Below, piece after piece: positions 1 through 33,432 of a stretch of DNA of 33,432 nucleotides. The translations under genes were made by a program, and so were the position numbers. Under the pieces are notes generated by a model. That model saw nothing but the letters and a program-made list of their open reading frames with translations. It was not told where the DNA came from and did not search any database. This DNA comes from an uncultured Acidimicrobiales bacterium (lineage in GTDB: Bacteria > Actinomycetota > Acidimicrobiia > Acidimicrobiales > SHLQ01). Position 1 is the first letter of the stretch; each line of letters begins with the position of its first letter. The stretch is taken from contig CALGZB010000164.1 in the NCBI GenBank assembly GCA_937934655.1, positions 1 through 33,432 of the forward strand. The letters run 5' to 3'.

Positions 1-141
1 CGGAAGCACCTTCTGGTAGCCGGCTACGAACAAGCCGCGAGCCCACTAGGTCTGCCACCAGCCGAGTGGCCCAACAGCCAAACAGGAATGGGAAGCATCC
101 CAGCCACCCAAGAAACATGGAAGAACTTCTGGGAAAAGTAA
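1..141 (+). CDS. 3' end of an unrecognised gene (partial)
   Basis: The first frame is open from the window edge to a TAA at 139-141 and gives the last 46 residues of a protein. The end is rich in Pro, Gly and Trp (it contains GLPPAEWPN and finishes WKNFWEK). I do not recognise the family. Codon use looks normal for the region. The stop codon lies inside the first arm of a repeat that begins at 135, so the repeat may have set the present C-terminus. The gene body lies to the left of the window, so function cannot be judged. An alternative is that this is chance open frame, but the continuous frame and ordinary composition favour a real gene. Confidence 0.5.
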   Translation, partial: RKHLLVAGYEQAASPLGLPPAEWPNSQTGMGSIPATQETWKNFWEK

Positions 142-217
142 GAACGCGGGGTCGACGCCGTTCGCTCCGCTCACTACGGGAGTTTGGCTCCGCCAAACAT
201 CCCCACGCTCCTACTTT
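135..217. repeat. Degenerate palindromic intergenic repeat
   Basis: Bases 135-153 are identical to the 19-nt left arm of the perfect palindrome at 20152-20190. Bases 201-217 are a diverged inverted partner. Between them is a second perfect hairpin, with arms 182-188 and 192-198 and a 3-nt loop. The spacer on to about 300 continues with GC-rich purine-run sequence and no gene. The element may end transcription of the upstream partial gene. Confidence 0.6.
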
Positions 218-285
218 GGTAGTTGCAAAACTGACGGAAGAGGATGGGTGTCGTGCCGGAGCGCGAGCGAGGCCGAGGTTGAAGA

Positions 286-768
286 GTGGGTGACATAGCG
301 AAGCGAAGAGCGAAGGCGAAGCCGCAGCGACCAAACGAAAGAGACGGGGAGTTTCGCTGGTCGTTTGCTCGTCGCCAGTTCATTCCTGATTGGTCGAACC
401 CGGATGAGACCTATCTGAAGCGGTGGCGTTTTGACTCTCCGCTCGGCTCGGTGTTTCTGCACCAGATTCGTTTACCGGATGGCGACCCTGATCCGCATAG
501 CCATCCGTTTTCTCGTTCGGTGAGTCTGTTGTTGCGTGGCGGGTACACGGAGCATCGGGGTATCGATGGGGGAGAGATCCGGTCGCTACGGGCGGGTCAG
601 CTCAATCGAATCTCGGGTACCGACGTGCACCGAATCGTCGAACTGACCAACGGTGAGCCGGTGTGGACGCTGTTTTGGGCAGGCCCCGTGCACGGGCGAG
701 GCTGGGGGTTCTACGTCGACGGGGTGTACGTCGACCACAAGGAATACCTGGCTGGTCGAGAGGGCTAA
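286..768 (+). CDS. Cupin-like hypothetical protein
   Basis: This 160-residue protein has an HSHPF motif at residues 71-75, then alternating beta-strand-like segments and a GRGWGFY stretch near the end. That is consistent with a small single-domain cupin whose histidines could bind a metal. No catalytic role can be assigned. GTG at 286 is the only start available after an in-frame stop at 280-282. The first 22 residues are unusually rich in Lys, Arg and Ala and are encoded by the purine-rich repetitive spacer, so this extension is probably not part of the ancestral domain, which would begin near RWSFARRQF. A hairpin at 328-363 lies within the N-terminal coding region. The stop codon interlocks with that of azlD on the other strand (overlap 765-768). 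Confidence 0.7.
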   Translation: MGDIAKRRAKAKPQRPNERDGEFRWSFARRQFIPDWSNPDETYLKRWRFDSPLGSVFLHQIRLPDGDPDPHSHPFSRSVSLLLRGGYTEHRGIDGGEIRSLRAGQLNRISGTDVHRIVELTNGEPVWTLFWAGPVHGRGWGFYVDGVYVDHKEYLAGREG

Positions 769-1082
769 AGCCCGACCCACTGCAGTAGCCAGAGCGAGAT
801 CATCCCGGCACCGAGGGCGACCGCCATGTTGCGGGTTTTGGCGATGGCAAAGCCCGCGATGACGATGGCTCCTACTTGGGGTGAGGGTGGGACGAGATTG
901 GCGAGTCCGTCATCGCCGAGCACCGCGGGAACCATGATGGCGGCGAAGGTGGCGGGGGCGACATAGGCGAGCGATCGCTGGACGGTTTCGGGGAGTTTCA
1001 CTCGGTCGCCAAAGAGAATGAAGCTGGCGCGACTGAAGTAGGTCACGAGGCCGCATCCGATGAAGATCAGCAAGGTGTTCAT
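765..1082 (-). CDS. azlD: AzlD family branched-chain amino acid transport protein
   Basis: The 105-residue protein has four hydrophobic segments and the length typical of AzlD, the small subunit of AzlCD exporters. A TYFSRASF-type motif follows the first segment, as is common in this family. In characterised systems AzlCD exports branched-chain amino acids or their analogues; the substrate here is not shown by sequence. The start overlaps the azlC stop as ATGA (1079-1082), so translation is probably coupled. The gene is the last of an EamA-azlC-azlD operon and ends tail-to-tail with the cupin gene, sharing four bases. Confidence 0.9.
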   Translation of the reverse strand: MNTLLIFIGCGLVTYFSRASFILFGDRVKLPETVQRSLAYVAPATFAAIMVPAVLGDDGLANLVPPSPQVGAIVIAGFAIAKTRNMAVALGAGMISLWLLQWVGL

Positions 1083-1846
1083 GAGGTGCTCGCGGTCTCT
1101 GCCAGGTCGGCCTTGAGTCTGGTCTCGGCGAGGGTGCCCGCGATGACGCCGAGGATTATGGCCAAAAGCAGCCCGGTGCCCTGCGGGAAGTCGCGGGTGG
1201 CGAAAGCAACTACCCCGCCGACGATTGCGGCGATCACTCCAGGCCGATTTTTGATCGACAGCACCATGAGACCCATAAACAAGATCGGCACGCTAAACGT
1301 GAGCGACCACTCTTCGGGGATCACGTTGCCGAGGACGACGCCGAGCCCAACGGCGGTCTGCCAGACGACCCAGAACGTCAGGCCGGTGCCGAGGAAGCTC
1401 CACATTCGGTCGCGCAGCGCCATGTCGTCGGGCTGGTTCTCGGCGAGTGCAAACGATTGATCGATGAGCAGGTAGCTGCCCAGTATTCGGAACCACGTGG
1501 GTGCTCCGGTGAACCGGGGATTCATGGCTGCCGAGTACATGATGTGGCGTGAGTTGATGAGGAACACGGTGAAGATGATCACCAGTGCCGAGGCGTTGTC
1601 GGCGAGGAGTTCGACCGCTGCCAACTGCGACGATCCGGCGAACACGATGAACGCCGATGCCCATCCGGTGAAGTTGTTGATGTTGGCCGACTCGGAGACG
1701 AGAAATCCGACGACGAACCCGAAGGGAAGTGCAGGGGCGGCAAGCGGCAGGCCGGAAACGATTCCGTCGAGAAACCACCGTTTCTCAAACGAAAGATCGG
1801 CGGGTGGAACTGACGAGGGTGACGAGGGTGTCGAGGGTTCAGGCAC
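1079..1846 (-). CDS. azlC: AzlC family branched-chain amino acid exporter subunit
   Basis: This membrane protein of 255 residues has the AzlC signature: a GLPLAAPALPFGFVVGF first segment, then FAGSSQLAAVELL and the NSRHIMYSAAM motif. About seven membrane segments are visible. Together with AzlD it should form an amino-acid efflux complex in the cytoplasmic membrane. I place the start at GTG 1846, two bases after the stop of the upstream EamA gene. The frame stays open far upstream, but that stretch lies antiparallel in reading content to the EamA gene and has no family character. The N-terminal tail before the first helix is rich in Ser and Pro and is encoded by a short direct repeat (1812-1832). 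No Shine-Dalgarno is evident, so translation is probably coupled to the EamA gene. Confidence 0.9.
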   Translation of the reverse strand: MPEPSTPSSPSSVPPADLSFEKRWFLDGIVSGLPLAAPALPFGFVVGFLVSESANINNFTGWASAFIVFAGSSQLAAVELLADNASALVIIFTVFLINSRHIMYSAAMNPRFTGAPTWFRILGSYLLIDQSFALAENQPDDMALRDRMWSFLGTGLTFWVVWQTAVGLGVVLGNVIPEEWSLTFSVPILFMGLMVLSIKNRPGVIAAIVGGVVAFATRDFPQGTGLLLAIILGVIAGTLAETRLKADLAETASTS

Positions 1847-1848
1847 GA

Positions 1849-2676
1849 TCAGGCTAACGCTATAAGGCCCATGCCCACGATGGCACCGAATATTCCGATG
1901 CCTTGCCACCATCGGAGTTGATCGTCGTCGAAGGTGGCGGCGAGGACGGCGACGACCGCTGGGAACATGGAGCCAGCAACCGAAACGGTACCCAGGTCCC
2001 CGCTCTGCGAGCCAAGGACCCAGCTCATCATCCCCAGTGTGCCGAAGACTCCGCTGAGTAGGCCGAGTTTGAGGAGCCGGCCAGGAAGAAACACCGGCAG
2101 TGATCGTCGGTTGGCGATGGTTGCCATGAGAACGAATCCGACGATGCGTTGTGAGAAGGCGGGCCAGACACCGCTTTCCTCGGCGGTGCCGGCCACAAAG
2201 ACCACACCCGTGCCGAACATGAATCCGGCGAGGAGTCCATACATGACACCGTTGCGAATCTTGCCGGAGAGGTCGGGGTTGAAGGTCGTGAAGGCGAGCG
2301 AGGTGATGGCAATCGCGCAGCCGGCGGAGGCGAGGAGGCCGGGGCGTAGGCCGCCGAAGATGTCCCAGACCAGCGGAATCAACGCTGCGAAGACCGCGGA
2401 TATGGGTGAGACAACGGCGGCGGAGGAGTCGGCCATTCCCCGGTAAGCCACACCGAGCCCTCCGGCGACGAGGACGCCCGAAAGGGCTCCGCTCAGGATG
2501 TCGCCGGTGCGCCATTCGGATCCTAGGGCGAGCGCTGCCGCGAGTGAGATGACGATGCCGATACTCATGGCGGTCGAGACGTGACTGACCGAGTTGGCCC
2601 GTCGAGTGGTGGCGCGGCCGAGGACATCGGAGATGCCGACAAGAACCGCCGCAAGGACCCCCAGCAAAATCGGCAT
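1849..2676 (-). CDS. EamA/DMT family transporter
   Basis: The 275-residue protein has ten predicted membrane segments in two homologous halves, as in the drug/metabolite transporter superfamily (EamA domains). Family members export amino acids, nucleotides or other metabolites; the substrate cannot be read from sequence. A short-chain helix pattern with small residues (Gly, Ala, Ser) dominates. It is the first gene of a three-gene operon with azlC and azlD, which supports a metabolite-efflux role. ATG 2676 is preceded by TAGCGT with a six-base gap, which suggests a leaderless mRNA and decides the start. Confidence 0.88.
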   Translation of the reverse strand: MPILLGVLAAVLVGISDVLGRATTRRANSVSHVSTAMSIGIVISLAAALALGSEWRTGDILSGALSGVLVAGGLGVAYRGMADSSAAVVSPISAVFAALIPLVWDIFGGLRPGLLASAGCAIAITSLAFTTFNPDLSGKIRNGVMYGLLAGFMFGTGVVFVAGTAEESGVWPAFSQRIVGFVLMATIANRRSLPVFLPGRLLKLGLLSGVFGTLGMMSWVLGSQSGDLGTVSVAGSMFPAVVAVLAATFDDDQLRWWQGIGIFGAIVGMGLIALA

Positions 2677-2682
2677 CGCCGA

Positions 2683-2688
2683 ACGCTA
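2683..2688 (-). promoter_or_regulatory. Leaderless -10 element of EamA operon
   Basis: TAGCGT on the minus strand matches TANNNT. It ends six bases before the ATG at 2676, placing the likely transcription start at the start codon itself. No clear -35 element is seen. The same hexamer and spacing occur before the isocitrate-lyase-like gene at 22575. Confidence 0.5.
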
Positions 2689-2745
2689 CTGGTAGAGGCT
2701 TCTGAGCCTGTAGGTCGCTGGTTGGCTCTCCCGCTGGATGGGAGC

Positions 2746-3222
2746 CTATGAGGAGTGCAGGTCAGCCAGATTTTCGAGTGCTGTCTGTAGACCCTTCGCC
2801 GACTTCGCTTGAAGCGGGCGTCGTAGGAGTCGACCGATGCCGGCGAGTTCGACGCCGATCGAGAAGTCGATTCGAGTGCCGCCGTTCTCGCTGGTGAAGT
2901 GCACTTCTTCGGCCATTGCGGTCATGATCGGTGCGTTGATTTCCACAACGGTCATCGCCCAGTGCTTTCCTGGTTCCCATGCGGTGATCTCTTCGGTCAC
3001 TCGAAACTGGTCTTGATGGACGAATCGTTTCGAGCCGCGGCCGTGGGGTGGATTGCTGAGGTATCGACATTCGCGGAACCCAGGGAACCAGTCGACCCAG
3101 CCCGCGTCGTCGGCGAAGTGTTGCCAGACGGTATCGGCGGACGCAGCGATAAAGGCGACGTGTTCGATACGCACGGAGGCGGAAGGAATCCAGTCGGGTG
3201 GTTTTGGATTGAGGGTGGGCAT
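2746..3222 (-). CDS. SRPBCC (START/Bet v1-like) family protein
   Basis: The 158-residue protein has the layout of polyketide cyclase/dehydrase-type SRPBCC proteins: an opening strand (SVRIEHVAFIAASADTVW), a DDAGWVDWFPGF segment, a central antiparallel sheet and a long C-terminal helix. These proteins form a deep hydrophobic pocket for lipids or other small molecules; no specific ligand is evident. I choose ATG 3222 over an earlier in-frame ATG at 3246, because AGGAG at 3228-3232 sits at the right distance and the earlier start would lie inside a palindromic operator. It is divergent from a TetR gene across that operator, so it is probably repressed by it. Confidence 0.8.
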   Translation of the reverse strand: MPTLNPKPPDWIPSASVRIEHVAFIAASADTVWQHFADDAGWVDWFPGFRECRYLSNPPHGRGSKRFVHQDQFRVTEEITAWEPGKHWAMTVVEINAPIMTAMAEEVHFTSENGGTRIDFSIGVELAGIGRLLRRPLQAKSAKGLQTALENLADLHSS

Positions 3223-3234
3223 ACGGTCTCCTAA

Positions 3235-3252
3235 AACTGAATACATTCAGTT
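3235..3252. promoter_or_regulatory. Operator-like palindrome 1 (TetR candidate)
   Basis: AACTGAAT-AC-ATTCAGTT is a perfect inverted repeat with 8-bp arms and a 2-bp centre, lying between the divergent SRPBCC and TetR genes. Its position and size fit a TetR-family binding site, probably for the adjacent regulator. Confidence 0.65.
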
Positions 3253-3257
3253 ATAAA

Positions 3258-3269
3258 TGAACAGGTTCA
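3258..3269. promoter_or_regulatory. Operator-like palindrome 2
   Basis: TGAAC-AG-GTTCA is a second inverted repeat with a 2-bp centre. It shares the TGAA half-site core with palindrome 1 and lies about 20 bp from it. It also overlaps the -35 region of the proposed TetR promoter, so occupancy could produce autorepression. Confidence 0.5.
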
Positions 3270-3288
3270 GTTTTGCAAGACCTTGCGC

Positions 3289-3294
3289 TATATT
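3289..3294 (+). promoter_or_regulatory. Leaderless -10 element of TetR gene
   Basis: TATATT ends six bases before ATG 3301. A possible -35, TTCAGT (3267-3272), lies 16 bases upstream. Transcription would start at the ATG, consistent with the absence of a Shine-Dalgarno. Confidence 0.55.
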
Positions 3295-3300
3295 GCCGAC

Positions 3301-3882
3301 ATGGCGCCACGGAGTAAGTCCCAGCAAACGGCACTCCGTATTTCGGCATCGGCCGGCGAGTTGTTTTTTGCGCACGGGTTCTCCGCAACGACGATTGCCC
3401 AAGTCGCCGAGCGTTCCGATGTTGCTGTGGGCACGGTGATGCTCCACTTCGGCTCGAAATCAGAGTTGGCTACTGCGGCATTCGCTGATGCGGTCGCAGA
3501 AGTTGTGCAGCGTTCGGTTGACGCAGCGAGTCAGCGCACAGTGAGTGATCTGCCCGACGACCTGGGCGAGTTCGTTCGGCCGATCTACGCGTGGTACTCG
3601 ACCCATGGTGACGTGGCACCAGACCTTCTCCGCGAAGCACTCTTCGCGAACGGGGAGTGGGCCGAGCACTACGGACAAACCGTAAGTCGTACCGTTCGTG
3701 CCTTTGCCGAAATCATCGCAAGCCATCACCAAGGTGGATTCGATAGTGATGCCTCGCTCCTCGGCGAAGGCTTGCTGGCCGACTATCTCATCGTGCTCTT
3801 GCGAGGGCTACGGGGAGAGTTCGACTCGGTGGACGATCAAGTGGCCCGCTTCAAACAGCTAGCAGCGACTCGATTTCGTTAG
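3301..3882 (+). CDS. TetR/AcrR family transcriptional regulator
   Basis: This is a 193-residue regulator with an N-terminal TetR helix-turn-helix at residues 15-57: the FSATTIAQVAERSDVAVGT helices are followed by the LHFGSKSEL recognition end. The C-terminal half is helical and would form the ligand-binding and dimer domain; its ligand is unknown. An earlier TTG at 3283 is in frame, but ATG 3301 with a correctly spaced TATATT is the better start. It is divergent from the SRPBCC gene and two palindromes lie between them, so it probably controls that gene and itself. Its stop interlocks with the ureohydrolase stop on the other strand (3879-3882). Confidence 0.88.
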   Translation: MAPRSKSQQTALRISASAGELFFAHGFSATTIAQVAERSDVAVGTVMLHFGSKSELATAAFADAVAEVVQRSVDAASQRTVSDLPDDLGEFVRPIYAWYSTHGDVAPDLLREALFANGEWAEHYGQTVSRTVRAFAEIIASHHQGGFDSDASLLGEGLLADYLIVLLRGLRGEFDSVDDQVARFKQLAATRFR

Positions 3883-4880
3883 CGGGCGGCGTGACCGTCG
3901 GCGATGAGACTAAGGATCTCGAACATGACGGCCATGGCTCGATAGCTGGTGATCTGGTTGGGTGAGTCGACCGTGGGCATGAGGCAGACCACATCACCGC
4001 CGATGATGTTCTTGCCACGCACCGATCGCAGAAGTTGCATCACTTGATCGATGCCGAAGCCTTCGATGCCGGCCTCGATGTTGGCGACACCTGGGGCCAC
4101 CATTGGGTCGAGACAGTCGAGGTCGAAGGTGATGTACAGCGGACGGTCGCCGATCTGTTCGTCGATGATTTCGATGACCCGTTCCGGCCCCATCTCGTCG
4201 TATTCGGTCTTCTTGATGACCGTGTACCCGAGGTCGTAGCTGGGGTCGAGCCAGTCGAGTGAGCGAACGTTGCCACGGATACCGACCTGCACAGAATGCT
4301 CGGCGTCGACGTGGCCGTCGGTAACGAGGTAACTGGCCCAGTGGGCTGCCGACTTGATGGCTCCCATGAAGTGAGGAACGTTGTGGAACGCGTCGGTGTG
4401 GGCGTCGAAGTGGAGCAGACAGGCCTTCTCTCCGCCGGTGAGTTTGGCGTCCTTGCCCGCTATTGCTTGGAGGATTCCGCCGGTGATCGAGTGATCGCCG
4501 CCGATGGAAACGGGCCGGCAACCTGCTGCATCGAGGGCCTTGTAGTAGTCGGTGATCATCTCGATCGACCGCTCGTTGTTATTGCCCTCGGACAGAGGAA
4601 CATCGCCCAGGTCGTGGATCCGGCAGATGTCCCAAGGGTCGATCTCGAAAGCATTGTGGGCTCGGCGGCCGATGGCTGACACGTTGCGAACCGCCCGAGG
4701 GCCGAGGTGTTGGTCGCGCTGAGTGGTGCCGTTTCCGGTGCTGTGTGGGACTCCCACCAGGCCAATGTCGGCATTGGCTGGGTCGGCATCATGCGGGGCC
4801 CTGAACAGGGTCGGGATGCCGTACCAATAGATCCCGTCCATGAGTCGCTGTTCGTGGGATCGGCCGGTGGTGTCGCTCAT
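3879..4880 (-). CDS. Ureohydrolase (agmatinase/arginase family)
   Basis: The protein has 333 residues and the metal-binding motifs of ureohydrolases: GGDHS (127-131), DAHTD (159-163) and DLDCLD (253-258). These supply the ligands for two Mn ions, so a hydrolase acting on a guanidino compound to release urea (agmatine, guanidinobutyrate or similar) is expected. The segment after the last motif reads APGVANIEAG instead of the usual PGTGTPxPGG, and the first 60 residues are longer than in short agmatinases, so the substrate may differ from agmatine. ATG 4880 is preceded by TATCGT with a seven-base gap, suggesting a leaderless transcript. Other members of the superfamily such as formimidoylglutamase remain possible. 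Confidence 0.85.
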   Translation of the reverse strand: MSDTTGRSHEQRLMDGIYWYGIPTLFRAPHDADPANADIGLVGVPHSTGNGTTQRDQHLGPRAVRNVSAIGRRAHNAFEIDPWDICRIHDLGDVPLSEGNNNERSIEMITDYYKALDAAGCRPVSIGGDHSITGGILQAIAGKDAKLTGGEKACLLHFDAHTDAFHNVPHFMGAIKSAAHWASYLVTDGHVDAEHSVQVGIRGNVRSLDWLDPSYDLGYTVIKKTEYDEMGPERVIEIIDEQIGDRPLYITFDLDCLDPMVAPGVANIEAGIEGFGIDQVMQLLRSVRGKNIIGGDVVCLMPTVDSPNQITSYRAMAVMFEILSLIADGHAAR

Positions 4881-4887
4881 GGGCGCG

Positions 4888-4893
4888 ACGATA
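4888..4893 (-). promoter_or_regulatory. Probable leaderless -10 of ureohydrolase gene
   Basis: TATCGT on the minus strand fits TANNNT and lies seven bases before ATG 4880. The gap is one base longer than in the other leaderless genes of the window. Confidence 0.4.
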
Positions 4894-4921
4894 GTCGGTT
4901 CACATTTGCTGTCGAGGAGGA

Positions 4922-6154
4922 TCAGTGCGTAACGCCGTTAGCGGGCGGCGCTGACTCTTCCCCTTGACGGATCGCTTCAAGTTCCGCAGCAAATTTCAGC
5001 ATCGTCGGAAGGTCTTTCAGCTTGGCCTTGCCGGTGCTGGCTTGTGATTGAAGGAGCCAATACTCATGGTCGGAAGGGAAGTGTCGCTTCGCAATTTCTT
5101 TGAGTTGCTCTCTGGGTGTCTCGACGCCGTGGCGGCTGGCCATTGCATCCGATGCTTCTTTTTCAACGGCGGTGAGGTGAGATTCTTCGCCGAGTTGCGA
5201 CCAGCGCTTTCGATATTCGCGGCCGGTGAATTCCTTTGGATCAGCGCCGCTCGCAAGGGCTTCTGCGCGATCTGCCCGCAACGCAAGCTCAACTGCGATC
5301 TCTTCATGGCTGGTGTACTTGCGTTCGTTCTTGCTTCCCTCATTCACGGTGGTGGTTGATTTGACGCGCTTGGGAAGTACCAGGAATGGGCTCGCCGTGA
5401 TGAAGATTGAGCCAACGTCGAGTTTGTGCGCTGAACGGGCTGCGGGGCGAAGGTCGCGAAGCCCACTGGCTAACGCGGCAGGGTTCCGAGTCGCCTGCAC
5501 GGCGGCAACGTCGGCGCAGAGGTCTCGGGTGTTCTCTACCCAACGTGGGAGGAAGCGAAGCATCAATGCGGCGGTCCAGCCGAGGGGCGAGAACGGGAAG
5601 AGGGCGATACCGGCGATGATGGCGAATCCCCAGGCGAATTCGGCTTTCGTGGCAAGTTGGCACCACCGGTCTTCCATGCCCGCAAACTGGGCCGCGACGA
5701 GTGCCTGAAGCTCACCTCGGTCGAGCGACGCAACGGCTCCTGATGTGGCCATAACAACCACACCGTCCTTTGTGGGGAAGCCGCCCACATTGGGAATCTC
5801 GGAGTCGTAGATCAACACGTCGCCCGGGCGGTGACCGGTGGCGATGGCCATTTCGTGGGCCACGTTGAGTAGTCGCCCGGAAGCGGGTCGGGCTCGGAGG
5901 GCTGCGACGTGCCGCTCGCCAATTGCCTGAAGAGGTAGAAGAAGGAACGCCGCAGCGCTGGTTACCGCCGCTGCGACCAGCCTGGTTGTTGGCGATAGGA
6001 ATCCGGCGGGACTCAACCCCCATGGGACAAAGAGGACGACGAGCAGGACCCAAACGCCAGCGAGCCACGACATCAGAGCGGCGCGCAGTGCGTGGTGTTT
6101 TGCCGATTCGGCAAGCGCATCGTGTCCCATGATGTCGTATCGACAGTCGGGCAC
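4922..6154 (-). CDS. M48 (HtpX-like) pseudopeptidase membrane protein
   Basis: The 410-residue protein has two N-terminal membrane segments (about 27-46 and 57-76), then a stretch that lines up with M48 peptidases: PNVGGFPTKDGVVVMATSGA, DRGELQALVAAQFAGMEDR, another membrane segment near 172-200, and NTRDLCADVAAVQATRNPAALASGL. In active M48 enzymes the second block holds HExxH and the last holds the Glu ligand in an E-x-x-A-D context. Here these positions read A155-Q156-F-A-G159 and Asp211, so every zinc ligand and the catalytic Glu are lost. The fold seems kept without proteolysis. The C-terminal 140 residues are charged and helical. The start is GTG 6154; ATG 6130 is an equally possible start. 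It follows the YqeY gene by 48 bases on the same strand. Confidence 0.75.
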   Translation of the reverse strand: MPDCRYDIMGHDALAESAKHHALRAALMSWLAGVWVLLVVLFVPWGLSPAGFLSPTTRLVAAAVTSAAAFLLLPLQAIGERHVAALRARPASGRLLNVAHEMAIATGHRPGDVLIYDSEIPNVGGFPTKDGVVVMATSGAVASLDRGELQALVAAQFAGMEDRWCQLATKAEFAWGFAIIAGIALFPFSPLGWTAALMLRFLPRWVENTRDLCADVAAVQATRNPAALASGLRDLRPAARSAHKLDVGSIFITASPFLVLPKRVKSTTTVNEGSKNERKYTSHEEIAVELALRADRAEALASGADPKEFTGREYRKRWSQLGEESHLTAVEKEASDAMASRHGVETPREQLKEIAKRHFPSDHEYWLLQSQASTGKAKLKDLPTMLKFAAELEAIRQGEESAPPANGVTH

Positions 6155-6202
6155 GGTGGCCTGAGTGTTTGCCCAGTTCAGGACGCCTCGAAGCGGTGAC
6201 GT

Positions 6203-6649
6203 CTACGCGAGTTTTGACTTCACGAGATCGGCGACGAGCCGACCATCGGCCCGGCCGGCAACCTCGGCGTTGACCGCCTTCATCGCTGAGCCCATGTCGG
6301 CTTTGTTCGTGAAAGCGTTGTCGGCGAGGACTTGGTTAACAATCGCTTCGAGCTCGTCGTCGTCGAGACCCTTGGGAAGGTAGCGCTCGAGAATCGCCTT
6401 CTCCTCAAGCTCTGCCGCTTGTTGTTCGGGACGGTTGGCAGATGCGAATGCCTCGGCGGCCTCGACTCGCCGCTTGGCCTGAGCCGCAATGACCTTTTGT
6501 ACGCCGTCGTCATCGAGCTGGTCGGGGCCGTTTCCTGAAGTTTCGGATTCTTGGACAGCAGTGATTACCGAGCGCAGCGTGCGCAGTTCGATGGCGTTCT
6601 TCGCCTTCATTGCGGTCTTGAGGTCTTCACGGATGGTCTCGATGAGCAT
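6203..6649 (-). CDS. GatB/YqeY domain protein
   Basis: The 148-residue protein matches the standalone YqeY family in length and layout: an N-terminal helix set (LIETIREDLKTAMKAKN, then LRTLRSVITAV) and a C-terminal domain with ILERYLPKGLDDDELEAIV and MGSAMKAVNAEVAGRADGR, as found in the tRNA-binding tail of GatB. The family is linked to tRNA recognition in amidotransferases, and the same domain is fused to GlnRS in Deinococcus. Its cellular role is not established. I choose ATG 6649 over GTG 6667 because family proteins begin at this point. It probably leads an operon with the M48-like gene. A glnS gene lies in the same window, 16 kb away. Confidence 0.88.
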   Translation of the reverse strand: MLIETIREDLKTAMKAKNAIELRTLRSVITAVQESETSGNGPDQLDDDGVQKVIAAQAKRRVEAAEAFASANRPEQQAAELEEKAILERYLPKGLDDDELEAIVNQVLADNAFTNKADMGSAMKAVNAEVAGRADGRLVADLVKSKLA

Positions 6650-6655
6650 GCCCCC

Positions 6656-6661
6656 ATGATC
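6656..6661 (-). promoter_or_regulatory. Weak leaderless -10 candidate for YqeY
   Basis: GATCAT lies six bases before ATG 6649 on the minus strand. It keeps the A at position 2 and T at position 6 of TANNNT but not the first T. A GGGGGC run follows, which could act as a poor ribosome site instead. Confidence 0.25.
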
Positions 6662-6848
6662 GCGCACCCATCGAACCCGTGTGGGGGGATTGCCCGGTTC
6701 GTTGGGCAGCGGGCCCGAATTGTTCGTTCATAAACCCTGTTCGAACTTGCGACCAATTTTGGGGTCGAACCTCACAGCGACGCGCTTTTGACCGAATGGG
6801 CACGGTCACAAGCCATCTCACTCGTATTGCATATCCGGAGAAATCCTC

Positions 6849-9800
6849 GTGAATTTTCGATTCGCTCGTCTACAAACCCTCGGAGCCTTTGTCTCCCTTG
6901 CGTTGTTGTTGGCTCTTGTCCCCTTGGTTCGCCAGGCCGATGCTCAGCAGCAGAATGAGATCATTCTGTCGGTGAATTATGACGGGTTGCAGCCCAACGG
7001 CGATGCGCCGTTTGCTGCGAATCTTGATGGTGTTCATACGCCTGGTCAGGATGAGAACCAGAACAATAATGTTGTTCTAACCAACGACCTGATTGGTTAC
7101 CGAATCGACTGGAACGTGAACGAGATCGACGGCACCGCCGTTGCCATCACTGCCACGTTGCCCGAAGGCATGAGTTGGGTCGTTGACCCATCGACCAGCT
7201 TCGGTGCACCCGCTGGTTGTGTCGACGACGGAACGTCGACTATCGACACCAACGATGGCCGAGACCTGGTGTGCATGCTCGATTCAGAGTTCGAAGGCTC
7301 CAACGGTGTGATCAACCCGGCGGCCAATGTCGGCTCGCAGTTCGATGCAACCTCACTGACCTTGCAGGCCGGCATCGGCACTACCGAGGCCCCCCCTGTT
7401 CTTTCAAACACGGTTGAGACATTCGCTTCAGCTCGCCCAAAGGCCGACTGGGTCAAGGGGAAAGACGTGTTGGCGGGAGATCCAGCGGTCATCGTTTCGC
7501 AACAGCCGTCCGAAGAGATGCACGGAGTCGTCGACCCGGTCTCGGGTGAGGTTGGCCGTATCTGGTTGTACCCACTTCGTCTTAAGCCTGTCGGCGGAAT
7601 CGTTGGTGCTGAGAAGATGGATGACTCCAAAGACATCGTCTTCTATGACCATGCCTATGAGATGCCAGATAACGCTGCGCTGGCCACCGGATTCGTTCCG
7701 GCAACCGCCTCGGGCGCTGCTCGAACCGCATGTGGGCCGTACGACGGCATCAGTAGCTTCGCGGTCGGCTCGACCGGCACATGGACTTGTACCTTGGATG
7801 CCGCTGCAACTGCAGCAAACGGTTACCCGGTTGTTGAAATTACTATCTCCGGTCACGACACCAGCGTCCCGCCCGCACTCAAGGGTGACGGTTCGGCAAA
7901 CACCAGCGAACTTCTCGTTGGCCAGATCGCTTTCTTTGTCCCCGAAGCCTCCTTCGTAAGTTTCCCTGAAGACATCTACAACGGCATCTCTGGCACCACC
8001 GATCAGGTGATCGCTCCAACCGACCTCGACCCGATTCAGGTATGGGGCTCGGCGCCGACCAGCTTCGATGAAGCTGGCGTCGTCAACAACTACGCCTACT
8101 GGAACGCCGACGAGACGCCAACTAGTGGCTCACCAGGTCGGTCATTCCGCCACGTCATTCAGTACTCCGATGGCCCCTACCAAGAGGTCTCCAAGACCAC
8201 ACCTGATGGCCGGATCTACCGCGGCGCTGATATGCGTACGAAGGCGAAGGGCGGGCTCGGACGTGTTGCAACCAACACGCTGAACGCAACTGGATTTGGT
8301 TGGGGACATGGCATTTCCGGCCCGATGTCGCAGATCACACCTCGCGGCAACGAAATGGTTATTACTGCCGAGCTCGACCACACTCAGACAGCCCCGGCCG
8401 ATCCGTATTACTACGAAGCATCGGCACTCTGTGTGGCAATCGACAACACGCACCAGGAACTCGTGGCTCTCCCCGCGCAGTTCGATGTAAACCACTTGGA
8501 GTCCACAAGCAACCCGTACATTTGGGGAAACCAGGATCACGATTCCACAACGCAGGAGTCGTCGAACACCGGCCCGCTTGCGCAGGTTCAGGTGGGCGCT
8601 CACCCGAACTTCCCGTACCACGTCTATAGCTACACGCATGCGGTCGAAACGACACTTGTCGATATTCCGTACGTCGTCGAATTCGGATCTGCGGTCAACC
8701 CGGTCGACAACAGCGTGACAATGCACGAAGTCACCTGTAACAACGCTGATGTTGATGCACGCGGTTGGGTTGACTCAGCTGCAGACCTCTCGGTATTCGA
8801 CCCGAACGGTGACGGCCGATACGAAGACATCACTAACGTTCGTCTCCGGGTCACAGGCCCTATGGCGTGGGTTGGAACCGAACCAAACCCCCGAGGAACC
8901 GCATCCTCCGCGACGTGGGGAACCTCGGTAAACCTCAACCTCCAGGTACGTATTAAAGATGACCCACTGGTCAACGAAGCCGATATGGAGTTGTTTGCCT
9001 ATGCATCGCGTGCGTACACCCCGTCGCCACTTCCACACACTCCGGAGGACGTCGTGATCTGGGATCCGGAAACTATGGTGAACCCGGGAACGCCCACATG
9101 TACCCAGACCACCGTCGGTATCTTCAGAGACCACTTCGGTGATGACTTCGACCACAACTCGACCGTTCCGAATGGTTGGTGCAACTTACCATTTGAAGAT
9201 GACGGCGCTGACTCTTTTGACCTCACCGACAACCCCCACGACTTTGGTGGCGGCGGAGAGAACGCCTACGAGTACCAAGGCAACAGCACTGCCAGCTACA
9301 CCGGTAAGTACCCTCGAGCCGTACACGCCGACAAGGTGACCATTGTTGAAGCCGAACTTTCGATCAGCAAGGTAAACCTTGCTGGCCCGAATGATGTGAA
9401 TGCCAATGGCGACCTCGTTGAGTTTGAGGTCAAGCCCGGCGTCGTCGGCTCGAGTCTCGACACGCTGTCGGACATCACGCTCACCGATACTTTGCCTGCG
9501 AACTACGAGTTTGTGCAGTTCACCCAGCTTCCTACGACTACCACCAACAGCAACGCAACCACGCCTCCAAACAATGACGGCACGGCACTTGTTGCTCCGG
9601 TTTGCGCCATCACCGGACAGGTCATCAGTTGTGACTTCGGCACCCAGGTGGGCGGCTGGAGCGACGTGCTCCGCTACGAGGTACGTCTTATCGATGCTGG
9701 TCCGAACGCCACCATCACCAACACGGTGAAACTAAACGGCAACGACGCCCTTTCGGGTCTCGCAAAGACCCAGAAGTCAGCAAGCGCAAAGTCCTTCACC

Positions 9801-12800
9801 GGCGATGCGTTTGTTGAGGCCGGTATCCTCAAGATGGTCGACCGTCACGTTGGCCCTTGCGGTACCTACCCCGGTGCCGGTTCGGCTCCCGACGATTGGG
9901 CAACCGATTGTTCAGTGATTGTCGCTGATGGCAACATTCGCTACTCGCTTGAGCTTGCCAACCAGGGCTTCGCGGAGCTCGACAACTTCCGAGTTGTCGA
10001 TGTTCTTCCTCATCGTGATGATGAGGCTGAAATTGCGTCGACCACCCTCACGGGTGACGGCCGCACTCCCGAGTCGGACTTCAACGGCACGATCGAACTG
10101 GTAGCGGCTTCCGGTACCGGAACGGTCCTGTACTCGATGGACGCCGCAACCTCGATCAGTCGTGACCCCGATGCGTCGGAGCTTGCCAACACTTGGTGTG
10201 ACGCTCCCGCAGGCGGTACAGCAGTGTTCGGTGCGGGCCCATGCCCGGCCAGCAACGCCGACATCACCGCCGTCTACGTCGATGTCGGAACGCTCCCTTT
10301 CCCTGGGTCGCAGTTCCTTACTATCGACCTCGCAACCTCCGGTAACGAATGCGACGACGTGTACACCAACAGCTTTGGTGCCCGTACCGACGACATTCTT
10401 CTTCCGATCCGTTCGAATGACGTGACCGCAATGGTCGGATTCTGTGAACCTGGCGTCGACATTGAGAAGGACACCAACGGCGTCCAAGCCGACAACATCG
10501 ACGAAGACACCAACGACAATGGTGTGCTCGACGATGGCGAAGACACCAATGACGTCAACGGCGTTCTTGACTTCGCTGCCCCTGTTGGCAGCAACGTCGG
10601 CCCCGGCGTTCCAATCGGTGGCGACATCACCTGGACCTACGTGGTCACCAACGGCGACGTTGCCCTCATCAACGCAGTTGTTGACGATAGCGACCCTGCG
10701 GTAACGCCAGACTGCGACATCGACGGTGACGGAGCCTTTGATGGCACCAACATCATCCCGGTTCTGCTCCCCGGCGCCGAGATCACGTGTCAGGCAACTG
10801 GCATCGCTGTCGCTGGCCAATATGCCAACGACTCGTCGATTTCCGGAACGCCAGTGGTACCGACTGCGGTCGATCCTTCGATCGATGCGTCGAACCCAGC
10901 TACCTGGCCACAGGGCGATTCCAACTTCGACCCAACCGATGAATCCACCTGGCCACTTGATCCAGCCATCAACATGGCCGATCCGACCACCTGGCCCACC
11001 GATCCTGCCGACTATGGCGCACCAACCGACCCGGTAACCGGCGGTCCCGTGTTCCCCGTCACCCTCGACGATTCAGACCCATCGCATTACTGGGGTCTGC
11101 CAAATGACGTTGCGGTAGGAATCGAAAAGGCAACCAACGGCGACGATGCCGACACCACCGCTGGTCCCGCAGTTCCTGTTGGCGGCGACGTCACGTGGAC
11201 CTATGTGGTTACCAACTCTGGCCAGCTTCCAATCACCCCGGCCACCGTGGCTGACTCCGATCCGGCGCTCGCCGTGGTTTGTGAGCCTTCACTCGGTGAC
11301 GCTGGCGGCGACGCAGTGATCGATATCTTCCTTCCGGGAGAATCGGTTACCTGTACCGCAACCGGAATCGCCACTGCCGGCAACTATGCCAACACGGCAA
11401 CCGTGTCTGGCCCGACCAGCCTTCCCGCTGTGTCTTGTGTTTGTGATCCAACCGATCCCGCCACCTGGCCAACCGACATGGCTGACCTCAGCCCCAACGT
11501 CGACCCAGTCACTGGCGAACCGATCGAGGTTGAAGACACCGACGACAGCCACTACCACGGTGCTGCACCGGCGATCGATATCGAAAAGGACACCAATGGT
11601 GTTCAGTCCGATGACGCTCCTGGCGAAGAGATCGTGGCTGGCTCGACCGTCACGTGGACCTATGAGGTTATCAACACCGGAACCACCGCTATAGCCAACG
11701 CAACGGTCAACGATGACCAGGGTGTCATCGTCGACTGTGATGTCGATGGGGATGGTGTTCTTGATGGCACCAACGTGATCCCGTTTATGGCAGTGGGCGA
11801 TTCGGTTACCTGTGAAGGAACCGGAACCGCAGTTGTTGGTGCCTATACCAACAACGCAACCGTCTACGGCGCACCAATGGTCCCCGACTTCGATACCTGC
11901 GACTGTGACCCCGAAGACGCAACAACCTGGCCGACCGACCCGGCCGACTACGGCGAACTGTTGAACCCGGACGGCACTCCGGCCGCCGCGCTCACCGCCG
12001 AAGACCCGTCCAACTACACCGGTATCACCGACCCGGGTGCAGCCATCGGTATCGAGAAAGCCACCAACGGCGTCGATAGCGACGAAGCGCCGGGCGAAAG
12101 CCTGATCATTGGTTCTGTGGTTACGTGGACCTATGAAGTAGCCAACACCGGAACGACAGCACTCACCGATGCTGCGGTAAGCGATGACCAAGGTGTCGTC
12201 GTTGACTGTGATGTTGATGGTGATGGCGTCTTGGACGGAACGAACGTGATTCCGTTGATGCTTCCGGGCGATTCGGTCACCTGTGAAGGAACCGGCATTG
12301 CGGTTGCTGGTGGCTACACCAACAACGCATCGGTTACCGGTTTCCCTGCGGTTCCTGACTTCGGAACATGTGCATGCGATCCGGGCGACTCGGCCACCTG
12401 GCCGACCGACCCTGCGGCATTCCAGCCAGCACTTGGCGAAGACGGACTCTCACTTGCCGAGGTAGCCGCTGAAGACCCATCCAACTACACCGGAACCGCT
12501 TCAGGAACCCCGGCCATCGATATCGAGAAAGCCACCAACGGCGCCGATAGCGACGAGGCTCCTGGAGAACAAATCCCCGCCGGTGACGATGTCACGTGGA
12601 CCTACGTGGTCGTGAACTCCGGAACAACGGCTCTTGCCGATGCGACGGTTTCCGATGACCAAGGTGTCACTGTTGACTGTGATGTTGATGGCGATGGTGT
12701 TCTTGATGGCACCAACGTGATTCCGCTCATGCTTCCTGGTGACTCTGTTACCTGTGAAGGAACCGGAACCGCCGTTGGCGGTCTCTACACCAACAACGCA

Positions 12801-13415
12801 ACCGTGTCGGGCGATCCGATCATGCCCGACTTCGGAACGTGCGACTGCGACCCAAGCGACCCAGCCACCTGGCCAACCGATGTTGTCGAGTTCTCGGCAG
12901 CGATTGGTGACGACGGTGAGCCAATGGCCGCTGTAACCGACGCCGACCCATCGAACTACACCGGAACCCAGAAGATCTCCGGTCTGGTTTGGGACGACAA
13001 GAACGGTGACGGCGTCTTCGACAGCGACGAAGTCACTCACGCAGGCATCGTCGTAGAACTCCTCGACGCCGACGGCAACCCAGTGCTTGACGCTGATGGC
13101 AACCCCATCACGACACTCACCAATGCCGACGGAACCTACGAGTTCGACGTCGTCCCTGGTGACTACAAGCTGGCGTTTACCGCACCAGCCGGAGTCGACT
13201 TCACCACACCGGGAACCATCGATGTCAACGTCCAAGCCGGCATTGATGTACCAAACCTCAATGCTGGTCTCAACGCTGGCGCTACAACCCCGGCCTTGGC
13301 ATTCTCCGGTTCCGAATCAACACCATTGGCAACCTTTGCCCTGGTCATGATTCTCGCCGGCCTTGCCCTGATGCTGATCAGCCGCCGCCGTTTCCGCTCG
13401 AGCGACAACAGCTAA
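6849..13415 (+). CDS. Giant repeat-containing surface protein with LAFSG sorting-like tail
   Basis: This 2188-residue exported protein starts at GTG 6849, with GGAG at 6837-6840. Residues 1-32 form a signal peptide with a probable cut near ADAQ. Residues 33-830 are beta-rich, contain many paired cysteines and resemble no domain I can name. From about 840 comes a DUF11-like segment (AELSISKVNLAG), then a second one near 990-1200. Five Ig-like DUF7507-type repeats begin near 1202, 1423, 1576, 1733 and 1889, each opening with IEKxTNG and carrying a DxDGDGxxDGTNxIP calcium-type loop. Repeats end in acidic linkers with DPxTWPTDxxD. A SdrD/Cna-B-like domain (ISGLVWDDKNGDGVFDSDE) starts near 2043. 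LAFSG at 2150-2154, a membrane segment and an SRRRFR tail follow, as in sortase substrates. It is probably a wall-anchored, Ca-stiffened stalk or adhesin. No sortase lies nearby. Confidence 0.85.
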   Translation: MNFRFARLQTLGAFVSLALLLALVPLVRQADAQQQNEIILSVNYDGLQPNGDAPFAANLDGVHTPGQDENQNNNVVLTNDLIGYRIDWNVNEIDGTAVAITATLPEGMSWVVDPSTSFGAPAGCVDDGTSTIDTNDGRDLVCMLDSEFEGSNGVINPAANVGSQFDATSLTLQAGIGTTEAPPVLSNTVETFASARPKADWVKGKDVLAGDPAVIVSQQPSEEMHGVVDPVSGEVGRIWLYPLRLKPVGGIVGAEKMDDSKDIVFYDHAYEMPDNAALATGFVPATASGAARTACGPYDGISSFAVGSTGTWTCTLDAAATAANGYPVVEITISGHDTSVPPALKGDGSANTSELLVGQIAFFVPEASFVSFPEDIYNGISGTTDQVIAPTDLDPIQVWGSAPTSFDEAGVVNNYAYWNADETPTSGSPGRSFRHVIQYSDGPYQEVSKTTPDGRIYRGADMRTKAKGGLGRVATNTLNATGFGWGHGISGPMSQITPRGNEMVITAELDHTQTAPADPYYYEASALCVAIDNTHQELVALPAQFDVNHLESTSNPYIWGNQDHDSTTQESSNTGPLAQVQVGAHPNFPYHVYSYTHAVETTLVDIPYVVEFGSAVNPVDNSVTMHEVTCNNADVDARGWVDSAADLSVFDPNGDGRYEDITNVRLRVTGPMAWVGTEPNPRGTASSATWGTSVNLNLQVRIKDDPLVNEADMELFAYASRAYTPSPLPHTPEDVVIWDPETMVNPGTPTCTQTTVGIFRDHFGDDFDHNSTVPNGWCNLPFEDDGADSFDLTDNPHDFGGGGENAYEYQGNSTASYTGKYPRAVHADKVTIVEAELSISKVNLAGPNDVNANGDLVEFEVKPGVVGSSLDTLSDITLTDTLPANYEFVQFTQLPTTTTNSNATTPPNNDGTALVAPVCAITGQVISCDFGTQVGGWSDVLRYEVRLIDAGPNATITNTVKLNGNDALSGLAKTQKSASAKSFTGDAFVEAGILKMVDRHVGPCGTYPGAGSAPDDWATDCSVIVADGNIRYSLELANQGFAELDNFRVVDVLPHRDDEAEIASTTLTGDGRTPESDFNGTIELVAASGTGTVLYSMDAATSISRDPDASELANTWCDAPAGGTAVFGAGPCPASNADITAVYVDVGTLPFPGSQFLTIDLATSGNECDDVYTNSFGARTDDILLPIRSNDVTAMVGFCEPGVDIEKDTNGVQADNIDEDTNDNGVLDDGEDTNDVNGVLDFAAPVGSNVGPGVPIGGDITWTYVVTNGDVALINAVVDDSDPAVTPDCDIDGDGAFDGTNIIPVLLPGAEITCQATGIAVAGQYANDSSISGTPVVPTAVDPSIDASNPATWPQGDSNFDPTDESTWPLDPAINMADPTTWPTDPADYGAPTDPVTGGPVFPVTLDDSDPSHYWGLPNDVAVGIEKATNGDDADTTAGPAVPVGGDVTWTYVVTNSGQLPITPATVADSDPALAVVCEPSLGDAGGDAVIDIFLPGESVTCTATGIATAGNYANTATVSGPTSLPAVSCVCDPTDPATWPTDMADLSPNVDPVTGEPIEVEDTDDSHYHGAAPAIDIEKDTNGVQSDDAPGEEIVAGSTVTWTYEVINTGTTAIANATVNDDQGVIVDCDVDGDGVLDGTNVIPFMAVGDSVTCEGTGTAVVGAYTNNATVYGAPMVPDFDTCDCDPEDATTWPTDPADYGELLNPDGTPAAALTAEDPSNYTGITDPGAAIGIEKATNGVDSDEAPGESLIIGSVVTWTYEVANTGTTALTDAAVSDDQGVVVDCDVDGDGVLDGTNVIPLMLPGDSVTCEGTGIAVAGGYTNNASVTGFPAVPDFGTCACDPGDSATWPTDPAAFQPALGEDGLSLAEVAAEDPSNYTGTASGTPAIDIEKATNGADSDEAPGEQIPAGDDVTWTYVVVNSGTTALADATVSDDQGVTVDCDVDGDGVLDGTNVIPLMLPGDSVTCEGTGTAVGGLYTNNATVSGDPIMPDFGTCDCDPSDPATWPTDVVEFSAAIGDDGEPMAAVTDADPSNYTGTQKISGLVWDDKNGDGVFDSDEVTHAGIVVELLDADGNPVLDADGNPITTLTNADGTYEFDVVPGDYKLAFTAPAGVDFTTPGTIDVNVQAGIDVPNLNAGLNAGATTPALAFSGSESTPLATFALVMILAGLALMLISRRRFRSSDNS
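10453..12972 (+). repeat. Five in-frame domain repeats within the giant surface protein
   Basis: Five related units begin near 10453, 11116, 11575, 12046 and 12514. The last three are about 470 bp apart and closely similar, while the first two are longer and more diverged. Each encodes an Ig-like domain followed by an acidic linker that contains TWPTD in most units. The pattern indicates recent tandem duplication at the 3' side of the array. Confidence 0.8.
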
Positions 13416-13449
13416 TCGATCGAGGTACCAATCAATAGCGAATGCCGAT

Positions 13450-13475
13450 GCGGCCAGGTGAAACCACCTGGCCGC
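13450..13475 (+). terminator. Terminator after the giant surface protein gene
   Basis: A perfect 11-bp stem (GCGGCCAGGTG and its complement) encloses an AAAC loop and is followed by a T-rich stretch to 13493. It lies between convergent genes and could serve both. Confidence 0.75.
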
Positions 13476-13496
13476 CTCGGTTTCGTAGTTTTACGG

Positions 13497-14240
13497 CTAG
13501 TTCTTTTGCCTTCGGGAGCCGCCGTGCCAGTCCTCGACAATGCCGACTTCGTCGGGGTCGATGCCGAGAGACCGGAGGGCCGGGCGTTCTCGAAGCGATC
13601 GTTTGAGTTCGGTGAAGCTTGGGAATGTGGCGAGACCAACGACGTGGTCCCACAACTTCACGGCGTCCTCGTCGGCTGGAAGTCGGCTGATGACCGGGCC
13701 AAACAAGGCAGGGCCCCCGGGCGGGTTGAAGTGAATGATGGGCGTGCCCACGTCCTTGCCGGTCTTTTCGCGAGCCTCGTCGGTCTCGGCCTCGATTTCG
13801 GCATCCCACGACTCGTCGTACAGGGCATCTGCGAGCTCGGCGGAGAGGCCGATTCGTTCAAGCATCGGCACCACGTGACCGGGCGTGCCGAAGAAGTTCT
13901 TGTTGAACTCACTCGGCTCGATGTCGTGGATGCCTGCGCCCATCTGGGTGTAGAGGGCGCCCATCATGTCTCGACCGTGTTCGGCCCTGACCTTGGCGGC
14001 GACGCGGAGCATTCGTAAGCCGGCGGTATGGCCCTCTTCGTAGTCGGCGGGGAAGTGGCTGTCGTAGTCGACGTTCTTGTTAATGATGCGAAGCGAGATG
14101 AATCGCCAGTCGACTCGATACGTATCCTCGCCCGCCTTCTCCTTCTGGGCGATGACTTGGTTGACCCAGCGGGAGGTGATCCAGGCGAACGGGCATACGG
14201 GGTCCCAGTAGAACGCAATGTCGTAATGGTCTGTGTCCAT
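13497..14240 (-). CDS. DsbA family oxidoreductase, mycothiol-dependent nitroreductase-like
   Basis: The 247-residue protein has a thioredoxin-fold start (YWDPVCPFAWITSRW, residues 11-25), a long helical insertion and a cis-Pro region at GTPIIHFNP. The layout matches the actinobacterial Rv2466c-like branch of DsbA proteins, which use mycothiol to reduce nitro compounds. The active site reads C16-P-F-A19, so the second cysteine of CxxC is absent; a monothiol mechanism with mycothiol is possible. The start ATG 14240 is supported by TACGTT six bases upstream, suggesting a leaderless mRNA. It is divergent from the molybdopterin oxidoreductase gene and convergent with the giant gene. Confidence 0.85.
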   Translation of the reverse strand: MDTDHYDIAFYWDPVCPFAWITSRWVNQVIAQKEKAGEDTYRVDWRFISLRIINKNVDYDSHFPADYEEGHTAGLRMLRVAAKVRAEHGRDMMGALYTQMGAGIHDIEPSEFNKNFFGTPGHVVPMLERIGLSAELADALYDESWDAEIEAETDEAREKTGKDVGTPIIHFNPPGGPALFGPVISRLPADEDAVKLWDHVVGLATFPSFTELKRSLRERPALRSLGIDPDEVGIVEDWHGGSRRQKN

Positions 14241-14246
14241 CCCTGC

Positions 14247-14252
14247 AACGTA
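14247..14252 (-). promoter_or_regulatory. Leaderless -10 element of DsbA-like gene
   Basis: TACGTT on the minus strand ends exactly six bases before ATG 14240 and matches TANNNT. It lies just upstream of the divergent promoter of the molybdopterin oxidoreductase gene. Confidence 0.5.
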
Positions 14253-14253
14253 G

Positions 14254-14283
14254 TTGAAGTACCGGGCTACTGATGAGTAGGTT
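14254..14283 (+). promoter_or_regulatory. Sigma70-type promoter of molybdopterin oxidoreductase
   Basis: TTGAAG (14254-14259) and TAGGTT (14278-14283) are separated by 18 bases. Transcription would start near 14290, downstream of the first in-frame ATG (14273). This supports ATG 14321 as the start, with a GAGGCAGG ribosome site at 14305-14312. Confidence 0.45.
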
Positions 14284-14320
14284 CAACAAGACAACTCACT
14301 ACACCGAGGCAGGCCAGACA

Positions 14321-16624
14321 ATGACCATCACCGAGCCGACGAACGAGCCGAATCCCACCGAAACCGATCCGCTCAAGGAATGGCACAAGTCGGTCTGCAT
14401 CTTGTGCTCTGCCAACTGTGGCGTTGAGGTTCGGCTCGACGATCGAGAGATCACCCGAGTACGTGGCAACAAAGATCACGTGGCATCGAAGGGCTACACC
14501 TGTGAAAAGGCCCTTCGCATCAACCACTATCAAAACTCCACCGGGCGCCTCACCTCGCCGATGCGCCGCAATGCCGACGGCGGGTACGACGCCGTCGACT
14601 GGGACACCGCTATCGCCGAGATCGCCTCGAAGTTTCAGGGCATTATCGACGAGCACGGCGGCGAACGGATCCTTTACTACGGCGGCGGCGGCCAGGGGAA
14701 CCACCTGCTCGGTGCCTATGGCGCCGCAACCCGACGTGCGCTCGGCATCCGCCACCGGTCCAACGCTCTCGCCCAAGAGAAGACGGGCGAAGCATGGGTC
14801 GACGGCCGTCTCTTCGGAGCACACCTCCACGGCGACTTTCACCATGCCGAGGTTTCGATCTTTGTTGGTAAAAACGTGTGGCACTCGCACGGCTTCGACG
14901 AAGCCCGCCGGGTGCTCAAGGACATTCAGAACGACGACAAACGCTCGATGGTGGTCATCGATCCACGTCGCACCGAAACCGCCGAAATGGCTGACTTTCA
15001 CCTGCAGGTGAAGCCGGGCACCGACGCGTTCTGTATCGCTGCATTGCTTGGTGTGATGGTGCAGGACGATCTGATCAACAAGTCCTGGCTTGCCGAGAAT
15101 GCGGTCGAGTCCGACGCGGTTCTCGATGAGCTCCGCAAGGTTGACGTTGCCGACTACAGCGTGCGCTGCGGCGTCGATGAAGAACTCATCCGGGCCACGG
15201 CGCAACGGATTGCTGCGGCCGAGAGTGTGTCGGTGCTCGAAGACCTCGGGATCGAGATGGCTCCCAACTCGACCCTCGTGAGCTATCTCCAGAAACTCAT
15301 CTGGATTTTGGTTGGCAGTTTCGGGCGCCCAGGCGCCATGACCACTCACTCCTCGTTTGTGCCGCTCTTCAACTATTCAGCAGCAGGCAACGAACCAGAA
15401 TCACCAGTCACCGGTGGGGCTGTTATCTCGGGAATGATTCCTTGCAACGAGATCCCAGAAGCGGTTCTTACCGATCACCCCGACCGCTACCGGGCGATGT
15501 TTATCGAGAGCGCCAACCCGGTGCATTCGCTGGCTGGTTCCCAGCAGTGGCGCGACACCATGGAAGCGCTGGACTTCTCGGTGGTCATCGATGTGTTTAT
15601 GACCGAAACTGCTCGCGAGGCGTCGTATGTACTGCCCGCGTCATCGCAGTACGAAAAGGTCGAGACCACCTTCTTCGCCCTGAGCTTTCCCGATAATGCC
15701 ATGACACTTCGGGCGCCGTTGGTTGCTCCTCTGGAAGGCACATTGCCCGAGCCCGAAATCCATTCCCGGCTGTTGAAGGCAATGGGCGTGCTCGATGATG
15801 AAGTACTCGACAAACTTCGATCGGCTGCCGTGAACGGACGCAAGGAGTTTGCTGGAGCATTCATGGAAGCAGCCATGGCTGATCGCAAGCTTGCGGGTAT
15901 GGGCGCCGTGGTGCTCTACGAGACGCTCGGTAAGACGCTTCCGGAAGGTATGGAAGGTGCAGCAGTGCTGTGGTTCTCAGCCCAACAAACCGCAATGAAG
16001 TTCCCCGCGGCCGTCCGAGCCGCAGGTTTCGATGTGCCCGACGACGAGCTGGGTGACGCCCTGTTCGATGAGATGCTCGAAAACCGTGACGGCGTGGTGT
16101 TTACCCGCCACGAGTTCGATCAATGCTTCGACCTGCTCGGTACCGATGAACGCAAGATCATGGTGAACATTCCCGAGATGGTTGCCGATCTCGCCAACCT
16201 GTCGAACAAGCCCACCGACTACACCAGCGACGAGTTTCCGTTTGTTCTAGCAGCAGGCGAACGTCGGGCGTTCACGGCTAACACGATCATTCGCGATCCA
16301 GGATGGCGCAAGCGCGACCAAGAGGGTGCGCTGCGCGTGAACCCATCTGACGCCGCCGACCTTGGGGTCGAAGATGGCAGTCGGATCCGTATCACGACCC
16401 CTGGTGGCACAGCCGTTGCGGTGGTCGAGGTCAACGACACACTGCTTCCCGGACACATCACGCTTCCTAATGGCATGGGGCTCGACTACTCACCTGCGGG
16501 TGGCGAACCTGAGGTCACCGGTGTTGCTCCGAACGAGCTGACCACTGTCGATTGGAAGGACGAGTATGCGGGTACGCCATGGCATAAGCATGTTCCGGCC
16601 CGCCTCGAAGTCGTACCGGCATGA
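14321..16624 (+). CDS. Molybdopterin-dependent oxidoreductase (BisC/formate dehydrogenase-like)
   Basis: The protein has 767 residues. Cysteines at 26, 29, 33 (CILCSANC) and 61 (KGYTCEK) form the N-terminal 4Fe-4S site of the DMSO reductase superfamily. The Mo-bis-MGD domains follow (TSPMRR, YYGGGGQGNH, a VIDPRRTETA nucleotide-binding segment). The C-terminal molybdopterin-binding domain lies at about 620-767 (VNPSDAADLGVEDGSRIRITTPGG). It resembles mycobacterial Rv0197-type oxidoreductases; the substrate is unknown. No Cys or SeCys is evident at the usual Mo-ligand place, where NALAQEKTGEAW is found. No Tat signal is seen, so it is probably cytoplasmic. The HxlR gene overlaps its stop as ATGA. 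ATG 14273 is an earlier alternative start. Confidence 0.88.
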   Translation: MTITEPTNEPNPTETDPLKEWHKSVCILCSANCGVEVRLDDREITRVRGNKDHVASKGYTCEKALRINHYQNSTGRLTSPMRRNADGGYDAVDWDTAIAEIASKFQGIIDEHGGERILYYGGGGQGNHLLGAYGAATRRALGIRHRSNALAQEKTGEAWVDGRLFGAHLHGDFHHAEVSIFVGKNVWHSHGFDEARRVLKDIQNDDKRSMVVIDPRRTETAEMADFHLQVKPGTDAFCIAALLGVMVQDDLINKSWLAENAVESDAVLDELRKVDVADYSVRCGVDEELIRATAQRIAAAESVSVLEDLGIEMAPNSTLVSYLQKLIWILVGSFGRPGAMTTHSSFVPLFNYSAAGNEPESPVTGGAVISGMIPCNEIPEAVLTDHPDRYRAMFIESANPVHSLAGSQQWRDTMEALDFSVVIDVFMTETAREASYVLPASSQYEKVETTFFALSFPDNAMTLRAPLVAPLEGTLPEPEIHSRLLKAMGVLDDEVLDKLRSAAVNGRKEFAGAFMEAAMADRKLAGMGAVVLYETLGKTLPEGMEGAAVLWFSAQQTAMKFPAAVRAAGFDVPDDELGDALFDEMLENRDGVVFTRHEFDQCFDLLGTDERKIMVNIPEMVADLANLSNKPTDYTSDEFPFVLAAGERRAFTANTIIRDPGWRKRDQEGALRVNPSDAADLGVEDGSRIRITTPGGTAVAVVEVNDTLLPGHITLPNGMGLDYSPAGGEPEVTGVAPNELTTVDWKDEYAGTPWHKHVPARLEVVPA

Positions 16625-17100
16625 GACGTACGCGCTTCGACACCGCGCATTGCCCAGTGGCTCGCACAACCGATCTGCTTGGCGATTGGTGGACACCGCT
16701 CGTGCTGCGTCAACTGTTTGTCGGCGAGCGCCGTTTCGCTCAGATCGCCGAGTCGCTCGACATCAGCCGAGCAATTTTGTCTTCTCGACTCAAGCGTCTC
16801 GAGTCGGAGGGCGTTGTTGCAAAGGTGCAGTACGAAGAGCATCCGCCACGATTTGAATATCACCTGACCGATAAGGGGGTGGCGTTGTGGGATGTCGTAG
16901 CCGCCATGTGGCGATTCGGCGATGACTGGATGTTCGACGAGTCGCCAGGAGCTCAAGTTGTGTTGGTCGACAAGGAAACCCAAAAGCGGGTGCAACCCCA
17001 GATGATCGACGCGAACACCGGCCAGCCACTAACCCTCGCCACCACCAGAGTCCGCCCAAGAACCCAACGAAAGAACCAAGGTGTCAGACCAGTGCTCTGA
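16621..17100 (+). CDS. HxlR family winged-helix regulator
   Basis: The 159-residue protein has the HxlR signature: CPVARTTDLLGDWWTPLVLRQ near residue 11, FAQIAESLDISRAILSSRLKRLE as the DNA-binding helices, then YEEHPPRFEYHLTDKG as the wing. HxlR proteins often respond to electrophiles or redox signals through a cysteine; Cys11 lies at the usual place. It overlaps the molybdopterin oxidoreductase stop codon by four bases and is probably co-transcribed, so it may adjust that operon. The C-terminal tail is longer than typical and basic, and its last five residues and stop codon are encoded by the tandem repeat that begins at 17081. Confidence 0.88.
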   Translation: MRRTRFDTAHCPVARTTDLLGDWWTPLVLRQLFVGERRFAQIAESLDISRAILSSRLKRLESEGVVAKVQYEEHPPRFEYHLTDKGVALWDVVAAMWRFGDDWMFDESPGAQVVLVDKETQKRVQPQMIDANTGQPLTLATTRVRPRTQRKNQGVRPVL

Positions 17101-17163
17101 CACTTGCTCTGACACTTGCTCTGACACTTGCTCTGACACCTGGTCTGGCACTTGCTCTGACAC
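17081..17163. repeat. 12-bp tandem repeat with terminator-like hairpins
   Basis: Six units of the TTGCTCTGACAC type run from 17092 to 17163. Unit 5 (17140-17151) is diverged to CTGGTCTGGCAC. GTGTCAGA (17081-17088) pairs perfectly with TCTGACAC (17096-17103) around a 7-nt loop, and with later units as alternatives. It lies between convergent genes, overlaps the end of the HxlR gene and stops just before the Rieske gene end. Confidence 0.85.
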
Positions 17164-17169
17164 CTGGGT

Positions 17170-18321
17170 TTAGTTGTTGGTATCTAGCCGTTTTTGGACT
17201 TGGTTGTGGACGTTTTGGACGCCTGGTTCGTTGCGGCCGATTGTGGCGTGGCCGTGTTCGCCTTCGGCGAGGCCCCGGGCGCAAGTTGCGAGGGTTGGTA
17301 CGTCTTCGAGACGGATGGCATCGGCGGCCGGGGTCGACATGACCTCGGCGATCTCGAGTTCTTCGTCGGTGGTCGGGGCCGATTTGGCCAGCATGGTGTG
17401 GCGTAGACGGGTACGACCCGGATCGAGCGTTGGCGTGATCTGCACAACCTCGACACCAAACGGCGTGTTGGCCAACATGAGGTCGGGGCACTTCCAGTAC
17501 AGCAGTGAGGTTTGCCAATCGGGATCGAACTCGGCGTTGCCCTCGGCGTGATCGCGCATACCGACAAGCGCTGCGCCTAACCGGTGTGCGCCGTCAAAGA
17601 GATCGAACGTAGCGGTATTGGAGATAACGCCACCACCGATCGACGAGCCATGAACATAAGGAAAGTGATACGTCTCAGAGAACGCTTCGACGGTGGTCTT
17701 CCAGTTGGCATCGAACTCGAGGTCCATCACGGCGACCTTCCAGAACTTGTCGTATCCCCAGCGTTCGAGTTCGGCGCCAAACGATCCAAGGTCGGCTTCG
17801 ATATCGATGGTGCCGTTGGGGTCAAGCGTGAACCAGATGAAGCCATACGCCTCGACGGTTGGCAGCTTTACGAGACCCGCCGTATCGCGATCGAGCTCTT
17901 CGAACCCCTCGGCTCCCGGAATCCCCACCAGCGTGCCACCCGAGTCGAACGCCCAGCCGTGATACGGGCAAGCGTGGCGTTTGGTGCAGCCTTCGCCCTC
18001 GGCGATAAGTGCTCCGCGATGGGTGCAGTAGTTGAGGAGTACCTGAGCAGTGCCGTCGGCGCCGCGACTGATTAGCAGCGATCGGTCGAGTATGTCCCGG
18101 ACGGTGAAGTCGCCGGGGTTCGGAATGGCTGCTGTTGGTGCAGCCTGAAGCGGTTGGCGTCGAAAGATCTTGTCGATCTCTTCTGCGTGACGCGCTGGGT
18201 CCCGGTAGTTATCGAGGGGAACCTTCATGACCGAAGGGGCCATATCGGTCGTGCCAGCAAGGATGAGGGCCGAGAGCCGTTCGCGAACGTCGAACGGGGC
18301 CGCAGTTTGGGTATCGCTCAT
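17170..18321 (-). CDS. Rieske non-heme iron oxygenase, alpha subunit type
   Basis: The 383-residue protein carries a Rieske 2Fe-2S domain with CTH (99-101) and CPYHGW (118-123), then a catalytic domain where NWKTTVEAFSETYHFPYVH holds the mononuclear iron histidines 219 and 224. It should hydroxylate or demethylate an aromatic, steroid or similar ring using electrons from a separate reductase, which is not in the window. No beta subunit is adjacent, as expected for the homotrimeric class. ATG 18321 is chosen because the longer frame runs into the divergent SDR promoter. A possible CATGCT -10 lies six bases upstream. Confidence 0.87.
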   Translation of the reverse strand: MSDTQTAAPFDVRERLSALILAGTTDMAPSVMKVPLDNYRDPARHAEEIDKIFRRQPLQAAPTAAIPNPGDFTVRDILDRSLLISRGADGTAQVLLNYCTHRGALIAEGEGCTKRHACPYHGWAFDSGGTLVGIPGAEGFEELDRDTAGLVKLPTVEAYGFIWFTLDPNGTIDIEADLGSFGAELERWGYDKFWKVAVMDLEFDANWKTTVEAFSETYHFPYVHGSSIGGGVISNTATFDLFDGAHRLGAALVGMRDHAEGNAEFDPDWQTSLLYWKCPDLMLANTPFGVEVVQITPTLDPGRTRLRHTMLAKSAPTTDEELEIAEVMSTPAADAIRLEDVPTLATCARGLAEGEHGHATIGRNEPGVQNVHNQVQKRLDTNN

Positions 18322-18327
18322 CCCGTA

Positions 18328-18333
18328 AGCATG
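18328..18333 (-). promoter_or_regulatory. Weak leaderless -10 candidate for Rieske gene
   Basis: CATGCT on the minus strand lies six bases before ATG 18321. It matches TANNNT except for the first base. Confidence 0.25.
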
Positions 18334-18414
18334 GCGCAAACGCCGCCAGAAGTGCGAAAAAGGACGCCGGAGTTTAGAGTCCGCCGGAACAGTCGAACCA
18401 CGAACGAGGGCAAC

Positions 18415-19173
18415 ATGGCCGATCTCACTGGCAAGGTATTCATCATCACCGGCGGTAACAGCGGCATTGGTCTTGGGATGGCTGAAGGCATTGCGCTGGC
18501 TGGTGGTTCGGTTGTCCTGTGGGGCCGGCGTGAAGGCAAGAACGCCGAGGCGGTCGCTCAGATCGAGGAACTCGGCGGCAAGGCCACGGCCCACGCTTGC
18601 GATGTGAGCGATGAAGAACAGGTCATCGAGTCGATGGCGGCTTCGGTTGCCGACTTCGGTCGCCTCGATGGTGTGTTCGCCAACGCTGGTCGTGGTGGCA
18701 GCGGCTCGAAGTTTGTCGACACGACCCTCGAAGAGTGGCAGGCGGTTATGGCGGTAAACGTCGACGGCGTGTTTCTCACCTTGCGCGAAGCGGCGAAGGT
18801 GCTGATCGAGCAGGGCGAAGGCGGAAGCCTGGTGGGTGTGTCGTCGACCTCAGCGATTCATGGCGCTGCTGGCAACGAGGCGTACGGAACAGCAAAGACC
18901 GCCGTGAACGGACTAGTGCGGGCACTCGCTGTTGGACTGGCCCGCTATCAGATTCGGGTGAACTCGTTGCTCCCTGGCTGGACCATCACCGAGCTGGCAT
19001 CGTTCGCGTATGACAACGACGTGTTCCGCGAAGCCACGATGAAACGCACGCCGGTTCGCCGCTGGGCCGACCCATCAGAGTTCCGCGAAGTCGGAGCATT
19101 CCTTGCCGATCCGTCTCTGACCTATCACACCGGTCAAGAGGTCTGCGTCGACGGTGGCTACACCGTCTTCTAG
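18415..19173 (+). CDS. Short-chain dehydrogenase/reductase (SDR)
   Basis: The 252-residue protein is a classical SDR: TGGNSGIG nucleotide-binding motif (12-19), ANAG (89-92), catalytic Ser144, Tyr157 and Lys161 (YGTAK), and a PGW segment after the active site. The substrate is probably an alcohol or ketone; the residue after the second strand (GRRE) suggests NADP use, which is inference. ATG 18415 has GAGGG at 18406-18410; the longer frame upstream overlaps the Rieske gene and lacks family character. It is divergent from the Rieske gene (93-bp gap) and convergent with the LLM gene, so the pair may belong to one ring-oxidation pathway. Confidence 0.9.
   Translation: MADLTGKVFIITGGNSGIGLGMAEGIALAGGSVVLWGRREGKNAEAVAQIEELGGKATAHACDVSDEEQVIESMAASVADFGRLDGVFANAGRGGSGSKFVDTTLEEWQAVMAVNVDGVFLTLREAAKVLIEQGEGGSLVGVSSTSAIHGAAGNEAYGTAKTAVNGLVRALAVGLARYQIRVNSLLPGWTITELASFAYDNDVFREATMKRTPVRRWADPSEFREVGAFLADPSLTYHTGQEVCVDGGYTVF
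19150..19167 (+). terminator. Possible hairpin at the SDR 3' end
   Basis: GACGGTG-GCTA-CACCGTC is a perfect 7-bp stem inside the last codons of the SDR gene, followed by TTCTAGTT. It may be a terminator or chance. Confidence 0.25.
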
Positions 19174-19202
19174 TTAGCTCGGCGGTCGAACCGCGGCAGT
19201 GG

Positions 19203-20138
19203 TCATGTTCCGGCGAGTCGGTCGATGACCTTGGTAAAGTCTTCTGCGCCTTCGCCCGGTTGGACCACGATGTAGTTGAAGCCCCAACGTTCGCGTCGCT
19301 CGATGAGTCGGTCGGCGATCTCTTCCACCGATCCGACAAGGAACATCGGACTTTCGGCGATCATCGCTGGGTCGGCCCCGAAGAGTTCGGCCATGCCGTC
19401 GATTGTTGGCTGTGGGTCGTCGGTGACGATGGTGGCCATGGTGAGAGAACTCAGCTCGAGAGCGTTGAGACGATCGCCGGCGACTTCAGCGACGCGGGCG
19501 TACTTGGTGTCGAAGGCGTCGGGCATCGAGTCCGTCACGGCCTCGGGTCCGACCACGCCGGCTCGCAGGTTGGCCGTGAGGGCCACGATGTCTGCGTTCC
19601 TGGTAGCAACCCCGAGCATCCGGGGTCCGCCGCCACCGATCATCACCTTTGGCCCGCCAGGGGTGAATGGCCGAGGAAACGAGTCGTGTCCGGTGAGCGT
19701 GTAGTGCTCGCCGGCGAAGTCGAAGGGCTCGCCAGCCCAACACTTCTGGATGATCTCGAGGCTTTCTTGAAGCCGTTCGATTCGGATACCTGGACGGTCG
19801 TAAGTGATTCCCGACTGGTCGTAATCGGTCTGCATCCAGCCGGCACCAAGGCCGAACTCGACCCGACCTTCCGAGATTTGATCGAGCGTGGCCATTTCCA
19901 TCGCCAGAGTCACAGGGTGGCGGTAGTCGTTGCCAAACACCAGCGCGCCAACAATGAGCTCGGAAGTAACGGCGGCAGCTGCGCTGAGGGCACTGATCGG
20001 TGCAAGTTGCTCATTGAAGTGGTCGGGCATCAACAGCGATGAGTAGCCGCTGTCCTCGATCCTGCGCGCCGTATCGAGCCACGTCATGTCGTCGAAGGGG
20101 GCGCGTACCTGGATGCCGAAACGAAACGGTTGAGTCAT
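19203..20138 (-). CDS. LLM class F420-dependent oxidoreductase
   Basis: The 311-residue protein has the bacterial luciferase-like TIM-barrel pattern: FRFGIQVRAPFDD at the start, SLLMPDHF, RVEFGLGAGW, and a PRPFTPGGPKVMIGGGGPRML segment typical of actinobacterial F420-dependent members. The cofactor should be F420, with FMN less likely. The substrate is not evident. ATG 20138 is supported by TAGAAT six bases upstream. The 39-bp perfect palindrome at 20152-20190 occupies the -35 region, so it may affect expression. The gene is convergent with the SDR gene and follows the thiolase-like gene on the same strand. Confidence 0.88.
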   Translation of the reverse strand: MTQPFRFGIQVRAPFDDMTWLDTARRIEDSGYSSLLMPDHFNEQLAPISALSAAAAVTSELIVGALVFGNDYRHPVTLAMEMATLDQISEGRVEFGLGAGWMQTDYDQSGITYDRPGIRIERLQESLEIIQKCWAGEPFDFAGEHYTLTGHDSFPRPFTPGGPKVMIGGGGPRMLGVATRNADIVALTANLRAGVVGPEAVTDSMPDAFDTKYARVAEVAGDRLNALELSSLTMATIVTDDPQPTIDGMAELFGADPAMIAESPMFLVGSVEEIADRLIERRERWGFNYIVVQPGEGAEDFTKVIDRLAGT

Positions 20139-20144
20139 CTGTGC

Positions 20145-20150
20145 ATTCTA
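20145..20150 (-). promoter_or_regulatory. Leaderless -10 element of LLM gene
   Basis: TAGAAT on the minus strand ends six bases before ATG 20138. It is the best match to TANNNT/TATAAT among the leaderless promoters here. The 39-bp palindrome begins one base further upstream. Confidence 0.55.
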
Positions 20151-20151
20151 G

Positions 20152-20190
20152 AAAGTAAGAACGCGGGGTCAGACCCCGCGTTCTTACTTT
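20152..20190. terminator. 39-bp perfect palindrome, terminator-like repeat
   Basis: AAAGTAAGAACGCGGGGTC and its exact complement flank a single A, giving a 19-bp stem. The left arm recurs at 135-153. It lies between the end of the thiolase-like gene and the LLM start, so it may terminate the former. Its length and recurrence suggest a mobile REP-like repeat rather than a simple terminator. Confidence 0.7.
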
Positions 20191-20200
20191 TGGGCTTGGG

Positions 20201-21664
20201 TCAGGGTTGCAGGGTGAATGTTGCGTCCTCAACATTGATCTGTTGCCCACAGAACTCTTCGGATTCCATGCGTTCCATCACCGCAGGTTCCGAGGTGGAA
20301 GCGACACAGCGTTCACCGCCGGGGAGGTCGGCGACAACGATGCCGGCGACGGCTCCTTCGCGGTTATGCATCACGGTGTAGCCGGCGACCACGGCCGGAC
20401 CGGAATAGTCGGTCACTACAGGCTTGGTGACGTGGGCGGCCTCGACTCGCTCGGTGACGTCGGCGAACTGGTAGCCGGCAGGGTTGGGATTGGTTCCCCA
20501 AATGGCGAAACCCTGCTTGGTGAGGAACCCCGACACCGCGCTGATGAGGCCTCGGCTGCCTGGCGACGCTCGCAGGTGCTGGACGAGCTGAGCCGTGCAG
20601 TGGAGGACGAAATTGTTGAAGGGCCCGCCCCCAAAGGGCATGGCCCCGCTAAACGAAAGATCGTCGGTGGGGGCGAGGCCAAGGGCCTCGGCGAACGTTG
20701 CCACCGCAATAGGAAAGCAGGTGTAGAGCTCGACAAAGTCCAGATCGTCGGGGCCACATCCAGCGATCTCAAGTGCAGCTTGGCCCGCGATCTCTGCGCC
20801 GCGGCAACGATCGAGTTCGCCTCGGGCGCTCACCACGATGGCGTGGTTGGCCTCGGTGAACGCCTGTGGGTAGATCCACTTGTCTTGGGCGATCTCAAGT
20901 CGTTCGGCTTCGGCGGCCGAACACATCAAAAGCGCCGATGCCTGATCGACGCCCCAGTTGCTCACGTGGTGCTTGCGATAGGGGTAGGCCAGCAGCGGAG
21001 CGTTTGAGATGTCGGTGGCGCTGACAACGTCGTCGTCCCACCCGTGCGGATTCTCCACCGCGATCTCGCTGAACCGCGCGTACCGGGTGGCCATCAGTTC
21101 GTCATGTTCGGCAAGCGAGAGGCCACGGGCGTGGCGCCACGCGGTCTCGAGGATGCCGTAGTAGCCAACCGGCATGAAGCCGAGTCCGGCTGCCCGTTCG
21201 GCATCGTCGAGGATCCCGCCGTACTCGGGCGTGAATACCTCGTCGGGGGTGCCGGTGTTCTCGATGTCGCTCACCTCGACACCTGTTGCCTTGGCGCGTG
21301 CCAGTCGGTGTCCGGCTTCGCCACCCACGATGAGGGCACTAGTGATGGAGCCATCGGCGATGGCCGACGCTGCGTCGCTCAGGATGGTTTGCTGGGAGAT
21401 CCCGGCATGGATGCTTACGGTTGTTGCGTGTGGTGCTTCGACGGCTTCGGCGATCATCCCCGCAGGGTTTCCGTACTTCCACCGACCTACCGGCACAAGC
21501 ACCCGCTCAACCAGGTGCAACAGGTCTGGGACACCTGAATCGTCGCCGGCGGCCTGCGCAGCCTCGATCATCAACTCGATGGGTTCGCTCGCTGCGAGCG
21601 GGTCGTCTTCGCGTTGGGTGATGATTCCCACGCCGACGAGAACTGGAGTGGTCGATGCGTCCAT
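20201..21664 (-). CDS. Thiolase-like (SCP-x type) protein with altered active site
   Basis: The 487-residue protein has the thiolase fold pattern (PVLVGVGIITQR start, DAASAIADGSITSALIVGGE, LYTCFPIAV) plus a C-terminal extension of about 80 residues that could be an OB-like domain (SGPAVVAGYTVMH). Its length agrees with actinobacterial acetyl-CoA acetyltransferase-like proteins. The position of the nucleophilic Cys is Gly88 (HAGISQQ) and the GHP histidine region reads GGGPFNNF (345-352), so ordinary thiolytic chemistry is doubtful. It may perform retro-aldol cleavage as some thiolase-like lyases do, or bind acyl-CoA only. It follows the isocitrate-lyase-like gene by 11 bases with AAGAGG as ribosome site, so the two form an operon. 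Confidence 0.82.
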   Translation of the reverse strand: MDASTTPVLVGVGIITQREDDPLAASEPIELMIEAAQAAGDDSGVPDLLHLVERVLVPVGRWKYGNPAGMIAEAVEAPHATTVSIHAGISQQTILSDAASAIADGSITSALIVGGEAGHRLARAKATGVEVSDIENTGTPDEVFTPEYGGILDDAERAAGLGFMPVGYYGILETAWRHARGLSLAEHDELMATRYARFSEIAVENPHGWDDDVVSATDISNAPLLAYPYRKHHVSNWGVDQASALLMCSAAEAERLEIAQDKWIYPQAFTEANHAIVVSARGELDRCRGAEIAGQAALEIAGCGPDDLDFVELYTCFPIAVATFAEALGLAPTDDLSFSGAMPFGGGPFNNFVLHCTAQLVQHLRASPGSRGLISAVSGFLTKQGFAIWGTNPNPAGYQFADVTERVEAAHVTKPVVTDYSGPAVVAGYTVMHNREGAVAGIVVADLPGGERCVASTSEPAVMERMESEEFCGQQINVEDATFTLQP

Positions 21665-21675
21665 GACGGGGCCTC

Positions 21676-22575
21676 TTAGGAGAAACGGGTCTCGAGATCG
21701 GTGATCTCGGGAAGGCCGATGAGGTTGGTGAAATCGTCGAAACCTAGGAGCTTGTCGACGAGCCCGGCCGGGGTTCCATCGGCCTTGAGTCGGGTGAGGT
21801 AGTTCTGGATTGCCCGGGTTGCCGCAAGGAGCGCTCCGATGGGCGTGATGATGATTGCGAACCCAAGTTCGGCAATCTCGTCGTAGGTAAGGCGCGGTGT
21901 CTTGCCGCCTTCGACCCAGTTGAAGAGCAGCGGAATGCCCTTGAACTCGGTAGCGACTCGTTCGATTTCATCCGGTCCTTCGAGAGCTTCGATGAACAGC
22001 ACGTCGGCGCCAGCCTCGGCGCATTTGGTTGCACGCGAGATGGCGTCATCAAGTCCGTGCGGTGCCCGGGCGTCGGTGCGGGCGATGAGCAAAAAGTCTG
22101 GGTCGGTGCGTGCTGAGGCAGCGGCGGCGATTTTGGCAACCATCTGTTCGGTTGCGATGACCTGCTTGTTCTCCATGTGGCCGCACTTTTTGGGGAGCAC
22201 TTGGTCTTCGATGTGAATCCCTGCGACCCCTGCCCGTTCAAACTCCTGAACGGTACGAATGACGTTGATGGGGTTGCCGTAACCGGTGTCGGCATCGGCG
22301 ACGACCGGCAGGTTGATGGCCGATGAGATCCGGCGAGCGTTGTCGACCATCTCGCTGAGGCCAAGGAGTCCGACATCGGGGCGCCCGAGAAGTGATGCGG
22401 TCGAGCCGAATCCGGTCATGTACGCCCCTTCGAACCCGGCCTGTTCGATGAGACGAGCACCCAGAGCGTCGTAGCAACCGGGAAGCACGAGCGGTGTCGC
22501 TGAGTCGATGGCGCCACGTAAAAGCGAACGGAGTGCGGCAGGCCCGTTGGTGGAAGGTCCGAGGAGATCCGACAT
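21676..22575 (-). CDS. Isocitrate lyase/PEP mutase family protein
   Basis: The 299-residue protein has the DADTGYGN metal-binding motif (94-101), EDQ (123-125) and the KKCGH active-site loop (129-133). The loop Cys shows that it belongs with the lyases of the family (2-methylisocitrate lyase or related carboxyvinyl and oxaloacetate lyases) rather than PEP mutase. It should cleave a C-C bond in a small 2-hydroxy or 2-oxo di- or tricarboxylate; the substrate is uncertain. It leads an operon with the thiolase-like gene. ATG 22575 is preceded by TAGCGT with a six-base gap, suggesting a leaderless transcript. It is divergent from glnS (78-bp gap). Confidence 0.87.
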   Translation of the reverse strand: MSDLLGPSTNGPAALRSLLRGAIDSATPLVLPGCYDALGARLIEQAGFEGAYMTGFGSTASLLGRPDVGLLGLSEMVDNARRISSAINLPVVADADTGYGNPINVIRTVQEFERAGVAGIHIEDQVLPKKCGHMENKQVIATEQMVAKIAAAASARTDPDFLLIARTDARAPHGLDDAISRATKCAEAGADVLFIEALEGPDEIERVATEFKGIPLLFNWVEGGKTPRLTYDEIAELGFAIIITPIGALLAATRAIQNYLTRLKADGTPAGLVDKLLGFDDFTNLIGLPEITDLETRFS

Positions 22576-22581
22576 GCCACG

Positions 22582-22587
22582 ACGCTA
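22582..22587 (-). promoter_or_regulatory. Leaderless -10 element of isocitrate-lyase-like gene
   Basis: TAGCGT on the minus strand ends six bases before ATG 22575. Hexamer and spacing are identical to those of the EamA operon. Confidence 0.5.
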
Positions 22588-22641
22588 CCGCGATGCACCC
22601 GTTGGGTCCCCCTCGCTGTGTCTGCCTAGGAATACGGGCCG

Positions 22642-22647
22642 TAGGCT
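22642..22647 (+). promoter_or_regulatory. Leaderless -10 element of glnS
   Basis: TAGGCT ends six bases before GTG 22654 and fits TANNNT. The intervening GAGGGG could also be read as a ribosome site, but it touches the start codon and is badly spaced. Confidence 0.45.
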
Positions 22648-22653
22648 GAGGGG

Positions 22654-24402
22654 GTGAGCACCGAGCCCAGTACCAGCGAGTCCGACACCGAGCCAGAAGC
22701 ATCGGACTTCCTTCGCGACCAAATTCGGGCCGACCTAACGGCCGATACTTACGCTGGTCGAGTGAAAACCCGGTTTCCGCCAGAACCCAACGGGTACCTC
22801 CACATCGGCCATGCCATGTCGATCTGCCTCAACTTTGGGCTGGCGCAGGAGTTTGGTGGCGAATGCAATTTGCGGTTCGACGACACCAACCCCGAAGCCG
22901 AGAGCGATGAGTTTGTTCAGGCGATTATCGAGGACGTCGCGTGGCTCGGCTTCGAATCGTCCGACACCGTGTACTTCGCGTCTGACTACTTCGATCAGAT
23001 GTACTCGTGGGCCGAGGATCTCATCAACAAGGGCCTTGCCTACGTCGATGACACCGACCCAGAGACGATGTCGGAGATGCGTGGCGGGTTCACCACACCC
23101 GGCACCAACAGCCCGTTTCGTGAGCGGTCGGTCGAAGAGAATCTCGACCTGTTTCGCCGCATGAAGGCGGGCGAGTTTGCCGACGGCGAACGTGTCCTCC
23201 GCGCCAAGATCGACATGAACCACGAGAACATGCAGATGCGCGACCCGGTGATGTACCGGATCCGCAATACCCCCCATCACCGCACCGGCGACACCTGGGC
23301 CATCTACCCCAACTACGACTGGGCGCATGGTCAGGAAGATGCCATTGAAGGCGTCACCCACAGCATCTGCACCCTTGAGTTCGACAACAACCGCGAGCTC
23401 TATGACTGGTACCAGAACAACATCGATCTGCCGTTCGAGAAGCCCAACCAGTACGAGTTCGCCCGCCTCAATCTGACCCATGTCGTGACCTCGAAGCGCA
23501 AGCTCGCTCAGCTTGTGGAGGATGGCGTGGTCAACGGTTGGGATGACGCAGCGATGCCGACGATTCGTGGCCTTCGTCGGCGCGGCTACCCAGCCAAGTC
23601 GATCCGAGAATTCTGCTCGCATATCGGTGTGGCAAAGACCAACAGCGTGCGCGAGATCGAACTCCTCGAGTCGTTTGTGCGAAACGATCTCAACGACGAC
23701 GCCGTGCGACGGAGCGGCGTGCTTCGTCCTCTGAAAGTCGTTATCGAGAACTACCCCGAAGACCAGGTTGAGATGCTCAACGCGGCGAATCACCCCAATG
23801 ATGACTCGATGGGAACTCGCCAGGTGCCTTTCACCCGCGAGCTCTACATCGAACAGGAAGATTTCGAAGAGGTCCCGCCGCCCAAGTACTTCCGTCTGAC
23901 TGTCGGCCGCGAAGTGCGGCTGCGTTACGGCTACTTCATTACTGCAACCGACGTGGTGAAGGACGCCGAGGGCAACGTCATCGAGGTTCGCGCAACCTAT
24001 GACCCCGAAACCGGCGGCGGCCAGGCTCCCGACGGTCGGAAGGTGAAGTCCACAATCCACTGGGTGTCGGCGTCAGAAGCTGTCGATGCCACCGTGGTGC
24101 TCTACGACCGGCTGTTCACCGCCGAGCACCCAAGCGCCGACGGAGCCGACCCCTTCGACTCGCTGAACCCGCAGGCCAAGGAGATCCTCGAAGGCGCCAA
24201 GCTCGAGCCTTCGATGGCCGAGATCACCCAAGGCGAGGTTGTGCAGTTCGAACGTCTCGGCTACTTCGCCCACGATCTCGACACGCCAATGCTGTTTCAC
24301 CGAACCGTTGGTCTCCGTGACGAATGGGCCCGGTTACAGAAGAGCAAGGGCGGCAACAACCAGAACCAGCAGAACCAGAAGAAGAACAACCAGAAGAAGT
24401 AG
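22654..24402 (+). CDS. glnS: Glutaminyl-tRNA synthetase
   Basis: The 582-residue protein is a complete class I GlnRS that attaches glutamine to tRNA-Gln. It has PPEPNGYLHIGHA (HIGH at 50-53), the FDDTNPEAE motif, HGQEDAIEGVTHSICTLEF and VVTSKRK (277-283) in place of KMSKS, then the two beta-barrel anticodon domains. The MSKR Met of the E. coli enzyme is Thr here. The first 15 residues are an acidic Ser/Glu tail. The last 17 are an Asn/Gln/Lys low-complexity tail, while the YqeY extension known in Deinococcus is absent. GTG 22654 is the only good start. Most actinobacteria lack GlnRS and form Gln-tRNA by amidation, so the gene may come from transfer. It ends 15 bases from the convergent beta-helix gene. 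Confidence 0.95.
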   Translation: MSTEPSTSESDTEPEASDFLRDQIRADLTADTYAGRVKTRFPPEPNGYLHIGHAMSICLNFGLAQEFGGECNLRFDDTNPEAESDEFVQAIIEDVAWLGFESSDTVYFASDYFDQMYSWAEDLINKGLAYVDDTDPETMSEMRGGFTTPGTNSPFRERSVEENLDLFRRMKAGEFADGERVLRAKIDMNHENMQMRDPVMYRIRNTPHHRTGDTWAIYPNYDWAHGQEDAIEGVTHSICTLEFDNNRELYDWYQNNIDLPFEKPNQYEFARLNLTHVVTSKRKLAQLVEDGVVNGWDDAAMPTIRGLRRRGYPAKSIREFCSHIGVAKTNSVREIELLESFVRNDLNDDAVRRSGVLRPLKVVIENYPEDQVEMLNAANHPNDDSMGTRQVPFTRELYIEQEDFEEVPPPKYFRLTVGREVRLRYGYFITATDVVKDAEGNVIEVRATYDPETGGGQAPDGRKVKSTIHWVSASEAVDATVVLYDRLFTAEHPSADGADPFDSLNPQAKEILEGAKLEPSMAEITQGEVVQFERLGYFAHDLDTPMLFHRTVGLRDEWARLQKSKGGNNQNQQNQKKNNQKK

Positions 24403-24417
24403 GCGTTCCCTTTTGTC

Positions 24418-26994
24418 CTACGGGGTGAAGGTCGAGCCGCCGCAGTTCATGCCCGTGTAGTGAACGCCTCGATCAGATGAGCTCTGGTCTTTCCAGTAGC
24501 TGACTCGCACGTTTCCACAAGCGGACGGCACGTTGTCGACGAACGGACCTTCCTTGCTTGGGTCGCCCCAGTTGACGAACTGAGCATCGACGGAACACTC
24601 GCCGTTGTAGTCACAGGCCTTGATATCCATCTCGGTGCCGAGGAATGCTCCACGGAAGCGGACATTGCCGCTATCGACTCGGAGGCCGACGGAAACGTTT
24701 TCGATTGTTGTCCGGGTGATGGAAGCTTCGGTGGTGGGTTGACGAAGGTCGATGGCCACAGTCTTGGTGTCACGGATCAGCGTGTTGTAAATCCTGATGG
24801 TCGCCGTCTTGTCTTCGGCGCCCTTCTGGTCGGCGATTGCGTGGCGAGCGTACGCAATCTCGGTGTTGTTGGCCTGGAAGACGCCACCGGGGCTTACCCA
24901 GACAGCAGTGCGGTAGCCGACCTTCTCAGGCTTGGCTTTGTCGCCGTCGCCGTTCGAGTCGCCACCGTAGGAGTCATCGACGGCCGAGGTGATAATGATC
25001 GGGTTCTTCGTGCTGCCGTTCAGGTATGCCCGTCCGGTTTCGGCAACGTGGAGGCCGGCCTGACGTTCGTTGGAGCTGACCTTGACGATCGAGCCCGGCT
25101 GAATCACCACGGTGCCTTCGGTGATGAGGGAGCGGTTGTGCTCAAGGGTGAGGACCGCACCAGCGTCGGGAGCGAACACGAACGAACGGTTCTTCGGGAG
25201 CTTTGCGCCACCCATCCAGAGCTGCTTGCCCGACTCTTCGCCAACGAAGGTGTTTTTGGCGTTGCCCTCGGTGTAGAAGTTCTCGGGCGAGTTTCCGGTG
25301 GTGAACCGTACGCCGCCGAGACGGTTGTCTTTGAAGGTGCTGCGGTAGATCTGTGCGGCAATCGGAGCCTTGTTGACATGGATGCCGAAGAAATCGTTTT
25401 GTTCGAAGAGGCTGTAGCCGACTCGCAACTTGGCGGTGGTTTCGCTTTCGCCACGTTCGCCGGCGATGCCGTTCTTGCCGTACTTCGAGATGATGTAGTC
25501 AACGGTTACTGATGAGCCAGGCTGCAGGCGGATAGCTACTTCGTAGGCCCCTTTTCGGGGAGCCGTTGCGTCTCCATCGAGGTTGGTATCGCCACCGGCG
25601 GTGTCATCGAGGACCGAGGTGAGGATGATGGGGCTCTTGCTTTGACCCTGAAAGGCCACCGAGCTGCCGGTGCGGGCAGTGATGGCCGACTCCACACCAG
25701 CGGTGCTGATCTTGATGATCGAGCCAGCCTGAACGGTGAGCTTGCCGTCGACAAGAAGTGACTTTTCTTTCTCGAGTGTGAGGATTGCGCCACGGCTTGG
25801 ACCAAAGGTCCAGCCTTGCTTGGCCGGGACTTCGACGTTGGCCAGGTAGACCTGGCGAGCAGCGGGAGTGCCCTTGAAGTAGTTGCCTGCTTGGCCGTTG
25901 ACGCCGAAGCCGGTGATGGACGCCAGGTCAGCGAACCGGGCAGCGCCGATGCGGTTCTCGACGAAGGCGGTGCGGGTGATGGTGGCGTAGCTCTGGGGCT
26001 CGTCGAAGTTGACGCCGAGGTAGAAGCTGTTCTGGATCGTGCTGTTTGTAAGTTCGAGTTTTGCCGAGTTCTTCGAGGTGGTGGAACCGATATCGCCCAG
26101 GCCGACGGCTGCGTAATCGATCAGGATTCGGTCGAGGGCTACAGCGGCTCCGGGACTGAGGGTGATTGGGGTTCCGTAGCGGCCTGGACGCAGGGTGCTT
26201 GAGGAACGATCACCATTGGTGTCGCCGCCACGAGCGTCGTCGTAGTTCGAGGTGAAGATAACCGGGCTGTTGCGTCCGCCCTTTGCCACCAGCTGGGCGC
26301 CGTCGCCGACGATGATTCCTGCGCCGGTTGGCTGCGGTTCGAATTTCACGATGGCGCCGGCTTCGATGCTGAGTCGGGTCTTGCCGTTGACGTTGACCGG
26401 GCAGCTCACGACATGGACGGTGCTGGCCGACCAGGTCTCGTTGGCGTTGATGTCGCCGCAGTGGGTGGTCCAGGTTTGTCCGTCGGGTGTCTGGTCGCTC
26501 GATGTCGAGCCAAGTCCGAGGGTGACGTCATAGGTAAAGCGTCCGCCGCAGGCCAGCTCGTCGGATTCGTTGTAGCCATCTTTGCAGTCGAAGCGAGGGT
26601 TGAAGCTGCCGGTCGAGAGCACAGCGGGCGACTCGGTCTCGTAGATGACGCCGTCGACGGTGATGTGATCGACGCGGATGCCCCGGTCGGTCGATGCCAT
26701 GTCGTTGCCGTAGGCCACGGCAATGTCACCGGAAATGTCGCCGGCAATATCACTGGCATTGTCGCTAGCAAGGCTGCCGTCGACCGTGGCGGTGTAGGTC
26801 GCCCAGTCGGTAGTGAGGTCGAAGGTGGCGACGGTCGTGCTTCCGACGATCAGGTGTATCTGCTCGACACCGCCTTGGCCTTTTGCCCGGACCTCGACTT
26901 CAGTCTGCGTGGAGTTCGCATTCGCTGCGGTCGCGAAAAACGCAAACCCAAGACTCGTTAGTAGAAGGAAAAAAACGCCGCGCCTCGTTGTCAT
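24418..26994 (-). CDS. Secreted CBM60-like, beta-helix repeat protein (copy 2)
   Basis: The protein has 858 residues. Residues 1-27 are a signal peptide (cut after AANA). Residues 31-121 resemble a CBM60-type Ca-dependent carbohydrate-binding module (EVEVRAKGQGG, AYGNDMASTDRGIRVDHITVDG). A Cys-containing bridge (137-199) precedes a right-handed beta-helix made of three repeats of about 210 residues that start near 243, 454 and 664. Each opens with SPVIFTS-like sequence and a DDxxGGDTNxDG calcium-type loop. A C-terminal Cys domain (ACDYNGEC, NWGDP, ACGN, MNCGG) closes it. No catalytic residues of a known lyase or hydrolase are evident. It is probably an extracellular polysaccharide-binding protein or unrecognised glycan enzyme. 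It is paralogous to the gene at 27122 with the same domain order, and 127 bp lie between them. Confidence 0.85.
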   Translation of the reverse strand: MTTRRGVFFLLLTSLGFAFFATAANANSTQTEVEVRAKGQGGVEQIHLIVGSTTVATFDLTTDWATYTATVDGSLASDNASDIAGDISGDIAVAYGNDMASTDRGIRVDHITVDGVIYETESPAVLSTGSFNPRFDCKDGYNESDELACGGRFTYDVTLGLGSTSSDQTPDGQTWTTHCGDINANETWSASTVHVVSCPVNVNGKTRLSIEAGAIVKFEPQPTGAGIIVGDGAQLVAKGGRNSPVIFTSNYDDARGGDTNGDRSSSTLRPGRYGTPITLSPGAAVALDRILIDYAAVGLGDIGSTTSKNSAKLELTNSTIQNSFYLGVNFDEPQSYATITRTAFVENRIGAARFADLASITGFGVNGQAGNYFKGTPAARQVYLANVEVPAKQGWTFGPSRGAILTLEKEKSLLVDGKLTVQAGSIIKISTAGVESAITARTGSSVAFQGQSKSPIILTSVLDDTAGGDTNLDGDATAPRKGAYEVAIRLQPGSSVTVDYIISKYGKNGIAGERGESETTAKLRVGYSLFEQNDFFGIHVNKAPIAAQIYRSTFKDNRLGGVRFTTGNSPENFYTEGNAKNTFVGEESGKQLWMGGAKLPKNRSFVFAPDAGAVLTLEHNRSLITEGTVVIQPGSIVKVSSNERQAGLHVAETGRAYLNGSTKNPIIITSAVDDSYGGDSNGDGDKAKPEKVGYRTAVWVSPGGVFQANNTEIAYARHAIADQKGAEDKTATIRIYNTLIRDTKTVAIDLRQPTTEASITRTTIENVSVGLRVDSGNVRFRGAFLGTEMDIKACDYNGECSVDAQFVNWGDPSKEGPFVDNVPSACGNVRVSYWKDQSSSDRGVHYTGMNCGGSTFTP

Positions 26995-27121
26995 GGCTGA
27001 GGGTTCGACCCGAGGGTCAAAAGTCTTAATCCAAATGAGGCCAACGACCTAGTCCTGGTAGCTGAGCCCTTTCGGTATAACGGTCACCACGTCGTGAGAA
27101 TTATCATCACGAATGTCCTGG

Positions 27122-29689
27122 TCAGGCGGTAGATCCGTCGCAGTTGGTGCGGATGAGGTTGGTGTCGGCGGCGCTTGCTGGTTGGTTTTTCCACTTGCCG
27201 ATTTCGACCTGGCCACAGACCACTGGTTTCCCGTTTGCCTTGAACGGACCGCGGGCGTTGCCCCAGTCCACATATTTGGCGTCGGCGGTGCAGGAGTCGC
27301 CGAAGTCGCAGGCCCGGATGCCCTTGTTGGTATCGAGGATCGAGCCTCGATAGCGAAGCTCACCAGCGGTGATGACGATCCCGGTTGGTGACTCGCTGAT
27401 GGTCGTCCGCTGGAAGGTCGCTTTGGTTGTTTCCTGGTCGAACTGCATCGCAAAGTAACGAGCGTGGTGCACGCTGGCGTTCTTCAGATTGATGACAGCG
27501 GACTTCGAGTTGGTTGCCTTGGCGTCGGCGAGACCGATCCGGCTGTAGCCGATGTCCAGGTTGTCTCCCGTGAGGGTTCCGCCGGAACCAATGGTGACGG
27601 CGGTTCGGTAGTTTCCGGTTTTGGCAGCCGTGGCGTCGCCGTCGCCGTTCGAGTCCCCGACGTGCGCGTCATCGACGACCGAGGTGAACACGATAGGCTT
27701 TGACGAGGTTCCGTCGGTCTCGAGCGTGCCGCCGTTGGCGATGTGGAAGCCGGCTTGGCGAGAGTTGGAGCTGATCTTGGCAACCGTGCCCGCCTTCAAG
27801 GTGGCGTTGCCGAGGATGTTGAAGGACTTCGAGCGTTCGAGCGAGATGCTGCCGCCGGTAGCTGGGTCGAAAGTCCAGGATTGCTTTGCGGGAAGTACGG
27901 CTCCAGCCAGCCAGAGCTGACGGCTTTGTGCGTCGCCCTCGAAGGTGTTGGCGTTCGATCCGTTGGTGATGATGCGAGCCACTGAGCTTTCGGCAGCGAC
28001 CCGAACGCCGCCAAGTCCGTTGTTGCGGAAGGTCGAGGTTGCGATGTTTGCGTCGAATCGGGTCTGGTTGAGTTGGGCTCCGAAGTAGAGGTTTGACTCG
28101 AGGACGCTGTCGGTCAAGACGAGGTGGGCGATGCTTGTGCTGCTGTCGGCGTCGCTTCGTTCTCCGGCGATTCCGTTCTCTCCGAAGCGGATGGTGGTGT
28201 TGGTCGCGGCAACCGACGAGTCGGCGGTTACGGAGATCCCGGTTGCGTAGCTGCCAGCAACTGGGTTGGTGGCGGAGCCGTCGCCGTTGGTATCACCGCC
28301 GACAGAGTCGTCGAGGATCGACGTGATGGTGACTGGAGAGTTGGCGCTTCCGGCTATACGGATTGTGCCGCCAGGGTTGCTGTAGAGGCCGGCGGTTGGT
28401 GATTTGGTTCCGACCTTGATGACCGATCCGGCCTTGGCCGTGAATCGCCCGTCGACGGAGAGCGATCGATCGCCTTCGAGCACGGCAACGGCGCCTCGTT
28501 CTGGACTGAAGACCCAGGCTTGGCCCGAGGGAATTGTTACACCGCTGAGAAGAAGACTTCGGGCGGCGGCGTCACCGCGGAAGGTGTTGCCTGACTTTCC
28601 GGTAACGAGAACCTTGGTGGCGACAACGCCGTCGCCGAGGCGAATGCCGCCGAGTCCGTTGTCGGTGAAGGTTGAGGTTGCGATGATTGGCTGGCTTTGT
28701 GGTTCGTCGAGGTTTACGCCGAGGTAGAGACTGTTCTGAATGTTCGAGTTGGTGAGGGTGAGCTTGGCCGGAGCGGAGTCCTGCGAGCCAAGGTCGCCAA
28801 TGCCGACGGCGGCGTAGTCGATGAGCGCATGCTGAACACGGGTGGTCGAGCCAGGGCTGATGGTGATGGCGGTGCCGTACCTGCCGGGGCGGAGGGTTGA
28901 GCCCGAGCGCGAGCCGTTTGTGTCGCCACCGCGGGCGTCGTCGTAGTTGGACGTAAAGATCACGGGGTTCGCAGCGGTACCGCGAACGTCGAGCGATGCG
29001 CCCGAGGCCACGATGATTCCGGCGCCCGTTTCTTCTGGTTCGTATTTGATGATCGATCCGGCGCTGATGCTGAGGTTTGCGCCGTCGGCGACGGTTACGG
29101 GACACGTCACGACGTGGATGAAGCTTGGTGACCACACCTCGTCGGCTGCGATCTCGCCGCAGTGTTCGACCACGCCTTCGATTGTGGGGTCGATTTCGCC
29201 GCCGTCATCGGATCCACCGACCTGGATGTCAAAGACAAACTGGCCTTGGCACGAGAGGAGTTCGGATCGCTTGAATCCGTCTTTGCAGCCGTCACTTGGG
29301 TTGAAGCTTCCGGTGGAAAGAACGGTCTGTTCTTCGGTTTCTAGCTGGACGCCGTCGACGACGATGTAGTCGACGAAGAGGTTGCGGTCGTACGGAGGCG
29401 CATAAACATCGTTGATAAATCGGATGGCGATGGCCGATGCTTCAGCTGGTGAGTCGAAGGTCGCCGAGTAGGTAGCCAGATCGGGGCCGACGTCCCATTT
29501 CGCTATCGATTGGTCGCCTACTGCGAGTTCCATTCGTTCGTCACCGGTTTGGCCAAGCGCTCGAACCTCGATGGTGTGGGTACCGTCTGACGCTTGGGCT
29601 CCAGCTTGATTGGAAACGAAAAATGAACTGAAAACGGTGCTCAGAATGAGCGATCCGATGAACAGTGAAAACAACCGAGATGAACGCAT
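27122..29689 (-). CDS. Secreted CBM60-like, beta-helix repeat protein (copy 1)
   Basis: The 855-residue protein has a signal peptide of about 32 residues and then a clearer CBM60-type module at 38-119 (IEVRALGQTGDERMELAVG, RFINDVYAPPYDRNLFVDY), in which the ND and DRNL residues match Ca and sugar ligands of that family. A Cys bridge and three beta-helix repeats follow, each opening with a DDxxGGDTNGDG- or DDAHVGDSNGDG-like loop. The C-terminal Cys domain (ACDFGDSC, WGNARGPF, VVCGQ, TNCDG) matches copy 2. The pair looks like a tandem duplication. No transmembrane anchor or sorting signal is present, so it is probably released or held non-covalently. The upstream gap (29690-29847) holds no gene and a 13-bp direct repeat; no strong promoter is seen. 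Confidence 0.85.
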   Translation of the reverse strand: MRSSRLFSLFIGSLILSTVFSSFFVSNQAGAQASDGTHTIEVRALGQTGDERMELAVGDQSIAKWDVGPDLATYSATFDSPAEASAIAIRFINDVYAPPYDRNLFVDYIVVDGVQLETEEQTVLSTGSFNPSDGCKDGFKRSELLSCQGQFVFDIQVGGSDDGGEIDPTIEGVVEHCGEIAADEVWSPSFIHVVTCPVTVADGANLSISAGSIIKYEPEETGAGIIVASGASLDVRGTAANPVIFTSNYDDARGGDTNGSRSGSTLRPGRYGTAITISPGSTTRVQHALIDYAAVGIGDLGSQDSAPAKLTLTNSNIQNSLYLGVNLDEPQSQPIIATSTFTDNGLGGIRLGDGVVATKVLVTGKSGNTFRGDAAARSLLLSGVTIPSGQAWVFSPERGAVAVLEGDRSLSVDGRFTAKAGSVIKVGTKSPTAGLYSNPGGTIRIAGSANSPVTITSILDDSVGGDTNGDGSATNPVAGSYATGISVTADSSVAATNTTIRFGENGIAGERSDADSSTSIAHLVLTDSVLESNLYFGAQLNQTRFDANIATSTFRNNGLGGVRVAAESSVARIITNGSNANTFEGDAQSRQLWLAGAVLPAKQSWTFDPATGGSISLERSKSFNILGNATLKAGTVAKISSNSRQAGFHIANGGTLETDGTSSKPIVFTSVVDDAHVGDSNGDGDATAAKTGNYRTAVTIGSGGTLTGDNLDIGYSRIGLADAKATNSKSAVINLKNASVHHARYFAMQFDQETTKATFQRTTISESPTGIVITAGELRYRGSILDTNKGIRACDFGDSCTADAKYVDWGNARGPFKANGKPVVCGQVEIGKWKNQPASAADTNLIRTNCDGSTA

Positions 29690-29761
29690 GCGTTCCAGTC
29701 GAGCGATGGGCCTCAGTTGTTAGGGGTTTGTGCTCAAATGATCTTTTAGGAGAACGTTTGT

Positions 29762-29800
29762 GCAAAGAATCAGACCAAAGAAACAGAGCAAAGAATCAGA
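29762..29800. repeat. Short direct repeat upstream of copy 1
   Basis: GCAAAGAATCAGA occurs at 29762-29774 and again at 29788-29800 in an A-rich stretch between the beta-helix gene and the acyl-CoA dehydrogenase gene. It may be a regulatory site or the remnant of a tandem repeat. Confidence 0.5.
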
Positions 29801-29847
29801 GCCAAGAACAGGCGACGAGAAACGGGCGACCTGGAGTAGGTGCGTTG

Positions 29848-30918
29848 CTACGTGGTTGCGATGATCGAGCCGAGCGTTTCGAGTTGTTCTTCGGCGTTGC
29901 CAAACGTGAGCTCGAGTTGTCGGCTCATCAGGAAGTGGCGATGTAGGGGATAGTCACGATCGACCCCGACTCCACCGTGAATATGGGTCGATGCATGGAC
30001 CACACGGTGCCCAGCCTCTGCTGCCCACCAACGGGCTACTGCCAGCGCTCTTGCCGCATCAGCCGGCTGGTTATCGAGGCGAAAAGCGGCCGAACGGGCG
30101 GTGAGGCGAACCGCTTCGGTATCGATGTAGCTGTCGCCGGCGCGTTGGCTTACCGCCTGGAATGAGGCGATGACTCGGTTGAACTGTTGTCGCTCATTGG
30201 CGTAGGTGCCCAGAAGATCAAGCGCCCCTTCGCAAATGCCGGTTGTGAGGGCACAGATTGCGGCATCGGCCCGCGCCTGAATCCACGGTGCGTGAGCCTC
30301 GTCAGCGGCTCCGCCGAGTAGGTCATCGGCGCTTAGCTGTAGCCCATCAAAGGTGAGCTTTGCCTCGCTGTACCCGGTGGTGGTTCTGACCTCTTCAATC
30401 GTGACGCCAGCGAGCGAAGGGTCGATCAGATAGGTGCCGCTCGTGGTGGCCACGAGAATATGGTCGGCATCGAGCCCGGACGGCACGAAATTTGCGACCC
30501 CACTGAGAACGTGGTCGGCCGAAGCCGTAACGGCTGCCGGGTTCGCGATGGCGGCGGTAAGAAGCAGCTCGCCTGCTCCGACTTGAGCGAGGAGGCTCTG
30601 CTGCTCGGCGCTGCCGAACTCGGCGATTGCCAGGGCCCCTAAGACGATCGACGGGTACACCGGCACCGGGGCCGCATGCTTGCCAACGGCTTCGAGGACG
30701 GCGCCAACGCCCACCATGCCGACTCCGGCACCGCCGGCCGATTCGGGGAGGAGCGCCGTGAGGATGCCGGCATCGGCGAGGGCCTTCCAGCAGGTTCGGT
30801 CGATTCGTTCGCCGCTTGCTTCGAGCTCGCGCAGCCCGGCATGGTCGATTTGGTCGCCGATGATTTGCTCGGTGAGGTCGGCCAGGGCCTGTTGTTCTTC
30901 GGTGTAGTGAAAGTCCAT
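29848..30918 (-). CDS. Acyl-CoA dehydrogenase, small partner subunit
   Basis: The 356-residue protein has the acyl-CoA dehydrogenase fold: an N-terminal helical domain, a middle beta domain and a C-terminal four-helix bundle with RQQFNRVIASFQAVSQRAGD (FAD contact) and HGGVGVDRDYPLHRHF. It lacks the usual catalytic Glu context and matches the smaller subunit of actinobacterial alpha2-beta2 dehydrogenases such as FadE28-type proteins for sterol side chains. It follows the larger partner by 26 bases on the same strand and should form a heterotetramer with it, oxidising an acyl-CoA side chain. The exact substrate is inference. Confidence 0.88.
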   Translation of the reverse strand: MDFHYTEEQQALADLTEQIIGDQIDHAGLRELEASGERIDRTCWKALADAGILTALLPESAGGAGVGMVGVGAVLEAVGKHAAPVPVYPSIVLGALAIAEFGSAEQQSLLAQVGAGELLLTAAIANPAAVTASADHVLSGVANFVPSGLDADHILVATTSGTYLIDPSLAGVTIEEVRTTTGYSEAKLTFDGLQLSADDLLGGAADEAHAPWIQARADAAICALTTGICEGALDLLGTYANERQQFNRVIASFQAVSQRAGDSYIDTEAVRLTARSAAFRLDNQPADAARALAVARWWAAEAGHRVVHASTHIHGGVGVDRDYPLHRHFLMSRQLELTFGNAEEQLETLGSIIATT

Positions 30919-30944
30919 GTGTTTCTTTCGTCTCGTTCTTTCCG

Positions 30945-32114
30945 TTACCGGTCGGCCCGGGGAAAGCCCATGCCGAACATGCTGATCAGGTCGCGCTGCA
31001 TCTCGTTGGTGCCGCCGCCGAAGGTAAGGATCACCATCGACCGGTACATCTGCTCGAGTGCCGCTGTGGCCCGCTGTTCGTCGTCAACCACATAGGCGGC
31101 TTGGCCGCGGACCTGCATCAGAAGGCGGAAGGCCTCGATGAAGAACTCGGTGCCGTACACCTTGATCGAGCTCGAGAGCGGAATATCGAGACCGGTATTG
31201 TCGACCGACCAGGCCGACTTCCAGTTGAGGAGCTTGAGCGCCTCGACCTTGGCAGCAACTTGAGCCAGGTTGCGTCGAACCCATGGTTGGTCGATGACGG
31301 CTTTGCCGTCGCCGGTGTGAGACTCCTGAGCCCATTGCACCGCCTCGATCAGGCTGCGCTCCACCAGAGCTGACGAGCAAAGGGTGACTCGTTCGCGGTT
31401 GAGTTGGCCGGTGATAAGCCGCCATCCTTCGTTCTCACCACCGATAAGGCACGACGCCGGAACTCGGACGTCATCGAAGAAGGTGTGGTTGATGTCGTGG
31501 GTCGAAAGCAGGTGGAGTGGTTCCAGGCTAAGGCCGGGTGTGTCCATCGGGATTGCGAACAACGAAATTCCCTTGTGCTTTTTCACATCAGGATTAGTTC
31601 GAGCGGCGAGCCAGATGTAGTCGGCGCCGATGGCCAGGCTGGTCCAGGTTTTCTGTCCGTTGATGACGTACTCGTCGCCGTCGCGCACAGCTCGGGTGGC
31701 GAGCGACGCGAGGTCGGTGCCGGCATCGGGTTCGCTGTAGCCGATGCAAAAGTGCAACTGCCCGGCGGCGATCTTGGGGAGGAAGTGTTGCTTCTGCTCG
31801 TCGGTGCCGAATTCCATGATGGTCGGGCCGACAGTGTTGATTGTGAGCATGGGCGCAGGCGACCCAACCCGCATCGATTCGTCGTAGAACAAGAACTGGT
31901 AGATCGCTCCTTTGTTCTTGCCGCCGAACTCTTCGGGCCAACCCATAGCGATCCAGCCATCGGTTCCGAGCTGCTCGACGAACTTGCGTCGGGCGGGTCC
32001 GGTGCCGATCTCGGCGGTGAGTTCGGCCCGCACCTCACTGGTCATCATGGTGGCGTAGTACGCCTCGAGTTCGGCGCGAAACGCCTCTTGATCTTCATCT
32101 AGGTCGATATACAC
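30945..32114 (-). CDS. Acyl-CoA dehydrogenase, large partner subunit
   Basis: The 389-residue protein has YSEPDAGTDLASL and INGQKTWTSLA (FAD and substrate binding) and ends with GGGTNEMQRDLISMFGMGFPR, typical of FadE26/FadE29-like actinobacterial subunits. The RxQFGxxI arginine segment of homotetrameric enzymes is absent and is instead found in the small partner, in keeping with one FAD per heterodimer. GTG 32114 has GGAG at good distance. The pair forms an operon. The nearby P450 and MBL-fold genes suggest a sterol, terpenoid or bile-acid-like pathway, though this is inference. Confidence 0.88.
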   Translation of the reverse strand: MYIDLDEDQEAFRAELEAYYATMMTSEVRAELTAEIGTGPARRKFVEQLGTDGWIAMGWPEEFGGKNKGAIYQFLFYDESMRVGSPAPMLTINTVGPTIMEFGTDEQKQHFLPKIAAGQLHFCIGYSEPDAGTDLASLATRAVRDGDEYVINGQKTWTSLAIGADYIWLAARTNPDVKKHKGISLFAIPMDTPGLSLEPLHLLSTHDINHTFFDDVRVPASCLIGGENEGWRLITGQLNRERVTLCSSALVERSLIEAVQWAQESHTGDGKAVIDQPWVRRNLAQVAAKVEALKLLNWKSAWSVDNTGLDIPLSSSIKVYGTEFFIEAFRLLMQVRGQAAYVVDDEQRATAALEQMYRSMVILTFGGGTNEMQRDLISMFGMGFPRADR

Positions 32115-32146
32115 GGCGTCTCCGAGGCTTCAGTCGTGCACTGAGA

Positions 32147-32176
32147 TTGCAGCGGTTGGCCTCTCCAGCGCAAACT
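32147..32176 (+). promoter_or_regulatory. Leaderless promoter of the MBL-fold gene
   Basis: TTGCAG (32147-32152) and CAAACT (32171-32176) are 18 bases apart, and ATG 32183 follows after six bases. An in-frame TTG at 32147 could be read as a start, but it lies in the -35 element. Confidence 0.4.
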
Positions 32177-32182
32177 CTTGCC

Positions 32183-33100
32183 ATGTCGAATTCAAACCCT
32201 CCTTCGTGGGGCGAGCAGCAGATCCGCCTTACCGACAGTGTTTCTGTGCTCGTTGGCGCTGAGGGCGGGCGGTATCCATCGGGCAACTCGTTGCTCATCG
32301 AAGGTTCTGCCGAAGTGGCGATTATCGATCCGTCGGTGACTGTTTTCTCGAAAGGTGGAGCGCCGGTTCCGGTGGACATTGTCGTCAACTCTCACGGCCA
32401 CGAGGATCACCTAGCCGGGAATGGCGCGTTCCCAGATGCTCGAGTGCATATGCACGACGACGATTTGCTTGCCGCCCATTCCATCGAAGGTTTGCTTCAG
32501 GTCTACGGACTCGATGAGGACACCGGTGCGGTGTTTCGACAAGAGATCCTCGAAGAGTTCAACTACACGCCTCGGCCCGACGCCACCGGCTTTAGCGACG
32601 GACACCGCTTCGATCTTGGCGGTATGACCATGGAGGCCGTGCATTTACCCGGCCATACTCGCGGGCACAGCGGGTTCCGTATCGACGGCGGAGTGTTCTT
32701 CCTGAGCGATATCGACCTCACCGGTTTCGGCCCCTACTACGGCGACACGTGGAGCGATCTCGATCAGTTCGACGACAGCCTTCGTAAGGTCCGCGACGAG
32801 GAAGCCGACTGGTACGTGACCTTCCATCACAAGGGGATCATCGAAGGCCGCCCCGCCTTTTTGGAACTGCTCGACTCATTCCATGCAGTCATCGACCGTC
32901 GTCACCAGGCGATGCTCGAGTTCTTGGCCGAGCCCAAATCCATCGCCGACATGGTGGCAACCCGCTTTATCTATCGTCCTCATGTCGAGCATGTGTTCGC
33001 CGACTCGGTCGAGAGCCGGAGCGCCGAGATGCACATCGCAAGAATGATCGAGCGAGACGAAGCGGTCGAGGTAGAACCCGGCCTCTACCAGACCAACTAA
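32183..33100 (+). CDS. MBL-fold metallo-hydrolase
   Basis: The 305-residue protein has the metallo-beta-lactamase metal motif SHGHEDHLAG (H71, H73, D75, H76), then PGHTRGH (H158) and SDIDLTG (D176), giving a complete two-metal site. The fold serves many hydrolases (glyoxalase II-like, lactonases, thioesterases). The extended C-terminal helical segment (EFLAEPKSIADMV) is of the lactamase_B-associated winged-helix type, as in LACTB2-like proteins. The substrate is unknown; acyl-CoA or lactone hydrolysis would fit the neighbours. ATG 32183 is chosen over TTG 32147. It is divergent from the acyl-CoA dehydrogenase operon and convergent with the P450 gene. Confidence 0.88.
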   Translation: MSNSNPPSWGEQQIRLTDSVSVLVGAEGGRYPSGNSLLIEGSAEVAIIDPSVTVFSKGGAPVPVDIVVNSHGHEDHLAGNGAFPDARVHMHDDDLLAAHSIEGLLQVYGLDEDTGAVFRQEILEEFNYTPRPDATGFSDGHRFDLGGMTMEAVHLPGHTRGHSGFRIDGGVFFLSDIDLTGFGPYYGDTWSDLDQFDDSLRKVRDEEADWYVTFHHKGIIEGRPAFLELLDSFHAVIDRRHQAMLEFLAEPKSIADMVATRFIYRPHVEHVFADSVESRSAEMHIARMIERDEAVEVEPGLYQTN

Positions 33101-33106
33101 TCCGTT

Positions 33107-33150
33107 CTGGTCGAATATCTGGTCGCTGGGGCGACCAGATATTCGACCAG
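33107..33150. terminator. Bidirectional terminator-like palindrome
   Basis: CTGGTCGAATATCTGGTCGC and its exact complement enclose a TGGG loop, giving a 20-bp perfect stem between the convergent MBL-fold and P450 genes. Its length and perfection resemble the element at 20152, but the sequence is different. Confidence 0.75.
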
Positions 33151-33159
33151 TTCGATTTG

Positions 33160-33432
33160 TTAGCGGCCGGTTCCTTGGGACAGTGGGGTTTCGGCCTTTT
33201 GGAACTCGAGGTTCAGTTTGAGGGTGCCGAGCATGATGCCGGGTTGGTGGCGCCAGTCGTTGTCGTCGGCGTAACTGATCGAGTCGAGCCGATCGAGCAG
33301 TGCGCCCCACGCGATCTGCTGTTCGATCCGGGAGAGCGTGGCGCCGGGGCAGACCCGAGGCCCGGCCGAGAAGGTGACGTGTCGGGTGAGTCCCTGACGG
33401 TCGAGATCGAGGTCGAACGGGCAGGCGAACTC
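33160..33432 (-). CDS. Cytochrome P450, C-terminal part (partial)
   Basis: The minus-strand frame is open from the right edge to a TAA at 33160-33162, giving the last 90 residues. It contains FSAGPRVCPG, the heme-binding loop whose Cys ligates the iron, followed by the L-helix (ATLSRIEQQIAWGALLDRL). This is a bacterial class I P450 end of normal length. The subfamily cannot be told from this part. Proximity to an acyl-CoA dehydrogenase pair would fit oxidation of a lipid or sterol side chain, as inference only. The rest of the gene lies beyond the window. Confidence 0.93.
   Translation of the reverse strand, partial: EFACPFDLDLDRQGLTRHVTFSAGPRVCPGATLSRIEQQIAWGALLDRLDSISYADDNDWRHQPGIMLGTLKLNLEFQKAETPLSQGTGR

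Follow-up and report, generated by a model that had tools for sequence, protein, structure and literature searches.

The tandem genes and their surroundings

The window analysed here is a stretch of 33,432 nucleotides from an uncultured Acidimicrobiales bacterium (contig CALGZB010000164.1), contained in a 4.7-Mb assembly (G000) whose close relatives are metagenome-assembled genomes of uncultured Acidimicrobiales. Two open reading frames situated side by side on its reverse strand code for proteins A and B (Table 1), and an initial sequence-only reading, which had taken them to be adjacent paralogues, was borne out by an identity of 44% along their length (695 bits). The tandem has on one side a gene for an acyl-CoA dehydrogenase and on the other a gene for a glutaminyl-tRNA synthetase, the latter being named from its sequence. 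A scan for promoters and terminators returned nothing above shuffled controls, and no C-terminal anchor to the cell was visible in the sequence of either protein.

Table 1. Positions in the window of the tandem genes and of the features of their products
Feature	Position	Strand	Description and basis
Protein A	27122..29689	-	855 aa; signal-like N-terminus, CBM60, three beta-helix repeats, Cys cap
A signal-peptide-like N-terminus	29591..29689	-	residues 1-33; judged by eye; disordered in model
A CBM60 module	29210..29587	-	residues 35-160; Pfam 71.2 bits and 2xfd fold match
A beta-helix repeat 1	28499..29176	-	residues 172-397; repeat-to-repeat BLAST and model
A repeat 1 loop DDARGGDTNGSR	28907..28942	-	degenerate copy of DxNxDG-type loop
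A beta-helix repeat 2	27860..28498	-	residues 398-610; repeat-to-repeat BLAST and model
A repeat 2 loop DDSVGGDTNGDG	28277..28312	-	repeat alignment
A beta-helix repeat 3	27335..27859	-	residues 611-785; repeat-to-repeat BLAST and model
A repeat 3 loop DDAHVGDSNGDG	27638..27673	-	repeat alignment
A Cys-bearing C-terminal cap	27125..27334	-	residues 786-855; invariant Cys, related cap in L056; low pLDDT
Protein B	24418..26994	-	858 aa; tandem paralogue of A, identical layout
B CBM60 module	26509..26910	-	residues 29-162; Pfam 40.3 bits; insert with 12-base tandem repeat
B beta-helix repeat 1	25795..26475	-	repeat-to-repeat BLAST
B beta-helix repeat 2	25165..25794	-	repeat-to-repeat BLAST
B beta-helix repeat 3	24640..25164	-	repeat-to-repeat BLAST
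B Cys-bearing C-terminal cap	24421..24639	-	invariant Cys

Elsewhere in the window, a 13-base tandem repeat (GCAAAGAATCAGA, 3.6 copies, 29762-29808) occupies the gap between the gene for A and that for the acyl-CoA dehydrogenase, and a 12-base tandem repeat (TGCTCTGACACT) is present in about six copies at 17093-17163. A large gene at 6849-13415, which contains a 471-base DNA repeat, codes for a 2188-aa protein with DUF7507/DUF11 repeats and an SdrD_B-like domain, terminating in a hydrophobic segment with an RRR tail and bearing a weak LAVTG sortase-motif match.

When the genome collection was scanned for related loci, only two orthologues were returned, both from congeneric Acidimicrobiales. 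Each of three congeneric genomes holds a single copy, the tandem being confined to G000: in G002 and G003 the one A-like gene lies in conserved synteny between the acyl-CoA dehydrogenase and glutaminyl-tRNA synthetase genes, and in G001 it lies elsewhere. Protein A is closest to its G003 orthologue (76% identity), while B shares 44-49% identity with A and with the G003 and G002 proteins, and 38% with that of G001. From these five sequences, the tandem would have arisen either by an old duplication followed by loss elsewhere or by fast divergence of B.

The N-terminal CBM60 module

The PF16841 (CBM60) profile matched the N-terminal modules of both proteins well above its cut-off of 28.2 bits, and phmmer aligned them with the vCBM60 structures 2xfd and 2xhh (E about 5e-7). 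A model of the module from A, built with 77 CBM60 modules from the bacterial family, had a mean pLDDT of 95.4 and superimposed on 2xfd with a Z of 19.0 and an rmsd of 1.4 Å over 109 of 109 residues, the best unrelated match reaching a Z of only 7.7; a Foldseek comparison was in agreement. Both sequence and predicted fold thus confirmed the module as a CBM60, an identification that the sequence-only reading had been prepared to abandon had the CBM60 fold been lacking.

Alignment with 2xfd indicated that its Cys pair and residues E14, N53, D54 and D63 are kept in A and B. The modules differ from vCBM60 in having Phe at the position of the aromatic W84 (Phe or Tyr in their orthologues), a position at which Trp occurs in 45 of the 89 CBM60 modules of the lineage, and in being joined to a beta-helix rather than a xylanase. 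A 12-base tandem repeat at 26718-26771, within the reading frame of the CBM60 of B, corresponds to an insert (approximately ASDIAGDISGD) that is absent from A.

The beta-helix body and its relatives

Downstream of the CBM60, each protein consists principally of three repeats of about 210 residues, as had been noted from the sequence, which matched one another by BLAST with identities of 29-37% (E values of 2e-17 to 5e-39), an internal similarity far beyond chance; 'TSxxDDxxGGDTNGDG'-type loops lie at residues 246, 456 and 669 of A. A full-length model of A, generated from an alignment of five sequences only, exhibited repeating strand coils with pLDDT values mostly of about 80-98 between residue 172 and about residue 770, followed by a poorly modelled cap. 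These coils, together with structural alignments to beta-helix proteins, identified the predicted fold as a right-handed parallel beta-helix. Similar scores (Z 14-19) were recorded against tailspikes, autotransporter passengers, alginate epimerases, polygalacturonases, pectate lyases, NosD and the adhesin PfbA, and because so many unrelated beta-helices scored alike, the comparison established the fold and did not decide the function.

Searches of sequence families were in keeping with the earlier remark that no familiar catalytic domain is present. The Pfam Beta_helix profile (PF13229) scored 22.6 and 20.9 bits, below its gathering score of 25.9, and at E values up to 1 Pfam returned for A and B just CBM60, these sub-threshold matches and others at chance level, with none to the beta-helix polysaccharide enzyme families (pectate lyases, GH28, CE8 and similar). 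NCBIfam gave no match to either protein, and a search of PDB sequences with the helix profile gave zero matches. A plasmid search produced one weak Hymenobacter match (27% identity over 43%), and a viral structure library nothing more specific than generic beta-helices. The AlgE/AlgG mannuronan C5-epimerases and the PL3/PL6 lyases share the fold (Z 14-19 for those among the alignments) but gave no sequence match, and no catalytic signature of theirs was identified. Likewise, for GH141 (XynE, BT1002) the structure 5mqp aligned with the helix over 243 residues (Z 15.2) but was not matched in the PDB sequence search, and we know of no description of internal triplication in GH141.

A sample of 296 genomes from the phylum contained sequence-homologous units of the helix in 14 further genomes, with a DDxxGGDTNGDG-type loop in those that were read. 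They precede a GDSL lipase in L114 and RHS/YD repeats in L116 and L117, partners that differ from the CBM60 of A and B, and judging by these arrangements they are accessory parts in the proteins examined. In L056, an actinomycetote protein that is the same gene as L114, the last beta-helix unit is followed by a cap related to that of A and B. The C-terminal Cys domain was correctly described as conserved, C794, C800, C825 and C850 being unchanged throughout the five orthologous and paralogous proteins, but it is not private to them.

A second CBM60/beta-helix protein of the bacterial family, of 901 aa (L107:1913-4615; G014:C70), combines three CBM60 modules with a different beta-helix (PF13229, 5e-13). 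It was rejected as an orthologue on finding that BLAST did not match its helix significantly to either protein of the tandem, and the pairing of CBM60 with a beta-helix seems, from this comparison, to have arisen more than once.

Conservation of the helix and of its CBM60

Alignment of the three repeats across the five proteins revealed that most of the invariant charged and polar positions of the helix (K, DD, D, N and Y) are common to all three repeats, namely K215/425/638, D250-D251, D256 and N258 with their equivalents, and Y271/481/694. Such residues look like structural or calcium-loop positions as opposed to a single active site. Repeat 1 has additional invariant residues (D299, Y322, D328, E329, R350 and D353), which would constitute the only candidate catalytic site, and a weak one; repeat 3 has an invariant set of its own, with as many invariant charges as repeat 1.

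The relative conservation of modules was then compared between G000 and its relatives G003 and G002, respectively. For A, the CBM60 was 85 and 74% identical to its orthologues and the helix repeats 70-78 and 47-58%. Corresponding values were 91 and 86% for the GSDH partner domains (their own CBM60s 74-84 and 60-70%), 82 and 71% for the apiosidase-like domain of a first pair (80 and 53-67%), 67 and 57% for that of a second pair (69-74 and 46-54%) and, against G003 only, 80% for the GH5 domain (71-78%). There is thus a tendency for a catalytic domain to be at least as well conserved as its CBM60, an order reversed in A, with the exception of the apiosidase-like pair L042/L100, in which it is the CBM60s that show the slightly higher conservation.

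Since most of the invariant polar residues recur in every unit, the helix has diverged more than its CBM60, and homologous helices are accessory in the proteins examined, catalysis by the helix appears unlikely, and the earlier suggestion of an unrecognised lyase or epimerase is not supported.

CBM60 modules throughout the lineage

PF16841 gave 18 module matches in G000, 12-19 in three congeners and 12 in one genome from another genus of the bacterial family, but none in the remaining sampled genomes of the order; among the 295 other genomes of the phylum sample, it was present in one. The G000 set was gathered by searches, and since some matches are pieces at contig ends (C186 and C200 overlap in sequence; C72 and C256 are near-identical) the genes were counted as about ten. 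In G000 the partners of CBM60 are apiosidase-like domains (two), a polysaccharide deacetylase, GH5, GSDH and fn3, alongside CBM60-only proteins, and among the relatives there are also GH16 and additional GSDH, deacetylase and apiosidase-like partners. CBM60 is used lineage-wide on secreted CAZyme-like proteins, and its matches in G000 and relatives (L037-L046, L080-L113) amount to a lineage-specific expansion on several enzyme classes, which is more informative than the combination of CBM60 and beta-helix in A and B.

The largest number of CBM60 modules in one protein was six, in a 1591-aa protein of a relative (L102) that also has two GSDH stretches. In four others (L108, L109, L111 and L112) a long C-terminal region comes after three CBM60 modules; this region is alike in L108 and L111, and Pfam matched nothing but CBM60 in L108.

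Interpretation

On balance, and with moderate confidence, we favour a reading of A and B as secreted, CBM60-anchored, non-catalytic glycan-binding or adhesive beta-helix rods, in which the glycan target, the involvement of calcium, the lack of catalysis and the adhesive or matrix role are what we infer from the features described above. Attachment to a beta-linked polysaccharide would be the task of the CBM60 module, calcium probably taking part as it does in vCBM60. The helix, with its three repeats, would provide a stiff body acting as a spacer, a cross-linker or a second weak binding face, with a DxNxDG-type and probably calcium-binding loop in every repeat, and the Cys-rich cap would seal its C-terminus. 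The polysaccharide adhesin offered as one option by the sequence-only reading fits this interpretation.

A precedent of this kind may be the CBM54 of ChiW from Paenibacillus sp. FPU-7, a right-handed beta-helix of a secreted multimodular carbohydrate-binding protein that resembles lyases, has no detectable activity, and binds chitin, glucan, xylan and cellulose (PMC5132251). Its lyase-like fold thus serves only to bind cell-wall polysaccharides, and A and B might work similarly, a likeness drawn on function and fold. CBM54 differs in being one 12-coil domain, of a protein that also has an SLH anchor and is partnered by GH18, whereas A and B have three repeats and neither SLH nor GH.

Several observations weigh against the favoured reading or sustain its principal alternative, which we regard as unlikely: that the helix represents an undescribed enzyme family (polysaccharide lyase, hydrolase, esterase or epimerase) brought to its substrate by CBM60, repeat 1 containing the active site. 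The want of any anchor to the cell counts against the favoured reading. Most other CBM60-bearing proteins of the lineage, those of G000 included, have catalytic partner domains (GH5, apiosidase-like, polysaccharide deacetylase and GSDH), and the helix could be catalytic by association. Many polysaccharide enzymes have this fold, with mannuronan epimerases (AlgE6, Z 19.1; AlgG, Z 17.3) and tailspikes ranking in the predicted-fold comparison as high as non-enzymes (Z 16-19). The invariant run in repeat 1 is not common to all repeats, and L042/L100 renders the conservation contrast less than uniform. There is also the example of the GH141 xylanase XynE, a beta-helix enzyme adjacent to a CBM6, the catalytic region of which had been recognised just as a Pfam beta-helix before it was assayed (PMC5593877). 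Set against this are the lack of a sequence match to any catalytic family, the internal triplication of a helix that is most strongly conserved at positions recurring in each repeat, its lower conservation relative to its CBM60, the accessory situation of its homologues, and a scanned neighbourhood with no polysaccharide-utilisation genes. Moreover, the repeat-1 residues were picked post hoc from five sequences, and repeat 3 is equally rich in invariant charges. That the triplicated helix founds an undescribed, CBM60-delivered family of polysaccharide-active enzymes with its site at these six residues is in our estimation rather improbable.

A similarly doubtful proposition is that A and B are self-surface or biofilm-matrix proteins, the CBM60 of which binds the wall or exopolysaccharide of the producer and so retains the rod non-covalently on the cell, in place of a sortase or S-layer anchor. 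The about ten secreted CBM60 proteins of G000, some with little else (L038, L039 and L046), the lack of a visible C-terminal anchor, and the DUF11 protein in the window, suggestive of an elaborate surface, would be compatible with such a role. However, the GH5, GH16 and apiosidase-like partner domains would target external polysaccharides, and CBM60s have been described together with xylanase and CE4 modules, as in the Cellvibrio GH11-CBM60-CE4-CBM10 arrangement (PMC8121702). A phage-derived receptor-binding or tailspike-like origin, prompted by the presence of Sf6 and other tailspikes among the top structural alignments, is highly improbable, being already contradicted by the absence of matches in phage records or PHROGs, the signal-like N-terminus and the conserved place between the same two genes in three genomes.

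As CBM60-anchored rods, A and B would be assembled from ordinary parts; a search for papers on CBM60 with a beta-helix, or in Acidimicrobiales, yielded nothing on that combination, and the pairing of CBM60 with a non-enzymatic beta-helix rod was accordingly not found in the literature searched. In this lineage, what looks like an 'address tag' has been placed on about ten proteins of the secretome, among them several enzymes that belong to different classes. Should this tag bind one glycan, its specificity would point to a food source of this uncultured Acidimicrobiales family or to a way of keeping its secretome at the cell, and the proteins that carry it would constitute a natural set for following the adaptation of one CBM family to many partners.
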